Shown one piece after another: positions 1 to 64,000 of a stretch of 64,000 nt of DNA; position 1 is the first letter of the stretch, and every line of letters begins with the position of its first letter. The notes below the pieces were generated by a model. That model was not told the DNA's origin, searched no databases, and worked only from the letters and a program-made list of their open reading frames with translations. The position numbers and the translations under genes are program-made. Where the stretch lies: contig NZ_PVZF01000002.1 in NCBI RefSeq assembly GCF_003002055.1, positions 124,001-188,000 of the forward strand. The letters are read 5' to 3'. This DNA comes from Kineococcus rhizosphaerae. GTDB taxonomy: Bacteria; Actinomycetota; Actinomycetes; Actinomycetales; Kineococcaceae.

Positions 1-1
1 G

Positions 2-1000
2 CCCGACCGGCTGCGCGCCGTCGGCGTCGTGACCCGCAGCGCCGAGAGCGGTCAGCGCCTCACCGACCGCTGGGCGGTGCCGACCGTCCGCACGGTCGAC
101 GAGCTGGTCCGCAGCGACCGCCCCGACTTCGTCATCGCCTCGGTGCCGTGGGCGCAGATGCCGATCACCGTCCGCGAGCTGGAGGCGGCCGGGATCGCCA
201 CGCTCGCCGAGACCCCGCCGGCCCCCGACCTCGACGGGCTGCGCTCGCTGTGGAACGACGTCGGCGCCGGCGGCCGCGTGCAGGTCGCCGAGCAGTACCT
301 GCTGATGCCCGGCCACGCGGCGCGCCTGGCGCTGGTGCGGGCCGGGGTCATCGGCGAACCCACCCAGGTGCAGCTGTCCTCCACGCACATGTACCACGCG
401 GTCTCGCTCATCCGCGGTCTGCTCGGCGTCGACATGGACGAGGTCGTCGTCAACGCCCGCAGCTTCACCGCCCCGCTCGTGGACCCGCTCAGCTTCGGCG
501 GCTGGGACACCGGGGCGACGCCGCGACCGCGCGCGAACGTCCTGGCCACCCTCGACTTCGGCGGGAGGTCAGCGCTCTACGACTTCAGCGACAACCAGTG
601 GTGGAACCCGCTGCGGGCCCGGCGCATCGTCGTGCGCGGCTCGATCGGCGAGATCGTCGACGACGCCGTGACGCGCATGGTCGACCCCACCAGCCCCGTC
701 ACCTCGCCGTTGTCCTACCGCCGTCGCGGGGTGGACATGAACCTCGAGGGCGTCGACCTCGACACCGTGAGCTTCGACGGGCAGGTCGTGTACCGCAACG
801 CCTGGGCGGGCACCCGGATGTCGGAGGACGACATCGCCGTGGCCCAGATCCTCGCCGACACCGGCGCCTGGGCGCGGGGGGAGGGGCCGGAGCCGTACCC
901 GCTGGCGCAGGCCTGCCAGGACCACGCCATCGCCCTGGCCATGGGCACCTCGGCGGCCACCGGCACCGACGTGCGCGTCGCGAAGGAGGTGTGGGCCTGA
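2..1000 (+). CDS. Gfo/Idh/MocA family oxidoreductase, 5' end outside window
   Basis: The reading frame is open to the left edge, so the first visible residues (PDRLRAVGVVTRSAE) continue a Rossmann strand and the gene starts upstream of the window. The pattern fits the Gfo/Idh/MocA fold: an NAD(P)-binding half, then the substrate-binding half after an ETPP segment that stands where the family's EKP motif usually lies. Such proteins oxidise or reduce sugars, inositols or their lactones in the cytoplasm. It ends TGATG, overlapping the next gene by one base, so it leads a translationally coupled sugar-oxidation cluster. The loss of the EKP lysine, if the alignment by eye is right, could mean altered chemistry. 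Family call is good; substrate is unknown. Confidence 0.8.
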   Translation, partial: PDRLRAVGVVTRSAESGQRLTDRWAVPTVRTVDELVRSDRPDFVIASVPWAQMPITVRELEAAGIATLAETPPAPDLDGLRSLWNDVGAGGRVQVAEQYLLMPGHAARLALVRAGVIGEPTQVQLSSTHMYHAVSLIRGLLGVDMDEVVVNARSFTAPLVDPLSFGGWDTGATPRPRANVLATLDFGGRSALYDFSDNQWWNPLRARRIVVRGSIGEIVDDAVTRMVDPTSPVTSPLSYRRRGVDMNLEGVDLDTVSFDGQVVYRNAWAGTRMSEDDIAVAQILADTGAWARGEGPEPYPLAQACQDHAIALAMGTSAATGTDVRVAKEVWA

Positions 1001-1395
1001 TGCCCCTCGTCCGCATCGACCTGCCCGACACCACCTCCGTCGAGCTGCGCCGCGCCATCGGCGACGCCGTCCACGAGGGTCTCGTCGAGGGGCTGGGCAT
1101 GCCTGCGCAGGACAGGTTCCAGATCCTGCGGGCCCTGCCCGCGCAGGACTTCTCCTTCGACCCGCACTTCATGGGCGGCTCTCGCCGCGACGTGGTGTTC
1201 CTGCAGGTGCTCATGGTCCGCGGGTACTCCACCGAGGTGAAGAAGGCGACGTTCGCCGCGATCGCCACCCGGCTGGAGGCGGCCGGGGTCCGCCCCGACG
1301 ACGTGTTCCTGGCCGTCACCGAGAACGGCGGGGAGGACTGGTACGTCGGCCGCTCGGGGGACGACTCCGGGGACGACGCGAGCGCCACCCCGTGA
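1000..1395 (+). CDS. tautomerase-family protein (4-oxalocrotonate tautomerase-like)
   Basis: 131 aa. A strong AAGGAGGT site at 983-990 serves the ATG at 1000, which overlaps the previous stop. After the initiator methionine the mature protein would begin with Pro (MPLVRIDLPD), the catalytic N-terminal proline expected of tautomerase-superfamily enzymes. The segment SFDPHFMGG...RDVVFLQVLMVRGYS and the 130-residue length suit the longer tautomerase_3-like or two-unit forms rather than the 62-aa 4-OT monomer. It may interconvert enol and keto forms of acids produced by the neighbouring dehydratase and dehydrogenases. That link is inferred from context only. Confidence 0.75.
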   Translation: MPLVRIDLPDTTSVELRRAIGDAVHEGLVEGLGMPAQDRFQILRALPAQDFSFDPHFMGGSRRDVVFLQVLMVRGYSTEVKKATFAAIATRLEAAGVRPDDVFLAVTENGGEDWYVGRSGDDSGDDASATP

Positions 1396-2540
1396 GGGCG
1401 CTCGTCCTGCGCGCGCCCGGCACCCGCCCCGAGGTCGAGGACGTCGAGCTCGACGGCCCAGGACCGGGGGAACTGCTGGTGCGCGTCGAGGCGGCCGGGG
1501 TGTGCCACACCGAGCTGCACTACGTCAGCGGCGACATCGGCTGCCCGCTGCCGATCGTCCTGGGCCACGAGGGCACCGGGGTCGTCGAGGAGGTCGGACC
1601 CGGCGAGGCCGGCGGCCCCGACGCCGTGCGCGTCGGGCAGCGGGTCGCCTTCACCTGGCGCCCGCGCTGCGGGCAGTGCGAGCCCTGCGTCACGGGCCGG
1701 CCGGTCATGTGCGTGTACGGCCGCGTGCAGGCCCGCAGTGGCGGGCTGATGGACGGCACCAGCCGCCTGCGCCGCGGCGGTGAGCAGCTGCACCACTTCC
1801 TCGGGGTGTCCTGCTTCGCCGAACGCGCCGTCGTGTCCCGGCGCGCCGTCGTCGCCCTGCCCGACGACGTCGCCCCCACCCTGGCCGCGGTCGCGGGCTG
1901 CGCCGTGGTCACCGGCGTGGGAGCCGTCGTCAACGTCGCCGCCGCCGACGGCTCCCTCGCGGGCCGTCCGCTGCTCGTCGTCGGTGCCGGCGGGGTGGGG
2001 CTGTCCGCCGTCATGGGGGCCGCCCTCGTCGGAGCCGGGCCCGTGGTCGTGGTCGACGTCAGCGCGGACAAGCTCGCCCTCGCCCGCCGGCTGGGGGCCA
2101 CCCACACCGTCGACGCCTCCGGGCTGGAGGCGGCCGAGGTCGTCGAGGCCGTGCAGGAGGTGACGCGCGGGGGCGCCGACGTGGCGGTGGAGGCCGTCGG
2201 GAACCCCGCGACGCTGGCCCAGGCGTTCTCGGCCGTGCGCCCCGGCGGGACGGTCGTGGCCGTGGGCCTGTCCTCGGCGACGGCGACCGTCGCCGTCCCC
2301 GTCAACGAACTCGTGCAGCAGCAGAAGCGGCTCGTGGGCAGCCTGTACGGGTCGGCGAACCCGCCCGTCGACCTGCCCCGGCTGCTGGCCCTGCACCGGG
2401 CCGGGCGGCTGCCGCTGGAGGACCTGCTGGGGGCGACGTACCCCCTGGAGGAGACCGCCGACGCCTACGACGCGTTGCGGGCCGGAGCCGTCGGCCGGGC
2501 CGTGGTCCTGCCCGGGCCCCCCGCGGCGGTCGCCGCGTGA
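1392..2540 (+). CDS. zinc-dependent alcohol dehydrogenase (MDR family)
   Basis: 382 aa, starting at a GTG inside a GTGA overlap with the tautomerase gene. Catalytic-zinc ligands are visible in AGVCHTELH and LGHEGTGVV. The structural-zinc cluster is the four-Cys run CGQCEPC...C near residues 97-111. The Rossmann dinucleotide site VVGAGGVGLSAV lies near residue 200, followed by VVDVS, whose Asp suggests NAD over NADP. Members oxidise primary or secondary alcohols, polyols or aldehydes (the class-III formaldehyde/aryl-alcohol type is closest in look). Placed between a tautomerase and an SDR, it probably oxidises a sugar or polyol intermediate of this cluster. Confidence 0.88.
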   Translation: MRALVLRAPGTRPEVEDVELDGPGPGELLVRVEAAGVCHTELHYVSGDIGCPLPIVLGHEGTGVVEEVGPGEAGGPDAVRVGQRVAFTWRPRCGQCEPCVTGRPVMCVYGRVQARSGGLMDGTSRLRRGGEQLHHFLGVSCFAERAVVSRRAVVALPDDVAPTLAAVAGCAVVTGVGAVVNVAAADGSLAGRPLLVVGAGGVGLSAVMGAALVGAGPVVVVDVSADKLALARRLGATHTVDASGLEAAEVVEAVQEVTRGGADVAVEAVGNPATLAQAFSAVRPGGTVVAVGLSSATATVAVPVNELVQQQKRLVGSLYGSANPPVDLPRLLALHRAGRLPLEDLLGATYPLEETADAYDALRAGAVGRAVVLPGPPAAVAA

Positions 2541-3313
2541 ACGCCACGGACCGCTACGCCACCTACCCCAGCCTGCGCGGTGCGGGGGTGGTGGTCAGCG
2601 GGGGAGCCACCGGACTCGGCGCGCAGTTCGTCACCGAGTTCGCCGCCCAGGGCGCCCGGGTCGGGTTCGTCGACGTGCAGGAGGACGCCGGCCGCGCGCT
2701 GGTCGAGGCGGTCGCGGCGGCCGGTCACCCGCGCCCGGAGTTCCGCCGCGCCGACGTCCGCGACCTCGCCGGTTACCAGGAGGTCCTGCGCGGCCTCGCG
2801 GCGGACCTGGGCTCGGTGGGCGTCCTGGTGAACAACGCCGCCGACGACACCCGCCACGCCAGCACGGGCGTCGACCCGGCGGCCTGGGACGCGGGGTTCC
2901 GGGTGAACCTGGACCACCAGTTCTTCGCCGTCCAGGCCCTCGCGCCCGCGCTGCGGGCCGCCGGCGGGGGATCGGTGGTGAACCTGGGGTCGATCAGCAC
3001 GCACGTGAAGCTGCGCGACCTCGTCGTGTACCGCACGGCCAAGGCGGCCGTGGAGGGTCTGACGCGCGCGCTGGCGATCGAACTGGGCGCCGACGCGGTC
3101 CGGGTGAACTGCGTGATCCCCGGCTGGGTCATGACCGCCCGGCAGCTCGAGCACCACGTCGACGCCGAGGCCGAGGCCACCCTCGACCGCGAACAGGCGC
3201 TGGCCCGGCGGGTGCAGCCCGCGGACGTCGCCCGCCTGGTGCTGTGGCTGGCCGCCGAGGACAGCGCCGCCTGCACCGGACAGAACTGGATCGTCGACGG
3301 AGGCTGGATGTGA
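2537..3313 (+). CDS. SDR family NAD(P)-dependent oxidoreductase
   Basis: 258 aa, coupled to the upstream gene by GTGA. Classical SDR layout: cofactor glycine motif GGATGLG near residue 20, DVQ after beta-2 (acidic residue, suggests NAD), NNAAD near residue 97, catalytic Ser in NLGSIS and the YRTAK Tyr/Lys pair, and the C-terminal DGGWM ending common in sugar and acyl dehydrogenases of this family. Likely oxidises a sugar (for example xylose, galactose or arabinose to the lactone) before the dehydratase encoded next. Reaction class is secure; substrate is inferred from the operon. Confidence 0.9.
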   Translation: MNATDRYATYPSLRGAGVVVSGGATGLGAQFVTEFAAQGARVGFVDVQEDAGRALVEAVAAAGHPRPEFRRADVRDLAGYQEVLRGLAADLGSVGVLVNNAADDTRHASTGVDPAAWDAGFRVNLDHQFFAVQALAPALRAAGGGSVVNLGSISTHVKLRDLVVYRTAKAAVEGLTRALAIELGADAVRVNCVIPGWVMTARQLEHHVDAEAEATLDREQALARRVQPADVARLVLWLAAEDSAACTGQNWIVDGGWM

Positions 3314-5112
3314 ACGACGTGCAGGACACGACGCAGGACACGACGCAGGACACGACGCAGGACACGACGCAGGACACGACGCAGGACGGCGCGACCCCGC
3401 GGCGCAGCCGGGCCTGGTTCGGGGCCACCGGGCGCTCGGGCATGCTCTACCGCTCCTGGTTGCGCAACCAGGGGTACGGAGCGGACGTGTTCGACGGCCG
3501 GCCCGTCATCGGGATCGCCACCACCTGGTCCGAACTGTCCCCGTGCAACGCCCACCTCGACCGCGTCGCCGAGGCCGTCAAGCGCGGGGTCTGGATGGCC
3601 GGGGGTTTCCCCCTGGTGTTCCCGGTGATGTCGACCGGGGAGACCCTGATCCGCCCCACGGCGATGCTGTACCGCAACCTCATGGCGATGCAGGCCGAGG
3701 AACTCATCCGGGGCAACCCCCTCGACGGGGTGGTGCTGCTCTCCGGCTGCGACAAGACCACCCCCGCGCTCCTCATGGGGGCGGCCAGCGTCGACCTGCC
3801 CACGATCGTGGTGACCGGCGGGCCCATGCTCAACGGCAAGTTCCGCGGCCAGGACGTCGGGTCGGGGACCCACGTGTGGCGCTTCGAGGCCGAGATGAAG
3901 GCCGGGCGCATGAGCGCTCAGGAGGGGGCCGTCGCCGAGGGGTGCATGGCCCGGTCAGCCGGCCACTGCATGACCATGGGCACCGCCTCGACGATGGCCT
4001 GCGTCGCGGAGGCCCTGGGGATGCAGCTGCCCGGTTCGGCCGCCTGGCCCGCCGTCGACGCCCGCCGCGACGAGGTCGCCCAGGCCGCCGGCCAGCGGAT
4101 CGTCGCGATGGTCGAGGAGGACCTGCGCCCCAGCGCGATCATGACGCGCGGCGCGTTCGAGAACGCGATCCGGGCGACCGCCGCGATCGGGGGGTCCACC
4201 AACGCGATCGTGCACCTGCTCGCCCTCGCCGGCCGCCTCGGCGTCGACCTCGCGCTGGAGGACTTCGACACCCTCGCCCGCGACGTGCCCACGATCGTCG
4301 ACCTCATGCCGTCGGGCCGGTTCCTCATGGAGGACTTCTGCTACGCCGGGGGCCTGCCCGCGGTCCTGCGCGACCTCGCCGAGCACGGCCTGCTGAACAC
4401 CGGCCAGGTCACCGTCACGGGCCGGCCGCTGGGCGAGCTCGTCGCCGACGCCGAGTGCTGGAACCGCGAGGTCATCCGCGGGTTCGACACCCCGCTGCAG
4501 CCGGCGGGGTCCGGGACCGCGGTCCTGCGCGGCAACCTGTGCCCGCGCGGCGCCGTCCTGAAGCAGTCGGCGGCCTCGCCGCACCTGTTGCAGCACACCG
4601 GCCGCGCCGTGGTGTTCGACTCGCCCGAGGCCTACCACGCGGTCTGCGACGACGAGGACCTCGACATCACCGCCGACGACGTCATCGTCGTGCGCGGCGC
4701 CGGGCCGCGCGGTTACCCGGGCATGCCGGAGGTCTCCAACGTCCCGCTGCCGGCCAAGCTGCTGCGCGCCGGGGTGAGCGACATGGTGCGCATCAGCGAC
4801 GGCCGGATGAGCGGCACCGGGTTCGGGGCCGTGGTCCTGCACGTGGCGCCCGAGGCAGCGCTCGGCGGTCCGCTCGGCCTGCTGCGCACCGGGGACGTCA
4901 TCGCCCTCGACGTCCCCGCCCGGCGGCTGGACGTGCAGCTGAGCGACGCCGAGCTCGCCGCCCGCGAACCCTCCTGGCGCCAGAGCGCCGACGCGCCCGA
5001 GGGGGGCTGGCCCTGGCTGTACGCGCGGCACGTCCTGCAGGCCGACGAGGGCGCCGACCTGGACTTCCTGGTGGGTGCGCGCGGCAGCGCCGTGCCGCGA
5101 GACTCGCACTGA
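3310..5112 (+). CDS. IlvD/Edd family dehydratase, probably sugar-acid (aldonate) dehydratase
   Basis: 600 aa from a GTG at 3310 in a GTGA overlap with the SDR gene. Three [2Fe-2S] cysteines of the IlvD/aldonate dehydratase group are visible: SPCN (Cys79), SGCDKTTPA (Cys147, followed by the Asp/Lys metal-site pair) and GHCMTMGTASTM (Cys220). The enzyme removes water from 2,3-dihydroxy acids. Sitting behind two sugar-type dehydrogenases and beside GH3/GH10 glycosidases, an aldonate such as xylonate or arabinonate fits better than branched-chain amino acid synthesis. The first 27 residues are a low-complexity (Gln-Asp-Thr-Thr)5 tract made by a DNA tandem repeat, absent from typical family members. 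Confidence 0.85.
   Translation: MNDVQDTTQDTTQDTTQDTTQDTTQDGATPRRSRAWFGATGRSGMLYRSWLRNQGYGADVFDGRPVIGIATTWSELSPCNAHLDRVAEAVKRGVWMAGGFPLVFPVMSTGETLIRPTAMLYRNLMAMQAEELIRGNPLDGVVLLSGCDKTTPALLMGAASVDLPTIVVTGGPMLNGKFRGQDVGSGTHVWRFEAEMKAGRMSAQEGAVAEGCMARSAGHCMTMGTASTMACVAEALGMQLPGSAAWPAVDARRDEVAQAAGQRIVAMVEEDLRPSAIMTRGAFENAIRATAAIGGSTNAIVHLLALAGRLGVDLALEDFDTLARDVPTIVDLMPSGRFLMEDFCYAGGLPAVLRDLAEHGLLNTGQVTVTGRPLGELVADAECWNREVIRGFDTPLQPAGSGTAVLRGNLCPRGAVLKQSAASPHLLQHTGRAVVFDSPEAYHAVCDDEDLDITADDVIVVRGAGPRGYPGMPEVSNVPLPAKLLRAGVSDMVRISDGRMSGTGFGAVVLHVAPEAALGGPLGLLRTGDVIALDVPARRLDVQLSDAELAAREPSWRQSADAPEGGWPWLYARHVLQADEGADLDFLVGARGSAVPRDSH
3322..3387 (+). repeat. 12-bp tandem repeat encoding (QDTT)5-QD
   Basis: Five perfect copies of CAGGACACGACG followed by a half copy (CAGGAC) at 3382-3387, immediately after the start of the dehydratase gene. 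The unit is a multiple of three, so copy-number change keeps the frame and only lengthens or shortens an N-terminal tail. Confidence 0.97.
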
Positions 5113-5143
5113 CGAACGACCACCCGAGCACGGAGGAACCACC

Positions 5144-7507
5144 ATGGACCACGCGACCGAACCGTCCACCCGCCCCGGGGACCGGGTCGAGGAGCTCCTG
5201 GCCGCCATGACGCTGGAGGAGAAGCTCGCCCAGCTCGTCGGCCTCTGGGAGGGCCGTGGGGACACCGACAGCGACGGCGAGGGCGGCGGTGAGGGGGCGG
5301 CGGTGGCCCCGATGCAGGACACCATGCAGGTCGCGGTGGACAGCCTCGAGGGGTTCGCCGGTCAGGGGCTGGGCCAGCTCACCCGGGTCTTCGGCACGAC
5401 CCCCGTCGAACCCTCCGACCAGACGCGCGCCCTGATCGCCAAGCAGCGCTGGCTGCAGGAGAACACCCGGCTGGGCGTCCCCGCCCTGGTGCACGAGGAG
5501 TGCCTGACCGGACTGGCCGCCTGGAAGGCGACGACGTTCCCGGCCCCGCTGTCCTGGGGGGCCAGCTTCCACCCCGAGCTCGTGCAGGAGGTCGGGGCCG
5601 CGATCGGTTCCTCGATGCGCAGCCTCGGCGTCCACCAGGGCCTGGCCCCCGTGCTGGACGTCGTCCGCGACGCGCGCTGGGGCCGGGTCGAGGAGTGCAT
5701 CAGCGAGGACCCCTACGTCGTGGGGACGATCGCGGCGGCCTACGTGCGGGGCGTGCAGTCGACCGGGGTGATCGCCACGCTGAAGCACTTCGTCGGGTAC
5801 TCGAACTCCCGCGCCGGACGCAACCTGGCCCCCGTCCACGCCGGGCCGCGCGAACTCACCGACGTCCTGCTGCCGCCGTTCGAGATGGCCGTCCTCGACG
5901 CGGGGGCCCGGTCGGTCATGAACTCCTACACCGAGGTCGACGGGGTCCCCGTCGCCGCCGACGCGTCGTTGCTCACCGACCTGCTGCGCGAGCGGTGGGG
6001 TTTCACCGGCACCGTGGTGGCGGACTACTTCTCCGTGGCGTTCCTGGAACGCCTGCACGGGGTCGCGGGGTCTCCCGCCGACGCCGCCGCGCAGGCCCTG
6101 ACCGCCGGCATCGACGTGGAACTGCCCACCGGCGTCACCTACCTGACCCCGCTGGCCGACCTGGTCCGCGCCGGGCAGGTGGACGAGGCCCTCGTGGACC
6201 GCGCCCTGCGCCGGGTGCTGCGCCAGAAGGCCGAACTCGGTCTGCTGGACCCCGACTACGACCCCGCCGCCGGGATCGACCCCGACCGCGTCGACCTCGA
6301 CCCCCCGCAGCACCGCGCCCTGGCCCGGACGCTGGCCGAGGAGTCGATCGTCCTGCTGTCCAACGACGGCACCCTGCCGCTGCGAACCGCGGCCCGGGAC
6401 GAACCCCTGCGGATCGGCGTCGTCGGGCCCAACGCCGACGACACCTCGGCCCTGTTCGGCTGCTACAGCTTCGCCAACCACGTGCTGGCCCAGCACCCCG
6501 GTGTGGAGCTCGGACTCGACGTCGACTCCGTCCTGGCCGCCCTCGGCGCCGAGTTCGCCGGCGCCGCGCGCACGACCCACGTCCGCGGCGCCGACGTGGA
6601 CACCGACGACACCGGCGGTTTCGCGGACGCCGTCGCCGCGGCGGCGGCCTCCGACGTCTGCGTCGCCGTCGTCGGGGACCGCGCCGGGTTGTTCGGGCGC
6701 GGCACCTCCGGGGAGGGCTGCGACGCGGAGTCGCTGGAACTGCCCGGCGTGCAGCGCCCCTTCGTCGAGGCGCTGCTGGACACCGGCACCCCCGTCGTCC
6801 TCGTGCTGCTCACCGGCCGCCCCTACGCCGTGGACTGGGCCCTGCAGCGGTGCGCCGCCGTCGTGCAGGCGTTCTTCCCCGGCCAGGAGGGCGGCGGGGC
6901 GATCGCCGGGGTCCTGTCCGGTCGGGTGAACCCCTCCGGGCGCCTGCCGGTGTCGCTGCCCCGTTCGGTCGGCGCCCAGCCGTACAGCTACCTGCACCCC
7001 AGGCTGGGCGCGGCGAGCCCGGTCTCGAACATCGACACCGCGCCTGTGCGGCCCTTCGGGCACGGCCTGTCGTACACGACGTTCACGCACTCCGACCTGC
7101 GGCTGGCCGCGGCCGAGGTGCCGACCGACGGCGCGATCGTCACCACCGTCACGGTCACCAACACCGGCGACCGCGCCGGGGCGCACGTCGTGCAGCTCTA
7201 CGGCAGCGACCCCGTCGCCTCGATCACCCGCCCCGTCGTCCAGCTGCTCGGCTACGCCCGCGTCGAGCTGGCCGCCGGGGCGAGCGCCGAGGTCACCCTC
7301 GACGTCCCGACCCAGCGGCTGGCGTTCTCCGACCGCCGGGTGGTGCGCGTCGTCGAACCCGGCCGGGTCGACCTGTTCGTCGGCCACGACTGCGCCACCC
7401 CCGACCTGACCGCGGTGGTCGAGCTGACCGGTGCGGTCCACGAGGTCGGGACCGGCGACCGCCGGGTGGTGCAGGTCGACGTGCGGCCCGTCGCGGGTCA
7501 GCCGTGA
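5144..7507 (+). CDS. GH3 family beta-glycosidase (beta-glucosidase/beta-xylosidase type)
   Basis: 787 aa; ATG at 5144 behind CGGAGGAACC. The N-terminal GH3 TIM barrel contains LKHFVGYS and the nucleophile Asp in VVADYFS (Asp294). The alpha/beta sandwich follows, with the acid/base loop SGEGCDAESLELPG near residue 530, and a fibronectin-III-like C-terminal domain begins near residue 660 (FGHGLSYTTF). There is no signal peptide, so it should act in the cytoplasm on imported beta-linked oligosaccharides, releasing glucose or xylose. The xylanase 1.2 kb downstream favours xylo-oligosaccharides. Its 3' end overlaps the convergent VOC gene by 10 bp. Confidence 0.92.
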   Translation: MDHATEPSTRPGDRVEELLAAMTLEEKLAQLVGLWEGRGDTDSDGEGGGEGAAVAPMQDTMQVAVDSLEGFAGQGLGQLTRVFGTTPVEPSDQTRALIAKQRWLQENTRLGVPALVHEECLTGLAAWKATTFPAPLSWGASFHPELVQEVGAAIGSSMRSLGVHQGLAPVLDVVRDARWGRVEECISEDPYVVGTIAAAYVRGVQSTGVIATLKHFVGYSNSRAGRNLAPVHAGPRELTDVLLPPFEMAVLDAGARSVMNSYTEVDGVPVAADASLLTDLLRERWGFTGTVVADYFSVAFLERLHGVAGSPADAAAQALTAGIDVELPTGVTYLTPLADLVRAGQVDEALVDRALRRVLRQKAELGLLDPDYDPAAGIDPDRVDLDPPQHRALARTLAEESIVLLSNDGTLPLRTAARDEPLRIGVVGPNADDTSALFGCYSFANHVLAQHPGVELGLDVDSVLAALGAEFAGAARTTHVRGADVDTDDTGGFADAVAAAAASDVCVAVVGDRAGLFGRGTSGEGCDAESLELPGVQRPFVEALLDTGTPVVLVLLTGRPYAVDWALQRCAAVVQAFFPGQEGGGAIAGVLSGRVNPSGRLPVSLPRSVGAQPYSYLHPRLGAASPVSNIDTAPVRPFGHGLSYTTFTHSDLRLAAAEVPTDGAIVTTVTVTNTGDRAGAHVVQLYGSDPVASITRPVVQLLGYARVELAAGASAEVTLDVPTQRLAFSDRRVVRVVEPGRVDLFVGHDCATPDLTAVVELTGAVHEVGTGDRRVVQVDVRPVAGQP

Positions 7508-8364
7508 ACGGCGGGGGACCAGCCCGCCGGCAGGAACCGCAGGGTGAGCCCGTCGCGGTCCACGACGTGCCGTCCCGGGCCGCTCAGGGCGCTGGGACGG
7601 CCCCCGTGCCCGGTGACGACCCGGGACGCCGCGTCCGGGTCGGGGCAGGTCAGGGCGAGGACCCGCAGCCCGAGCCGGTGCACGTCGACGTCGGCGGCGG
7701 CCGGCAGCGGGTCCACAGCGTACGAGAACACCTCCAGCACGCCCGGTCCCGCCGCGAGGTAGCTGCGCACGTACCCGCGCTCGTCGCCCGGGTGCGGCAC
7801 CTGACCGAGCCGGCCCAGCCCCAGGCCGTCGGCGTACGTCGACAGCGCCTCGTCCAAGTCGCGCACCGTGGTCGCGGCGTGGTCGAGCACCGGGGTGTCG
7901 TCCTCGCCGTCCCCGGGGACGGGGTGCGTGACCCTCGCGGCGACGAGGTCGGCGTCCCAGACGTCGGTGTGGCGCAGCTCGCCGGCCACGAGTTCGACCA
8001 GCGCCCCGTCGGGGTCGCTGAAGAACACGATCCGCACCCCGCCGAGGGCGGTCATCGGTGCGATGACGAACTCCACCCCGGACCGGCTCAGCCGCTGCGC
8101 CCAGGCGTCCACGTCGGCCACCGTGAATCCGACGTGGCGGAAACCCGCCTGGTGGTTCACGCTCGTCCAGCCGCCGAGGTCCCCGTCCTCGACCCGGACC
8201 AGCCGCAGGAGCCCGGACCCGGCGCTGAGCCAGGCCTCCCGTGGTCCCCAGGAACGCTGGTGGGCGGGGCTCAACCCCAGGACGTCGACGTGGAACTCCA
8301 GGCTGCGGGCGAGGTCACGGACCCCGATCTCGACGTGGTGCAGTTCGACCGGTGCGGTGGGCAT
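7498..8364 (-). CDS. VOC (glyoxalase/extradiol dioxygenase fold) family protein
   Basis: 288 aa with two tandem VOC modules: ELHHVEIGVRDLARSLEFHVDVLGL starts the first, and LDHAATTVRDLDEALSTYADGLG starts the second near residue 155. Candidate metal ligands in the second module are the His of LDHAATT, the His of DVHRLG and the Glu of VLEVFSYA, the H/H/E pattern of type-I extradiol dioxygenases, though this is judged by eye. It is the only minus-strand gene in this cluster, convergent with the GH3 gene and divergent from the ABM gene (50 bp apart). Function could be dioxygenase, isomerase or small-molecule resistance; substrate unknown. Confidence 0.78.
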   Translation of the reverse strand: MPTAPVELHHVEIGVRDLARSLEFHVDVLGLSPAHQRSWGPREAWLSAGSGLLRLVRVEDGDLGGWTSVNHQAGFRHVGFTVADVDAWAQRLSRSGVEFVIAPMTALGGVRIVFFSDPDGALVELVAGELRHTDVWDADLVAARVTHPVPGDGEDDTPVLDHAATTVRDLDEALSTYADGLGLGRLGQVPHPGDERGYVRSYLAAGPGVLEVFSYAVDPLPAAADVDVHRLGLRVLALTCPDPDAASRVVTGHGGRPSALSGPGRHVVDRDGLTLRFLPAGWSPAVHG

Positions 8365-8414
8365 GGCCCCACCAGACCGCGACGACGCCCCGGCGGCAAC
8401 CCGGGAGGAACCCC

Positions 8415-8729
8415 GTGACCCTCGCCCTCGTCGTCCGTTTCGACCTGCCCGACGCCGCGGCGGCGCAGCGGTTCGACGCCCTGCTGGGCGCCGCGCTGCC
8501 CGCCGTCCGCACCGAACCCGGGACCCACCTCTACGTGCCGCACACCAGCGACACCGAACCCCTGGCGCGGCTGGTGTACGCCGTGTACGCCGACCGCGCC
8601 GCGCACGAGCGGCACAACGCCGCTCCCGCGATGGCGCGCTTCCTGCGCGAACTCCCGGGCCTGCGCGCCGCCGTGCGCGTCGAGGAACTCGTGCCCGTCC
8701 CGGACGCCCCGCGCGTCCCACCGGTCTGA
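8415..8729 (+). CDS. small ABM-like (antibiotic biosynthesis monooxygenase fold) protein
   Basis: 104 aa; GTG at 8415 behind GGGAGGA at 8403-8409. The dimeric alpha+beta barrel pattern is seen in LALVVRFDLPDAAAAQRFDALL..., the TEPGTHLYVPH strand and VYAVYADRAAHERHNA, typical of putative quinol monooxygenases and stress-responsive ABM proteins. It lies 31 bp before the xylanase gene and is probably cotranscribed. No catalytic residue can be assigned, as the family has few conserved ones. Confidence 0.7.
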   Translation: MTLALVVRFDLPDAAAAQRFDALLGAALPAVRTEPGTHLYVPHTSDTEPLARLVYAVYADRAAHERHNAAPAMARFLRELPGLRAAVRVEELVPVPDAPRVPPV

Positions 8730-8760
8730 GGCCGGTACCCCTCTCCCGAAGGAGTTCCCC

Positions 8761-10092
8761 GTGTCGCACGACAGCACCCCCACCCCCGGCCCGGTCACGG
8801 CCCCCGCCGCCGACCGTCCCGAACTCGCCCACCGCGTCGCCGCCGCGACGGTGACCGTCCTGGGCGCCGACGGCGTCCCGCTGGCCGACCGGGAGGTGAC
8901 GCTCGCCCAGCGCGACCACGAGTTCCTCTTCGGTTGCATCGGTTTCGACTTCGTCGCCCACGCCGGCGGGGAGGACCCCGCGACCGCCGACGGCACCTCG
9001 TCCTTCTTCGGGGCCTCGGCCCCGGCCGGTCAGGCCGAGGACCTCGCCGAGGCCTGGTTCGGTCTGTTCAACGCCACGACCCTGCCGTTCTACTGGGGCG
9101 AGTTCGAACCCGTGCGGGGCCGGCCGGCGACGGACCGGCTCGTGAAGACCGCCCGCTGGTTCGCCGACCGCGGCGTCGTCGTCAAGGGGCACCCGCTGAC
9201 CTGGCACACCGCGGCGCCGGACTGGCTGCTCGACCTGCCCACCGCCGGGGTCGTCGACGCGCTGCGGGACCGGATCCGGCGCGAGGTGGGCGGTCTCGCC
9301 GGGCTCGTCGACACGTGGGACGTCGTCAACGAGTCGGTCATCATGCCCGTGTACGACAAGTACGACAACGGCCTCACCCGGGTCGCCCGCGAACTCGGCC
9401 GCACCGCGACCCTGACCCTGGCCTTCGAGGAGGCCCGCGCCGCCAACCCCGCGGCGACGTTGCTGCTCAACGACTTCGACATGTCCCCGGCCTACGAACG
9501 GGTCGTCGAGGAGGCCCTGGAGGCCGGGGTGGGCATCGACGCCCTGGGCCTGCAGAGCCACATGCACAAGGGGTACTGGGGCGAGGAGCGGACGCACGAC
9601 GTGCTGGCCCGGTTCTCCCGCTTCGGCCTGCCGCTGCACTTCACCGAGAACACCCTGGTCTCCGGGGACCTCATGCCCGCCACGGTCGGCGACCTCAACG
9701 ACCACCAGGTCGAGCACTGGCCCTCCACCGACGAGGGGGAGCAGCGGCAGGCCGACGAGGTCGTGCGCCACCTGCGGACCCTCGTCGAGCACCCCGCGGT
9801 GTGGGCCTTCAACTACTGGGGCCTGACCGACGCCACCACCTGGCTGGGCGCACCGGTCGGCCTGGTGCGCGCCGACGGCACCCGCAAACCGGCCTACGGC
9901 GCGATGCACGACCTGGTGAAGGGGCAGTGGTGGCTGGCCCCCACCACCGTGCGGACCGACCGGGACGGGCGGGTCGCCGTGCGGGGGTTCCGCGGGGGGT
10001 ACGAGGTGTCCGTCGCCGGCGAGACCACCGGGTTCCGCCTCGACGGGTCGCAGGACGCCGCCGAGGTGCGGGTGGGGGGCGCGGACCGGTGA
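8761..10092 (+). CDS. endo-1,4-beta-xylanase-like GH10 enzyme, cytoplasmic
   Basis: 443 aa, GTG start behind AAGGAG. The GH10 barrel begins after a roughly 60-residue beta-rich N-terminal segment (TVTVLGADGVPLADREVTLAQRD) seen in some intracellular GH10 proteins. Acid/base Glu191 is in WDVVNES, nucleophile Glu296 in LHFTENT, and KGHPLTWH is the conserved strand-3 motif. No signal peptide is present, so it likely trims imported xylo-oligosaccharides rather than attacking xylan outside the cell. A short beta-strand tail follows the barrel. It overlaps the next hydrolase gene by 4 bp. Confidence 0.9.
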   Translation: MSHDSTPTPGPVTAPAADRPELAHRVAAATVTVLGADGVPLADREVTLAQRDHEFLFGCIGFDFVAHAGGEDPATADGTSSFFGASAPAGQAEDLAEAWFGLFNATTLPFYWGEFEPVRGRPATDRLVKTARWFADRGVVVKGHPLTWHTAAPDWLLDLPTAGVVDALRDRIRREVGGLAGLVDTWDVVNESVIMPVYDKYDNGLTRVARELGRTATLTLAFEEARAANPAATLLLNDFDMSPAYERVVEEALEAGVGIDALGLQSHMHKGYWGEERTHDVLARFSRFGLPLHFTENTLVSGDLMPATVGDLNDHQVEHWPSTDEGEQRQADEVVRHLRTLVEHPAVWAFNYWGLTDATTWLGAPVGLVRADGTRKPAYGAMHDLVKGQWWLAPTTVRTDRDGRVAVRGFRGGYEVSVAGETTGFRLDGSQDAAEVRVGGADR

Positions 10093-11129
10093 ACCGGCGC
10101 GCGACCCGCGACGTCCACGGGTTCAACTACGCCGGGTCCTGGGGCACGTCCGGCCTGGACCTGTGGCAGCACCACGACCACGGTCTGATGGCCGTCGAGG
10201 TCGCCCGCGGCAAGAAGGCCTTCCCCGGGTGGAACACGGCCCGCTGGTGGCTGTCGCACGAGGCCTTCCAGCGCGACCCGGAGCGCTTCCTGGCGAACCT
10301 CGACGCCGGGCTGGGGTTGTTCGCCGCGCACGACGTCGCCGTGGTCCCCGTGCTGTTCAACCGCTGGCGGGACCCGGTGTGCGACTTCGGCGGGGTCCCG
10401 CTGGACCACCTGCTCCCGCACGCCAGCGCCTGGACCCGCACCGACGACCTGTTCGCCGACCCCGCGGTGGACGGCCCGGACGTCGCCCCCGTGCAACGGA
10501 TCTTCCGGCGCTACCTCGTCGACGTCGTCACCGCCCACGCCGACGACGAGCGGGTCTGGGCGTGGGACCTGTGCAACGAACCCCTCATGGGCGCCTACGT
10601 CCACGACGAGGACAGCCCCCTGCGGGCCGCCGAGCTGCGCTGGCTGCGGTGGTGCCGGGGCGTGGTCCTGGCCGCCGGGGCCCGCCAGCCGCTCACGGTC
10701 GGCAACTACGCCGACGTGGCCGCCCTGCGGGCCACCGAACCGGTCAGCGACGTCCTGGGGTTCCACCCCTACTGGATGTGGCAGGGCATCGGCCCGGAGA
10801 CGAACGTGCACACCCGCGAGGGGTTCGAGGCCTACCTCGACGAGTGCGTCGCCTTCGCGCGCTCGGTCGGCAAGGACCTGTACGCCAGCGAGACCGTCTG
10901 GGGCGCCCGCGACGACGCCAAGCACGTGGAGGTGATGCGCTACACCCTGTCCCGGCTGCGGGAGCGGGGGATCGGGTACACCGTCCACGCCCTGCACCAC
11001 AGCGGTGTCGCCGACCTGCACCGCGACAGCCACGGGCCCGTCGGGCACCCGGAGTGGCTGCACTTCCTCGACGCCGACGGCAGCGTGCGCCCGGGCCACG
11101 AGGCGTTCGACGAGTTCGCCCCCGGCTGA
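10089..11129 (+). CDS. GH5-like (clan GH-A) glycoside hydrolase, cytoplasmic
   Basis: 346 aa; GTG within a GTGA overlap with the xylanase gene. Clan GH-A signatures: acid/base Glu164 in WAWDLCNEPL and nucleophile Glu268 in LYASETVWG, with HPYWMW between them. Overall look is that of cellulase/mannanase-type GH5 or an uncharacterised relative. The start MNRRATRDVHGFNYAGSWG has no export signal, so it acts in the cytoplasm. Probably works with GH10 and GH3 on the same imported beta-glycan fragments. The exact family number needs a profile search. Confidence 0.78.
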   Translation: MNRRATRDVHGFNYAGSWGTSGLDLWQHHDHGLMAVEVARGKKAFPGWNTARWWLSHEAFQRDPERFLANLDAGLGLFAAHDVAVVPVLFNRWRDPVCDFGGVPLDHLLPHASAWTRTDDLFADPAVDGPDVAPVQRIFRRYLVDVVTAHADDERVWAWDLCNEPLMGAYVHDEDSPLRAAELRWLRWCRGVVLAAGARQPLTVGNYADVAALRATEPVSDVLGFHPYWMWQGIGPETNVHTREGFEAYLDECVAFARSVGKDLYASETVWGARDDAKHVEVMRYTLSRLRERGIGYTVHALHHSGVADLHRDSHGPVGHPEWLHFLDADGSVRPGHEAFDEFAPG

Positions 11130-11149
11130 GGGGGTGCCGCCCGCCCGGC

Positions 11150-11155
11150 TACGGT
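11150..11155 (+). promoter_or_regulatory. -10 element (TACGGT) of a probably leaderless GNAT transcript
   Basis: TACGGT ends 6 bases before the GTG at 11162. No Shine-Dalgarno sequence lies between them, so the transcript would start at or next to the initiation codon, as is common in actinobacteria. No clear -35 hexamer is seen. Confidence 0.4.
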
Positions 11156-11161
11156 GCCCGG

Positions 11162-11662
11162 GTGCTGATCCGTGAGTGCACCGACGCCGACTGGCTCTCG
11201 ATCTGGCCCTTCTTCGACGAGATCGTCGCCGACGGCGAGACGTACGCGCTGCCGCAGGGGCTGACGTCGCAGCGGGCGCGCGACCTGTGGGTGCAGGGCC
11301 CGCCGTGGGGCACCTTCGTGGCCGTGGACGGCGAGGGGGCGGACGCGGAGCAGGTGCTGGGCACGGCGAAGTGCGGCCCGAACCGACCCGGCGGCGGGTC
11401 CCACGTCGCCACCGCGAGCTTCATGGTCTCCCCGGCGGCCCGGGGTCGCGGCGTCGGCCGCGCGCTCGGCGAGCACGTCCTCGGCTGGGCCCGCGAGCGG
11501 GGGTTCCTCGCGATGCAGTTCAACGCCGTCGTGGAGACGAACACGGCCGCCGTCGCGCTGTGGCGCTCGCTGGGCTTCGGGATCGTCGGCACCGTCCCGC
11601 AGGCCTTCGACCACCCCGAGCACGGCCACGTCGGTCTGCACGTGATGCACCGCTTCCTCTGA
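11162..11662 (+). CDS. GNAT family N-acetyltransferase
   Basis: 166 aa. Acetyl-CoA binding motif A is clear in SFMVSPAARGRGVGRALGEHVL near residues 80-100 (the RGRGVG pyrophosphate loop), with FNAVVETNTAAVALWRSLGF as motif B. This resembles phosphinothricin/amino-acid N-acetyltransferases of the RimI/YhhY kind. It is transcribed alone: it follows the GH5 gene by 32 bp with its own -10 element and is followed by a strong hairpin. The acceptor is unknown. Confidence 0.85.
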   Translation: MLIRECTDADWLSIWPFFDEIVADGETYALPQGLTSQRARDLWVQGPPWGTFVAVDGEGADAEQVLGTAKCGPNRPGGGSHVATASFMVSPAARGRGVGRALGEHVLGWARERGFLAMQFNAVVETNTAAVALWRSLGFGIVGTVPQAFDHPEHGHVGLHVMHRFL

Positions 11663-11676
11663 CGACCACCCACCCC

Positions 11677-11738
11677 GCGCGAGGCGCACCTCGCGCCCCC
11701 GCCGGCGGCGTGTCGCGGCGCGAGGTGTGCCTCGCGCC
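11677..11738 (+). terminator. large inverted repeat / probable terminator, copy 1 of a repeated hairpin
   Basis: Arms at about 11677-11697 and 11717-11738, each containing GAGGYGCACCTCG-like sequence. They pair almost perfectly (one G.U), with a loop of about 19 bases. It follows the acetyltransferase gene and precedes the riboswitch promoter. The core CGAGGTGTGCCT recurs in the hairpin at 35806-35862. No T-tract follows, which is usual in such high-GC genomes. Confidence 0.7.
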
Positions 11739-11780
11739 CCGGTGAGCGCGGTCGGCGCCCGGACGGGCCGCCCCATGCCC

Positions 11781-11786
11781 TAGGGT
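11781..11786 (+). promoter_or_regulatory. candidate -10 element (TAGGGT) for the methionine riboswitch transcript
   Basis: TAGGGT (TAnnnT pattern) lies 7 bases before the first P1 stem bases of the S-box riboswitch, the right distance for a transcript beginning at its 5' end. No convincing -35 is visible. Confidence 0.4.
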
Positions 11787-11792
11787 GGGCGG

Positions 11793-11876
11793 ACCATCCA
11801 GAGCGGCCGAGAGACCTGGCTCGTCGACGCCGCAGCAACCCCTCGAGGGGTGCTCATGCCAGGACCGATGGGAGGA
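11793..11876 (+). promoter_or_regulatory. SAM riboswitch (S-box, SAM-I type) controlling translation
   Basis: S-box features in order: P1 strand CCATC (11794-11798), CAGAGCGGCCGAGAGACC, TGGCTCG, GACGCCGCAGCAACC, a small CCCTCGAGGGG stem, GGTGCTCATGCCAGG, and the closing P1 strand GATGG (11867-11871). The Shine-Dalgarno GGAGG (11871-11875) begins inside the 3' P1 strand, and the rhodanese GTG is at 11880. SAM binding, which stabilises P1, should therefore hide the ribosome-binding site. The conserved core is nearly identical to the copy at 48596-48690. It fits repression of the rhodanese-metZ-metE-like genes when methionine/SAM is plentiful. Confidence 0.9.
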
Positions 11877-11879
11877 ACA

Positions 11880-12281
11880 GTGGCCTACGCCGGCGACCTC
11901 ACCCCGCGTGAGGCCTTCGAGCTCGTCCGGGACGACCCGGACGCCGTCCTGGTCGACGTCCGCACCGACGCCGAGTGGCGCTTCGTGGGCACCCCGACCG
12001 GCCTGGGCACCGAGCCCGTGTTCGCGTCCTGGCTCCCCGTGGACCCCGAGCGCTTCCTCACCGAGCTGTCCGCGGCGGGGATCGCGCCCGGGAGCGGGCG
12101 CAAGGTCGTGTTCCTGTGCCGCTCCGGACAGCGCTCCGTCGCGGCCGCCGAGACCGCCACGGCGGCCGGGATCACCCCCAGCTACAACGTCCTCGAGGGG
12201 TTCGAAGGACCCCTCGACGCCGACGGGCACCGCGGTGCGGTGGGCTGGCGGGCCGCGGGACTGCCCTGGAGGCAGTCGTGA
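11880..12281 (+). CDS. rhodanese-like sulfurtransferase
   Basis: 133 aa; GTG placed 4 bases after the riboswitch-embedded GGAGG. A single rhodanese domain with active-site loop FLCRSGQRS (Cys80, which would carry the persulfide) and the N-terminal VLVDVRTDAEW motif. Actinobacterial rhodaneses of this type commonly sit next to O-succinylhomoserine sulfhydrylase and probably hand on or trap sulfane sulfur for homocysteine synthesis. It overlaps the following small frame by 4 bp (GTGA) and is under direct SAM-riboswitch control. Confidence 0.9.
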   Translation: MAYAGDLTPREAFELVRDDPDAVLVDVRTDAEWRFVGTPTGLGTEPVFASWLPVDPERFLTELSAAGIAPGSGRKVVFLCRSGQRSVAAAETATAAGITPSYNVLEGFEGPLDADGHRGAVGWRAAGLPWRQS

Positions 12282-12400
12282 GCGACGCGCGGTGCGGCGC
12301 CGCCTGGACCGAGGAGACGCGCCGACGGAGTCGCTGCGTGGATCCGCGGGAAGGCGGCGGCACGGGCACCGCGGCGGAGCGAACGGGGGAGACGTCGTGA
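12278..12400 (+). CDS. possible 40-aa coupling ORF between rhodanese and metZ
   Basis: A frame of 40 codons starts at GTG 12278 in a GTGA overlap with the rhodanese stop, has GGAGG 6 bases upstream, and ends in a TGA that overlaps the metZ GTG. The product is hydrophilic and Arg/Gly-rich with two Cys, and matches no family I know. Its perfect bridging of the gap suggests it passes ribosomes from one gene to the next, whether or not the peptide has a role. It could also be chance, given the few stop codons in this GC-rich DNA. Confidence 0.35.
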   Translation: MSDARCGAAWTEETRRRSRCVDPREGGGTGTAAERTGETS

Positions 12401-13587
12401 GCGACACGCACGCCTGGCGGCCCGACACCACCGCCGTCCGCGGCGGCCTGGCCCGCTCGCAGTTCGAGGAGACCGCGGAGGCGATGTACCTGACGTCGGG
12501 GTACGTCTACGAGACCGCCGCCGACGCCGAGGCCGCGTTCAGCGGGGACGTCGACCGCTACGTCTACTCCCGCTACGGCAACCCCACGGTGTCGGTCTTC
12601 ACCGAGCGGCTGCGGCAGATCGAGGGCGCCGAGGCCTGCTACGGCCTGGCCAGCGGCATGTCCGCGGTGTTCTACGCCTTGGCCGCGCTGCTGGGTGCCG
12701 GGGACCGCGTCGTCGCCGCCCGCAGCCTGTTCGGGTCGTGCTTCGTGATCCTCGACGAGATCCTCCCGCGCTGGGGCGTCGAGACGGTCTTCGTCGACGG
12801 CGAGGACCTGCAGCAGTGGGAGCAGGCCCTGGCGACGCCGGCCCAGGCGGTGTTCTTCGAGACCCCGGCGAACCCCATGCAGACGCTCGTGGACATCGCC
12901 GCGGTCACCGAGCTCGCGCACGCGGCGGGGGCGACGGTCGTCGTCGACAACGCCTTCGCCTCCCCGGTGGGGCAGCACCCGCTGCAGTTCGGCGCGGACG
13001 TCGTCGTGTACTCGGCGACCAAGCACATCGACGGCCAGGGCCGGGTCATGGGCGGTGCCGTCCTGGGCACCGAGGAGTTCATCGCCGGACGTTTCCGCGA
13101 ACTCACCCGGCACACCGGCCCGACCTTGAGCCCGTTCAACGCCTGGACGCTGGCCAAGGGACTGGAGACCCTGAGCCTGCGGGTGCGGCACTCGGCGGCC
13201 ACCGCGCTGCGGCTCGCCGAGCACCTCGAGCAGCAGCCGGGGATCCGCTGGGTCCGCTACCCGCTGCTGCCCAGCCACCCGCAGTTCGACCTGGCGAAGC
13301 GTCAGATGGACCTCGGCGGGACCATCCTCACGTTCGAGCTCGACGCCCCCTCCGGCCGCGGCAAGGAGCGCGCGTTCGAGGTGCTCGACGCGCTGCGGAT
13401 CGTCGACATCTCCAACAACCTCGGCGACGCCAAGTCGCTGGCCACCCACCCGGCCACCACGACGCACCGGCGGCTGGGTGCCGAGGGTCGTGCCGCCATC
13501 GGCCTGACCGACGGCGTGCTGCGGTTGTCGGTGGGTCTGGAGGACCCCGACGACCTGCTGGAAGACCTCACCCGCGCCCTCTCCTGA
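12397..13587 (+). CDS. metZ: O-succinylhomoserine sulfhydrylase
   Basis: 396 aa; GTG behind GGGGGAG. A PLP-dependent Cys/Met-metabolism fold-type-I enzyme: cofactor phosphate loop in ASGMSAVF, substrate strand ETPANPMQ, and Schiff-base Lys209 in YSATKHIDGQ(G). The DGQGR stretch after the lysine is typical of MetZ rather than MetB/MetC. It converts O-succinyl- (or O-acetyl-) homoserine plus sulfide to homocysteine. Preceded by the rhodanese and followed by a MetE-like enzyme, it forms a compact sulfide to homocysteine to methionine unit governed by the SAM riboswitch. Confidence 0.92.
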   Translation: MSDTHAWRPDTTAVRGGLARSQFEETAEAMYLTSGYVYETAADAEAAFSGDVDRYVYSRYGNPTVSVFTERLRQIEGAEACYGLASGMSAVFYALAALLGAGDRVVAARSLFGSCFVILDEILPRWGVETVFVDGEDLQQWEQALATPAQAVFFETPANPMQTLVDIAAVTELAHAAGATVVVDNAFASPVGQHPLQFGADVVVYSATKHIDGQGRVMGGAVLGTEEFIAGRFRELTRHTGPTLSPFNAWTLAKGLETLSLRVRHSAATALRLAEHLEQQPGIRWVRYPLLPSHPQFDLAKRQMDLGGTILTFELDAPSGRGKERAFEVLDALRIVDISNNLGDAKSLATHPATTTHRRLGAEGRAAIGLTDGVLRLSVGLEDPDDLLEDLTRALS

Positions 13588-13610
13588 ACACCCCGATCGG
13601 AGCAACTCCC

Positions 13611-14831
13611 TTGTCCAGCCAGCAGATCCCCGTCTCGCACGCCGGCTCCCTGCCGCGCACGCCCGAACTCATCGCGGCCAACGAGGCGCGCACGTTCGCC
13701 GAGGACGGTTTCACCCTCGACCGCAGCCCCGAGTTCGACGCGCTGCTCACCGGTGCCGTCGTCGACCTCGTCCAGCGCCAGAAGGACCTCGGCGTGACGA
13801 TCGTGGGGGATGGCGAGTACGGCAAGGCCATGTCGAGCGCCGTCGACTACGGCGCCTGGTGGGGGTACGTGTTCCAGCGCGTCAGCGGTCTCGCGCTGAC
13901 GGGCGAGGACATCTTCAGCCAGCCGAACGTGCTGTCCGAACCGGGTCACGTGCGCCTGACGAGCTTCCCGAACCGCCGCGACTGGACGATCTTCAAGGAC
14001 GCCTACACGGACCCGACGTCGGGGATCTCGACGGGGAAGAACGCCACGCCGTTCCCCGCGACGACCGGTGCCCTGCAGTACACCGGGCACGAGGCCATCG
14101 CCTCCGACATCGCCAACCTCAAGGCCGGCCTGGCGGCCGCGGGCCTCGAGCAGGGGTTCATCACCTCCCTGTCCCCGGGCAGCGGCGCGCGCATCGCCAA
14201 CCGGCACTACGCCACCGAGGAGGAGCACATCTGGGCGTGGGCCGAGGTGATGCGCGAGGAGTACAAGGCGGTCACCGACGCCGGCCTGATCGTGCAGATC
14301 GACGACCCGTCGATCGCGGAGAACTGGGACCAGATCACGCCCGAACCCTCCGTGGAGGACTACCAGGCGTTCACCCGCATCCGCGTCGAGGCCCTCAACC
14401 ACGCCCTGCGCGGGTTGCCGACCGAGCAGGTCCGCTTCCACCTGTGCTGGGGCAGCTGGCACGGCCCGCACACCACCGACGTCGAGTTCAAGCACATCGT
14501 CGACCTCATGCTCGAGATCGACGCCGGGTCGTACTCGTTCGAGGCCGCGAACGTGCGCCACGAGCACGAGTGGAAGGTGTGGCGGGACGTGCGGCTGCCC
14601 GAGGGCAAGAAGATCGTCCCGGGCATCGTGAGCCACGCCACGAACGTCGTCGAGCACCCCGAGCTGGTCGCCGACCGCATCGAGCGGTTCGCCTCCGTCG
14701 TCGGCGCCGAGAACGTCGTGGCCTCCACCGACTGCGGTCTGGGCGGCCGCATCCACCCGCAGATCGCGGTGGCCAAGCTCGCCGCGCTCGGTGAGGGCGC
14801 GCGCCTGGCGGGTTCCCGGCTGTTCGGGTGA
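13611..14831 (+). CDS. MetE-like (cobalamin-independent methionine synthase family) zinc methyltransferase
   Basis: 406 aa from a TTG at 13611, with CGGAG eight bases upstream; no ATG or GTG fits. It is the C-terminal MetE catalytic domain alone. All four zinc ligands can be placed: His277 and Cys279 in FHLCWG, Glu311 in SFEAAN, Cys375 in STDCGLGG. HAGSLPRTPE opens the barrel. Stand-alone members lack the folate-binding N-terminal half of classical MetE, so the methyl donor is uncertain. Position directly after metZ under a SAM riboswitch supports methylation of homocysteine to methionine. Confidence 0.85.
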   Translation: MSSQQIPVSHAGSLPRTPELIAANEARTFAEDGFTLDRSPEFDALLTGAVVDLVQRQKDLGVTIVGDGEYGKAMSSAVDYGAWWGYVFQRVSGLALTGEDIFSQPNVLSEPGHVRLTSFPNRRDWTIFKDAYTDPTSGISTGKNATPFPATTGALQYTGHEAIASDIANLKAGLAAAGLEQGFITSLSPGSGARIANRHYATEEEHIWAWAEVMREEYKAVTDAGLIVQIDDPSIAENWDQITPEPSVEDYQAFTRIRVEALNHALRGLPTEQVRFHLCWGSWHGPHTTDVEFKHIVDLMLEIDAGSYSFEAANVRHEHEWKVWRDVRLPEGKKIVPGIVSHATNVVEHPELVADRIERFASVVGAENVVASTDCGLGGRIHPQIAVAKLAALGEGARLAGSRLFG

Positions 14832-14835
14832 GCTG

Positions 14836-15639
14836 ATGTCCGCGGGGGAGGCGGCGTGGGCGCTGTGGCAGGACTCGCCCTGGGGCCGGTTGCGGTACCA
14901 CGTCGTCGCCCGGTTGCTGCGGTCCTGGACGGCCGATCTCGGCGACGGGCTGCGGGTGTTGGACGCCGGTGGGGGCGACGGGCGCGACGCCCTGCCGTTC
15001 GCCCTCGCCGGGCACGAGGTGACGATCCTCGACCGGTCGCCGGAGATGCTCGCCCTCGCGCGGGCCGCCGCGGCGGCCGCCGGGGTCGCCGAGCGGGTCC
15101 GCACGGTCAGCGCCGACCTCGAGGACCTCACCGCCCTGGCCGCGCTCACCCGGCACCGCGAGGGTGGTTCGGGCTCCTTCGACGTCGTGTTCTGCCACGA
15201 CGTGCTGCAGCACCGCAGTTCCCACCAGCAGGTGCGGGCCGACGTCGCGACCCTGGTGTCCTCGGTGCGCCCCGGGGGCCTGGTCTCCCTGCTCGCGCCG
15301 AACCCGCCCGCCGACGTCGTCGCGACCGTGCTGCACGAGGGGCCCGCGGCGGCGTGGGTGACGCTGGACGCCGACCGGGCCGCCGACCCGGCGACCGGTC
15401 ACACGGCGCTGCGGTTGTCGCCGGAGTTCGTCGCCGACGCCCTCGCCGAGGCCGGGTGCGACGTCGTCGGCCGGGCCGGGGTGCTCGCCGTGACGGCGCT
15501 GCTGGAACTGCTGGGCGACGGCGGCCGCGTCGACGACCGGGTGGCGGCGGACCTGGAGGAGCTGGAGGTCGAGCTCAGCGCGCGGGTTCCGTTCGCCGGG
15601 ACGGCGCGGTACTGGCTGCTCGCGGGGCGACGACGCTGA
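14836..15639 (+). CDS. class I SAM-dependent methyltransferase
   Basis: 267 aa; ATG 5 bases after the MetE-like stop. Motif I VLDAGGGDGRDALPFA near residue 37, the motif II acidic residue in ILDRSPEM, and motif post-II FDVVFCHDVLQH. It resembles SmtA/CmoM- or UbiE-like methyltransferases. Its acceptor is unknown. As the last gene of the SAM-riboswitch transcript it links SAM use to SAM supply. Its 3' end overlaps the convergent FAD/NAD(P)-binding gene by 65 bp, a long convergent overlap. Confidence 0.85.
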   Translation: MSAGEAAWALWQDSPWGRLRYHVVARLLRSWTADLGDGLRVLDAGGGDGRDALPFALAGHEVTILDRSPEMLALARAAAAAAGVAERVRTVSADLEDLTALAALTRHREGGSGSFDVVFCHDVLQHRSSHQQVRADVATLVSSVRPGGLVSLLAPNPPADVVATVLHEGPAAAWVTLDADRAADPATGHTALRLSPEFVADALAEAGCDVVGRAGVLAVTALLELLGDGGRVDDRVAADLEELEVELSARVPFAGTARYWLLAGRRR

Positions 15640-17530
15640 CGGGCGTGCCGGGGTCGGTTCCGCCGGTGCCGGCGACCCGCAGCAGTTCCTGAGCCACCCG
15701 GTCGTTCAGCCGGAAGAACCCCGCGTCGAGGTTCGGCCGGGCGAACGCCGCCGCCCACCCGCCACCGGCCACCCACGGGCCCAGGCCGAAGCGCCGCGGG
15801 TGCACCGAACCGTCGGTGTGCACGAGCCGCTGAGCGGGGTCGACGACGAGCCGGCCGTTCCCGAGCTCGCTCACGTGGCCGCGGTGGGTCAGGTTGCGCA
15901 GCAACGGGTCCGCGCTGGCCGTGATCCGCGCTTCGGGCAGGCGGGCGTCGACCAGGGTGGTGGCGCTCACGACGGCGGGGGAGTTCGCCGACCGCGCCGT
16001 CCAGCAGCCGCCGACCTCGTCGGGGGCGATGCGCACGTCCCCGCCGAGGAACCGCACGACCCCCGCGTCGGCCAGGGCGAGGAGCTCGAGCAGCCGCCGC
16101 GGCGGGGGGCCGGAGGCGAGGTAGCTGAACAGCCCGTGCCACCAGCCGTCGACCTCGACGACGGACTCGGGGTCGAGGCGCCCGGAGTGGGCGAGGCCGG
16201 CGACCGTCACGTAGCAGGACAGCAGCGCGTGGAACACCGCGGCGTCCATGCTGTACGCCGGGTCCGCGCGGCGCGCCACGTCCGCAGCGACGTGGTCGTG
16301 GACCCGGCGGTGCACCTCCTGCGCCGACGACCCCCACCACCCGTCCAGCGGCCGGTCGAGGCGGTGCAGGTCGAACCGGTCCCGCGGGTCGGGCACCGCG
16401 CGGGACACGAGGTCGTCGAGGGCGGCCGACCCCCAGGGCAGCCCGGCGAACTCCCGGTCGAACCCGGGGGCGTCGCCGGTCGTGCGGCCGGGGTGGGACC
16501 GGAACAGCTCGTGGTAGTGGGCGCCGGCGAGCTCCTTGGCGACGAGCGGCCACAGGTCCCGGCGCAGGTTCAGCGTCCCGTGCGCTCCGAGGGCCTGCGG
16601 GGTGAAGAACCGCGGCAGCGGCGGACGCTCGTCGAGGACGTAGGTGATCTTCGAGCGGTACGGGACGCCGCGGCGGGACCCGACGTGCAGCACGGGCTCA
16701 CGCCCGCTGGGGTGGTAGACGAGCCCGTCCGGCCCGTCCGTGAAGCGGCCGCCGCGCCCCTGGGTGAGGAGCACCACCAGGTCCACGAACGCCAGACCCA
16801 TCCCCGCCACGAGGACATCGGCGCCGGGGCGCAGCGTGTCCTCGTCCTCGGTGAGCCCGAGGTCGCTGGTGTACCCGGGCTCGACGTAGCGCAGGCCGTG
16901 CCGGTCGGCGAACGCGCGCGCCGCCCGCTCCCGGGGACCGGGCACGACGTCGGGGTGACCCTGGGCCAGGACCACGGCGTCGACGACGAGCTCGGTCCCG
17001 TCCTCCAGGCGCACGGCCTGCCGCGCCGGGCCGGTCACCTGACCGGGCACCTGGTCGACCACGTCCACCACGCGGGTGCGGTGGGTGTGCAGCCGCACGG
17101 TCGGCGGCAGGTCCGTCACGACGCGCTCCCACGCCCAGCCGAGGTACCGGCTGCCCAGCGCCCGGGACACGAACGTCCCCTCCCGCACCCCGAGGACCTC
17201 GCGGCGCAGGGCCTCCTGCCCGGTCGCGGCGAACCCGGCGACGAGGTCGGCCCGGTGCTCGTCGAGCCACGCGTACAGCGTCGGGCCCGTCCGGACCGGC
17301 CCGTCGAGCCGGGAGGAGGCGTCGGGCAGGACGGTGACGTCCGCCGCGCGGGAGTTCATCCACAGCAGCGGGTGCTGGTCGGCGCGCCAGATGCGGCCCG
17401 CGCCGGCGGGGTGGGGGTCGACCACGTGGACGTCGACGTCCGCACCGGTCGCCGAGGCGTGCGCGCCGAGGCGGTCCAGCACCCCGAGGGTGCGGGGACC
17501 GGCGCCGACGAAGAGCAGGGACAGGCTCAC
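15575..17530 (-). CDS. FAD/NAD(P)-binding protein (PF13454-type)
   Basis: 651 aa; GTG at 17530 with AGGAG upstream. N-terminal FAD motif LLFVGAGPRTLGVLDRL, then HPLLWMNSRAADVTVLPD, a second dinucleotide site DVLVAGMGLAFVDLVVLL, and SYLASGPPPRRLLEL late in the protein. These match the large two-domain FAD-NAD(P)-binding proteins often annotated only by domain in actinobacteria. Immediately upstream is a 25-aa leader peptide with terminal Cys codons, so expression should respond to cysteine supply. I infer a role in sulfur-compound oxidation or reduction; no reaction is established. Confidence 0.8.
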   Translation of the reverse strand: MSLSLLFVGAGPRTLGVLDRLGAHASATGADVDVHVVDPHPAGAGRIWRADQHPLLWMNSRAADVTVLPDASSRLDGPVRTGPTLYAWLDEHRADLVAGFAATGQEALRREVLGVREGTFVSRALGSRYLGWAWERVVTDLPPTVRLHTHRTRVVDVVDQVPGQVTGPARQAVRLEDGTELVVDAVVLAQGHPDVVPGPRERAARAFADRHGLRYVEPGYTSDLGLTEDEDTLRPGADVLVAGMGLAFVDLVVLLTQGRGGRFTDGPDGLVYHPSGREPVLHVGSRRGVPYRSKITYVLDERPPLPRFFTPQALGAHGTLNLRRDLWPLVAKELAGAHYHELFRSHPGRTTGDAPGFDREFAGLPWGSAALDDLVSRAVPDPRDRFDLHRLDRPLDGWWGSSAQEVHRRVHDHVAADVARRADPAYSMDAAVFHALLSCYVTVAGLAHSGRLDPESVVEVDGWWHGLFSYLASGPPPRRLLELLALADAGVVRFLGGDVRIAPDEVGGCWTARSANSPAVVSATTLVDARLPEARITASADPLLRNLTHRGHVSELGNGRLVVDPAQRLVHTDGSVHPRRFGLGPWVAGGGWAAAFARPNLDAGFFRLNDRVAQELLRVAGTGGTDPGTPVSVVAPRAASTAPSRRTEPAR

Positions 17531-17566
17531 GTGCGCTCCTGGAGTGAGGTTCCGGCGGGGGACTCC

Positions 17567-17644
17567 TCAGCGACAGGTGGCGGCCTGGGTGCGGCACAGG
17601 TCGACGTGGCGACGACGGACCAGCCGTCCGTTCGTCGCGCTCAC
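17567..17644 (-). CDS. 25-aa cysteine-type leader peptide upstream of the FAD/NAD(P)-binding gene
   Basis: GTG at 17644 with GGAG six bases upstream, stop at 17567-17569. The peptide carries LVRRRHVDLCRTQ and ends ATCR just before the stop. This is the actinobacterial 'putative leader peptide' signature (basic run, HVDL, then Cys-Arg near the C-terminus) found ahead of sulfur-uptake genes. Cys residues at positions 17 and 24 would stall ribosomes when charged tRNA-Cys is scarce. The stop lies 36 bases before the downstream GTG, suggesting attenuation through coupling or masking of that start. Known for related actinobacterial leaders; inferred here. Confidence 0.85.
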   Translation of the reverse strand: MSATNGRLVRRRHVDLCRTQAATCR

Positions 17645-17719
17645 GACCCGCTCCGCCGGCACGGGTCAAGGGTAGGCCCGGCGTCCCCGTCCCGCCGCTC
17701 ACCCCGGTGACGGGTGGGG

Positions 17720-18922
17720 TCAGCGGCGGTGGCCCAGGACGAAGGTCCGGATCGCGGTGACCGCGGCCCCGCGGGCCCACTCGGTGAAGCCGGTCGGCTG
17801 CACGACGAGGTCGAGGTCGGTGGCGTAGGAGCTGCGGTGCTCGGCGATGCCGCGGTGCAGGGCGTCCTCGCCGACCAGGGCGAGCCGGATGCCCTCACCC
17901 GACAGGATCACCATCTCGGGCATCGTCAGGTTGCCGACCGCCGCGACGAGCACGCCCAGGCCGTAGGCCGAGTCGTCGACGACCCGGCGGGCCAGGGGGT
18001 CCCCGGCGGCCGCGAGGTCCAGGACCTCCTCGTAGCCGACCGCGCGCCGCAGCGCCACCGAGGCCCGGGACTGCACGGCGGCCACGGTGAGCAGGGCGTC
18101 GGCGCAGCCGAGGTGGCCGGCGGGGCACAGCGGCCCCCCGGGCAGCAGCGGGTAGTGCCCCAGCAGGCCCACGCCGGCGTCGGGCCGGTCGAGCACCTCG
18201 TCGCGGACCACGAGCCCGTACCCGAGCCCCTCGCCGATGGTCAGCACGGCGAAGTGCCCGCAGCGGCGGGCCGAGCCGAACCACTGCTCCGCGCGCGTGA
18301 AGGACAGCAGGTCGTTGTCGACGACGACGGGCAGGTCGAGCTCGGCCTCCAGGACGGGGCCGAGCGGCACGTCCTGCCAGCCGAGGAAGCTGGCGTTCAG
18401 GACGTGCCCGTGCTCACCCACCAGCCCGCCCAGGGCGACCCCGACGGCGCGCAGCGAGCCGGCGTGCTCGGGGTGGCCGGCGACGACGGAGCGGACGAGG
18501 TCCACGACGGTGGCCACCACCGCGTCGGGCGTCCGGTCGGGCAGCTCGGCCTCGGCGGTGTCCAGCACGGTGGCGCGCAACGACGTCAGCACGACGTGCA
18601 CGGTGGTGGCGGTGAGCTTGACCCCGACGAACAGGTGCGAGGTCTCGTCGACGTCCATGGGCCGGGTCGGCCGGCCCGTGACGGGGTCGCTGGCCTCGCC
18701 GATCTCCTGCAGCAGACCGGAGTCGAGCAACGGCTTGGACAGCCGGGTCAGGGTGCCGGGCGACAGGTCCAGCCGCCGGGCCAGTTCGCTGCGGGCCAGT
18801 GGCCCGTCGAGCAGCACCTCCAGCGCGATGCTGTGCGCGGTGCCGGTCAGGGGGGTCCACGCCACGGCGCTGGTGTCGGTGATCGTGACACCCGCCGGAC
18901 GAGGAGTTGCGAGAGCGTCCAC
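17720..18922 (-). CDS. ROK-family transcriptional repressor, copy 1
   Basis: 400 aa; GTG at 18922 with AAGGAGG six bases upstream. N-terminal winged HTH (ALEVLLDGPLARSELARRLD, LTRLSKPLLDSGLL, residues about 27-75), then a ROK/kinase-fold domain with DNDLLSFTRAEQWFG and the zinc-type motif CPAGHLGCADAL. Divergent from the GH36 alpha-galactosidase gene across a 177-bp control region, so it most likely represses the galactoside genes and releases DNA on binding a sugar. A close paralogue lies at 27593-28756, with a nearly identical recognition helix, so both may bind the same operator. Confidence 0.92.
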   Translation of the reverse strand: MDALATPRPAGVTITDTSAVAWTPLTGTAHSIALEVLLDGPLARSELARRLDLSPGTLTRLSKPLLDSGLLQEIGEASDPVTGRPTRPMDVDETSHLFVGVKLTATTVHVVLTSLRATVLDTAEAELPDRTPDAVVATVVDLVRSVVAGHPEHAGSLRAVGVALGGLVGEHGHVLNASFLGWQDVPLGPVLEAELDLPVVVDNDLLSFTRAEQWFGSARRCGHFAVLTIGEGLGYGLVVRDEVLDRPDAGVGLLGHYPLLPGGPLCPAGHLGCADALLTVAAVQSRASVALRRAVGYEEVLDLAAAGDPLARRVVDDSAYGLGVLVAAVGNLTMPEMVILSGEGIRLALVGEDALHRGIAEHRSSYATDLDLVVQPTGFTEWARGAAVTAIRTFVLGHRR

Positions 18923-18979
18923 GATCCGCCTCCTTCGTGACCGGATGGTACCCCTGGGAGAGACCTTTGGGAGTGTTGC

Positions 18980-19068
18980 AGTGGAACTCACTTGAGGACA
19001 TCCGCGCCGAAAAGACCGTGACGTCGCCGTGATTGACGAACTGGGAGTTTCAGCGTAGAACTTCCACG
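18980..19068 (+). promoter_or_regulatory. ROK1/GH36 divergent control region: promoter plus operator-like repeats
   Basis: A promoter for the GH36 gene reads TTGACG (19033-19038), 17-bp spacer, TAGAAC (19056-19061). Two operator-like inverted repeats flank it: AGTG-GAACT-CACT (18980-18992), and CGTAGAA-C-TTCCACG (19054-19068, one mismatch), which covers the -10. Both contain the half-site GTGGAA(C/G)T on one strand or the other. The same -35/-10 hexamers and half-site recur before the second ABC cluster (28798-28898). Binding at the -10 repeat would block transcription. The rest of the 177-bp gap shows nothing further. Confidence 0.6.
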
Positions 19069-19099
19069 TCCCGTACACCGACGTGCCGACGGAGCCACC

Positions 19100-21304
19100 G
19101 TGAGCCAGCACGACCCCGCACCCCAGCCCGAGACGCCTGTCGTCGCGGGCCGGACCGTGCACCTGCGCGCCGCGGGCGTGAGCCTCGTCCTCGACGTCCA
19201 CCCGGACTCGACGCCGACGCTCGTGCACTGGGGCGCCGACCTCGGCGACCTGTCGCAGCCGGCCCTGGCCGACCTCGTCACCGCGGGCCGGACGGCCCGC
19301 AGCAACAACGACCTCGACGTGCCGCAACCCCCGCGGCTGCTGCCCGAGCAGTCCTGGGGCTGGAGCGGGCGCCCCGGGCTCGTCGGGCACCGGGCCGGTG
19401 CGGCCTGGTCGACGCGGTTCGTCCCCACCCACCTCGAGGTCACCGGCGGAGTCACCGGCGGGGTCACCGACGGCGACGCGGGGGGCCGGGTCGCGCTGCG
19501 GGCCACCGACCGCGACGCGCACCTCGACCTCGAGATCGAGCTGGAACTCCTGCCCTCGGGCCTGCTGCGCCACCGCGCCACCGTCACGAACACCGGCCCC
19601 GACGCGTACGAGGTCGCCGAGCTGGCCCTGGCCCTGCCCGTGCCGCCCGTGGCCACCGAACTGCTCGACCTCGCCGGCCGGTGGGCCAAGGAGCGCATCC
19701 CGCAGCGTCGGGCCCTGACGTTCGGCTCCCACGTCCGGGAGAACCGCCGCGGGCGCACCGGTCCCGACGCCCCCCTGGTCGTGGCCGTGGGGACCGAGGG
19801 TTTCGGGTTCCGGCGCGGCGAGGTGTGGGCGCAGCACACCGCGTTCAGCGGCAACCACCGCTCGGTCGTCGAACGCCTGTCCTCGGGAGCCACGACGGTC
19901 GCGGGCGGCGAACTCCTGCTGCCCGGCGAGGTCCGGCTCGCGACGGGGGAGCAGTACCGCACCCCGTGGGTGTTCGGCGCCTGGTCGGACGCCGGCCTCG
20001 ACGGCGTCGCCGCCCGGTTCCACGACCACCTGCGGGCCCGCCCGCACCACCCGCACGGTCCGCGGCCCGTCGTGGTGAACACGTGGGAGGCCGTCTACTT
20101 CGACCTCGACCTCGAGCGCCTGCTGGAACTGGCCAGGGCCGCCGCCGACGTCGGCGCCGAGCGCTACGTCCTGGACGACGGGTGGTTCCGCCACCGCCGG
20201 TCGGACGACGCCGGGCTCGGCGACTGGTACGTCGACGAGGGGATCTGGCCGCAGGGTCTGCACCCGCTCGTCGACGGCGTCCGCGAACTCGGCCTGCAGT
20301 TCGGGTTGTGGGTCGAACCGGAGATGGTGAACCCCGACTCCGACCTGGCCCGCGCGCACCCGGACTGGATCCTGCGCAGCGGGGACCGGCTGCCCCCGGC
20401 CTCGCGCCAGCAGCAGGTCCTCGACCTCGGGAACCCCGACGCCTACGCGTACGTGCTCGGACGGCTCGACGCCCTGCTGTCCGAGTACGAGATCTCCTAC
20501 CTGAAGTGGGACCACAACCGCGACCTCGTCGAGGCCGGTTCCGGGCCGGTGCGCGCTCCCGGGGTCCACGCCCAGACCCTGGCGACCTACCGCCTGCTCG
20601 ACGAGCTGCGGGCGAGGCACCCCGGGGTCGAGATCGAGTCCTGCTCCTCCGGTGGCCTGCGCGTCGACCTCGAGATCCTCGAGCACACCGACCGGGTCTG
20701 GGCCAGCGACTGCATCGACCCGCTGGAACGCCAGGACATCCAGCGGTGGACGCTGCAGCTGCTGCCGCCCGAACTCATCGGGTCGCACGTGGGTGCCTCG
20801 CCCTCGCACACGACGCACCGCGCGAACGACCTGTCGTTCCGGGCCGGGACGGCGTTGTTCGCCTCGTTCGGCATCGAGACCGACCTCACCCGCCTCAGCG
20901 GCGCCGAACGCGACGAACTGCGCCGCTGGGTGGCGTTGTACAAGGACGTCAGGTCGTTGGTGCACACCGGGACGACGGTGCGCAGCGACGACCACGACGA
21001 GTCGTTCCGCGTGCACGGTTCCGTCGCCCCGGACGCCTCCGACGCGCTCTTCGCGGTCGTCCAGACGGGGACCCCCGACGGTTCGGTCCCCGGCCGGGTC
21101 CGGCTCCCGGGCCTGCTGGCCGACGCCGAGTACCACGTGAGCGCCCAGGAACCCGGGGACGCCCCCCGGGTCCGGGGCGAGGCCGACCTGCCCTGGCTCG
21201 CTTCCGGAGTGCGTCTCACCGGGCGTGCGCTCGGTGCGGTCGGGCTCGCCGCGCCGGCCCTGCAACCCCAGCAGATCCTCCTCGTGCGCGCCCGGCGCAC
21301 CTGA
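19100..21304 (+). CDS. alpha-galactosidase, GH36 family
   Basis: 734 aa; GTG start. Layout: N-terminal beta-supersandwich to about residue 330, then a TIM barrel from VVNTWEAVYFD through RYVLDDGWF, and a C-terminal beta domain. Nucleophile Asp471 in YLKWDHNR, substrate Cys/Ser/Gly strand ESCSSGGLRVD, and acid/base Asp537 in WASDCID. Retaining hydrolysis of alpha-1,6-galactosides such as melibiose and raffinose. No signal peptide, so cytoplasmic. First gene after the ROK control region and probably cotranscribed with, or coregulated with, the ABC importer downstream. Confidence 0.95.
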   Translation: MSQHDPAPQPETPVVAGRTVHLRAAGVSLVLDVHPDSTPTLVHWGADLGDLSQPALADLVTAGRTARSNNDLDVPQPPRLLPEQSWGWSGRPGLVGHRAGAAWSTRFVPTHLEVTGGVTGGVTDGDAGGRVALRATDRDAHLDLEIELELLPSGLLRHRATVTNTGPDAYEVAELALALPVPPVATELLDLAGRWAKERIPQRRALTFGSHVRENRRGRTGPDAPLVVAVGTEGFGFRRGEVWAQHTAFSGNHRSVVERLSSGATTVAGGELLLPGEVRLATGEQYRTPWVFGAWSDAGLDGVAARFHDHLRARPHHPHGPRPVVVNTWEAVYFDLDLERLLELARAAADVGAERYVLDDGWFRHRRSDDAGLGDWYVDEGIWPQGLHPLVDGVRELGLQFGLWVEPEMVNPDSDLARAHPDWILRSGDRLPPASRQQQVLDLGNPDAYAYVLGRLDALLSEYEISYLKWDHNRDLVEAGSGPVRAPGVHAQTLATYRLLDELRARHPGVEIESCSSGGLRVDLEILEHTDRVWASDCIDPLERQDIQRWTLQLLPPELIGSHVGASPSHTTHRANDLSFRAGTALFASFGIETDLTRLSGAERDELRRWVALYKDVRSLVHTGTTVRSDDHDESFRVHGSVAPDASDALFAVVQTGTPDGSVPGRVRLPGLLADAEYHVSAQEPGDAPRVRGEADLPWLASGVRLTGRALGAVGLAAPALQPQQILLVRARRT

Positions 21305-21339
21305 GGCAAACCCCTTCGACCGCAGTCCCGCAGAACCGC

Positions 21340-21405
21340 TTGACAACCCATCCACCCACACCCACGCTGACGGTGAGGGACCGTGTGATCTCCGCGCAGG
21401 AGATC
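21340..21405 (+). promoter_or_regulatory. internal promoter with operator-like palindrome before the ABC importer
   Basis: TTGACA (21340-21345), 17-bp spacer, CACGCT (21363-21368) forms a candidate promoter in the 160-bp gap between GH36 and the binding-protein gene. A perfect 7-5-7 inverted repeat, GATCTCC-GCGCA-GGAGATC (21387-21405), lies just past the expected start point. It has the same geometry as the repeat at 28798-28816 (GAYYTCC-GCGNN-GGARRTC), so it may be a ROK operator that blocks elongation. Confidence 0.5.
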
Positions 21406-21464
21406 GAGGATCCCGCACCGCGTGCCCGTCCCGCCGACCGCGGGACGCCGACGAAGGAGTCGCG

Positions 21465-22805
21465 ATGAATCGCCCCGCCACCGAGTCCGAGTACCTCGCG
21501 AGCCTCGTGCCCGCCTCCGCCGGCCGCCAGGGTTTCAGCCGCCGCAACGTGTTGCGCGGTTCCCTCCTGGCCGCCGGGATCCCCGCCCTGCTCGCCGCCT
21601 GCGGCGGCGGTGGCGGCAACAGCGGTTCCGGGGGCGGCGGGGGCCAGGTCACCCTGGGGTCCAACTTCTCCGACGAGGTCCCCCTGAAGACGATGAAGGC
21701 CATGGTCGAGGACGCCCAGAAGAAGCAGGGCATCTCGATCAAGCTGAACACCGTCGACCACACGACGTTCCAGAACAACATCAACAACTACCTGCAGGGC
21801 AGCCCGGACGACGTGTTCTCCTGGTTCGCCGGGTACCGCATGCAGTTCTTCGCCGCGCAGGGCCTGGCGTCGGACATCTCCGACATCTGGGGCTCGATCG
21901 GCGCCAACTACACCGACGCCTTCAAGAAGGCCTCCACCGGTGAGGACGGCAAGCAGTACTTCGTCCCCACCACCTACGGCCCGTGGGCCGTCTTCTACCG
22001 CAAGTCGCTGTGGCAGGAGAAGGGCTACCAGGCCCCCAAGACCCTCGACGAGATGAAGACCCTCGCGACGCAGATGCAGAAGGACGGTCTCGTCCCGCTC
22101 GCCTTCGCCGACAAGGAGGGCTGGCCGGCCATGGGCACCTTCGACCAACTCAACATGCGCATCAACGGCTACCAGTTCCACGTCGACCTGATGGCCGGCA
22201 AGGAGGCCTGGACCGACCAGAAGGTCAAGACGGTCTTCGACACCTGGAAGGGTCTGCTGCCCTTCCACCAGACCGACTCCCTGGGGCGCACCTGGCAGGA
22301 GGCGGCCACCGGTGTCGTCAACAAGACGTCCGGCATGATGGTCATCGGCTCCTTCATCGGCCAGCAGTTCGAGGAGGCCGACCAGGAGGACATCGACTTC
22401 TTCAACTTCCCCGAGGTCGACTCCGCGGTCGGCGCCGACGCGGTCGAGGCCCCCATCGACGGCTTCATGATGTCCAAGCGCCCCCGCAACGAGGACGGCG
22501 CGAAGAAGCTGCTGGAGTACTTCGGCTCCCCGGACGACGGTGTCGTCCAGACGACCAACGACCCGTCGGGCATCGCCGCCAACACGAAGTCCGACCAGTC
22601 GCACTACACCGAGCTGCAGAAGAAGTGCGCCGAGTTCGTGGCCAGCGCCAAGTCCATCTCGCAGTTCATGGACCGCGACACCCGCCCCGACTTCGCCTCG
22701 ACGGTCATGATCCCCTCGCTGCAGTCGTTCATCCAGAACCCGAACGACATCGACGGGCTCTGCACGCAGATCGAGAACCAGAAGAAGAGCATCTTCACCT
22801 CCTGA
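21465..22805 (+). CDS. CUT1-type sugar ABC transporter substrate-binding lipoprotein
   Basis: 446 aa; ATG after GAAGGAGT. A twin-arginine signal (SRRNVLRGSLLAAG) runs into lipobox LLAAC, with the lipid-carrying Cys near residue 45 and a long Gly/Ser linker after it, so it is probably a Tat-exported lipoprotein on the outer face of the membrane. The remainder is a family-1 extracellular binding protein (YGPWAVFYRKSLWQEKGYQAPKTLDEM). Followed by two permeases and a beta-galactosidase, so the ligand is probably an alpha- or beta-galactoside. ATPase not encoded nearby. Confidence 0.9.
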   Translation: MNRPATESEYLASLVPASAGRQGFSRRNVLRGSLLAAGIPALLAACGGGGGNSGSGGGGGQVTLGSNFSDEVPLKTMKAMVEDAQKKQGISIKLNTVDHTTFQNNINNYLQGSPDDVFSWFAGYRMQFFAAQGLASDISDIWGSIGANYTDAFKKASTGEDGKQYFVPTTYGPWAVFYRKSLWQEKGYQAPKTLDEMKTLATQMQKDGLVPLAFADKEGWPAMGTFDQLNMRINGYQFHVDLMAGKEAWTDQKVKTVFDTWKGLLPFHQTDSLGRTWQEAATGVVNKTSGMMVIGSFIGQQFEEADQEDIDFFNFPEVDSAVGADAVEAPIDGFMMSKRPRNEDGAKKLLEYFGSPDDGVVQTTNDPSGIAANTKSDQSHYTELQKKCAEFVASAKSISQFMDRDTRPDFASTVMIPSLQSFIQNPNDIDGLCTQIENQKKSIFTS

Positions 22806-22815
22806 AGGAGCGCCC

Positions 22816-27568
<4,753 letters not shown>

Positions 27569-27592
27569 TCCCGACGGCGGTCCGGACGTCCG

Positions 27593-28756
27593 TCAGCGGC
27601 GCGTGCCGAGGACGAACGTCTGGATCGCCGTCACCGCCGCACCGCGCGACCACTCCGCGAACCCCGTGAGCTGGACGTCGACGGGGATCTGCTCGGCCAC
27701 CCGGTTGCGGCCGGCGGCGATCGCCGCCTCCATCGCCTCCCGGCCGACCTCGGCCAGGCGCGCGTTCTCGCCCGAGACGACGATGCGCTCCGGCATCGTG
27801 AAGTTCCCGACCGCGGCGACGAAGGTCCCCAGAGCCCGTGCGGCGTCGTCGACGACCCGGCGCGCCAGCGGGTCCCCGGCGCTCGCCAGGTCCAGGACCT
27901 CCTCGACGGTGACGGGCCGGCGCAGGGCCAGTCCCGCGCGCGCGGTCAGCGCGCCCGTGGTGAGCACCGCCTCCGCGCAGCCCACGTGACCCTCCGGGCA
28001 CAGGCCGCCGTACGGGTCGAGCGGGTGGTGCCCCAGCAGCCCGACCCCGGCGTCGGGGCGGTCCACGAGCTGGTCGTGCACGACGAGCCCGTACCCGATC
28101 CCCACCCCCACGACGACCACGGCGAAGTGCCGGCACCGGCGCGCCGTGCCGAACCACTGCTCGGCCCGCGTCAGGGACAGGACGTCGTTGTCGACGACGA
28201 CGGGCAGCCCCAGCTCGGCCTCCAGGGCCGGACCGAACGCGACGTCCTCCCAGCCGAGGTAGCGGGCGCTGTCGACGACGCCGTCGGCGCCGACGCGGCC
28301 CCCCAGACCCACCCCGACCGCGCGGACCTCGCCGGGACCGGCGCCGGCGAGCTCGCGCACGAGCCGGGCCACCGTCGTGGTGACGTGGGCGGGGGAGCGG
28401 TCGCTCAGCGGCGCCTCCCGCGAGGTGATCACCTCCGCCCGCAGGGTGGTCAGGACGGCGTAGGCCGTGTCCGAGGTCAGCTTCACCCCGACGAACCGGT
28501 GGGTGGTGTCGTCCACGTCCAGGGGCCGGGTCAGCCGGCCGGAGACCGGGTCGCCGACGCCGCGGCTCTCGACGAGGAGCCCGGAGTCCAGCAGCGGTTT
28601 CGACAGCCGCGTGAGGCTGCCCGCGGACAGGTCCAGGCGCCGGGCCAGCTCGCTGCGCGTCAGCGGCCCGTCGAGCAGGACCTCCAGGGCGATCTGGTGG
28701 GCCGCCCCGGTCAGGGGGGTCCACAGCGACTGCCGCGCGGGCGAGTCCAGGCTCAC
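27593..28756 (-). CDS. ROK-family transcriptional repressor, copy 2
   Basis: 387 aa; GTG at 28756 behind GAGGAGG. Clearly a paralogue of the ROK protein at 17720-18922: HTH residues LTRSELARRLDLSAGSLTRL differ at only a few positions, and DNDVLSLTRAEQWFG and the zinc-type motif CPEGHVGCAEAV are kept. Divergent from the second CUT1 importer over 249 bp. It likely represses that importer. Near-identity of the DNA-contacting helix suggests cross-recognition between the two galactoside clusters. Confidence 0.92.
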   Translation of the reverse strand: MSLDSPARQSLWTPLTGAAHQIALEVLLDGPLTRSELARRLDLSAGSLTRLSKPLLDSGLLVESRGVGDPVSGRLTRPLDVDDTTHRFVGVKLTSDTAYAVLTTLRAEVITSREAPLSDRSPAHVTTTVARLVRELAGAGPGEVRAVGVGLGGRVGADGVVDSARYLGWEDVAFGPALEAELGLPVVVDNDVLSLTRAEQWFGTARRCRHFAVVVVGVGIGYGLVVHDQLVDRPDAGVGLLGHHPLDPYGGLCPEGHVGCAEAVLTTGALTARAGLALRRPVTVEEVLDLASAGDPLARRVVDDAARALGTFVAAVGNFTMPERIVVSGENARLAEVGREAMEAAIAAGRNRVAEQIPVDVQLTGFAEWSRGAAVTAIQTFVLGTRR

Positions 28757-28797
28757 ACGACCTCCTCGTCGACAGCTGACCCACCGCCACGGTAGCT

Positions 28798-28898
28798 GAC
28801 TTCCGCGGTGGAAGTCGAGCGCCAGAGCCGTACGAGACACCCACGTGTAGATTCCTTTCCGGCACCCGTTGACGCTGGCCCGTGTTTTGTCGTAGAAC
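28798..28898 (+). promoter_or_regulatory. ROK2/ABC divergent control region: operator palindrome and promoter
   Basis: A perfect 7-5-7 inverted repeat GACTTCC-GCGGT-GGAAGTC lies at 28798-28816, 42 bp from the ROK2 start. A promoter for the importer reads TTGACG (28869-28874), 18-bp spacer, TAGAAC (28893-28898). Both hexamers are identical to those before the GH36 gene, and CGTAGAACT around the -10 is shared by the two regions. This supports one regulon. The remaining bases up to 29005 form a leader with GGGAGG before the permease ATG. Confidence 0.65.
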
Positions 28899-29005
28899 TC
28901 AGGGCACACCCGAGCCCGGCCCACGACGACGTGACCACGGAGATCCAGTGCACCCTGACCGCTGCTCGTCCCCCTCCGCCGCCTCCGCGCGGGAGGACTG
29001 ACGCC

Positions 29006-29953
29006 ATGGCCACCACGAGCCGCAGCGCCCGCACCCGCGGCCTCACGCTCAGCCGGGGACAGGGCCTGCGCCCCGACAGCAACGGCAGCCGCCGCGAGCG
29101 GCTGACCGCGCTGGCGTTCGTCGCCCCCGCCCTCCTCGGCTTCGTGGTCTTCTACCTGTGGCCCACCCTGCGCGGGATCTACTACAGCTTCACCGACTTC
29201 GACGTCTTCAACCGGCCGGTGTGGGTCGGGCTGCAGAACTACGTCGAGGTGTTCGGCGACGCCACCTTCGGCAACGCCATGAAGGTCACCGTCGAGTACG
29301 TGCTCATCAACATCGGCACCCAGACGGTCCTCGCGCTGCTGCTCGCCGTGCTGCTGCACCGCCTGACGCGCTCGGTGCTGGTCCGCAGCGTCATCGTGCT
29401 GCCGTACCTGATCTCCAACGTCGTCGTGGCGCTGGTCTTCTACTGGATGCTCGACGCGCAGATCGGCATCACCAACCAGTTCCTCGGCTGGCTGGGGCTG
29501 GACGCGATCCCGTTCTTCGGCGACCAGAACTGGGCGATCCCGACCATCGCGCTGGTCAACACCTGGCGCCACCTCGGCTACACGGCACTGCTGCTGTTCG
29601 CCGGCATGATCATGATCCCGAACGACGTATACGAGGCCGGCCGGGTCGACGGCGCGTCGGAGTGGAAGATGTTCTGGCGCATCACCCTGCCGCTGCTGCG
29701 GCCCATCCTCGCCCTCGTGCTGGTCATCACCGTCATCGGCTCGTTCCAGGCCTTCGACACCGTCGCCGTCACCACGGGCGGCGGGCCGGGCGACGCGACC
29801 CGGGTGATCCAGTACTACATCTTCGACCTCGCCTTCCAGCGCTACCGGTTCGGGTACGCCTCGGCGGTCTCGGTCGTCCTGTTCCTCATCCTGGCCGCCG
29901 TCGCCTTCGTGCAGTTGCGGCTCATGCGCGCCGACGAGTCCGACGTCGCCTGA
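29006..29953 (+). CDS. CUT1 sugar ABC transporter permease (MalF type), second importer
   Basis: 315 aa; ATG at 29006 chosen because GGGAGG lies 9 bases upstream; a longer in-frame start at 28808 would read through the promoter. Six membrane segments after a basic 35-residue N-terminus; EAA loop YEAGRVDGASEWKMFWRITLP, where Gly replaces the second Ala. In this operon the binding protein comes last, the reverse of the first importer. Confidence 0.92.
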   Translation: MATTSRSARTRGLTLSRGQGLRPDSNGSRRERLTALAFVAPALLGFVVFYLWPTLRGIYYSFTDFDVFNRPVWVGLQNYVEVFGDATFGNAMKVTVEYVLINIGTQTVLALLLAVLLHRLTRSVLVRSVIVLPYLISNVVVALVFYWMLDAQIGITNQFLGWLGLDAIPFFGDQNWAIPTIALVNTWRHLGYTALLLFAGMIMIPNDVYEAGRVDGASEWKMFWRITLPLLRPILALVLVITVIGSFQAFDTVAVTTGGGPGDATRVIQYYIFDLAFQRYRFGYASAVSVVLFLILAAVAFVQLRLMRADESDVA

Positions 29954-29985
29954 GGGCGACCCACACCACAACGCGAGGAGGCGAA

Positions 29986-30927
29986 GTGGCCACCACGGCA
30001 ACGACGTACGACCAGGTCGTCGCGGTCCACGGGACGGGCGCCGGCGAACGGCGGCGCGTGAGCGTGGGCCGGGTCCTGGCCTGGACCGTGCTCGGGCTCA
30101 TCATGCTCGTCACGCTGTTCCCGTTCTACTGGATGCTGCGGACGGCGTTCTCCAACGGCGCCGCCCTGTCGTCCGAACCGTCGAGCCTGCTGCCCGTCGA
30201 GGGCACCTGGGGCGCCTTCAAGCGCGTGCTGGGCCTGGCCACGACGGCCGAGGCCCAGGCGCAGGGCGGGTCCGGCGCGGCCCTCGACATCGGCCGCTAC
30301 CTGCTGAACTCCGTCATCGTCTCGGTGTGCATCACCGCCGGGCAGGTGTTCTTCGGCGCAATGGCCGCCTTCGCGTTCGCGCGGCTGCGCTGGCCCGGGC
30401 GCAACCTGGTGTTCTTCGTATTCCTCACCGCCCTCATGGTGCCGCCGATCTTCACGCAGCTGCCGAACTTCCTGCTGGTGCGCGACCTCGGGCTGCTGAA
30501 CACCTACGCCGGGATCATCCTGCCGTTCTTCTTCATGACGCCGTTCGCCATCTTCTTCCTGCGCCAGTTCTTCCTCAGCATCCCCCGCGAGGTCGAGGAG
30601 GCCGCGCGCATCGACGGCGCCGGCGCGGTCCGGCGGTTCTTCCGGGTCATCCTGCCGATGGCGTCCGGGCCGTTGCTGACCCTGACGATCCTGCAGTACA
30701 TCCAGGCCTGGGGCGAGTACTTCTGGCCGCTGCTGGTCGGCAGCGACGAGAAGGTCCGCGTCATCACCGTCGGGCTCGGCATCTTCCGCGCCCAGACCCC
30801 GCAGGGCACCCCCGACTGGGCCGGGCTCATGGCCGGGACCCTGCTGGCGGCCCTGCCCATCGTCATCCTGTTCGCGCTCTTCGCCCGCAAGATCGTGAAC
30901 TCCATCGGCTTCTCCGGCATCAAGTGA
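29986..30927 (+). CDS. CUT1 sugar ABC transporter permease (MalG type), second importer
   Basis: 313 aa; GTG behind CGAGGAGG. Six membrane segments, first at VLAWTVLGLIMLVTLFPFYW; EAA loop EEAARIDGAGAVRRFFRVILP. A roughly 35-residue periplasmic stretch rich in Ala/Gly/Gln separates the first two spans. Partner of the permease 32 bp upstream. Confidence 0.93.
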   Translation: MATTATTYDQVVAVHGTGAGERRRVSVGRVLAWTVLGLIMLVTLFPFYWMLRTAFSNGAALSSEPSSLLPVEGTWGAFKRVLGLATTAEAQAQGGSGAALDIGRYLLNSVIVSVCITAGQVFFGAMAAFAFARLRWPGRNLVFFVFLTALMVPPIFTQLPNFLLVRDLGLLNTYAGIILPFFFMTPFAIFFLRQFFLSIPREVEEAARIDGAGAVRRFFRVILPMASGPLLTLTILQYIQAWGEYFWPLLVGSDEKVRVITVGLGIFRAQTPQGTPDWAGLMAGTLLAALPIVILFALFARKIVNSIGFSGIK

Positions 30928-30935
30928 GGTCCCCC

Positions 30936-32303
30936 GTGAACCTTCCCGCCCGCTCCCTGGGGCGCCGATCCGTCCTGGCCGGCGCGCTCGCCGGTGCCGG
31001 GGCCCTGCTCGCCGGTTGCGGTTCCTACGGGGTCGACCCCGGCGCCGACGGCGAGACCGGCACGGTCGTCTACTGGCTCTGGGAGTCGGCGCAGCTGCCG
31101 GCCTACCAGCAGTGCGCCCTCGACTTCCAGAAGCTCAACCCGGACATCGAGATCAAGATCGAGCAGTTCGGCTGGGACGACTACTGGAACAAGCTGTTCA
31201 CGTCCTTCGTCGGCAACTCCGCACCCGACGTGTTCGCCAACCACACGGCCCGCTACGGGGAGTTCGCCCAGCGCGGGCTCATCGTCCCCATCGACGAGCA
31301 GGTCGCCGCGGCGGGGATCGACCTCGACGCGTACGTGGCGGGGACGGCCGACCTGTGGGTCGGGTCGGACGGCAAGCGGTACGGCCTGCCCAAGGACTTC
31401 GACGCCGTGGGCCTGTACTACAACGAGGACATGGTCGCCGACGCCGGGCTGAGTCGTGACGACCTGTGGAACCTGGACTGGAACCCCGACGACGGCGGCA
31501 GCTACGAGAAGGTCATCGCCCGCCTCACCATCGACCGCAACGGCAAGCGCGGGGACGAACCCGGGTTCGACAAGGGCAAGATCGCCACTTACGGCCTGGG
31601 GCTGAACTCCTCCGGCGGGTACGTCGGTCAGACCGAGTGGTCCTACCTCGTCATGACGACGGGCTGGACCTACATGGACAAGAAGGCCTGGGGCACGAAG
31701 TTCTACTACGACGACCCCAGGTTCCAGCAGACCGTCTCCTGGTGGCGCGGCTTGATCGACAAGGGCTTCATGCCCCCGCTGTCCTTCACCGAGGGCGGCT
31801 CGCAGGACCAGCAGATGCAGGCCGGCCGGTACGCCATGTGCTCGGAGGGCTCGTGGACGGCGAACACCTACAGCACGCTCAAGGGCGTGAAGATCGGGCT
31901 CGCCCCGACCCCGGTGGGCCCGGTCGGTCACCGCGCCTGCATGCAGAACTCCCTCGCGGACTCCATCTCCACCAGTTCGCAGGTCAAGGGGGCGGCCTGG
32001 AAGTGGGCGGCCTACCTCGGGTCGGAGGCGGCGCAGAGCGTGGTCGCCGAGGCCGGGGTCGTCATGCCGGCGCTGAAGTCGACCAACGCCGCGTCGAAGA
32101 CCTCGCTGGGCAAGACGGGCCTCGACGTCAGCGCCTACACCGACCAGATCGACCAGCACACGACGTTCCCCTACCCGGCGGTCCTGCAGTCGACCGAGAT
32201 CACCACGACCATGCAGTCGGCGATGGACAACGTCATGGCCTTCAACGCCGAGCCGTCGTCGCTGACCGCGACGAACCGCAAGCTCGACGCGCTCTTCACG
32301 TGA
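30936..32303 (+). CDS. CUT1-type sugar-binding lipoprotein, second importer
   Basis: 455 aa; GTG 8 bp after the permease stop. A short signal with twin Arg (SLGRRSVLAGALAGA) and lipobox LLAGC place it as a membrane-anchored lipoprotein (Cys near residue 28). Family-1 binding-protein features follow: FGWDDYWNKLFTSFVGN, GLPKDFDAVGLYYNEDM, and aromatic-rich ligand regions. The 3' end overlaps the convergent AraC gene by 8 bp. Ligand is probably a galactoside, given GH4 and GH27 next door. No ATPase gene nearby. Confidence 0.9.
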   Translation: MNLPARSLGRRSVLAGALAGAGALLAGCGSYGVDPGADGETGTVVYWLWESAQLPAYQQCALDFQKLNPDIEIKIEQFGWDDYWNKLFTSFVGNSAPDVFANHTARYGEFAQRGLIVPIDEQVAAAGIDLDAYVAGTADLWVGSDGKRYGLPKDFDAVGLYYNEDMVADAGLSRDDLWNLDWNPDDGGSYEKVIARLTIDRNGKRGDEPGFDKGKIATYGLGLNSSGGYVGQTEWSYLVMTTGWTYMDKKAWGTKFYYDDPRFQQTVSWWRGLIDKGFMPPLSFTEGGSQDQQMQAGRYAMCSEGSWTANTYSTLKGVKIGLAPTPVGPVGHRACMQNSLADSISTSSQVKGAAWKWAAYLGSEAAQSVVAEAGVVMPALKSTNAASKTSLGKTGLDVSAYTDQIDQHTTFPYPAVLQSTEITTTMQSAMDNVMAFNAEPSSLTATNRKLDALFT

Positions 32304-33105
32304 CCGAACGGGCGGCGCGGTAGGCGCCGGGGGAGCAGCCGCACGCCTTGGAGAAGTGGGCGTACAGGCTGCTCCCCGACCCGAACCCGGCGGCGTGCGC
32401 GACGGCCGCCGTCGTCATGGTGGTCGTGAGCAGCAGCCGCTGCGCCTCGGCGATCCGGTGCCGCAGCAGCTGCTCCCCGAGCGTGGCGCCCGTCGCCTGC
32501 CGGAACAGCGTCGTCGCGTAGTTGGGGTTGAGGTTGGCCGCCCGGGCGATGTCGACGGTCGAGATGGCCCGCCGGAAGTTCTCGGCCGTGAACCGGGCCA
32601 TCTGCGCGACGGGCCGCAGGTCGGGCCGTTGCCGGGGAGCGGGCGAGGAACCCTCGTGTGCCAGGATCCTCAGCACCATCGCGTTGGCCTCGAGCAGGAC
32701 GGTCTCGGTGTGCCGGCCCGTGGCGAGGTCGCGCTGCCACGTGGCGAACTGCGCCTCGACGTGGGCGCCCACCGTCGCCGTGGGCACCACGACGGTCTCG
32801 TGCGACATGATCCGCGCCGAGAACTCCTCGGGCAGCGACCAGCGCAGCACGGCGGCCAGGGGCAGGTGGATCCAGCAGATGTCGCTGTCGTCGGACGGTT
32901 CGGCGGGGATCAGCCGGTGCGGCGCGGCCGCCCAGAACATCGCGGTGTGCCCCTCGGGCACGGTGACCCGTTCGCCGCCCAGGAGGTACTCCAGGGACCC
33001 CAGGACGGCGACGTTGATCTCGAGGTCGTCGTGCCGGTGGAACTCCCGCATGGGTGGGGCGGCGCCGCGGTGCACCCAGAGGGCGGGGTCGACGATGTTC
33101 ACCAC
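32296..33105 (-). CDS. AraC-family transcriptional regulator with cupin sensor
   Basis: 269 aa; two GTG codons in tandem (33105 and 33102) are possible starts. The N-terminal cupin-like half has FHRHDDLEINVAVLG (H-x-H-x4-E pattern). The C-terminal double HTH spans residues about 165-269: STVDIARAANLNPNYATTLFRQ is the first recognition unit and VAHAAGFGSGSSLYAHFSK the second. Divergent from the GH4/GH27 pair over 70 bp, so it is the likely local activator of those alpha-galactosidases in response to a sugar. Confidence 0.88.
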   Translation of the reverse strand: MVNIVDPALWVHRGAAPPMREFHRHDDLEINVAVLGSLEYLLGGERVTVPEGHTAMFWAAAPHRLIPAEPSDDSDICWIHLPLAAVLRWSLPEEFSARIMSHETVVVPTATVGAHVEAQFATWQRDLATGRHTETVLLEANAMVLRILAHEGSSPAPRQRPDLRPVAQMARFTAENFRRAISTVDIARAANLNPNYATTLFRQATGATLGEQLLRHRIAEAQRLLLTTTMTTAAVAHAAGFGSGSSLYAHFSKACGCSPGAYRAARSVT

Positions 33106-33163
33106 CTGAGGATACTGGAAGGTCTGCCGGGTTGTCCGGAGGTCGTGGAGGCGTCCGGGCGCC

Positions 33164-33169
33164 TACCGT
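33164..33169 (+). promoter_or_regulatory. -10 element (TACCGT) of a probably leaderless GH4 transcript
   Basis: TACCGT ends six bases before the GH4 ATG and no Shine-Dalgarno sequence precedes that ATG, pointing to a leaderless message. There is no good -35, which would suit activator-dependent transcription by the divergent AraC protein. Confidence 0.4.
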
Positions 33170-33175
33170 GGAGCC

Positions 33176-34546
33176 ATGACGCAGAGCCCCAAGATCACCA
33201 TCATCGGCGCCGGTGGTTTCGTCTTCCCGTTCCGGCTGATCGGCGACATCCTCAGCTTCCCGGCCCTGCGCTCGGCCCGGCTGTGCCTCATGGACGTGCG
33301 TCCCGAGAAGCTGGGCCCGGTCGCCGACGCCGCGCGCAAGCTCGTCGCCCACCACGGCTTCGACGCCGAGGTCGAGGAGACGACCGACCGGCGTGCAGCC
33401 CTCGACGGCGCCGACTTCGTCATCATCACCTTCCAGGTCGGCGGCGTGGAGGCGTACAAGGACGACGTCCTCATCCCGCGCCGGTACGGGATCGACCAGA
33501 CCGTCGGCGACACGATCGGCCCCGGCGGGGTCTTCCGGTTCCTGCGCTCGGTCCCCGCCTACGAGGTCATCGCCGCCGACGCGCTCGAGGTCTGCCCCGA
33601 CGCGGTGTTCATCAACTACGCCAACCCGATGGCCATGGCGACGGCGTTCCTCAACGCCAAGGGCTTGAAGACGGTCGGGCTGTGCCACAGCGTCCAGGGC
33701 ACCACGCGCATGCTGGCCCGCACGCTCGGCGTCCCCTACGAGGAGGTCAACTACCTCTCGGCCGGCATCAACCACCAGGCCTGGATCCTGAAGTTCCGCC
33801 ACGGCACCGAGGACCTGTACCCGCGGCTGCGCGAGGTCATGAACGCCCGGCACGTCGTGGGCCGGGCCGCGGCCGAGCTCGCCGGTGACGACGGTGACCA
33901 CTCCGAGGCCGCGCAGGCCGCCAGCACCTACGAGGGCGGCAACGAGCAGGTCCGCACGACCCTCATGAACGCCTTCGGGTACTTCGAGACCGAGTCCAGC
34001 CACCACGCCTCGGAGTACCTGCCGTACTTCCGCAAGAACCCCGAGATGGTCGAGCACTACATCCCCGAGCGCTGGGACTACTACGAGATCTGCGTGAACC
34101 ACGACGACCAGGGCGACATCGACACCCAGCTCGACAAGCTCAAGGCCGAGCTCAAGCCGTCGGTCGAGTACGGGGCCTCGATCGTGAACTCCGTCGTCAC
34201 CGGCGTCCCCAGCGTCGTCTACGGCAACGTCCCCAACGTGGGCGTGATCTCCAACCTGCCCCCCGACGCGTGCGTCGAGGTCCCCTGCCTCGTCGACGAG
34301 AACGGCGTGCAGCCGACCGCGATCGGGGAACTGCCGCTGCAGCTCGCCGCGCTGAACCGCACCAACGTCAACGTCCAGACCCTCGCCGTGCAGGCGGCCC
34401 TGACGGGCAACCGCGAGAACGTCCACCACGCGGTGGCGCTCGACCCGCTGACCGCGGCCCTGCTCACCCTCGAGCAGGCCCGCGCGATGACCGACGAGCT
34501 GCTGACCGCCCACGCCGAGCGCCTCCCGGAGAACCTGCGCGCATGA
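33176..34546 (+). CDS. GH4 family NAD+-dependent alpha-galactosidase/alpha-glucosidase
   Basis: 456 aa. N-terminal Rossmann motif ITIIGAGGFVFP, the GH4 metal-binding residues in LCHSVQGT (Cys) and AGINHQAW (His), and NYANPMAM. These glycosidases use NAD+ and a divalent metal (usually Mn2+) in a redox-elimination mechanism, unlike every other glycosidase in this window. The CHS and NHQ signatures resemble the MelA alpha-galactosidase branch. Translationally coupled (ATGA) to a GH27 alpha-galactosidase and cytoplasmic. Substrate assignment is by similarity and context. Confidence 0.9.
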   Translation: MTQSPKITIIGAGGFVFPFRLIGDILSFPALRSARLCLMDVRPEKLGPVADAARKLVAHHGFDAEVEETTDRRAALDGADFVIITFQVGGVEAYKDDVLIPRRYGIDQTVGDTIGPGGVFRFLRSVPAYEVIAADALEVCPDAVFINYANPMAMATAFLNAKGLKTVGLCHSVQGTTRMLARTLGVPYEEVNYLSAGINHQAWILKFRHGTEDLYPRLREVMNARHVVGRAAAELAGDDGDHSEAAQAASTYEGGNEQVRTTLMNAFGYFETESSHHASEYLPYFRKNPEMVEHYIPERWDYYEICVNHDDQGDIDTQLDKLKAELKPSVEYGASIVNSVVTGVPSVVYGNVPNVGVISNLPPDACVEVPCLVDENGVQPTAIGELPLQLAALNRTNVNVQTLAVQAALTGNRENVHHAVALDPLTAALLTLEQARAMTDELLTAHAERLPENLRA

Positions 34547-35799
34547 CGAGCCGCCCGCCCATGGGCTGGAACTCCTGGGACTGCTACGGCACCACGGTGA
34601 CCGAGGAGGAGGTGCTCGCCAACGCCCGGTTCCTGGCCGAGCACCTCCTGGAGTTCGGCTGGGACACCGTCGTCGTCGACATCGACTGGTCCGACCCGAC
34701 GGCCAGGGCGCACGGCTACAACGCCGGTGCCCCGCTGTGCCTGGACGAGCGGGGCCGGCTCGTCCCCGACCCGGGCCGGTTCCCCAGCGCGGCCGGGGGA
34801 GCGGGGTTCGGTCCGCTGGCCGAGCAGGTCCACGCCCTGGGCCTGAAGTTCGGGATCCACGTCATGCGCGGCGTCCCCCGCCTCGCGGTCGACGAGAGCA
34901 CGCCCTTCGTGGACCGGGACAACGTGTGCGAGTGGAACCCCGACATGCTCGGCCTCGACCACTCCCACCCGGGAGCCCAGGAGTACTACGACTCCGTCCT
35001 GGAGCTGTACGCGTCCTGGGGCGTCGACTTCCTCAAGGTCGACGACATGCTGTGGCCGTACCAGGCGCAGGAGATCGAGGCCTTCGCCGAGGCGATCCGG
35101 CGCTCGGGCCGCGACATCGCGCTCAGCCTGTCCCCGGGCCGGGACCTGTCGCTGTCACGGCTGGAGCACCTGCGCGAGCACGCCACGATGTGGCGCGTCT
35201 GCGACGACCTGTGGGACCGGTGGGCGGACGTGGAGGCGAACTTCGCCCGGTTCGCGCGCTGGGCCCCGCACGCCGGCCCGGACGGCTGGCCCGACGGCGA
35301 CATGCTGCCCCTGGGGCGCATCGGGATCCGCGCCGAACGCGGCGAACCCCGCCACGACCGGCTCACCCCGGCCGAGCGGCGCACGCTCGTCACGTTGTGG
35401 GTCGTCGCCCGGTCACCGCTGATGATCGGCGGGGACCTGCCGTCGTCCGACCCGGCGACGGTCGCGTTGTTCACCAACCCCGACGTGCTGCGGGTGCTGG
35501 ACTCCGGCGGCAGCCGGGAGGTGTTCCGCGAGGGTCCGCTCGTGCTGTGGACGGCCGACGGTGGCCACGTCGCCGCGTTCAACCTCGGCGACGAACCGCT
35601 GGACGTCGCCCTGGACAGCCGCGACGTGGACCTGCCGGGGCGGCTGGGGACGGTCACCGACCTGTGGACGGGCGAACCCGTCGCGACGGTGCCGGTGACG
35701 GCGCAGCGCGACGAGACCCGCGGTGTCGCCCCCGGCAGCACCGCGATCCCGCTGCGGATCGACCCGCACGGCGCGGTGCTGCTGCGGCACACCCCCTGA
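34543..35799 (+). CDS. alpha-galactosidase-like GH27 family protein
   Basis: 418 aa; ATG in a 4-bp overlap with the GH4 gene. GH27 motifs: PPMGWNSWDCYG at the N-terminus, nucleophile Asp167 in DFLKVDD, acid/base in RVCDDLWDRW (Asp221 or Asp222), and RSPLMIGGDLP. C-terminal beta-sandwich domain from about residue 320. Secretion signal absent. The long HVMRGVPRLAV and EWNPDMLGLD loops differ from classical melibiases, so specificity could include alpha-N-acetylgalactosamine or modified galactosides. Followed by a strong hairpin terminator. Confidence 0.9.
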   Translation: MTSRPPMGWNSWDCYGTTVTEEEVLANARFLAEHLLEFGWDTVVVDIDWSDPTARAHGYNAGAPLCLDERGRLVPDPGRFPSAAGGAGFGPLAEQVHALGLKFGIHVMRGVPRLAVDESTPFVDRDNVCEWNPDMLGLDHSHPGAQEYYDSVLELYASWGVDFLKVDDMLWPYQAQEIEAFAEAIRRSGRDIALSLSPGRDLSLSRLEHLREHATMWRVCDDLWDRWADVEANFARFARWAPHAGPDGWPDGDMLPLGRIGIRAERGEPRHDRLTPAERRTLVTLWVVARSPLMIGGDLPSSDPATVALFTNPDVLRVLDSGGSREVFREGPLVLWTADGGHVAAFNLGDEPLDVALDSRDVDLPGRLGTVTDLWTGEPVATVPVTAQRDETRGVAPGSTAIPLRIDPHGAVLLRHTP

Positions 35800-35805
35800 G
35801 ACCGC

Positions 35806-35862
35806 GCGAGGCACACCTCGTGCCCCCGGTGGGCCCTTCCGAGGGTGCGAGGTGTGCCTTGA
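35806..35862. terminator. inverted repeat between convergent operons, copy 2 of the repeated hairpin
   Basis: AGGCACACCTCG (35809-35820) and CGAGGTGTGCCT (35848-35859) are perfect complements. The stem extends inward by further pairs, including wobble pairs. It lies in the 84-bp gap between the GH27 stop and the end of the minus-strand sulfur operon, so it can terminate both. It shares its 12-base core with the hairpin at 11677-11738. Confidence 0.75.
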
Positions 35863-35883
35863 GCCCGGGTGGGGTCCGCCGGC

Positions 35884-37587
35884 TCAGGAGGCCAGCGCCC
35901 GCCAGGCCGTGCGGCGCCGCTGCTGCTCGTCGGGGTCGGTGACGGGCGCGGCGGCGACCAGTCGCCGCGTGTACGGGTCCACCGGCCGGGTCAGCACGTC
36001 CGCGGCCGGGCCCTGCTCGACGAGCCGGCCCCGGTGCAGGACCGCGACGCGGTCGGCGACCTGCCCCACGACGGCCAGGTCGTGGCTGATGAACAGGCTC
36101 GCGAACCCCAGCCGTCCCCGCAGCTCGGCCAGCAGGTCCAGGATGCGGGCCTGCACGGACACGTCGAGGGCGCTGGTGGGCTCGTCGGCGATGAGCAGGT
36201 CCGGTTCCAGGGCCACCGCCCGGGCGATGGCGACGCGCTGGCGCTGACCGCCGGACAGCTCGTGCGGGTAGCGGTCGGCGCTGCCGGCCGGCAGCGCCAC
36301 GGAGTCCAGCAGCGCGGCGACGCGGGCCCGCACCGCGGCCGCGTCCAGCGACGTGTGCAGCAGCAGCGGTTCGGCGACGGAGTCGGCCACGACCGCCCGC
36401 GGGTCCAGCGAGGAGTAGGGGTTCTGGAAGACGACCCCGACCCGGGCGCGCAGGGACCGCAGCGCCGCCCCGCGCAGCGCCGAGGGGTCCTGCCCGCCGA
36501 CGCGGACGGTCCCGGCGCTGGGCCGCACCAGGCCGTTCACCACCCCGGCCAGGGTGCTCTTGCCGGAGCCGGACTCACCGACCAGCCCCAGCACCTCCCC
36601 GGGGGCCACGTGCAGGTCCACCCCGTCCAGCGCCCGCAGGCCGGGACTGCCCCACCGGGCGCCGTAGACGACGCTCAGTCCGCGCACGTCCAGGACCGCC
36701 GTGCCCTCGGGGGCGGGGTGGGCACCGGGCCGGGAGACCCCCTCCGCCGCCTCGCCCAGCTCAGGTTCGGGCAGCCGGGGCACCGCGGCCAGCAGGTCCC
36801 GGGTGTACTGCGCCTGCGGGGCCCGCAGCACGTCGCGCACCGGGCCCGTCTCCACGACGAGGCCCTCGCGCATGACGACGACCCGGTCGGCGAGGTCGGC
36901 GACCACGCCCATGTCGTGCGTGATGAGCAGCACCGACGTCCCGCGCCGCACCGTCAGTTCCCGCAGCAGGTCCAGGACGTCGGCCTGCACGGTCACGTCC
37001 AGCGCCGTGGTCGGCTCGTCGGCGATCACCACGGCGGGCTCGTTCGCGAGCGCCATGGCGATGACGACGCGCTGCAGCTGCCCCCCGGACAGCTCGTGCG
37101 GGTAGGAGCGCAGCCGGCGCTCGGGGTCGGGCAAGGCGACGGTCCGCAGCAGCTCCAGGGCCCGGGCGCGCGCGGCCGCGCGCCCGGCGCCGGAGTGGAC
37201 CCGAACCGCCTCGGCGAGCTGGTCCCCGATCCGCAGGACGGGGTTCAGGGCGCTCATGGGGTCCTGGAAGACCATGGACACGGTCCCGCCGCGCAGCCGG
37301 CGCAGCGCCTCGGGGCCCAGGGTCAGCAGGTCTCCGTGGCCGTCGAGGACGGCCCGGCCGCCGACCTCGGCGGTCGGCGGCAGCAGCCCCAGCAGCGACG
37401 TGGCGGTCACGCTCTTGCCCGAACCGGACTCCCCGACGACGGCCAGCACCTCACCGCGGCGCAGCTGCCAGGACGCACCGCGCACGGCGTGCGTCGCGGA
37501 GCCCCCGGCGCCGAAGGTGACGGTGAGGTCCTCCACGGACAGCAGCGGTGCGCCGTCGTGCGGGGTGCCGGTCCGGGCCTCGCTCAC
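35884..37587 (-). CDS. dipeptide/oligopeptide-type ABC transporter, fused double ATPase (DppD-DppF like)
   Basis: 567 aa; GTG in a GTGA overlap with the binding-protein gene. Two complete ABC ATPase units in one chain. Unit 1: Walker A VGESGSGKSV, signature LSGGQLQR, Walker B VVIADEP. Unit 2 (from residue about 305): VGESGSGKST, LSGGQRQR, LLIADEP. This is the fused form common in actinobacteria for Dpp/Opp/nickel-type importers. It should energise the two permeases upstream. Last gene of the sulfur operon, so co-regulated by the riboswitch and leader peptide if the transcript runs through. Confidence 0.95.
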   Translation of the reverse strand: MSEARTGTPHDGAPLLSVEDLTVTFGAGGSATHAVRGASWQLRRGEVLAVVGESGSGKSVTATSLLGLLPPTAEVGGRAVLDGHGDLLTLGPEALRRLRGGTVSMVFQDPMSALNPVLRIGDQLAEAVRVHSGAGRAAARARALELLRTVALPDPERRLRSYPHELSGGQLQRVVIAMALANEPAVVIADEPTTALDVTVQADVLDLLRELTVRRGTSVLLITHDMGVVADLADRVVVMREGLVVETGPVRDVLRAPQAQYTRDLLAAVPRLPEPELGEAAEGVSRPGAHPAPEGTAVLDVRGLSVVYGARWGSPGLRALDGVDLHVAPGEVLGLVGESGSGKSTLAGVVNGLVRPSAGTVRVGGQDPSALRGAALRSLRARVGVVFQNPYSSLDPRAVVADSVAEPLLLHTSLDAAAVRARVAALLDSVALPAGSADRYPHELSGGQRQRVAIARAVALEPDLLIADEPTSALDVSVQARILDLLAELRGRLGFASLFISHDLAVVGQVADRVAVLHRGRLVEQGPAADVLTRPVDPYTRRLVAAAPVTDPDEQQRRRTAWRALAS

Positions 37588-39308
37588 GAGCTGACACCCA
37601 CCGCGAGGTAGTTCGGGTACGCGGGGAAGGCACCGATGAAGAAGTTCGTCACCTTCGAGCCGCGCAGGAACGAGTTGCGCGTGTAGATGAGCGGCACGAC
37701 GGGGGAGTCGGCCATGACAGCCTTGTCGACCGCGACCCACGCCTTCGCGGCGGCGTCGGTGTCGACGGTGGCCTGGGCGGTGGCGATGGCCGCGTCGACG
37801 GCCGGGTTGGAGTAGCGCGCCGAGTTGTAGCCCCCGTCGCCGATCGCGGAGGTGGCGAACAGCGGCTGCAGGTTCGCGTTGGCGCTGGGGAAGTCCGGCT
37901 GCCAGGACGCCAGCGCCAGGTCGTACTCCTGGGCGTTCACGGTGTTGATGGCCGCGTAGTAGGCGTCCTCGTCGAGGACCTGCAGGGTGACGGTGATGCC
38001 GGCCTTCGCCAGCGACGCCTGGATCGCCTGCGCCTGGGCCGGGCCGTTGTTGGACTGGCTGACCAGCAGGGTCAGCCCGCTCAGGCCGTCGGGGTGACCG
38101 GCCTGGGCCAGCAGTTCCTTCGCCTTGGCCGGGTCCCCGGTCTTCTCGGTCGGGTAGAGGTCGAACTCCTCCCGGCCCGCGATGCCGTCGGTGATGAGGG
38201 TGGTGGCGATCTCCCCGGCCAGCGCGGCGGTGCCGGCGGTGGCGACCTGGAAGGCCGACTTGTCGACGGCGTACTGGAACGCCTTGCGGACGCCCGCGTC
38301 CTGCAGCGCGCCGCGGCGGGTGTTGAGGGACAGGAAGGCCAGCGCCCCGGACTGCGAGGTGACGAGGCGGTCCTTGGCGGCGGGGTTGTTGGCGACCTGG
38401 ACGAGCTGGGCGGGGGAGACGAACCCGGCGCCGAAGGCGGACTGGTCGGCGGCCGAGTCCGCGGCCAGGCGCTGGGAGACGACGTCGGTGGCCTGCCCGA
38501 GGGAGAACACGACGGTGTCGGGCAGCGCGGGTCGCACGTCGTCGGTCTTCGCGTCCCAGTGCTCGTTGCGGGTCAGTTCCAGCTTCACGCCCTGCTGGAC
38601 GGTCGAGAGCACGTAGGGGCCGGACGAGACCGGCTTCAGGCCGTAGTCCGCCTCGGCCCCCTTGCCCTCGGGCACGGGGGCGAACGCCGGGGTGCTTGCC
38701 ACCCAGCCCCAGTCGCCGTAGGGGCGGGCCAGGGTGAAGACGAGGGTCTTGTCGTCGGGGGCGGCGATGGAGTCCAGGTGGGCGCCCTCGAACGGCCCGG
38801 CGTAGCCGGCGGCGCCCGCCAGCAGGTCCTTGTGGTAGGTCAGGCCGCCGCTGAAGGACGCCGCGAACGAGCGCTCCAGGCCCCACTTCACGTCGGCCGC
38901 ACGGATCGGGGACCCGTCGGAGAACGTCAGCCCGTCCTTGAGGGTGAACGTCCACGTGGTGCCGTCGTCGCTGGTGGAGCCGACGTCGGTGGCCAGGTCC
39001 GGGACGAGCTGGGCCGGCTTCCCGGACTCCACCTTCCACGCCGTCAGGCGGCGGTGCACCAGGCCCAGGGACGTGATCGCCAGGCTCTGGCTCTTGGCGG
39101 GGTCGAAGTTCGTGGCCGTCGAGGAGACCAGGACGGTCAGCGTCCCGCCCTTGGCGGGGGCGGAGGAGGAACCCTGCCCCGAGCTCGAGCCCTGCCGCTC
39201 GTTGGCCCCGCAGGCGGCGAGGAAGGACGTCGCGCCGAGCCCGGCGAGCACGGAGCCGGCCAGGACCGTGCGGCGGGTCAGGAGCGGGGCGGGGGACTTG
39301 GAGACCAC
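37584..39308 (-). CDS. family-5 (DppA/OppA type) ABC substrate-binding lipoprotein
   Basis: 574 aa; GTG at 39308 behind GAGAGGT. Signal with twin Arg (LTRRTVLAGSVLAGLG) and lipobox FLAAC, lipidated Cys near residue 33, then a Ser/Gly linker. SBP_bac_5 features: ATNFDP, VSSGPYVLS, GALAFLSLNTRRG and FDLYPTEKTGDPAKAKELL. Family members carry peptides, nickel, opines or, in sulfur clusters, glutathione-like and sulfur-containing compounds. Ligand here is inferred to be an organosulfur compound from the neighbouring oxygenases. Confidence 0.92.
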   Translation of the reverse strand: MVSKSPAPLLTRRTVLAGSVLAGLGATSFLAACGANERQGSSSGQGSSSAPAKGGTLTVLVSSTATNFDPAKSQSLAITSLGLVHRRLTAWKVESGKPAQLVPDLATDVGSTSDDGTTWTFTLKDGLTFSDGSPIRAADVKWGLERSFAASFSGGLTYHKDLLAGAAGYAGPFEGAHLDSIAAPDDKTLVFTLARPYGDWGWVASTPAFAPVPEGKGAEADYGLKPVSSGPYVLSTVQQGVKLELTRNEHWDAKTDDVRPALPDTVVFSLGQATDVVSQRLAADSAADQSAFGAGFVSPAQLVQVANNPAAKDRLVTSQSGALAFLSLNTRRGALQDAGVRKAFQYAVDKSAFQVATAGTAALAGEIATTLITDGIAGREEFDLYPTEKTGDPAKAKELLAQAGHPDGLSGLTLLVSQSNNGPAQAQAIQASLAKAGITVTLQVLDEDAYYAAINTVNAQEYDLALASWQPDFPSANANLQPLFATSAIGDGGYNSARYSNPAVDAAIATAQATVDTDAAAKAWVAVDKAVMADSPVVPLIYTRNSFLRGSKVTNFFIGAFPAYPNYLAVGVSS

Positions 39309-39354
39309 GGTGGTACCTCTCGAACGGTTGGACGGGTGGAGCGGGACGGGACCC

Positions 39355-40349
<995 letters not shown>

Positions 40350-40350
<1 letters not shown>

Positions 40351-41315
40351 CAGTGCGCCCCCTCCCGGGCCGTGCGGGGGTCGAGCACGTCCCGCAGCCC
40401 GTCCCCGACGAGGTTGAACGCCAGGGTCGCGGCGAACAGCGCCAGGCCGGGGAAGACGAGGAACATCGGGTCGGTCTGCACCCAGCCGATGGCGTCGGAG
40501 ATCGAGCGGCCCCAGCTCGGCGTCGGCGGCGGCACCCCGACGCCGAGGAACGACAGCGCCGCCTCCAGCCCGATGCGCTCGGGGATGGACAGCGTCGCGA
40601 TCACCACGACGGGTCCCCAGAGGTTCGGCAGGACCCGCCGGGTCAGCGTCCGCCACGTCGGGGACCCCATGACCTGGGAGGCGCGCACGAAGTCGCGCCG
40701 GGCCACCCCCAGCGTCGCCGAGCGCACCACGCGCGCCACCCGCGGCCAGCCGAAGAAGCCGATGACGACGACCAGCAGCAGCGTGCGCGGGATCGACGGC
40801 GGGGCCACGGCGCCGAGGGCGACCATGAACACCAGGTAGGGGAAGCCGAAGATCACGTCCCCGGTCCAGCCGACCACCCGGTCCCACCAGCCGCCCAGGT
40901 ACCCGGCGCTGGCGCCCAGGACGACGCCCAGGACGACGGCGACGACGGTGGCGAGCACCCCGATGAGGAAGGAGGTGCGGGCCCCGTGGGCGACGATCGC
41001 GAACAGGTCGCGGCCGGTCAGCGGCTCCACGCCGAACCAGTGCGTGCCGCTGACCCCGCCGAGCGCACCGGCCGGCAGCCCGGAGGCGGGGTCGAGGGCG
41101 TCGGGGTGGTAGCCGTAGGGGGTCTGGCCCGTGAGGCGGCTGATCAGCGGGGCCAGCAGGGCCAGCAGCACGAGCGCGAGGACGAGCACGGCGCCGACCG
41201 TCGCGCCCCGGCGGTCGAGGACGGCCCGGGCCAGGGCGGAGCGGCGCCACCGCCCGCGCGGGCGGGCGGGGGGAGGAGCGGACCCGTCCGGGGTGGACGG
41301 TGCGGAGCGGGACAC
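40350..41315 (-). CDS. DppC-type ABC transporter permease
   Basis: 321 aa from GTG at 41315. A longer frame to 41372 exists but would run into the hairpin at 41349-41377, so the shorter start is preferred. Pro/Arg-rich cytoplasmic N-terminus, then six membrane segments; EAA-like loop VRASQVMGSPTWRTLTRRVLPN and the conserved FGVEPLTGRDLFA. Overlaps the DppB gene by one base. Confidence 0.9.
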
Positions 41316-41348
41316 GGGAACACCTGGGGTCGGGGACGGTCGGGCGGG

Positions 41349-41377
41349 ACCCGGTGCGCCGGGGCGGCGCACCGGGT
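41349..41377 (-). terminator. perfect hairpin inside the sulfur operon
   Basis: 13-bp arms (ACCCGGTGCGCCG and its complement) around a 3-base loop, lying in the 71-bp gap between the second DszC-like gene and the DppC gene. No T-tract. It may be a partial terminator or an RNA-stability element that lowers Dpp-transporter expression relative to the oxygenases. Confidence 0.65.
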
Positions 41378-41386
41378 GTCCCGAGG

Positions 41387-42550
41387 TCAGGTGTACAGGG
41401 TGAAGTCCGGGTGGGCACCCGTGAGGAAGTGGTTCCCGACCTCGCGGGCCTTGTACTGCACCGGGTCGTGCAGGGTGTGCGTGCGCACGTTGCGCCAGAA
41501 CCGGTCGAACCCGTGCTTGTTCGCCGTCGCCCGTGCGCCGGTGACCTCGTAGATCGCCGACGTCGCCTCGACCGCCAGGTCCGACGACACGACCTTGAGG
41601 GCGGCGATCTCCTCGGCGACCTCTCCGCGCTCGGCCCAGGTGAGGTCCGCGCCGCGGGCGTGCGCCTGCGACAGCGACTCACCGACGCTGCGGCCCAGGG
41701 CTTCGGCTGCCCGCAGCCGCGCCACGAGCCGGCCGTACGTGGCGAGCACGTAGGGGTCCTCGACGGCCTTCTCGACGTCCGACAGCAGCCACGGCCGCGA
41801 CGTCGTGCGCGTGTACTCCGAGGCCGCCTCGAGCGCACCGCGCGTGACGCCGAGGTAGAAGTGGCCGAACGCGGCCTGGATCGAGGGCGTCACGAGCGAG
41901 CCGAACGCCCCGCTGGACGACGCCGACCCGAGGACCGCGTCCGGGGTGATCCGGACGTCGTCGAAGCGCACCGACCCCGACGCCGACAGCCGCTGGCCGA
42001 GGTTGTCCCAGTCACCGCCCTTGACGAAGCCGGGGGTCTCGCGCGGCACGAGGACGAGCAGGTCCCGGCCGTCGTCGGTGAGCCCGCCGACGAGGGTGAC
42101 GTCGCCGACGCTCGCGCCGGTCGAGAAGTTCTTCGTCCCGGACAGGACCCAGTCCTCCCCGTCCCGCGCCAGCCGCAGGTCCGGGTCGACCGGGTTCACC
42201 GAGTCGCCCCACAGCCACTGGTTCGCCACGCTCGGCACGCCCCAGCGGGCGCGGCCCGCGTCGTCGGCCACCCACACGAGGTTGTGCGCGTTGACGTAGT
42301 GGTAGGCGATGAGCTGGGCGATGGAACCGTCGGTGCGGGCGATCTCGCGCACGACCTCCAGCGCCACCGACCACGGCAGGCCCGCGCCGCCGATCGAGGC
42401 GGGCAGCAGGACGCTGGGCAGCCCGGCCTTGCGCAGCAGCTCGGCCTCGGTGAACGGTTCGGCGTTGGCGCGGTCGCGCTCGAGCGCGTCGAGGGCGAGG
42501 TGGTTCGCGACGTCGCGGGCGGCGTCGAGGACCTGTTCACGGGTGGTCAC
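41387..42550 (-). CDS. DszC/SfnB-type flavin-dependent oxidoreductase (acyl-CoA dehydrogenase fold), copy 2
   Basis: 387 aa; GTG at 42550. Acyl-CoA dehydrogenase fold: N-terminal helical domain with LLPASIGGAGLPWSVALEVVREIARTDGS, middle beta domain with LSGTKNFSTGAS, and the C-terminal RNVRTHTLHDPVQYK, the motif shared with dibenzothiophene monooxygenase DszC and SfnB rather than with fatty-acid dehydrogenases. Such enzymes use reduced flavin and oxygen to oxygenate sulfur compounds. Only 9 bp follow its paralogue, so the two are co-translated and may form distinct subunits or act on successive intermediates. Confidence 0.87.
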   Translation of the reverse strand: MTTREQVLDAARDVANHLALDALERDRANAEPFTEAELLRKAGLPSVLLPASIGGAGLPWSVALEVVREIARTDGSIAQLIAYHYVNAHNLVWVADDAGRARWGVPSVANQWLWGDSVNPVDPDLRLARDGEDWVLSGTKNFSTGASVGDVTLVGGLTDDGRDLLVLVPRETPGFVKGGDWDNLGQRLSASGSVRFDDVRITPDAVLGSASSSGAFGSLVTPSIQAAFGHFYLGVTRGALEAASEYTRTTSRPWLLSDVEKAVEDPYVLATYGRLVARLRAAEALGRSVGESLSQAHARGADLTWAERGEVAEEIAALKVVSSDLAVEATSAIYEVTGARATANKHGFDRFWRNVRTHTLHDPVQYKAREVGNHFLTGAHPDFTLYT

Positions 42551-42559
42551 GGTTTCTCC

Positions 42560-43804
42560 TCACACCCAGCCGTTGGCGGGCGGGTAGACGTCGAGCAGGG
42601 CGTGCCGGCCGAGGTGCTGCAGCTTCGAGCGGCGGGGGTCGTGCAGGGTGTGCGTGCGGGCGTTGCGCCAGTGCCGGTCCAGGTTCAGCGGCTTGGCCGC
42701 CGAGCGGGTGCCGACCAGCGCGAACACGTCCGAGGACACCGACACCGCGGCGGTGTCCGCCGCGGCGCGCGCGGCGGCGACGGCCAGGGACGCCTCGCCG
42801 GCGGACTCCTCCGTGAGGTCGGCGCGGGCGGCGTCGATCGCCGCCCCGGCCTCGCGCAGCAGGGCGTGCGCGGCCCGGGTGCGCAGCACGAGGTCACCGA
42901 CCTCCTGAGTGATCAGCGGGTCCTGCGCGGCGCTGGGCGCGCCGAACTCCGGCCACGGCCGGGCCACGGTCCGCACCAGCTCGGTCGCGTCGCGCAGCGC
43001 GGCCCAGGCGATCCCGACGTCGATCGCGGCGTGCAGGAAGTTCCCGAACGCGCCGAACGTCTCGGCCTGCTCGAACATCCGCCCCGCGGGCATGACGCGG
43101 TCGGCGTCGACGAGGACGCCCTCGAACCGGACCGTGCCCGACCCGGTCGTGCGCTGGCCCATGCCGATCCAGTCGTCCTGGACCGTGACCCCGGGGTCGG
43201 AGGCCTCCACCCAGGCCGCGACGAGGCGGCCGTCGGGGTCCTCGGAGCGGTCCGTGGCGTAGATCGGGATCCACGGCGCGAAGGGGGTCCCGGTGCCGTA
43301 GTGCTTGACCCCGTCGACGAGGTAGCGGCCGTCGGGCTGCCGCTCGAAGCGGATGTCGTACTCCCACGCCGTCTTCGACCCGCGCTCGGACAGCGCGTTC
43401 GCGAAGTGCCGGCCGGCGAGGACCTCGCCGTAGAAGAACCGCTGCTGCTCCAGCGTCCCCACGTGGTGCACGACGTCGACGAAGAAGTAGTGGTTCTGCG
43501 GGACCTGCCCGACGCTGGAGTCGCCCTCGGCCAGTTCGACGAACACCTCGCCCAGGTCCCGCGCGCCCAGGCCGGCACCGCCGAAGGACCGCGGGACCGT
43601 CAGACCGAGCAGGCCCGACGCGGCGAGCGCGGCGACCTCGGCGTGCGGCAGGCGGCGTTCGGCGTCGCGCTCGGCGTCGCCCTCGGCCAGCTGCGCGCCG
43701 AACCGCTTCGCGACGGCCAGGGCCTCCGCGGCGTCGGCGATGACGTGGGCACTCGTGGGGGCGCTCGTGGGGGCGCTCGCGGGAGCGCTGGTGGGGGCGC
43801 TCAC
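42560..43804 (-). CDS. DszC/SfnB-type flavin-dependent monooxygenase, copy 1
   Basis: 414 aa; GTG at 43804 in a GTGA overlap with the LLM monooxygenase stop. The first 17 codons include a (Ser-Ala-Pro-Thr)n repeat. Then the acyl-CoA-dehydrogenase-like fold: LTVPRSFGGAGLGARDLGEVFVELAEGDSSVGQ, VDGVKHYGTGTPFA, and C-terminal RNARTHTLHDPRRSK. Likely needs FMNH2 from a reductase not encoded in this operon. Predicted to oxidise an imported organosulfur substrate, in concert with the LLM enzyme. Substrate unknown. Confidence 0.87.
   Translation of the reverse strand: MSAPTSAPASAPTSAPTSAHVIADAAEALAVAKRFGAQLAEGDAERDAERRLPHAEVAALAASGLLGLTVPRSFGGAGLGARDLGEVFVELAEGDSSVGQVPQNHYFFVDVVHHVGTLEQQRFFYGEVLAGRHFANALSERGSKTAWEYDIRFERQPDGRYLVDGVKHYGTGTPFAPWIPIYATDRSEDPDGRLVAAWVEASDPGVTVQDDWIGMGQRTTGSGTVRFEGVLVDADRVMPAGRMFEQAETFGAFGNFLHAAIDVGIAWAALRDATELVRTVARPWPEFGAPSAAQDPLITQEVGDLVLRTRAAHALLREAGAAIDAARADLTEESAGEASLAVAAARAAADTAAVSVSSDVFALVGTRSAAKPLNLDRHWRNARTHTLHDPRRSKLQHLGRHALLDVYPPANGWV
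43754..43801 (-). repeat. 12-bp tandem repeat encoding (SAPT/A)4
   Basis: Four near-perfect copies of AGCGCCCCCACG (variants GCTCCCGCG and CCCACC) just after the GTG of the DszC-like gene, adding a Ser-Ala-Pro-Thr tail. It has the same unit length and the same position (immediately after the start codon) as the repeat at 3322-3387. Confidence 0.9.
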
Positions 43805-45177
43805 CGGTTCACCCGCTTGTGGCGGGCGGCGGGGTGGTCGTCGCGCACGTGGACCTGCCCCTTGCCGTAGATGGTCTCCCGCAACGTCTCGCCCTCGTAC
43901 TCGCTGGGGTAGACGCCACGGCGCTGCAGCTCGGGGACGACGAGCTCGACGATGTCCTCGAACGTGCCGGGGGTGATGGCGTACGCGCAGTTGAACCCGT
44001 CCACGTCGCCGACCTCCATCCAGCGCTGCAGCTCGTCCGCCACCGTCGCGGGGGAGCCGACGATCACCGCGCCCATGCCGCCGATGCCCACCCAGTTCGC
44101 GATGTCGCGCGGGGTCCAGCGGCGGTCCGGGTCGGCCGTGGAGAACGCCTCCACGGCGCTGCGGACGGCCTGCGTCTCGGCGTACTCCAGCGGTTCGTCC
44201 GGCGGGTAGCTGGACAGGTCCAGCCCGCTCCAGCCGCCGTAGAGGTTCAGCGCCCCGTCGTAGCTGACGAGCTTCGCGTACTCGGCGTGCTTGGCCCGCG
44301 CCTCCTCGTCGGTGGGGGCGGTGATGATCGTCACGAGCGTGAACACCTTCACGCTGCGCGGGTCGCGCCCGGCCTCGGCGGCCTGCGCGCGCAGCCTGTC
44401 CACCCAGGGGCGCATGACCTCCGGGCGGGTGGCGGTGTTGAAGATCGCCTCCCCGTGGCGGGCGGCGAAACCGATCCCGCGGGGGGAGGCGCCGGCCTGG
44501 AAGATGACCGGGGTGCGCTGCGGCGACGGGGCGGTCAGGCCGATGCCGGGGACGTCGAAGAACCGGCCGTGGTGCTCGATCGGGTGGACCTTCGCCGGGT
44601 CGGTGTACACCCCCGCCTCGGCGTCGCGGACGACGGCGTCGTCCTCCCAGGAGCCCTCCCACAGCTTGTAGACGACCTCCATGAACTCCTCGCCGAGCTC
44701 GTAGCGGTCGTCGTGCGAGATCTGGGTCGCCAGGCCCAGGTTCTTCGCCGCCGACTCCAGGTAGGACGTCACGACGTTCCAGCCGACCCGGCCGTTCGTG
44801 TAGTGGTCCAGCGTCGCCATCTTGCGCGCGAAAGAGTACGGCTGCTCGTAGGTCAGCGAGACCGTGACCCCGAACCCGAGGTGCTCGGTGACCGCGCCCA
44901 TGGCCGAGACCGCGAGCATCGGATCGCCGACCGGGACCTGCGTGGACTCGCGCAGGGCCGTCTCCGGGCCGCCCTGGTAGACGTCGTAGATCCCCAGGAC
45001 GTCGGCGATGAACAGGGAGTCGAACTTGCCGCGTTCGAGCAGCTTCGCCAGCTCGGTCCAGTACCGGATGTCGTCGAACCGGTGGGACTGGTCGTCCGGG
45101 TGGCGCCACAGGCCGGGGGACTGGTGCCCGACGCACGTCATGTCGAAGGCGTTGAGATGCACTCGGCGGTCGGACAC
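43801..45177 (-). CDS. NtaA/SnaA/DszA-family FMN-dependent monooxygenase (LLM class)
   Basis: 458 aa; GTG at 45177 with GGAG six bases upstream. LLM TIM barrel with the family hallmarks MTCVGHQSPGLWRHP, RVGWNVVTSYLESAAKNLG and QAGASPRGIGFAARHGEAIF. DszA opens sulfone rings, NtaA oxidises nitrilotriacetate and DmoA cleaves dimethyl sulfide, so a C-S bond cleaving role suits this operon. Requires reduced FMN. Sits between a CUT1-type permease and the DszC pair. Confidence 0.92.
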   Translation of the reverse strand: MSDRRVHLNAFDMTCVGHQSPGLWRHPDDQSHRFDDIRYWTELAKLLERGKFDSLFIADVLGIYDVYQGGPETALRESTQVPVGDPMLAVSAMGAVTEHLGFGVTVSLTYEQPYSFARKMATLDHYTNGRVGWNVVTSYLESAAKNLGLATQISHDDRYELGEEFMEVVYKLWEGSWEDDAVVRDAEAGVYTDPAKVHPIEHHGRFFDVPGIGLTAPSPQRTPVIFQAGASPRGIGFAARHGEAIFNTATRPEVMRPWVDRLRAQAAEAGRDPRSVKVFTLVTIITAPTDEEARAKHAEYAKLVSYDGALNLYGGWSGLDLSSYPPDEPLEYAETQAVRSAVEAFSTADPDRRWTPRDIANWVGIGGMGAVIVGSPATVADELQRWMEVGDVDGFNCAYAITPGTFEDIVELVVPELQRRGVYPSEYEGETLRETIYGKGQVHVRDDHPAARHKRVNR

Positions 45178-45188
45178 TTCTGGCTCCC

Positions 45189-46007
45189 TCACTTGACGGC
45201 CCCGGCGGACAGTCCGCCGACGAGCCACTTCTGCGCCACGACCGCGAGCACGTACATCGGGACGATCCCGACGAGCGAGGCGGCGGCCTGCTGGCCGAAC
45301 TGCACGGTGCGGTCGCCCTGGAACAGCGACAACCCGACCGGCAGGGTCTGGCTGGTCGTGCTCTGCGAGAAGGACACCGCGAACAGGAACTCGTTGTAGG
45401 ACAGGAACAGGCAGATCAGCAGCGCCGCGACCAGGCCGGGGGCCAGCAGGGGCAGGACGATGCGGCGCAGACCGCCGGTCGTCGACAGCCCGTCGACCCA
45501 GCCGGCCTCCTCGACCTCGATCGGGACGCGGCGCACGAAACCGTCGAGCAGCCACACCGCGACGGGGACGTTCGCCAGCCCGTTGACCAGGATCAGACCG
45601 AGCGCCGAGTTCGTCAGGTCGGCCTGCTTGAGCAGGTAGTACAGCGGCAGCACCGCGACGATCGGCGGTGCGCAGTAGCTGGCGAGCAGCACCGTCTGCA
45701 GGCGTTCCCCGCGCTGACCGGCGCGCGCCGTCACGTACGCCGCGGGCACGGCGACGATCGAGGTGAGGACCGTCGCGCCGATCGCGACGACCCAGGAGTT
45801 CGCCAGCATCGTCGACAGCGGGACCGTCGAGAAGGCCTTGGAGAAGTTCGACCACACGAACGCGCTGGGCAGCCAGCCGCCGTTGGCGATGTCGTCGACG
45901 CTGCGCAGCGACAGCGAGACGAGGAACAGCAGCGGCAGCAGGGCCACGAACGCCACGGCGGCCAGGGCGACGCGCACGCCGCCGCGGCGCAGGATCACGG
46001 TGTTCAC
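45189..46007 (-). CDS. CUT1-like ABC transporter permease (MalG type) of the sulfur operon
   Basis: 272 aa; GTG at 46007. Six membrane segments; EAA loop EEAGWVDGLSTTGGLRRIVLP, in which Gly-Trp replaces the usual Ala-Ala. LLASYCAPPIVAVLPLYYLLKQ is the typical MalG central span. 13 bp after the partner permease, 11 bp before the LLM gene. A carbohydrate-type permease in a desulfurisation operon is unexpected. Confidence 0.9.
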   Translation of the reverse strand: MNTVILRRGGVRVALAAVAFVALLPLLFLVSLSLRSVDDIANGGWLPSAFVWSNFSKAFSTVPLSTMLANSWVVAIGATVLTSIVAVPAAYVTARAGQRGERLQTVLLASYCAPPIVAVLPLYYLLKQADLTNSALGLILVNGLANVPVAVWLLDGFVRRVPIEVEEAGWVDGLSTTGGLRRIVLPLLAPGLVAALLICLFLSYNEFLFAVSFSQSTTSQTLPVGLSLFQGDRTVQFGQQAAASLVGIVPMYVLAVVAQKWLVGGLSAGAVK

Positions 46008-46020
46008 TGAACCTCCTCGC

Positions 46021-46971
46021 TCACTGGTCCGCCTTCACGGCGCGCGCCCGCAGCAGCGTGACGACGGTGGTCAGGACCCCCACGACGAGCCCGAAGACCA
46101 ACGTCTCCGCGGCCGCCGTGCCGATCTCGTAGCTGCCGCGCATGCCCGTCCGGAAGATCTCGAAGCTGCTGACGATGGTCGACACCCCCGGTCCGCCCTG
46201 GGTCACGACCGTCACCAGGTCGAAGACCTTCAGGCCGATGACGAGTTCCAGCAGCAGCACCGACCACACGTTCGGGGCGATCACGGGCCACACCACGTTC
46301 GTGAACGCGCGCAGGCTGCCCGCCCCGTCCAGCGCCGCCGCCTCCCGCAGTTCCTCGGGAACCCCCAGGAGCGCGGCGAAGACCAGCAGCGTCACCAGCG
46401 GCGTCCACTGCCACACGTGCATGACGACGAGCGCCCCGAACGCGCCCACGCTGTCGCCCAGCGGGTTGGCCCCCGGGAAACCCAGCGCGGAGAACAACCC
46501 GCCGAACGCGCCGCCGACCGGGGCGAGCATGAGCTTCCAGGCCACCCCGACCATGACGGGCGGGGTGACCAGCGGCAGGAGCAGGATCGTGCCGACGACC
46601 CCGAAGCGCGTCCCCCGGGCGTGCAGCAGCAGCGCGAGGGCGACGCCGAGCACCGTCGCCAGCACGGCGGCGAGGACGGCGAACACCACCGAACGCACCA
46701 GGGAGCCGGCGAAGGCCAGCGACTGCCAGGCGTCCACGACGTTGTCGGTGCCCGTGAAGCGCTGTAGAGGCCGGGCCAGCGAGGACTTCGTGACCGCCAG
46801 CGCCACGACGAACACCGTGGGGTAGACGAGCATGAGCGCGAGCCCGGCCAGGCTCGGTGCCGCCAGCCACGTGGACACGTGCCCGGGGCGGTGCCGGCCC
46901 GGCACCGCCCGCCGGGCGACGGCGTCGCGCTGGCGCGGCAGGGTCCGGCGTTCGTCGAGGAGCTGACTCAT
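46021..46971 (-). CDS. CUT1-like ABC transporter permease (MalF type) of the sulfur operon
   Basis: 316 aa; ATG at 46971 in an ATGA overlap with the binding-protein gene. Six membrane segments after a 30-residue Arg-rich tail (RRTLPRQRDAVARRAVPGR). EAA loop REAAALDGAGSLRAFTNVVWP. Forms a heterodimer with the downstream MalG-type permease. The matching MalK-type ATPase is not in the window. Confidence 0.92.
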   Translation of the reverse strand: MSQLLDERRTLPRQRDAVARRAVPGRHRPGHVSTWLAAPSLAGLALMLVYPTVFVVALAVTKSSLARPLQRFTGTDNVVDAWQSLAFAGSLVRSVVFAVLAAVLATVLGVALALLLHARGTRFGVVGTILLLPLVTPPVMVGVAWKLMLAPVGGAFGGLFSALGFPGANPLGDSVGAFGALVVMHVWQWTPLVTLLVFAALLGVPEELREAAALDGAGSLRAFTNVVWPVIAPNVWSVLLLELVIGLKVFDLVTVVTQGGPGVSTIVSSFEIFRTGMRGSYEIGTAAAETLVFGLVVGVLTTVVTLLRARAVKADQ

Positions 46972-48344
46972 CCGAGCGTCTTCTCCCAGCTCTTCGCGGC
47001 CTCGTCGAGCGCGGCCTGCGGCTCGGTCTTGCCCTGGATCGCCAGCGCGAGCTGGTCGACGAGGTCCTGCAGGGCTTTCGGCGCGCCCTGCTGCGACGGC
47101 CAGGCCAGCGGGTCGCCGTCGAGGCCCTCGCGGATCGTCTCGGTCGCGATGCCCGCGGCCTTGGCGTAGTCGGCGGAGTCGAGGACCGTCTTGCGCGCCG
47201 GGTCGATGCCCGAGCCCGCCGTGGAGGCCAGCAGGAAGTTGTTCTCCTCGTTCGTCGCCCACTTCACGAAGGCGGCGGCCTTGTCCTGCTGCTTGCCTGC
47301 CGTGGAGACGCCCAGGCCGAACCCGGCGTCGAGCGCGGTGCGGGGCTTGGTGTTCTTCCCCCCGACGGGCAGCGTCACGACGCCCCACTTGTCGACGATC
47401 TTCGAGCTGGCCGGGTCCTGCGCCTTCAGGCCCAGGTCGGTCCAGGTGTCGAGCATGGCGCCCTGACCGGACAGGAACGCCGAGTTGGCCTGGTCGAAGC
47501 CGGTCTGCAGGGGCGTCGGCAGGGCGTGGGGGGCGACGTCGATGAGGTGCTGCAGCGCCGCGAGCCCCTCCTCGCCGTTGAACGCGGCCCCGCCGTCGCC
47601 GTCGACGAGCGTGCCGCCGTAGCCGGCGAGGCGGTTGATGAAGGAGCAGCCCAGGATCATCGGGACCTGCTGGCCCTCGACGATCGCGCCGTACACGCTC
47701 CCGCCGGAGTCCTTCGTGATCTTCTCGGCGGCCGCGTCGTAGTCGTCCCAGGTCTTCGGCGGCTCGACGCCGTACTTCTGGAAGACCTCGGCGTTGTAGT
47801 AGAGGACGTGGGTGTCGCCGTCGAAGGGCAGGCCGTAGCGCTTGCCGTCGATGAGCGTGTACGGGTCGTAGATGGACGGCAGGAAGTCGTCCGTGCGGAT
47901 GTCGTCGTTGGCGTCGATCCACTTCGTCAGGTCGACGAGGGCGCCGGCGTCCACGAGCTCGCCGAGGCCGAAGTAGAAGTAGTCGAAGACGTCGAACTCG
48001 CCGTCGCCGCCCTGCACGTCCAGGATCTGCTTGCTCGTCAGCTGGTCGTAGGGGATCGCGGTGACCTCGACCTTGCCCCCGAACTCCTGCTCGAACTTCT
48101 TGCCCAGCAGGTCCGTGAAGGCCAGCACGTGGGGCTGGTTGACCATGAGCTTGAGCGTGGCGCCCTTGAGGTCGACGGCCTTGCCGGCGGCCAGGTCGGA
48201 TCCGGTCGAGCCGTCGCCGCAGGCGGCCAGGGTGCCGGTCGCGGCCAGCGCGCCGACGCCCAGGGCGCCGGACAGGACACGGCGGCGGGAGGCGATCAGG
48301 CGCTGGGTGCTCGCCGGGGAGGAGGTGCGCAGGGGCGCGGACAT
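46968..48344 (-). CDS. family-1 ABC substrate-binding lipoprotein of the sulfur operon
   Basis: 458 aa; ATG at 48344 with CGGAG seven bases upstream. Signal with consecutive Arg (ASRRRVLSGALGVGALA) and lipobox TLAAC, lipid Cys near residue 42. Family-1 fold with FDYFYFGLGELVDAGALVDLTKW, GLPFDGDTHVLYYNAEVFQKYGVEPPKTWDDY and GILGCSFINR-like segments. First structural gene after the riboswitch and leader peptide, so probably the most strongly sulfur-regulated. Ligand could be a sulfur-containing sugar, sulfonate or other neutral organosulfur compound; the sequence alone does not say. Confidence 0.9.
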   Translation of the reverse strand: MSAPLRTSSPASTQRLIASRRRVLSGALGVGALAATGTLAACGDGSTGSDLAAGKAVDLKGATLKLMVNQPHVLAFTDLLGKKFEQEFGGKVEVTAIPYDQLTSKQILDVQGGDGEFDVFDYFYFGLGELVDAGALVDLTKWIDANDDIRTDDFLPSIYDPYTLIDGKRYGLPFDGDTHVLYYNAEVFQKYGVEPPKTWDDYDAAAEKITKDSGGSVYGAIVEGQQVPMILGCSFINRLAGYGGTLVDGDGGAAFNGEEGLAALQHLIDVAPHALPTPLQTGFDQANSAFLSGQGAMLDTWTDLGLKAQDPASSKIVDKWGVVTLPVGGKNTKPRTALDAGFGLGVSTAGKQQDKAAAFVKWATNEENNFLLASTAGSGIDPARKTVLDSADYAKAAGIATETIREGLDGDPLAWPSQQGAPKALQDLVDQLALAIQGKTEPQAALDEAAKSWEKTLG

Positions 48345-48447
48345 GGGTGTGCTCCGTGGGGGTGGGCGGACGATCGTCGTCCGTCGTGGGTGCGCGCGGG
48401 AAGCGGCGCGCTCGCCTGAGGACCGTGGGGGAGGGCGTGCGGGTCGG

Positions 48448-48588
48448 TCAGACCGCGCGCGGCGTCCCCGGACGCAGGGCGTGCGTCGACCGGGCCGGGC
48501 GACAGGCCATCGAGGCCGTGCGACCGAGGTCGACGTGGTAGCGGCGGGTGAGCCGCGTGCCGGGTCGGGGCTGGGTACAGCTGTCCAC
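48448..48588 (-). CDS. 46-aa cysteine-type leader peptide following the SAM riboswitch
   Basis: GTG at 48588 with GGAGG seven bases upstream (48596-48600), stop at 48448-48450. The peptide contains TRRYHVDLGRTASMACR at residues 14-30, the actinobacterial leader-peptide motif (basic run, HVDL, Gly/Cys-Arg, Cys-Arg), and an early Cys at position 4. A 16-residue tail after the motif is longer than usual. Its Shine-Dalgarno sequence is formed partly by the closing stem of the SAM riboswitch, so SAM should control its translation, while Cys-tRNA availability should control ribosome stalling within it. The binding-protein ATG lies 103 bp downstream. Confidence 0.85.
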   Translation of the reverse strand: MDSCTQPRPGTRLTRRYHVDLGRTASMACRPARSTHALRPGTPRAV

Positions 48589-48595
48589 TGCGAGT

Positions 48596-48690
48596 CCTCC
48601 ATCGCCCCTGGCGGGAGCACCTGCCGCTCGCGCGGTGGTTGCTGTGGCGTCAACGAGCCAGGTCTCTCGGCCACTCTGGATGGTGTTGGT
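48596..48690 (-). promoter_or_regulatory. SAM riboswitch (S-box, SAM-I type) ahead of the organosulfur operon
   Basis: Read on the minus strand: P1 strand CCATC (48683-48679), CAGAGTGGCCGAGAGACC, TGGCTCG, GACGCCACAGCAACC, a GC-rich stem, GGTGCTCCCGCCAGG, and P1 strand GATGG (48603-48599), which runs into AGG to give the GGAGG of the leader peptide. The core matches the riboswitch at 11793-11876 almost base for base, including the overlap of P1 with the ribosome-binding site, so both are predicted translational OFF switches. A TACGCT at 48699-48694 is a candidate -10. Confidence 0.9.
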
Positions 48691-48699
48691 CGCAGCGTA

Positions 48700-49121
48700 G
48701 CGGACACCGGGGGCGGCCGGGGACCGATCGCGCCGCGCCTCGCGCCTCGCCCGGCGCCGGGCTGGCGGTGACGACCCGCGACCCGGCGCGGCCGGTCGTC
48801 CCGGCGGCCCTTGTGCGACACTGAGCGTGGCCGAGCGTTCCCCGACACCGGGCGCCCGGCCCGCCGTCGAGACCGCCGCCCAGCGCGCGGGTCCCGGGCA
48901 GCGCCGCGGTCCAGTGGAAGGGCCTCGCAGGCGCCCCGTGCCCGTTCGCCGGACGACGACCGCCGGCGGCCCGGGGGGAGCACGCGCCGCGCGAACCCCT
49001 CCGGTGCAGCGAGGACTTCCGTCGGGTGCGGGACGACCCGCCCGACGATTCCGACGAGGACGCCCGAGCGTCCGCGGGGTTCACCGGTGGAGCGGGCGCT
49101 GCGGGCCCAACGGAGCGACCC
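48700..49121 (+). other. 422-bp region between the riboswitch and rne; probable rne promoter and long leader
   Basis: No gene with a convincing start or family match. In-frame extension of rne to GTG 49026 is possible but lacks a ribosome-binding site. Divergent promoters for the sulfur operon and for rne must lie here, though I see no strong -35/-10 pair for rne. A long untranslated leader would fit rne, whose mRNA is autoregulated through its 5' UTR in other bacteria. Confidence 0.4.
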
Positions 49122-52100
49122 GTGACCACGACCCCGGAAGAGAACACCGCAGCACCCGTGAACGGCACCGGCGCCGACGCCGGGAGCGCGCCGACGCGGC
49201 CCCGCCGCCGCCGGGCGGCCAGCCGCCCCGCCGGGGCGCCCGCGCACGCCGAGCCCGTCGTCACGACGGCACCGGCGGCCACCGCCGCGCCGGTCGAGAC
49301 CACCGACGCGGCTGCGTCCCCCGAGGCCGTCACCGCGACGGCCGCCGACGCCGCCGCGACGGCCCGCACGACGCCCGACGCCACCGCGGCCCCCACCCCG
49401 GCGGCCGGGGAGGAACCCGCCCCCGAGGCGCCGCGCCGCCGGGCGCGCCGGGCCACCCGCAAGGTGACCACGCCCGAGCACGCCCCCGAGCCGGTCCTGG
49501 AGACCTCTCCCGCCGCGCCGGCCGCCGAGACCCCGACCGAGCAGCGCGTCGCCCCGGTGGGCGGACCGGCCGTCGAGGAGGTCGGGGAGGTGACCGCCCC
49601 GGCGCCGGCCCGCCGCCGCCGAGCCCGCAAGACCGCCGCCGCCCCCGCCGCTGCCCCCGAGGTCGCCGCTGCCCCCGAGGTCGTCGCCGACCCGGTGGTG
49701 CCCGCAGCCGTCGAGGAGGTCGCGGCCGCCGAGCCCGCCGCCGTCGAGGAGGTCGCGGCCGCCGAGCCCGCCGCCGTCGCCGCCGTCGCCGAGGACGTCC
49801 CGGTGGAGGAGGCCCCCGTGCTCGAGCCGTCGGTGGACGCCGCCGCTCCGGCCGGGCAGGAGCCCACCGCCGACGCCGACGCCGACGCCGCCACTGAAGC
49901 CGACGACACCGACGACCTGATGGACGACCCGGTGCTGCTGCGGGCCGCCGGGCTGGCCCGGCGCGGCGGCCGTCGTCGCCGCGAACCCGAGACCGAGCGG
50001 GCCACCGACGCCGCGGCGCGCGCGACCGCCCTGTTCTTCCAGGCCCCCGACGCCGAGACCTCCGCGCGGGAGACCTCCCCGCGCCGCTCGCGCCGCGCGT
50101 CGGCGCCCGCGGGCCCGCCCCCGGGCGAGGACCAGGACACGCTGGACTTCGAGTCCTTCCGCCGGCCCGGCTCCACCGACGGCGGCTCGGACCGCCCCGA
50201 CGAGGACGCCTTCGAGGAGGACCTCGACGAGACCGCCGACCAGGCGGTGGACGAGGACGGCCAGGACGCTCAGGACGACGAGTCCGACGACGACAGCGGC
50301 GCACCGCGCCGCCGCCGCCGCCGCGGCGGTCGTGGCCGGCGCAGCCGCACCCGCGACGACGCCGACGACGCCGAGGGCTCGGACGACGACGAGGAGACCG
50401 GCGCCCGGGACACCGGGGCCGAGCCGGCCGACGAGGACACCGACGAGGACACCGACGGGGACGCGGGCGAGGAGTCCGAGGACGGGGAGGAGTCGTCGGG
50501 CTCGTCCCGCCGCCGCCGTCGCCGTCGCCGCCGCGCCGGGTCCGCGGACGGGGAGGACGCCTCGCCGGACGACCCGCCGAACACCGTCACCCGGGTCCGC
50601 GAACCGCGCCGGTCCGCCTCCCGGGGCACCGGCGAGGACGAGATCACCGCGCTGCGCGGCTCGACGCGCCTGGAGGCCAAGAAGCAGCGCCGTCGCGAGG
50701 GGCGTGAGCAGGGCCGCAAGCGCGCCATCCTCACCGAGGCCGAGTTCCTGGCCCGCCGCGAGGCCGTCGAACGCGTCATGGTCGTGCGCCAGGAGGACGA
50801 CCGGACGCAGATCGGGGTCCTCGAGGACGGGATCCTCGTCGAGCACTACGGCGCCAAGCAGGCGCAGACGACGATGGTCGGCAACGTCTACCTCGGCCGG
50901 GTCCAGAACGTGCTGCCCAGCATGGAGGCCGCCTTCGTCGACGTCGGCAAGGGCCGCAACGCCGTCCTGTACGCCGGTGAGGTCAACTGGGACGCGGCCG
51001 GGCTCGAGGGCCAGCCGCGGCGCATCGAGGCGGCGCTGAAGTCCGGCGACCCCGTCCTCGTGCAGGTCACCAAGGACCCGGTGGGGCACAAGGGTGCCCG
51101 GTTGACCAGCCAGATCTCGCTGCCCGGCCGCTACCTCGTCTACGTCCCCCGCGGGTCGATGACGGGCATCTCGCGCAAGCTGCCCGACACCGAGCGCGCG
51201 CGCCTGAAGAAGGTGCTCAAGGAGGTCGTGCCCGCCGGAGCGGGCGTCATCGTGCGCACGGCCGCCGAGGGGGTCGCCGAGGAGGAGCTGCGCGCCGACG
51301 TGCAGCGCCTGCAGGCGACCTGGGAGGCCATCCAGGCGAAGTCGACCAGCAAGAACGCCCCCCTGCTGCTGCACGGTGAACCCGACCTGACGGTCCGCGT
51401 CGTGCGCGACGTCTTCAACGAGGACTTCACGAAGGTCGTCGTCTCCGGCGAGGCGGCGTGGGAGGCCGTGCACGGGTACGTGGCCGACGTCGCTCCCGAC
51501 CTCGCCGACCGGCTCGAGCGGTGGGAGGGCGACCGGGACGTCTTCGAGGCCCACCGGATCGACGAGCAGCTCGCCAAGGCGCTGGGCCGCAAGGTGTGGC
51601 TGCCCTCGGGCGGTTCGCTGGTCATCGACCCCACCGAGGCGATGCACGTCATCGACGTCAACACCGGCAAGTTCACCGGGGCCGGCGGCACGCTCGAGGA
51701 GACGGTCACCCGCAACAACCTCGAGGCCGCGGAGGAGATCGTCCGGCAGCTGCGGCTGCGGGACATCGGCGGGATCATCGTCATCGACTTCATCGACATG
51801 GTCCTGGAGTCCAACCGCGACCTCGTGCTGCGCCGGCTCGTGGAGTGCCTGGGCCGGGACCGGACCAAGCACCAGGTGGCGGAGGTCACCTCCCTCGGCC
51901 TGGTGCAGATGACGCGCAAGCGGACCGGTCAGGGCCTGGCGGCCGTGCTGGAGGAGCTCGACGCCGCCGCGGACGCCAACCCCGCGCCCCAGCCGTCCCC
52001 GGCCCAGGGGGCCGGGGGCGGTGGCTCCGGCAACGGCTCCAACGGCTCCGGCAACGGCTCCAACGGCTCCGGCAACGGCTCCAACGGCTCCGGCAACGGC

Positions 52101-52322
52101 TCCAGCGGCTCCGGCGGCGGCGCGAACGGCTCGGGCAAGTCCCGCCGCCGCGGCCGCGGCCGGGACCGCGGCGAGGCCGAGCAGGCCCCCAGGGCCGAGG
52201 AGCCCGCCGCGGACGCCGGGCGCGGGGAGTCCCACCGGGACGCCGCGGCGCTGGCGGCGATCGCGGCCGTGGCGGCCGCGGGCCGGCGTGAGCGCGAGGC
52301 GGCCGCCGAGGCGTCGGAGTGA
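49122..52322 (+). CDS. rne: ribonuclease E/G with long disordered N-terminus
   Basis: 1066 aa from GTG 49122 (CGGAG seven bases upstream); GTG 49026 is an alternative. The first 530 residues are low-complexity: Ala/Pro/Glu-rich, then acidic blocks alternating with Arg runs such as RRRRRRGGRGRR, and a perfect 33-bp duplication. The catalytic part begins near residue 550 with VMVVRQEDDRTQIGVLEDG, the S1 segment VGNVYLGRVQNVLPSMEAAFVDVG and the DNase I-like metal site DVNTGKFTG...IIVIDFIDM. The Zn-link CPxC is not apparent; only VECLGRDRTK occupies that region. The C-terminus has a (GSGNGSN)n linker and an Arg patch. It processes and degrades RNA and, in actinobacteria, scaffolds the degradosome through such flanking disordered regions. 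Confidence 0.95.
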   Translation: MTTTPEENTAAPVNGTGADAGSAPTRPRRRRAASRPAGAPAHAEPVVTTAPAATAAPVETTDAAASPEAVTATAADAAATARTTPDATAAPTPAAGEEPAPEAPRRRARRATRKVTTPEHAPEPVLETSPAAPAAETPTEQRVAPVGGPAVEEVGEVTAPAPARRRRARKTAAAPAAAPEVAAAPEVVADPVVPAAVEEVAAAEPAAVEEVAAAEPAAVAAVAEDVPVEEAPVLEPSVDAAAPAGQEPTADADADAATEADDTDDLMDDPVLLRAAGLARRGGRRRREPETERATDAAARATALFFQAPDAETSARETSPRRSRRASAPAGPPPGEDQDTLDFESFRRPGSTDGGSDRPDEDAFEEDLDETADQAVDEDGQDAQDDESDDDSGAPRRRRRRGGRGRRSRTRDDADDAEGSDDDEETGARDTGAEPADEDTDEDTDGDAGEESEDGEESSGSSRRRRRRRRRAGSADGEDASPDDPPNTVTRVREPRRSASRGTGEDEITALRGSTRLEAKKQRRREGREQGRKRAILTEAEFLARREAVERVMVVRQEDDRTQIGVLEDGILVEHYGAKQAQTTMVGNVYLGRVQNVLPSMEAAFVDVGKGRNAVLYAGEVNWDAAGLEGQPRRIEAALKSGDPVLVQVTKDPVGHKGARLTSQISLPGRYLVYVPRGSMTGISRKLPDTERARLKKVLKEVVPAGAGVIVRTAAEGVAEEELRADVQRLQATWEAIQAKSTSKNAPLLLHGEPDLTVRVVRDVFNEDFTKVVVSGEAAWEAVHGYVADVAPDLADRLERWEGDRDVFEAHRIDEQLAKALGRKVWLPSGGSLVIDPTEAMHVIDVNTGKFTGAGGTLEETVTRNNLEAAEEIVRQLRLRDIGGIIVIDFIDMVLESNRDLVLRRLVECLGRDRTKHQVAEVTSLGLVQMTRKRTGQGLAAVLEELDAAADANPAPQPSPAQGAGGGGSGNGSNGSGNGSNGSGNGSNGSGNGSSGSGGGANGSGKSRRRGRGRDRGEAEQAPRAEEPAADAGRGESHRDAAALAAIAAVAAAGRREREAAAEASE
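49710..49775 (+). repeat. 33-bp perfect tandem duplication in rne
   Basis: Two identical 33-bp units (49710-49742 and 49743-49775) encoding VEEVAAAEPAA twice in the disordered N-terminal region. In frame, so only lengthens the linker. Confidence 0.95.
52023..52106 (+). repeat. 21-bp tandem repeat in rne C-terminal linker
   Basis: Four copies of a 21-bp unit beginning GGCTCCGGCAACGGCTCC, encoding GSGNGSN; the last copy has Ser for Asn. It forms a flexible Gly/Ser/Asn linker between the catalytic domain and a C-terminal Arg-rich patch. Confidence 0.95.
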
Positions 52323-52332
52323 GCGCGTCGTT

Positions 52333-52362
52333 TTGACCCCGGGGGTTCGCGTTCCGTACGCT
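52333..52362 (+). promoter_or_regulatory. promoter of rplU-rpmA
   Basis: TTGACC (52333-52338), 18-bp spacer, TACGCT (52357-52362), starting 11 bases after the rne stop. The expected transcript has a leader of about 80 bases containing the self-complementary CTGCACGTGCAG, which could take part in ribosomal-protein feedback; that role is speculative. Confidence 0.65.
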
Positions 52363-52451
52363 TACCCCTTGGTGCGCCGTCGTGCGCGAGCCTCCAACTG
52401 CACGTGCAGTTCGGCGGCGTTCCAGTTCGTGACGAGAGAAACGGGTTCGTT

Positions 52452-52763
52452 GTGGTGTACGCCATCGTCCGCGCCGGCGGCCGGCAGGAGAAGGTCGCGG
52501 TCGGCGACGTGCTGACCATCGACCGGGTCCCCGTGGCCAGCGGGGAGACGCTGCAGCTGCAGCCGCTCCTGCTCGTCGACGGTGAGACCGTCACTCACGA
52601 CGCCTCGGCGCTCGCGGGTGTCAAGGTCGTCGCCGAGGTGGTCGAGGAGGCCAAGGGCCCCAAGATCACCATCCTCAAGTACAAGAACAAGACCGGGTAC
52701 CGCAAGCGTCAGGGTCACCGCGCGAAGCTCACCCGCGTCAAGATCACCAGCATCGGGGCGTGA
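52452..52763 (+). CDS. rplU: 50S ribosomal protein L21
   Basis: 103 aa from tandem GTG codons at 52452 and 52455 (either may be used). The L21 signature is complete: [24 protein letters not shown] at the start and [23 protein letters not shown] at the rRNA-binding end. Structural protein of the large subunit, contacting 23S rRNA. Paired with rpmA six bases downstream in the universal rplU-rpmA order. Confidence 0.98.
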
Positions 52764-52769
52764 CGTCAG

Positions 52770-53024
52770 ATGGCACACAAGAAGGGCGCGAGCTCCTCGC
52801 GCAACGGTCGTGACTCCGCCGCTCAGCGCCTCGGTGTGAAGCGCTTCGGCGGTCAGGTCGTCAGTGCGGGCGAGATCCTCGTCCGTCAGCGCGGCACCCA
52901 CTTCCACCCCGGTGCGGGTGTGGGCCGCGGCGGCGACGACACGCTGTTCGCGCTGATCCCGGGGGCCGTCGAGTTCGGCACCCGTCGTGGTCGCAAGGTC
53001 GTCAACATCGTCGCGGGCGAGTGA
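52770..53024 (+). CDS. rpmA: 50S ribosomal protein L27
   Basis: 84 aa. [16 protein letters not shown] is the conserved N-terminal tail that reaches the peptidyl-transferase centre. It starts directly at the mature alanine form, with no Firmicutes-type cleavable extension. [20 protein letters not shown] and [10 protein letters not shown] confirm identity. Followed by a clear hairpin terminator. Confidence 0.98.
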
Positions 53025-53042
53025 CGACGCACCAGTCGTGAA

Positions 53043-53083
53043 CACGAGGGGCGGACCGGACAAGATCCGGTCCGCCCCTCGTG
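53043..53083 (+). terminator. rpmA terminator hairpin
   Basis: Perfect 18-bp arms (53043-53060 and 53066-53083; core GGGGCGGACCGGA) around loop CAAGA, 18 bases after the rpmA stop. No T-run, as in many actinobacterial terminators. Confidence 0.9.
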
Positions 53084-53140
53084 CGTTCCACCCCTCGCCC
53101 CCCCATCTCGGCCCCGGTCGAGCGGGCGGCGACGTCCCCT

Positions 53141-53226
53141 CCGTGATCGTGCGAGAAGTCACGACGCCGCTGGCGTCCACGGGGAGGTCGGGCGGGTTCC
53201 CGTCGTGGCTTCTCGCATGATCACGG
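53141..53226. repeat. 26-bp inverted repeat with 34-base loop between rpmA and obg
   Basis: Arms 53141-53166 and 53201-53226 pair along all 26 positions with two G.U wobbles. Outer ends read CCGTGATCGTGCGAGAAG and CTTCTCGCATGATCACGG. It sits 58 bases past the rpmA terminator and ends 40 bases before obg. Too large for an ordinary operator; it looks like a palindromic repeat unit or a second terminator. Confidence 0.85.
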
Positions 53227-53266
53227 TGGGGACTCGTGGAGCCGCCCACTCGAACGGGAGATGGCC

Positions 53267-54808
53267 ATGTCGACGCACTTCGTCGATCGCGTCGTTCTGC
53301 ACGCGTCCGGCGGTGACGGCGGCAACGGGTGCGCCTCGGTGCACCGCGAGAAGTTCAAGCCCCTCGGCGGCCCCGACGGCGGCAACGGCGGCCGCGGCGG
53401 CGACGTCGTCCTCGAGGTCGACCCGCAGGTCACGACGCTGCTCGACCTGCACCGCCGCCCGCACCGCAGCGCGCCCGACGGCCGCTTCGGCATGGGCGAC
53501 CACCGCAGTGGCGCCGAGGGCGAGGACCTCGTCATCGGCGTGCCCGACGGCACGATCGTGCGCTCGGCCAAGGGCGAGCTGCTCGCCGACATGGTCGGCC
53601 CCGGGACCCGCTACGTCGTGGCCCCCGGCGGGCGCGGCGGCCTCGGCAACGCGGCCCTGGCCACCACCAAGCGCAAGGCCCCCGGCTTCGCCCTGCTCGG
53701 CGAGCCCGGTGAGGTGGTCGACGTCACCCTCGAGCTGAAGACCCTCGCCGACATCGCGCTCGTGGGCTTCCCCAGCGCCGGCAAGTCGAGCCTGGTCGCG
53801 GCGCTGTCCGCGGCCCGGCCCAAGATCGCCGACTACCCCTTCACGACCCTCGTCCCCAACCTCGGCGTCGTCGAGGCCGGCTCGACGCGGTTCACCGTCG
53901 CCGACGTCCCCGGTCTCATCCCCGGCGCCAGCGAGGGACGCGGCCTGGGCCTGGACTTCCTGCGCCACGTCGAACGCTGCGTCGCGCTCGTGCACGTCCT
54001 CGACGGCGCGAACCTGGAGTCCACGCGCGACCCGGTCTCCGACCTGGAGGCCATCGAGAAGGAGCTCGCGGCCTACACCGTCGACGACGGCACCGTCCCG
54101 CTGCAGGACCGGCCGCGGATCATCGTCATCAACAAGGCCGACGTGCCCGACGCGCGGGACATGGCCGACATCGTCCGCGAGGACCTCGAGAAGCGCGGCG
54201 ACCCCGTGTTCGTCGTCTCCGCCGTGGCGCACACCGGTCTGCGCGAGCTGTCCTTCGCCATGGCCGAGCTCGTCGCCGCCTCCCGCGCCGCCGAACCCGC
54301 GGCCGTGCCGCAGCGCATCGTGCTGAACCCGCCGGCCGTCGACGAGTCCGGGTTCCGGGTCACGCGCGAGGAGTACGGCGAGGACCAGGTCCGGTTCCGG
54401 GTGCGCGGGGAGAAGCCGCGCCGGTGGGTCCGGCAGACGGACTTCACCAACGACGAGGCCGTCGGGTACCTCGCCGACCGCCTCGCGCGCCTGGGCGTCG
54501 AGGACGAGCTGTTCAAGGCCGGGGCGACGCCCGGCGCCGAGGTCGTCATCGGCGACGACGCGAACGCGGTCGTCTTCGACTGGGAGCCCACGATGGTCGC
54601 CGGGGCCGAGGTCCTGGGGCAGCGCGGGTCGGACCTGCGCCTGGAGGACCACTCCCGGCCCACGCGCGACGCCAAGCGCCAGCAGGAGCGCGAGCGCCGG
54701 GCCGCGAAGGCCGCCGCCCGCGGCGAGCTGGAGGCCGAGCGCCGGGCCGGGCACTGGACCTCCACCGACGAGGACGCCGGGGACACCGGGGACGACGACG
54801 GCGCATGA
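53267..54808 (+). CDS. obg: GTPase Obg/CgtA
   Basis: 513 aa. GGGAG at 53256-53260 sits six bases before ATG 53267 but touches ATG 53261, so the inner ATG is the start. Gly-rich Obg domain ([25 protein letters not shown]) to residue about 158, then the G domain with G1 GFPSAGKSS, switch [13 protein letters not shown]3 [12 protein letters not shown] and NKAD, and the OCT domain near 340-420 ([22 protein letters not shown]). A charged tail of about 80 residues ends it. It binds 50S particles and couples ribosome assembly to GTP levels. ATGA overlap with proB. Confidence 0.97.
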
Positions 54809-55953
54809 GCGTCCCGTCCGCGCTCGCCCGGCGCGAGGACCTCGCCGGTGCGCGCCGCGTCGTCGTCAAGGTCGGGTCGTCCTCGCTGACGACGGCCGCC
54901 GGGGGCCTGGACGCCTCCCGGCTGGACGCGCTCGTCGACGTGCTGGCCCGGCGCCGGGTCGGCGGCGGCGACGTCGTCCTCGTCTCCTCGGGGGCCATCG
55001 CCGCGGGCCTGGCGCCGTTGGGCCTGACCAAGCGGCCCCGCGACCTGGCCAGCCAGCAGGCGGCGGCCAGCGTCGGGCAGGGACTGCTGCTGGCGGAGTA
55101 CGCGCGCGCCTTCGCGCACGCGGGGCTGACCGTGGGGCAGGTGCTGCTGACGGCCGAGGACGTGGTGCGGCGCACGCACTACGGCAACGCCCAGCGCACC
55201 CTGGAGCGGCTGCTGACGCTCGGGGTGGTGCCGGTGGTCAACGAGAACGACACCGTCGCGACCCACGAGATCCGCTTCGGCGACAACGACCGGCTGGCCG
55301 CGCTCGTCGCGCACCTGGTGCGGGCCGACGCCCTGGTGCTGCTGTCCGACGTCGACGCGCTGCACACTGCCCCGCCCTCGACGCCGGGCGCGCGGCGCAT
55401 CCCCCTCGTGCGGGGCCCGGAGGACCTGGACGCGGTCACGGTCGGTGCGGCCGGGGCCGCGGGGGTGGGGACCGGGGGGATGACCACCAAGGTCGAGGCC
55501 GCCGGCATCGCGGTGTCCGCCGGGGTGCCCACCCTGCTCACCTCCGCCGCGCTGGCCGAGGAGGCGCTGGCGGGGCAGGACGTGGGGACGTGGTTCTCGG
55601 TGCCCGCGTCGCGTCGCGCCCGCCGCAGCACCCGGCAGCTGTGGCTGGCGCACGCCGCCGCCCCCGCCGGCCGGCTCGTCCTGGACGACGGGGCCGTGAA
55701 GGCGGTGCGGGGCAACCGCTCCTCCCTGCTGCCGGCGGGTGTCGTGGGGCTGGCGGGACGGTTCCGGGCGGGGGACCCGGTCGACCTCGTCGACGGAAAC
55801 GGCCACGCCGTGGCCCGGGGACTGGTGAACTACTCCTCGGAGGAACTGCCGGAGATGCTGGGGCGGTCCACGCGCGAGCTGGCCCGGCAGTGGGGTGCGG
55901 CGTACGAGCGCGAGGTCGTGCACCGCGACCACTTGGTCCTCCTGGGGCGTTGA
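54805..55953 (+). CDS. proB: glutamate 5-kinase
   Basis: 382 aa; ATG overlapping the obg stop. Amino-acid kinase fold with [21 protein letters not shown], the NENDTV and [12 protein letters not shown] substrate/nucleotide motifs, LLSDVDAL, and [14 protein letters not shown]-terminal PUA domain starts near residue 285 ([20 protein letters not shown]). First and feedback-controlled step of proline synthesis: ATP-dependent formation of glutamyl-5-phosphate, used by ProA encoded 550 bp downstream. Confidence 0.97.
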
Positions 55954-55994
55954 ACCCGCAGCGACCCTCATCTCTCGGGCTGGAGGTTTCGAGC

Positions 55995-56378
55995 GTGGGG
56001 TCTGAGTCGCTGCCGCTGTGGTCGGTGACGCTGACGGTCGCCGGTGAGGCGGTGGACGTCTGCGAGGTCCGGGCCGCGCTGGACCGGCTGCTGGCCCAGC
56101 ACCCGTTCCTGTCCAGCGTGCGCTACAGCGCGACGCGGGCGGAGCTGCGCTACTGGGACGAGGCCCGCGACGTCGACGACGCGGCCGCCATGGCGCTGCG
56201 GCTGTGGCCCGAGCACCGCGTCAGCGCGGGGTTGCCGGCGTGGTCGGTGGCGGGTCTGGAGGTCGTCGACCGGGCGACGGTGGAGCACCGCGCGCAGGCC
56301 ACCGGCCGGCACCGGCGCGGGCTGTCCGCCCGCCGCCCCCGCACCCTGGACCTGATCGGCGACATCGCTCCCTGGTGA
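55995..56378 (+). CDS. hypothetical protein between proB and proA
   Basis: 127 aa; GTG with GGAGG eight bases upstream. Not recognised. Predicted alpha/beta, no signal or membrane segment: [37 protein letters not shown] looks like a small ferredoxin-like fold, and the C-terminal third is basic ([21 protein letters not shown]). Codon usage matches the neighbours and the start is well supported, so it is probably real. Placement suggests cotranscription with obg-proB. Confidence 0.65.
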
Positions 56379-56388
56379 GGTGGGACGG

Positions 56389-56449
56389 GTTCCGGCACGT
56401 TGCCTCCCCGGTCCCGTTGAACGGGACCGGGGAGGCAACGTGCCGGAAC
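56389..56449. repeat. perfect 61-bp palindrome (30-bp arms) before proA
   Basis: Arms 56389-56418 and 56420-56449 are exact reverse complements around the single base at 56419. Outer ends GTTCCGGCACGTTGCC and GGCAACGTGCCGGAAC. It begins 10 bases after the hypothetical gene's stop and ends just before the proA promoter. It can act as a bidirectional terminator, but perfection over 30 bp suggests a recently inserted or maintained palindromic element. Confidence 0.95.
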
Positions 56450-56466
56450 GGACACCCTCGAAATCG

Positions 56467-56496
56467 TTCAACGATCCGGGGTGCGGGGCGTACGCT
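56467..56496 (+). promoter_or_regulatory. proA promoter, leaderless-type
   Basis: TTCAAC (56467-56472), 18-bp spacer, TACGCT (56491-56496). The -10 ends six bases before the proA ATG and there is no Shine-Dalgarno sequence, so transcription probably begins at the initiation codon. Confidence 0.55.
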
Positions 56497-56502
56497 GACC
56501 GC

Positions 56503-57807
56503 ATGACTCTCGCCGTGGACCCCAGTGTGGCCCCCGCCGTCTCCGTGCAGGACGCCGTCCTGGCCACCTGCCGAGCCGCCAAGGTCGCCTCCCGACCGCT
56601 GCGGGTCGCGACGCGGGCCACGAAGGACGCTGCGCTGCAGGCGATCGCGGACGCCCTGGAGGCTGCGACGGACCGCATCGTGGCCGCCAACGAGCAGGAC
56701 CTCGCCCGCGGCCGGGCGCAGGGGACCGACGAGCACCTGCTGGACCGCCTCGCCCTGAGCCCCGAGCGCATCGCCGCCATCGCCGGCGCCGTCCGCGAGG
56801 TCGCCGCGCTGCCCGACCCCGTGGGGGAGGTCGTGCGCGGCTCGACGCTGCCCAACGGCCTGCGGCTGCGCCAGCTGCGCGTGCCCATGGGCGTCCTCGG
56901 CGTCGTCTACGAGGCCCGGCCCAACGTGACGGTCGACGTCGCGGTCCTCGCCCTCAAGAGCGGCAACGCCGTCGTCCTGCGCGGCGGGTCGGCTGCGATG
57001 AGCAGCAACACCGTCCTCGTCGAGGTCGTCCGCGGTGCCCTGGAGTCGGCCGGGCTGCCCGCCGACGCCGTCACCAGCATCGACGAGCACGGCCGCGACG
57101 GGGTCGGCGTCCTGCTCACCGCCCGCGGGCTCGTGGACCTCCTCGTCCCGCGCGGGGGAGCCGACCTCATCCAGCGCGTCGTGCGCGAGGCCACCGTCCC
57201 CGTCATCGAGACCGGCGTCGGCAACTGCCACGTCTACGTCGACGCCTCCGCGAACCTGGCCCGGGCCGTCGACGTCGTCCTGAACGCCAAGACCTCCCGC
57301 CCCAGCGTCTGCAACGCCGCCGAGACGGTGCTGGTCCACTCGGCGCTCGCGGCCGACTTCCTGCCGACCCTGCTGAGCGCCCTGCACGCCGCGGGCGTCG
57401 TCCTGCACGCCGACGAGCGGTCGCTGGCCGCCGCCCGGGTCGCGGACGTCCCCGCGCAGGCGGTGACCGACGAGGACTGGGCCGCGGAGTTCCACGGGCT
57501 CGAGATCGCCGTCGGCGTCGTCGACTCGGTCGAGGAGGCCGTCGAGCACATCGGGCGCTGGACGTCGGCGCACACCGAGGCCGTCCTGGCCACCGACATC
57601 CGCGTCACCGACTACTTCTGCGCCGCCGTCGACTCCGCGGTCGTGGCCGTCAACGCCTCGACGCGCTTCACCGACGGCGGGGAGTTCGGCCTGGGGGCCG
57701 AGGTGGGCATCTCGACGCAGAAGCTGCACGCGCGCGGCCCCATGGGCCTGGCGGAGCTGACGACGACGACCTGGCAGGTCCTCGGCGACGGTCACGTGCG
57801 GGTCTGA
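56503..57807 (+). CDS. proA: glutamate-5-semialdehyde dehydrogenase (gamma-glutamyl phosphate reductase)
   Basis: 434 aa from ATG 56503. Aldehyde-dehydrogenase fold with [39 protein letters not shown], and catalytic Cys in [40 protein letters not shown] closes the domain. NADPH-dependent reduction of glutamyl-5-phosphate to the semialdehyde that cyclises towards proline. Here it has its own promoter and is separated from proB by a hypothetical gene and a palindrome. 16-bp convergent overlap with the glycosyltransferase gene. Confidence 0.97.
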
Positions 57808-58763
57808 CGGGACTCCTCGAGGGAGTCGCTGGCCACGAGGTAGGTGGGCCGGTTCTGCAGCTGCACGTAGAGCCGGCCCACGTACTCGCCCAGCACGCCC
57901 AGGCACAGCAGCTGCAGGGTGCCGACGCCCGCGACGACGGCCAGCGTCGACGTCCACCCCGGCACGGTCCGGCCGGCGACGAACGAGACGATCGCGTAGA
58001 GCAGCAGCAGGGACGTCAGCACCGCGCCGCCGAGGCCGAAGAACGTCGCGAGCCGCAGGGGAGCGGTCGAGGACCCCGTGATGGCGTCCAGCGACAGGCG
58101 CAGCATGCGGGCCAGGGGGTACTTCGTGCGCCCCGCGCCCCGCGCCTCGCGCACGTACCCGACCGTCGTGGAGGTGAACCCCAGGTCGGGGATCACGAGC
58201 CGCAGCACGCGGTGCGCCTCCGGCAGCTGCAGGACGGTGTCGACGACGACGCGGGTGGTGAACCGGAAGTCGCCGGCCTGCTCGGGGGCGCGACCGCCCA
58301 GTGCGCGCACCAGCCGGTAGAAGGCGGCCGCGGTCAGCCGCTTGGCCGGAGAGTCCACCGAGCGGTCCCGGCGCACGGCGTAGACGACGTCGTGACCCTC
58401 CTCGGCCGCGGCCAGCAGCCGGGGCAGCACCTCGGGCGGGTCCTGCAGGTCGGCGTCCATCGTCACCACCCCCGTGCGGCCCCGGGCCCGGGCCAGCCCC
58501 GCCGACAGCGCGGCCTGGTGGCCGGAGTTGGTGCGCAACCGCACGACCCGCAGCTGCGGCCAGTCCCGGCGCAGCCGCGCCAGCACGACGGGGGTGGCGT
58601 CGGCGCTGCCGTCGTCGACGACGAGCACCTCGTACCCGCCCAGGCCGTCCGCCACCAGGGCGTCCAGGACGGGCCGCAACCGGCCGGCGAGGACGGGCAG
58701 GACCTCCGCCTCGTCGAAGGCGGGCACCACCACCGACAGGGCCGGCCGATCGTCGGGGATCAC
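57792..58763 (-). CDS. GT2 family polyprenyl-phosphate glycosyltransferase (GtrB/ArnC/DPM1-like)
   Basis: 323 aa from GTG 58763. Catalytic GT-A domain with [26 protein letters not shown], the DXD-type motif in [11 protein letters not shown], and [12 protein letters not shown]. Two C-terminal membrane spans ([22 protein letters not shown] and [19 protein letters not shown]) then [17 protein letters not shown], the usual GtrB/ArnC ending. It transfers a sugar from a nucleotide to undecaprenyl or decaprenyl phosphate at the cytoplasmic face, for cell-envelope glycan modification. Sugar unknown. Confidence 0.92.
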
Positions 58764-58846
58764 ACGGCGATCCTGCCGCAGCCGTCGCGGGGCGGACGTG
58801 CGAGACTGGCCCGCACGTTCGACCCGCACGCTTCACGGAGGACCCC

Positions 58847-59005
58847 ATGCTGACCGCTCTCGTCGCCGAAGCCGCTCAGACGACCGAGGAGACCCACGGT
58901 GCGGGTCTGCCCTCGCCGTACGTCTTCGCGACCATCGCCTTCTGCGTGCTGGCGGCGCTGCTCATCGTGACGATGGGCTTCAAGAGCGTCGGGACCCGTC
59001 ACTGA
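58847..59005 (+). CDS. small single-span membrane protein upstream of nadD
   Basis: 52 aa; ATG behind CGGAGG. One membrane helix, [20 protein letters not shown], then a short basic tail (FKSVGTRH). Small proteins of this shape are found next to proA/nadD in several actinobacteria; no function is known to me. Stop codon overlaps the presumed CTG start of nadD, so the two are coupled. Confidence 0.75.
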
Positions 59006-59649
59006 CGTCCCCGGCGGACGGTCGCCGCCCGCGCCTCGGCGTCATGGGCGGCACCTTCGACCCGATCCACCACGGTCACCTGGTGGCGGCCAGCGAGGTG
59101 GCCGCCCGGTTCGAGCTCGACGAGGTCGTGTTCGTCCCCACCGGCCGGCCGTGGCAGAAGTCGCGCGGGGACATCGCCCCCGCCGAGCACCGCTACCTCA
59201 TGACGGTCATCGCGACGGCGTCGAACCCGCGGTTCACGGTGTCGCGCGTCGACATCGACCGCGGCGGCTTCACCTACACGATCGACACCCTGCGCGAGCT
59301 GCACGACCTGCGGCCCGAGGCCGACCTCTTCTTCATCACGGGGGCCGACGCGCTGGCCCAGATCCTGCAGTGGAAGGACGTGGCCGAGCTCTGGTCGCTG
59401 GCCCACTTCGTCGGCGTCAGCCGCCCCGGTCACGCCCTGAGCGACGACGGTCTGCCGCTGGACGGCGTCAGCCTCCTGGAGGTCCCCGCCCTGTCGATCT
59501 CCTCCACCGACTGCCGCCGCCGCGTCGCCGACGGGCTGCCGGTCTGGTACCTCGTGCCGGACGGCGTCGTCCAGCACATCTCCAAGCACCGGCTGTACGC
59601 GCACGTGGACGGGGACCTCCCGGTCGCCGTGGGAGAATCAGAGGGCTGA
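59002..59649 (+). CDS. nadD: nicotinate-nucleotide adenylyltransferase, probable CTG start
   Basis: 215 aa if begun at CTG 59002, in a CTGA overlap with the preceding stop. The first ATG (59044) encodes the Met of [14 protein letters not shown], inside the ATP-binding motif, and would remove beta-strand 1 (RPRLGV). No ATG, GTG or TTG lies in frame between the two. The (H/T)xGH nucleotidyl-transfer motif [17 protein letters not shown] and the ISSTDCRRR signature are intact. It makes NaAD from nicotinate mononucleotide and ATP, in NAD synthesis. An ATG start at 59044 remains the conservative alternative. Confidence 0.88.
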
Positions 59650-59679
59650 ACCGTCCCGAACACCCCTCCTAGGAGTCTC

Positions 59680-60060
59680 GTGCCTGCCTCCGACCGTTCT
59701 CTCGAGCTCGTGACCGCCGCTGCGGCAGCAGCTTCGGACAAGCTCGCGACCGACGTGATCGCGCTGGACGTCTCCGACCAGCTCTACATCACCGACGCCT
59801 TCCTGCTGGCCTCCGCCCCGAACGAGCGCCAGGTGCGCGCGATCGCCGAGGCCATCGAGGAGAAGCTCCTGCCCCTGGGCTCCAAGCCCGTCCGCCGCGA
59901 GGGCGAGCGCGAGGGCCGCTGGGTGCTGCTCGACTTCGTCGACGTCGTCGTGCACGTCCAGCACACCGAGGAGCGCGAGTACTACGCCCTCGAGCGCCTG
60001 TGGAAGGACTGCCCCCTCATCGAGCTGCCCGAGCACGCGGCGAGCGACGCCTCGGCCTGA
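59680..60060 (+). CDS. rsfS: ribosome silencing factor RsfS
   Basis: 126 aa, GTG behind AGGAG. The RsfS/YbeB fold is evident: KLATDVIALDVSDQLYITDAFLLASAPNERQVRAIAEAI and GRWVLLDFVDVVVHVQHTEEREYYALERLW. Binds L14 on the 50S subunit and blocks joining with 30S under starvation. Standard neighbour of nadD. Confidence 0.97.
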   Translation: MPASDRSLELVTAAAAAASDKLATDVIALDVSDQLYITDAFLLASAPNERQVRAIAEAIEEKLLPLGSKPVRREGEREGRWVLLDFVDVVVHVQHTEEREYYALERLWKDCPLIELPEHAASDASA

Positions 60061-60070
60061 GCCCGACGTC

Positions 60071-60697
60071 GTGAGCGCGCGTCGTGTCGTGCTCTGGCGG
60101 CACGGTCGCACCACCTTCAACGCCGAGAACCGCTTCCAGGGCCAGCTCGACGTCCCGCTGGACGACGTCGGGCGGGCCCAGGCCGCCGTGGCGGCCGCGC
60201 ACCTCGCCGAGCAGCCCGTCGACGCCGTCGTCGCCTCGGACCTGTCCCGCGCCGTGGAGACCGCGCGGGCGCTGACGTCCCGCACGGGCCACGCGCTGCG
60301 CACCGACCCCGCGTTGCGCGAGGTCGACGCCGGAGCCTGGCAGGGGCTGCTGGGAGCCGAGATCGAGGCGCGCTGGCCCCGGGAGTACGCCGCCTGGCGC
60401 CGCGGCGACGACGTGCGCATGGGCGGCGGGGAGAACCGCCTGGAGCTGGGGACCCGGGTCGCCGAGGCCGTGGACCGGCACGCCCGCGCCGTCGAGGGCA
60501 CCCTCCTGGTCGTGGCGCACGGGGCTGCGCTCAAGGCCGGCGTCCTGCGGCTCGTGGGCCTGCCCACCTCGGCCACGACCGCGCTGGCCGGCTTCCGCAA
60601 CTGCCACTGGGCGGTGCTGACCCGGCGGGGCCACGGCTGGGTCCTGGAGGAGTGGAACGCGGGCCCGTCGGGTGCTGCCGTGGGCGCCGAGGGCTGA
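60071..60697 (+). CDS. histidine phosphatase family protein (phosphoglycerate-mutase-like)
   Basis: 208 aa; GTG start, 10 bp after rsfS. The catalytic RHG motif is in VVLWRHGRTTFN near residue 11, with SDLSRAVETA, the acid/base Glu in LREVDAGAWQG, and the second histidine in VVAHGAAL. GpmB/CobC-type broad phosphatase; the usual companion of nadD-rsfS in actinobacteria. Substrate unknown (glucosyl-3-phosphoglycerate or alpha-ribazole phosphate are possible). Confidence 0.9.
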   Translation: MSARRVVLWRHGRTTFNAENRFQGQLDVPLDDVGRAQAAVAAAHLAEQPVDAVVASDLSRAVETARALTSRTGHALRTDPALREVDAGAWQGLLGAEIEARWPREYAAWRRGDDVRMGGGENRLELGTRVAEAVDRHARAVEGTLLVVAHGAALKAGVLRLVGLPTSATTALAGFRNCHWAVLTRRGHGWVLEEWNAGPSGAAVGAEG

Positions 60698-60726
60698 GGT
60701 GGTCACCAGCACCCCCGCCGGTGCGG

Positions 60727-60732
60727 TAGTGT
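60727..60732 (+). promoter_or_regulatory. candidate -10 element (TAGTGT) of tRNA-Ala
   Basis: TAGTGT lies 44 bases upstream of the tRNA; the leader in between would be removed by RNase P. No clear -35. Confidence 0.35.
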
Positions 60733-60776
60733 TCTCTTCGTCGCCAGGGGGAGACCCAGGGTGATGAACGAAGCAA

Positions 60777-60851
<75 letters not shown>

Positions 60852-60854
60852 TCA

Positions 60855-60884
60855 GAAGGGTCCGGACGAGAGTCCGGGCCCTTC
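60855..60884. terminator. hairpin terminator shared by tRNA-Ala and the convergent gene
   Basis: GAAGGGTCCGGAC and GTCCGGGCCCTTC pair (one wobble) around GAGA, six bases after the tRNA and 21 bases before the stop side of the minus-strand gene. Confidence 0.85.
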
Positions 60885-60905
60885 GTCGTCCCCGGCGGGT
60901 CCGCC

Positions 60906-61709
60906 TCACCAGGTGCGGTCCAGGCCCTCGAGCAGGGCCACCACGACCTGCGTCACCGCGCTGCGCGAGCCGAGCACCGCGGGCTGCCCCGCCCGCACGG
61001 TGGCCGCCACGAGCACCTGCCGCCGCCCGCGCCGGGCCGTCCCGACGAGGGCGGCGGTCCCGTAGCGGCCCGAGGCGACGGCGTGCGTCACGGCCCAGCC
61101 GCCGGTCAGGCCCGTCGTCGGGAGCAGGTCCAGCAGCTGCGACCGGGCACCCGGCGCCAGGGCGCGGCCGAGCAGCAGCGCTCCGTAGGTCCGGGCCAGC
61201 GCCGCGGTCGTGGTGGTGTCCTGGGGGTCCCAGGGGGCGCCCGTGCACGAGTCCGGGGCGGCGCGGTCGACCCGGGTGCGCCGGTCGCCGAGGCGGCGGC
61301 AGAACGCGGTGAGCGCCGCCGCGCCCCCGGCCCGGGCCACCAGCAGGTTGGTCGCGGTGGCGTCGGCCCGGCGCAGGGCGGCGTCGCCGAGCTGGGCGAC
61401 CGACAGCCCGTCCTGTACGTGCCAGGCGCACACGGGGGAGGACCTGACGAGCTGGGTGGCGCTGTAGCGCACCCGTCCCGTGAGGGCGTGGGGCCCGCGG
61501 TCGGACAGCAGCAGGCCGAGCGCCAGTCCGGCGGACAGCGTCAGGACGGGACGGGCCTCGTCGGCGCGGTGCCGGGCGCCGCGGCCGGAGAACAGGTCCT
61601 CCGCCCAGAACGTGACCTCGTCGGGGGCGAGGCCCGTGGCGGCGAGGATCCCGGTGCCGATCCCGGCCCGCACCACCTGCCGGCGGGTCGCTGCGCGCGA
61701 GACGTCCAC
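60906..61709 (-). CDS. secreted class A beta-lactamase-fold protein lacking the catalytic residues
   Basis: 267 aa; GTG at 61709 with AAGGAGG and ideal six-base spacing. Twin-arginine export signal TRRQVVRAGIGTGILAATG. Alignment by eye to class A enzymes is clear along RVRYSATQLVRSSPV, LSVAQLGDAALRRADATATNLL, RVDRAAPD and DPQDTTTTAALARTYG. The SxxK serine/lysine region reads VLTLSAGLALG, SDN reads ADA, the Glu166 position is Asp, and no KTG/KSG triad is found near the end (AVTHAVASG). Probably not a beta-lactamase; could be a binding protein or a hydrolase with a relocated site. Confidence 0.72.
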   Translation of the reverse strand: MDVSRAATRRQVVRAGIGTGILAATGLAPDEVTFWAEDLFSGRGARHRADEARPVLTLSAGLALGLLLSDRGPHALTGRVRYSATQLVRSSPVCAWHVQDGLSVAQLGDAALRRADATATNLLVARAGGAAALTAFCRRLGDRRTRVDRAAPDSCTGAPWDPQDTTTTAALARTYGALLLGRALAPGARSQLLDLLPTTGLTGGWAVTHAVASGRYGTAALVGTARRGRRQVLVAATVRAGQPAVLGSRSAVTQVVVALLEGLDRTW

Positions 61710-61765
61710 GTCCCGCCTCCTTCGTCGAGGAGCACCAGGGTGCGCCGACCCGGGCCCGAACACCA

Positions 61766-61811
61766 GGCCCGAGCCCCCGGTGGGTGCGGCACCGCACCGG
61801 GAACCCGGGCC
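61766..61811 (-). terminator. imperfect hairpin after the LLM gene
   Basis: In the 108-bp gap between the two minus-strand genes, GGCCCG...CCCGGTG...GCGG pairs with CCGCACCGGG...CGGGCC with internal bulges. It follows the LLM stop by 6 bases on the minus strand. Confidence 0.5.
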
Positions 61812-61817
61812 GAGGGC

Positions 61818-62843
61818 TCAGACCGAGGGCTTCCAGCCCAGCGCCGGCGCGACGTGCTCGACGATCGAGCTCATGAGGTGGGCGTTGTAGTCGACCCCGA
61901 GGGCGTTCGGGATCGTCACCAGCAGCGTGTCGGCCTCGCGCACGGCCGCGTCCTTGGCGAGGTCCTCGGCCACCTGGTCGGGGTCGCCCGCGTAGGTCTT
62001 GCCGAACCGGGCCAGACCCGGCTCGCCGAGGGAACCCACCTGGTCGGTGGAGCCGCGGTCCCGGCCGAAGTAGGCCTCGTCGAGGTCGTTGACGATGGGC
62101 ATGACGCTGCGGGACACCGAGACCCGAGGCTCGCGCTCCCAGCCCGACTCCTTCCACACCTGCCGGAACAGGGCGATCTGCTCGGCCTGCAGCTCATCGA
62201 AGGGAATGCCGGTGTCCTCGGTGAGCAGGGTCGAGCTCATGAGGTTCATGCCCTGCTCGGCCGTCCACCGGGCGGTCTCGCGGGTGCCCGAACCCCACCA
62301 GATCCGGTCGGCGAGGCCGGGGGACTGCGGCAGGATCGGCAGCGTCACGCTGCGGCCGGTCATGCGCGGGTTCGACTCCGCGACGCCGGCGCCGGCGATG
62401 GCGCGGCGGAAGACGTCGGTGTGCCGGCGGGCCATGTCGGCCTCGGTCTCACCGTCGGCGGGGACGTACCCGAAGGTGGCCGGGCCGTGCAGGGCGGGCT
62501 CGGGTGATCCCCGGCTCACGCCGAGCTGGAGGCGGCCCCCGGACAGCAGGTCCGTCATGGCCGCCTCCTCGGCGGCGTACAGCGGGTTCTCGTACCGCAT
62601 GTCGATGACGCCCGTGCCGAGCTCGATCCGGCTGGTGCGGGCCGCCATGGCCGCCAGGACCGGGTACGGAGCGGCCTGCTGGCGGGCGAAGTGGTGCACC
62701 CGCACGTAGGCGCCGTCGAAGCCGAGCTCCTCGGCGGCGACCGCGAGCTCGACGGTCTGAACGAGGGCCTCGCGCGCGGTCCGGGCGGCCGAGCCCTGGA
62801 CCGGCTGGTAGTGCCCGAAGGACAGGAATCCGATGCGCTTCAC
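61818..62843 (-). CDS. LLM class flavin-dependent oxidoreductase
   Basis: 341 aa; ATG at 62843. Luciferase-like TIM barrel: IGFLSFGHYQPVQG, AEELGFDGAYVRVHHF, IELGTGVIDMRYENPLYAAEEAAM, GGRLQLGVSRGSPEPALHG. FMN- or F420-type chemistry on a small organic substrate. It is not of the DszA branch seen at 43801-45177. Divergent from the shikimate dehydrogenase homologue over a 41-bp gap, where promoters must be tightly packed. Substrate unknown. Confidence 0.88.
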   Translation of the reverse strand: MKRIGFLSFGHYQPVQGSAARTAREALVQTVELAVAAEELGFDGAYVRVHHFARQQAAPYPVLAAMAARTSRIELGTGVIDMRYENPLYAAEEAAMTDLLSGGRLQLGVSRGSPEPALHGPATFGYVPADGETEADMARRHTDVFRRAIAGAGVAESNPRMTGRSVTLPILPQSPGLADRIWWGSGTRETARWTAEQGMNLMSSTLLTEDTGIPFDELQAEQIALFRQVWKESGWEREPRVSVSRSVMPIVNDLDEAYFGRDRGSTDQVGSLGEPGLARFGKTYAGDPDQVAEDLAKDAAVREADTLLVTIPNALGVDYNAHLMSSIVEHVAPALGWKPSV

Positions 62844-62884
62844 GTGGTCATTGAACCATCAACAAGTCGAGTCTGTTCCACACT

Positions 62885-63718
62885 GTGACGGTGATCTCCA
62901 AGGACACCCAGCTCTGCCTGTCACTGTCGGGCCGCCCCAGCAACCTCGGCACCCGCTTCCACAACTTCCTCTACGCCGAACTCGGCCTCGACTTCGTCTA
63001 CAAGGCCTTCACCACCGACGACCTGCCCGCCGCGATCGGCGGCATCCGGGCCCTGGGCATCCGCGGCGCCGGGATCTCCATGCCCTACAAGGAGGACGTC
63101 ATCGCCCTCGTCGACGAGCTGGAGGCCTCCGCCGCCGCCATCGACTCCGTCAACACGATCGTCAACACCGGCGGCCGGCTCGTCGCGCACAACACCGACT
63201 ACCTCGCCGTGGTGACCCTGCTCGCCGAGCACGGCATCACCCCGGACGGGACGGGGCGGGGCCCCGCGGCCGTCCTCGGCAGCGGCGGCATGGCCAAGGC
63301 CTGCCTCGCCGCGCTGCGCGACACCGGCTTCGACGACCTGCTCGTCGTCGCCCGCAACGAGACCACCGGTGTGCCCCTGGCCGCGCAGTACGGCGCCCGC
63401 TGGCTGCCCGCGCTGGGGGCCGAGCGCCCCGCGCTGGTCCTGAACGCCACCCCCGTGGGCATGGCCGGCGGACCCGCCGAGCACGACCTGCCCGTCGCCC
63501 GCGAGGTCGTCGAGGCCGCCCGGGCCGTCTTCGAGGTCGTCGCCGTCCCCGAGGACACCCCCCTCGTCCGCCTGGCCCGCGAGCTCGGGCGGACCGTCGT
63601 GACGGGCACCGAGGTCGCCGCCCTGCAGGCCGCCGAGCAGTTCGCGCTGTACACCGGCGTCCGTCCGAGCCCCGACCAGGTGCGCCGAGCGGGTGAGTTC
63701 TCCCGCCGTCCGGTGTGA
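62885..63718 (+). CDS. shikimate dehydrogenase family protein (AroE-like, divergent)
   Basis: 277 aa; GTG start. Catalytic Lys in GISMPYKEDVIAL (from the VTMPHK motif) and Asn-Thr-Asp in AHNTDYLA are kept, and the Rossmann motif AVLGSGGMAKACLAAL binds NADP. The usual substrate motif SxSxSPxxHN is changed to SLSGRPSNLGTRFHN, so quinate, aminoshikimate or another cyclic acid may be the substrate. It is probably an accessory paralogue rather than the biosynthetic AroE. Confidence 0.85.
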   Translation: MTVISKDTQLCLSLSGRPSNLGTRFHNFLYAELGLDFVYKAFTTDDLPAAIGGIRALGIRGAGISMPYKEDVIALVDELEASAAAIDSVNTIVNTGGRLVAHNTDYLAVVTLLAEHGITPDGTGRGPAAVLGSGGMAKACLAALRDTGFDDLLVVARNETTGVPLAAQYGARWLPALGAERPALVLNATPVGMAGGPAEHDLPVAREVVEAARAVFEVVAVPEDTPLVRLARELGRTVVTGTEVAALQAAEQFALYTGVRPSPDQVRRAGEFSRRPV

Positions 63719-63758
63719 GGAGCGCCCCGTGGGGCCCTGCGCGCGGGAGGATCGTGAC

Positions 63759-64000
63759 GTGTCCTCGTCGCCCTCCCCGTCGTCCTCGTCATCGTCGTCG
63801 TCACCCTCTCGCCGTCTCCAGGCGGACGCGCGCGCTGCCGACGTCGAAGGGGTGATGAGCCCGCCCGGTCCCGACGCGCCCGGTCCCGCCGTGCCCGTGG
63901 TCCACCCGCAGCGGGCCAGCAGCGCCTCGGGTGGGCGGGGGCTGGGCGCCGCGCTGCTGCTCGTGCCTGCGCTCGGTGCCGTCGCCGTGACGCTGGCCGC
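63759..64000 (+). CDS. start of an unidentified gene, 3' end outside window
   Basis: GTG 63759 with GGGAGG eight bases upstream opens a frame still open at the right edge. It begins with a Ser/Pro run, continues MSPPGPDAPGP (an ATG there is an alternative start) and reaches a hydrophobic segment LGAALLLVPALGAVAVTLA at the end. Probably a membrane or exported protein. Too little is visible to identify it. Confidence 0.45.
   Translation, partial: MSSSPSPSSSSSSSSPSRRLQADARAADVEGVMSPPGPDAPGPAVPVVHPQRASSASGGRGLGAALLLVPALGAVAVTLA

Follow-up and report, generated by a model that had tools for sequence, protein, structure and literature searches.

A SAM-I riboswitch stacked on a cysteine-register leader peptide ahead of a sulfur-acquisition operon in Kineococcus rhizosphaerae, and its recurrence among actinobacteria

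The intrinsic terminator is the common expression platform of S-box (SAM-I) riboswitches but is not required for membership of the class, and in arrest peptides of the tnaC type, which work with Rho, conserved residues of the nascent chain stand at a fixed distance from the stall codon. At the ppe2 locus of Mycobacterium tuberculosis, a B12 riboswitch is described as masking the Shine-Dalgarno (SD) sequence of uPPE2, a short translated reading frame needed for the downstream gene (PMC11260477), and a SAM-I riboswitch of Xanthomonas is reported to sense uncharged initiator tRNA as well (PMC7270179). Actinobacterial cys operons have short ORFs with Cys codons ahead of them and no terminator, and Rho was suggested by the authors (PMC1262725). 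PMC8079986 and PMC3890552 name leader peptides as well as SAM or SAM-IV riboswitches; in the parts of these papers available to us, the two are not stacked. A literature search by titles and abstract openings, with partial coverage, found no description of a SAM riboswitch stacked on a leader peptide, of the nine-residue register or of the UGU codon reported below.

The DNA analysed here, referred to as the window, is a stretch of 64,000 nt from Kineococcus rhizosphaerae (RefSeq assembly GCF_003002055.1, contig NZ_PVZF01000002.1, positions 124,001 to 188,000), and positions are those of the window. An earlier note, made from the letters of the window, had placed an S-box riboswitch on its minus strand. 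A cmscan search with the RF00162 covariance model bore this out, matching the whole model (1-108) at 48686-48596 (minus strand) with 54.9 bits against a cut-off of 44.4 (E 1.6e-10). The model alignment puts the GATGG of the P1 3' strand at 48603-48599, the coordinates given in the note, and its partner CCATC at 48683-48679. As had also been proposed, this GATGG continues into AGG to form a GGAGG SD (48600-48596, minus strand) located 7 nt ahead of the GTG of a short ORF. All of the GGAGG falls within the P1 3' strand of the model because P1 in the RF00162 alignment is ACACCAUC/GAUGGAGG, a helix with two non-standard pairs, and standard P1 pairs are formed by three of the five GGAGG bases. The run from GATGG into an SD-like stretch (GGAG, GGGA or GGGG) was found at 84/86 SAM-I sites of the genus and 76/85 other sites of the order, and the P1/SD pairing has no covariation support because GATGG hardly varies. 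Like other SAM-I members, the locus matches the whole model above the cut-off; it differs from them in having a short leader's SD in P1 in place of a terminator platform or the SD of a gene. A classical transcription attenuator, with a terminator hairpin and U run after the leader, was considered and rejected, since the terminator scan found no terminator-like site in 48250-48850.

Just 5' of the aptamer lies a -10-like hexamer, TACGCT (48699-48694, minus strand), and a transcript from it would begin at the 5' edge of the aptamer. The pattern TANNNT recurs 7-28 nt upstream of the P1 CATC at 59/86 genus sites and 59/85 other order sites, as against 1/343 (genus) and 11/336 (order) same-length control stretches further upstream; a narrower -10 motif was found at 55/86 and 54/84 sites. 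No TTGACA/TATAAT consensus promoter was found near the stack by a consensus scan.

The ORF behind the GGAGG extends from the GTG at 48588-48586 to 48448 (minus strand) and comprises 46 codons and a TGA; related leaders stand at other sites of the genus. Its conserved core, RRYHVDLGRTASMAC (48546-48502), is of the type RRYHVDLGR..C, with the Asp codon at 48531-48529 and a UGU Cys codon at 48504-48502, exactly nine residues on. The reading frame and the core of the 46-residue peptide with a HVDLGR...CR motif, as the earlier note had described it, were thus confirmed, and the peptide type recurs. Its RR-H-V-D-L-x-R...C core, including the Asp-to-Cys distance of 9, is like that of the NCBIfam 'putative leader peptide' family NF042934 (cis_reg_atten) and the Cys-rich NF042933 and NF042936, but the peptide scores below all three cut-offs (21.2 bits against 27 for NF042934; 17.5 and 15.2 bits against 45 for NF042933 and NF042936). 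The NF042934 cut-off was passed by 3/10 leaders of one set (31.9, 27.9 and 27.6 bits) and 5/8 of another, and two leader variants with VVDQ/VVDE cores gave no NF042934 match at E up to 1. Over five orthologue groups the leader frame has a coding signature (pS 0.31, pN 0.14) and the other two frames have no synonymous excess (pS/pN 0.19/0.18 and 0.13/0.22); among the orthologues of the window leader itself the contrast is weak (pS 0.265, pN 0.205). That a short ORF had arisen by chance behind an ordinary SAM riboswitch would agree with the low score of the window peptide and with the occurrence of weak NF042934 matches (E up to 10) in 10/14 control genomes, none of them above the cut-off. We consider it hardly credible, given that orthologues in seven congeners keep the aptamer, the spacing and the motif and that the arrangement recurs across the genus, the order and beyond.

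The genus survey covered 11 genomes with 86 SAM-I sites, two of them below the cut-off, and the sequence after each site was read. A leader stands behind the P1/SD element at 40 of the 86 sites, in all 11 genomes, and at 7 of the 12 SAM-I matches in the window's own genome. Thirty-eight of the 40 are short ORFs with a [VIL][DE][LFH]...C motif, at least one per genome; the two others, G000:C14:17539 (L001) and G001:1252805, are an orthologous pair without Cys. By script, the P1/SD element precedes a long ORF at 41 sites, and the remaining five sites have short ORFs that lack the leader motif. Four of the scripted long-gene sites (G001:1225918, G004:126895, G005:1351514 and G009:1705719) look like misread short ORFs, orthologous in appearance to those five. 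The 48 genus sites left after the 38 with the motif, the Cys-less pair among them, showed no leader motif in any of three frames within 500 nt downstream; at 3 of the 86 sites the contig ends within that distance. With a leader directly behind the P1/SD at 40/86 sites and no motif further on at those 48, the position of leaders behind P1/SD is more than chance. Comparison of the locus in related genomes, which had been suggested with the original observation, identified the same stack in the seven congeners, where six counterparts precede the same solute-binding gene and that of G006 instead precedes the monooxygenase gene (read by eye).

Several further arrangements were seen behind SAM-I sites of the genus. 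In L001 and L016, which have a high-scoring SAM-I (64.1 bits), the HVDL core is intact and the terminal Cys is absent; perhaps only the riboswitch input remains there. In the metY leaders of G002:C5 and G004:C10 we used an in-frame ATG start, for which GGGAGAGGA in the first copy of GATGG serves as the SD, and the RF00162 match extends to the second GATGG. A third class consists of Cys-less ORFs of 16-22 residues (for example, MRTTDVVAPHPVPGRGTVR) at a GATGGAGT/C P1, represented by L002 and likely orthologues (G000:C9:280460, G002:C9:229348, G006:C14:41351, G007:C143:5193 and G008:C59:135920). The window itself contains a second SAM-I (11791-11874, plus strand; 51.1 bits) with no leader, whose GATGGGAG P1/SD directly serves a gene for a 133-residue rhodanese-like protein, followed by a sulfhydrylase-type PLP-enzyme gene (names by eye).

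Beyond the genus, a sample of 99 genomes of the order, six of them from the genus, contained 48 genomes with a SAM-I match. Taking in 85 of 88 order sites, with the three weakest matches left out, a leader was found stacked at 15 of the 85 sites outside the genus, in five families including the window's own. One further site, G093:C139, where a leader core starts but the contig stops short, was left uncounted, and G026:C184 was dropped as a spurious motif match, so that 55 of 56 stacked leaders of genus and order were kept. A wider pattern scan of the genome collection, requiring the aptamer core and CGATGGAGG, returned at least 118 stretches. Among the matches listed, 64 of 122 classifiable sites had a leader, 48 a gene and 10 another short ORF, a proportion that is not a random frequency given the pattern scan and the post-hoc widening of the motif, which raised the leaders from 32 under the strict motif to 64 once VDQ/VDE-type cores seen in a first look were admitted. 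The genera with leaders among these matches were Amycolatopsis, Lentzea, Saccharothrix, Pseudonocardia, Rhodococcus, Actinokineospora and Blastococcus. At class level, the 30 best-scoring SAM-I loci (L341-L370) yielded no leader (0/30). Their P1 is CUCAUC/GAUGAG, differing in type from the GATGGAGG P1, and the gene after most of them we take to be threonine-synthase-like from its opening residues. On the 0/30 count, we rejected the idea that every SAM-I of the class has a leader stacked on it.

Leaders of the same type also occur without SAM-I. A search of the genus with NF042934 gave 41 matches of at least 21 bits, 17 behind a SAM-I site and 24 elsewhere. Nineteen of these 24 were examined and, with one lacking a usable Cys removed, 18 formed the solo set. 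A SAM-IV riboswitch precedes 4 of the 19, in four congeners, with 104-105 bits (cut-off 38) and 13-27 nt to the leader start codon; a SAM-IV near L097 is on the opposite strand and is not stacked. The genus has 46 SAM-IV sites, and 4 of the 21 examined (3/20 plus L101) have a leader. From these combinations the aptamer gates on leaders look modular. SAM-I and SAM-IV also occur as divergent, back-to-back pairs at three loci of the window's own genome (G000 C9:266215/266408, C9:280460/280714 and C8:77724/77477; L013, L002 and L012). In the window, a solo leader at 17567-17644 (minus strand; 27.4 bits to NF042934) is of the same type with neither SAM-I nor SAM-IV stacked on it, and a gene of FAD/NAD(P)-binding type by its opening residues (15575-17530, minus strand) begins 36 nt after it. 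An in-frame GTG six codons upstream of this leader is 6 nt after a TACCCT and so may be the start of a leaderless transcript. A gene with an opening similar to that of 15575-17530 has a SAM-I stacked leader elsewhere in the same genome (C14:5341), and this paralogue scores 31.9 bits to NF042934.

Judged by these matches, the stack is not peculiar to the window locus: several families of actinobacteria have it, and another class of SAM riboswitch, SAM-IV, can take the place of SAM-I in it. Of the interpretation given in the earlier note, the genuine SAM-I match, the supply of the leader SD by P1 and the recurring leader type of sulfur genes all stood.

The leaders were compared in an ungapped, Asp-anchored alignment of 137 sequences, made up of the 55 stacked leaders, the 64 of the wide scan (among the matches listed) and the 18 of the solo set. 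Cys is exactly nine residues after Asp in 134 of the 137, an exception being the G059:C62 leader, in which it is out of register. Arg is found at -4 from the Asp in 112 of 114 distinct cores and at +3 in 106. Selection had used Asp as the anchor and required a Cys about 5-14 residues on, and the wide motif favoured R, K or L near +3; neither the exact spacing of nine nor the Arg at -4 was a requirement. The Cys at Asp+9 is encoded by UGU in 113 of 116 leaders (49/52 in genus and order and 64/64 in the wide set, among the matches listed), and the remaining Cys codons in these leaders are UGC in 95 of 114 cases (46/49 and 49/65). Counted per distinct core, orthologues not being independent, UGU was found in 43/46 and 47/47. 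The solo leaders have UGU in 17/18. An earlier codon count based on the last Cys in range had given 48/53 UGU; the Asp+9 count is the one used. In the genes downstream of the stacks, the Cys codon is UGC in 64 of 67 cases.

From the conserved UGU, decoding would be the sensitive step; in actinobacteria a single tRNA generally serves both Cys codons. One reading of these data, which we hold to be rather unlikely, places plain attenuation at a cysteine codon in series with the riboswitch; the nascent chain then takes no part in stalling and the conserved residues serve some other end. It is favoured by the nearness of the Cys codon to the stop in most leaders and by UGU being the rarer Cys codon downstream (3/67), but the fixed nine-residue spacing and the conserved D and R are not needed by classical attenuators and resemble the constraints on arrest peptides. 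The conserved segment lies 6-13 residues before a near-invariant codon, which would fit the demands of nascent-chain arrest. The earlier note had let charged Cys-tRNA fix the stall site, which covers just one side of the picture given by the sequence: a fixed Asp-to-Cys distance with conserved residues ahead of the Cys suggests a contribution of the nascent chain, as in an arrest peptide, as well.

The same features bear on whether the riboswitch alone might control the operon, for example via Rho with the leader left untranslated, the peptide sequence being irrelevant. The same P1/SD precedes long genes that have no leader, and Cys is absent from two leaders, as this reading would allow; it is nevertheless quite improbable in view of the in-frame conservation, the common register and the UGU, and of leaders of the same type that exist without SAM-I or SAM-IV, such as 17567-17644. 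The presence of the P1/SD before full-length genes also argues for the element being a start-site switch for whichever ORF follows, leader or gene, and makes it natural to read SAM as the signal that would turn off translation of the leader. Such control by SAM, which we infer here, is well supported by the anatomy, and with the SD positioned in P1, control at leader initiation would be the simplest form.

As had been noted, the stack stands ahead of an operon, and its genes proved to be of the sulfur-acquisition kind. All on the minus strand, they encode an extracellular solute-binding protein (46968-48344; PF01547), two ABC transporter permeases (46021-46971 and 45189-46007; PF00528), an NtaA/DmoA-family FMN-dependent monooxygenase (43801-45162; TIGR03860, 574.6 bits against a cut-off of 279.7), an SfnB-family sulfur acquisition oxidoreductase (42560-43804; TIGR04022, 455.7 bits against 430.9), an SfnB/DszC-like oxidoreductase of the acyl-CoA-dehydrogenase fold that is under both cut-offs in profile searches (41387-42550), and two oligopeptide-type ABC permeases (40350-41372 and 39355-40350; PF00528, PF19300). 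On these assignments the operon looks like one for organosulfur scavenging, and the genes downstream of the other stacks look sulfur-related by their opening residues (read by eye).

Between the leader stop and the solute-binding gene lies a gap of 103 nt (48447-48345, minus strand) with 53% C and 24% G, a candidate Rho-loading region. Leader-gene gaps of 31-259 nt had C>G in 49/49 loci (49 of the 55 leaders; 52% C, 28% G), compared with 8/13 intergenic stretches of the window and 19/53 stretches upstream of aptamers; gene starts have C>G as well (49/52), so that the gap composition is only suggestive. The window leader has 17 residues between the Cys and the stop, and most leaders stop 1-7 residues past the Cys; with 17 residues beyond it, a ribosome stalled at the Cys of the window leader would not cover the gap. 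A small hairpin, GGACGA-CGA-UCGUCC (48382-48368, minus strand), is located upstream of the main SD, and its GGAC/GUCC base was seen by eye in 6 of 7 aligned loci, the window locus included.

Instead of acting through Rho, a stalled ribosome could prevent the first gene's SD from being masked by RNA structure. A mycobacterial cysteine-codon uORF reportedly acts by such translational attenuation, and over 47 loci the mean predicted SD accessibility was 0.435 with a ribosome at the UGU against 0.366 without (0.366, 0.435 and 0.451 by ribosome position), changes of more than 0.05 with the ribosome at the UGU being upward at 20 loci and downward at 6. At the window locus, however, the predicted accessibility is flat across ribosome positions (0.45, 0.47 and 0.45), no shared sequestering helix between leader and main SD is visible in five group alignments, and the gap varies widely in length and sequence. 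We regard this reading as unlikely, and the small mean folding shift, with none at the window locus, leads us to prefer Rho over SD sequestration, though it does not prove it.

Taken together, a SAM-gated leader attenuator with two inputs, its operon on only under low SAM together with low cysteine, is the best explanation and a fairly probable one. As the first input, SAM would close the S-box P1 including the leader SD, so that the leader would be translated only at low SAM. The second input would be the R-x-[HV]-[VI]-D-[LQ]-x-R segment 6-13 residues ahead of the near-invariant UGU: ribosomes would stall at the UGU when Cys-tRNA (or cysteine) is short, probably aided by the nascent chain in the exit tunnel. 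A stalled ribosome would keep the operon on; a leader that is untranslated, or read without stalling, would leave the C-rich gap open, and the transcript would be cut short, most likely by Rho, or alternatively the first gene would remain untranslated. We infer both the stalling and a Rho step in place of a terminator. Such a circuit would make physiological sense in that untranslated and freely translated leaders would both mean off.

The proposed circuit can be set against the systems described above. It would resemble the ppe2 relay in that a riboswitch masks the SD of a short ORF, the translation of which is suggested in the window by the SD in P1 and the coding signature; unlike the relay, the window stack has another ligand and a conserved peptide with a Cys register, and in place of the AUGA overlap of uORF and gene with re-initiation the window locus has no stop/start overlap and a 103-nt gap (PMC11260477, in the part available). 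It would be similar to the Xanthomonas riboswitch in that SAM-I affects translation and a further input comes by way of tRNA, but there the tRNA binds the RNA directly and the available part of the report does not mention a leader peptide (PMC7270179). The cys leader peptides likewise combine a short ORF with Cys codons, the lack of a terminator and a proposal of Rho, and differ in having runs of Cys codons near the stop, with no riboswitch on the leader mentioned in the available part of that paper (PMC1262725). As in tnaC-type systems, the spacing of residues to the stall codon is fixed and a Rho output is proposed; the peptide and the ligand are different, and stalling is predicted here. 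The stack is thus a recurrent composite of known parts, and as far as the literature search reaches the combination is new.

More tentatively, it is possible that these loci represent a widespread actinobacterial composite class, in which synthesis of an arrest peptide would depend on a SAM aptamer (SAM-I or SAM-IV) and the peptide would read cysteine supply through its nine-residue register to the UGU, so that an RNA sensor and a nascent-chain sensor would form in series a natural AND gate for sulfur starvation. The rule of UGU and register provides a testable handle on how the leader peptides catalogued by NCBI might stall ribosomes, a mechanism left open in the cited papers, so far as their available parts go. 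Recurrence of the pairing in many actinobacteria suggests a two-input sulfur sensor. If this is true, riboswitches would be pluggable onto leader peptides as interchangeable gates, and actinobacteria would combine SAM and cysteine, the two ends of sulfur assimilation, in one mRNA leader.
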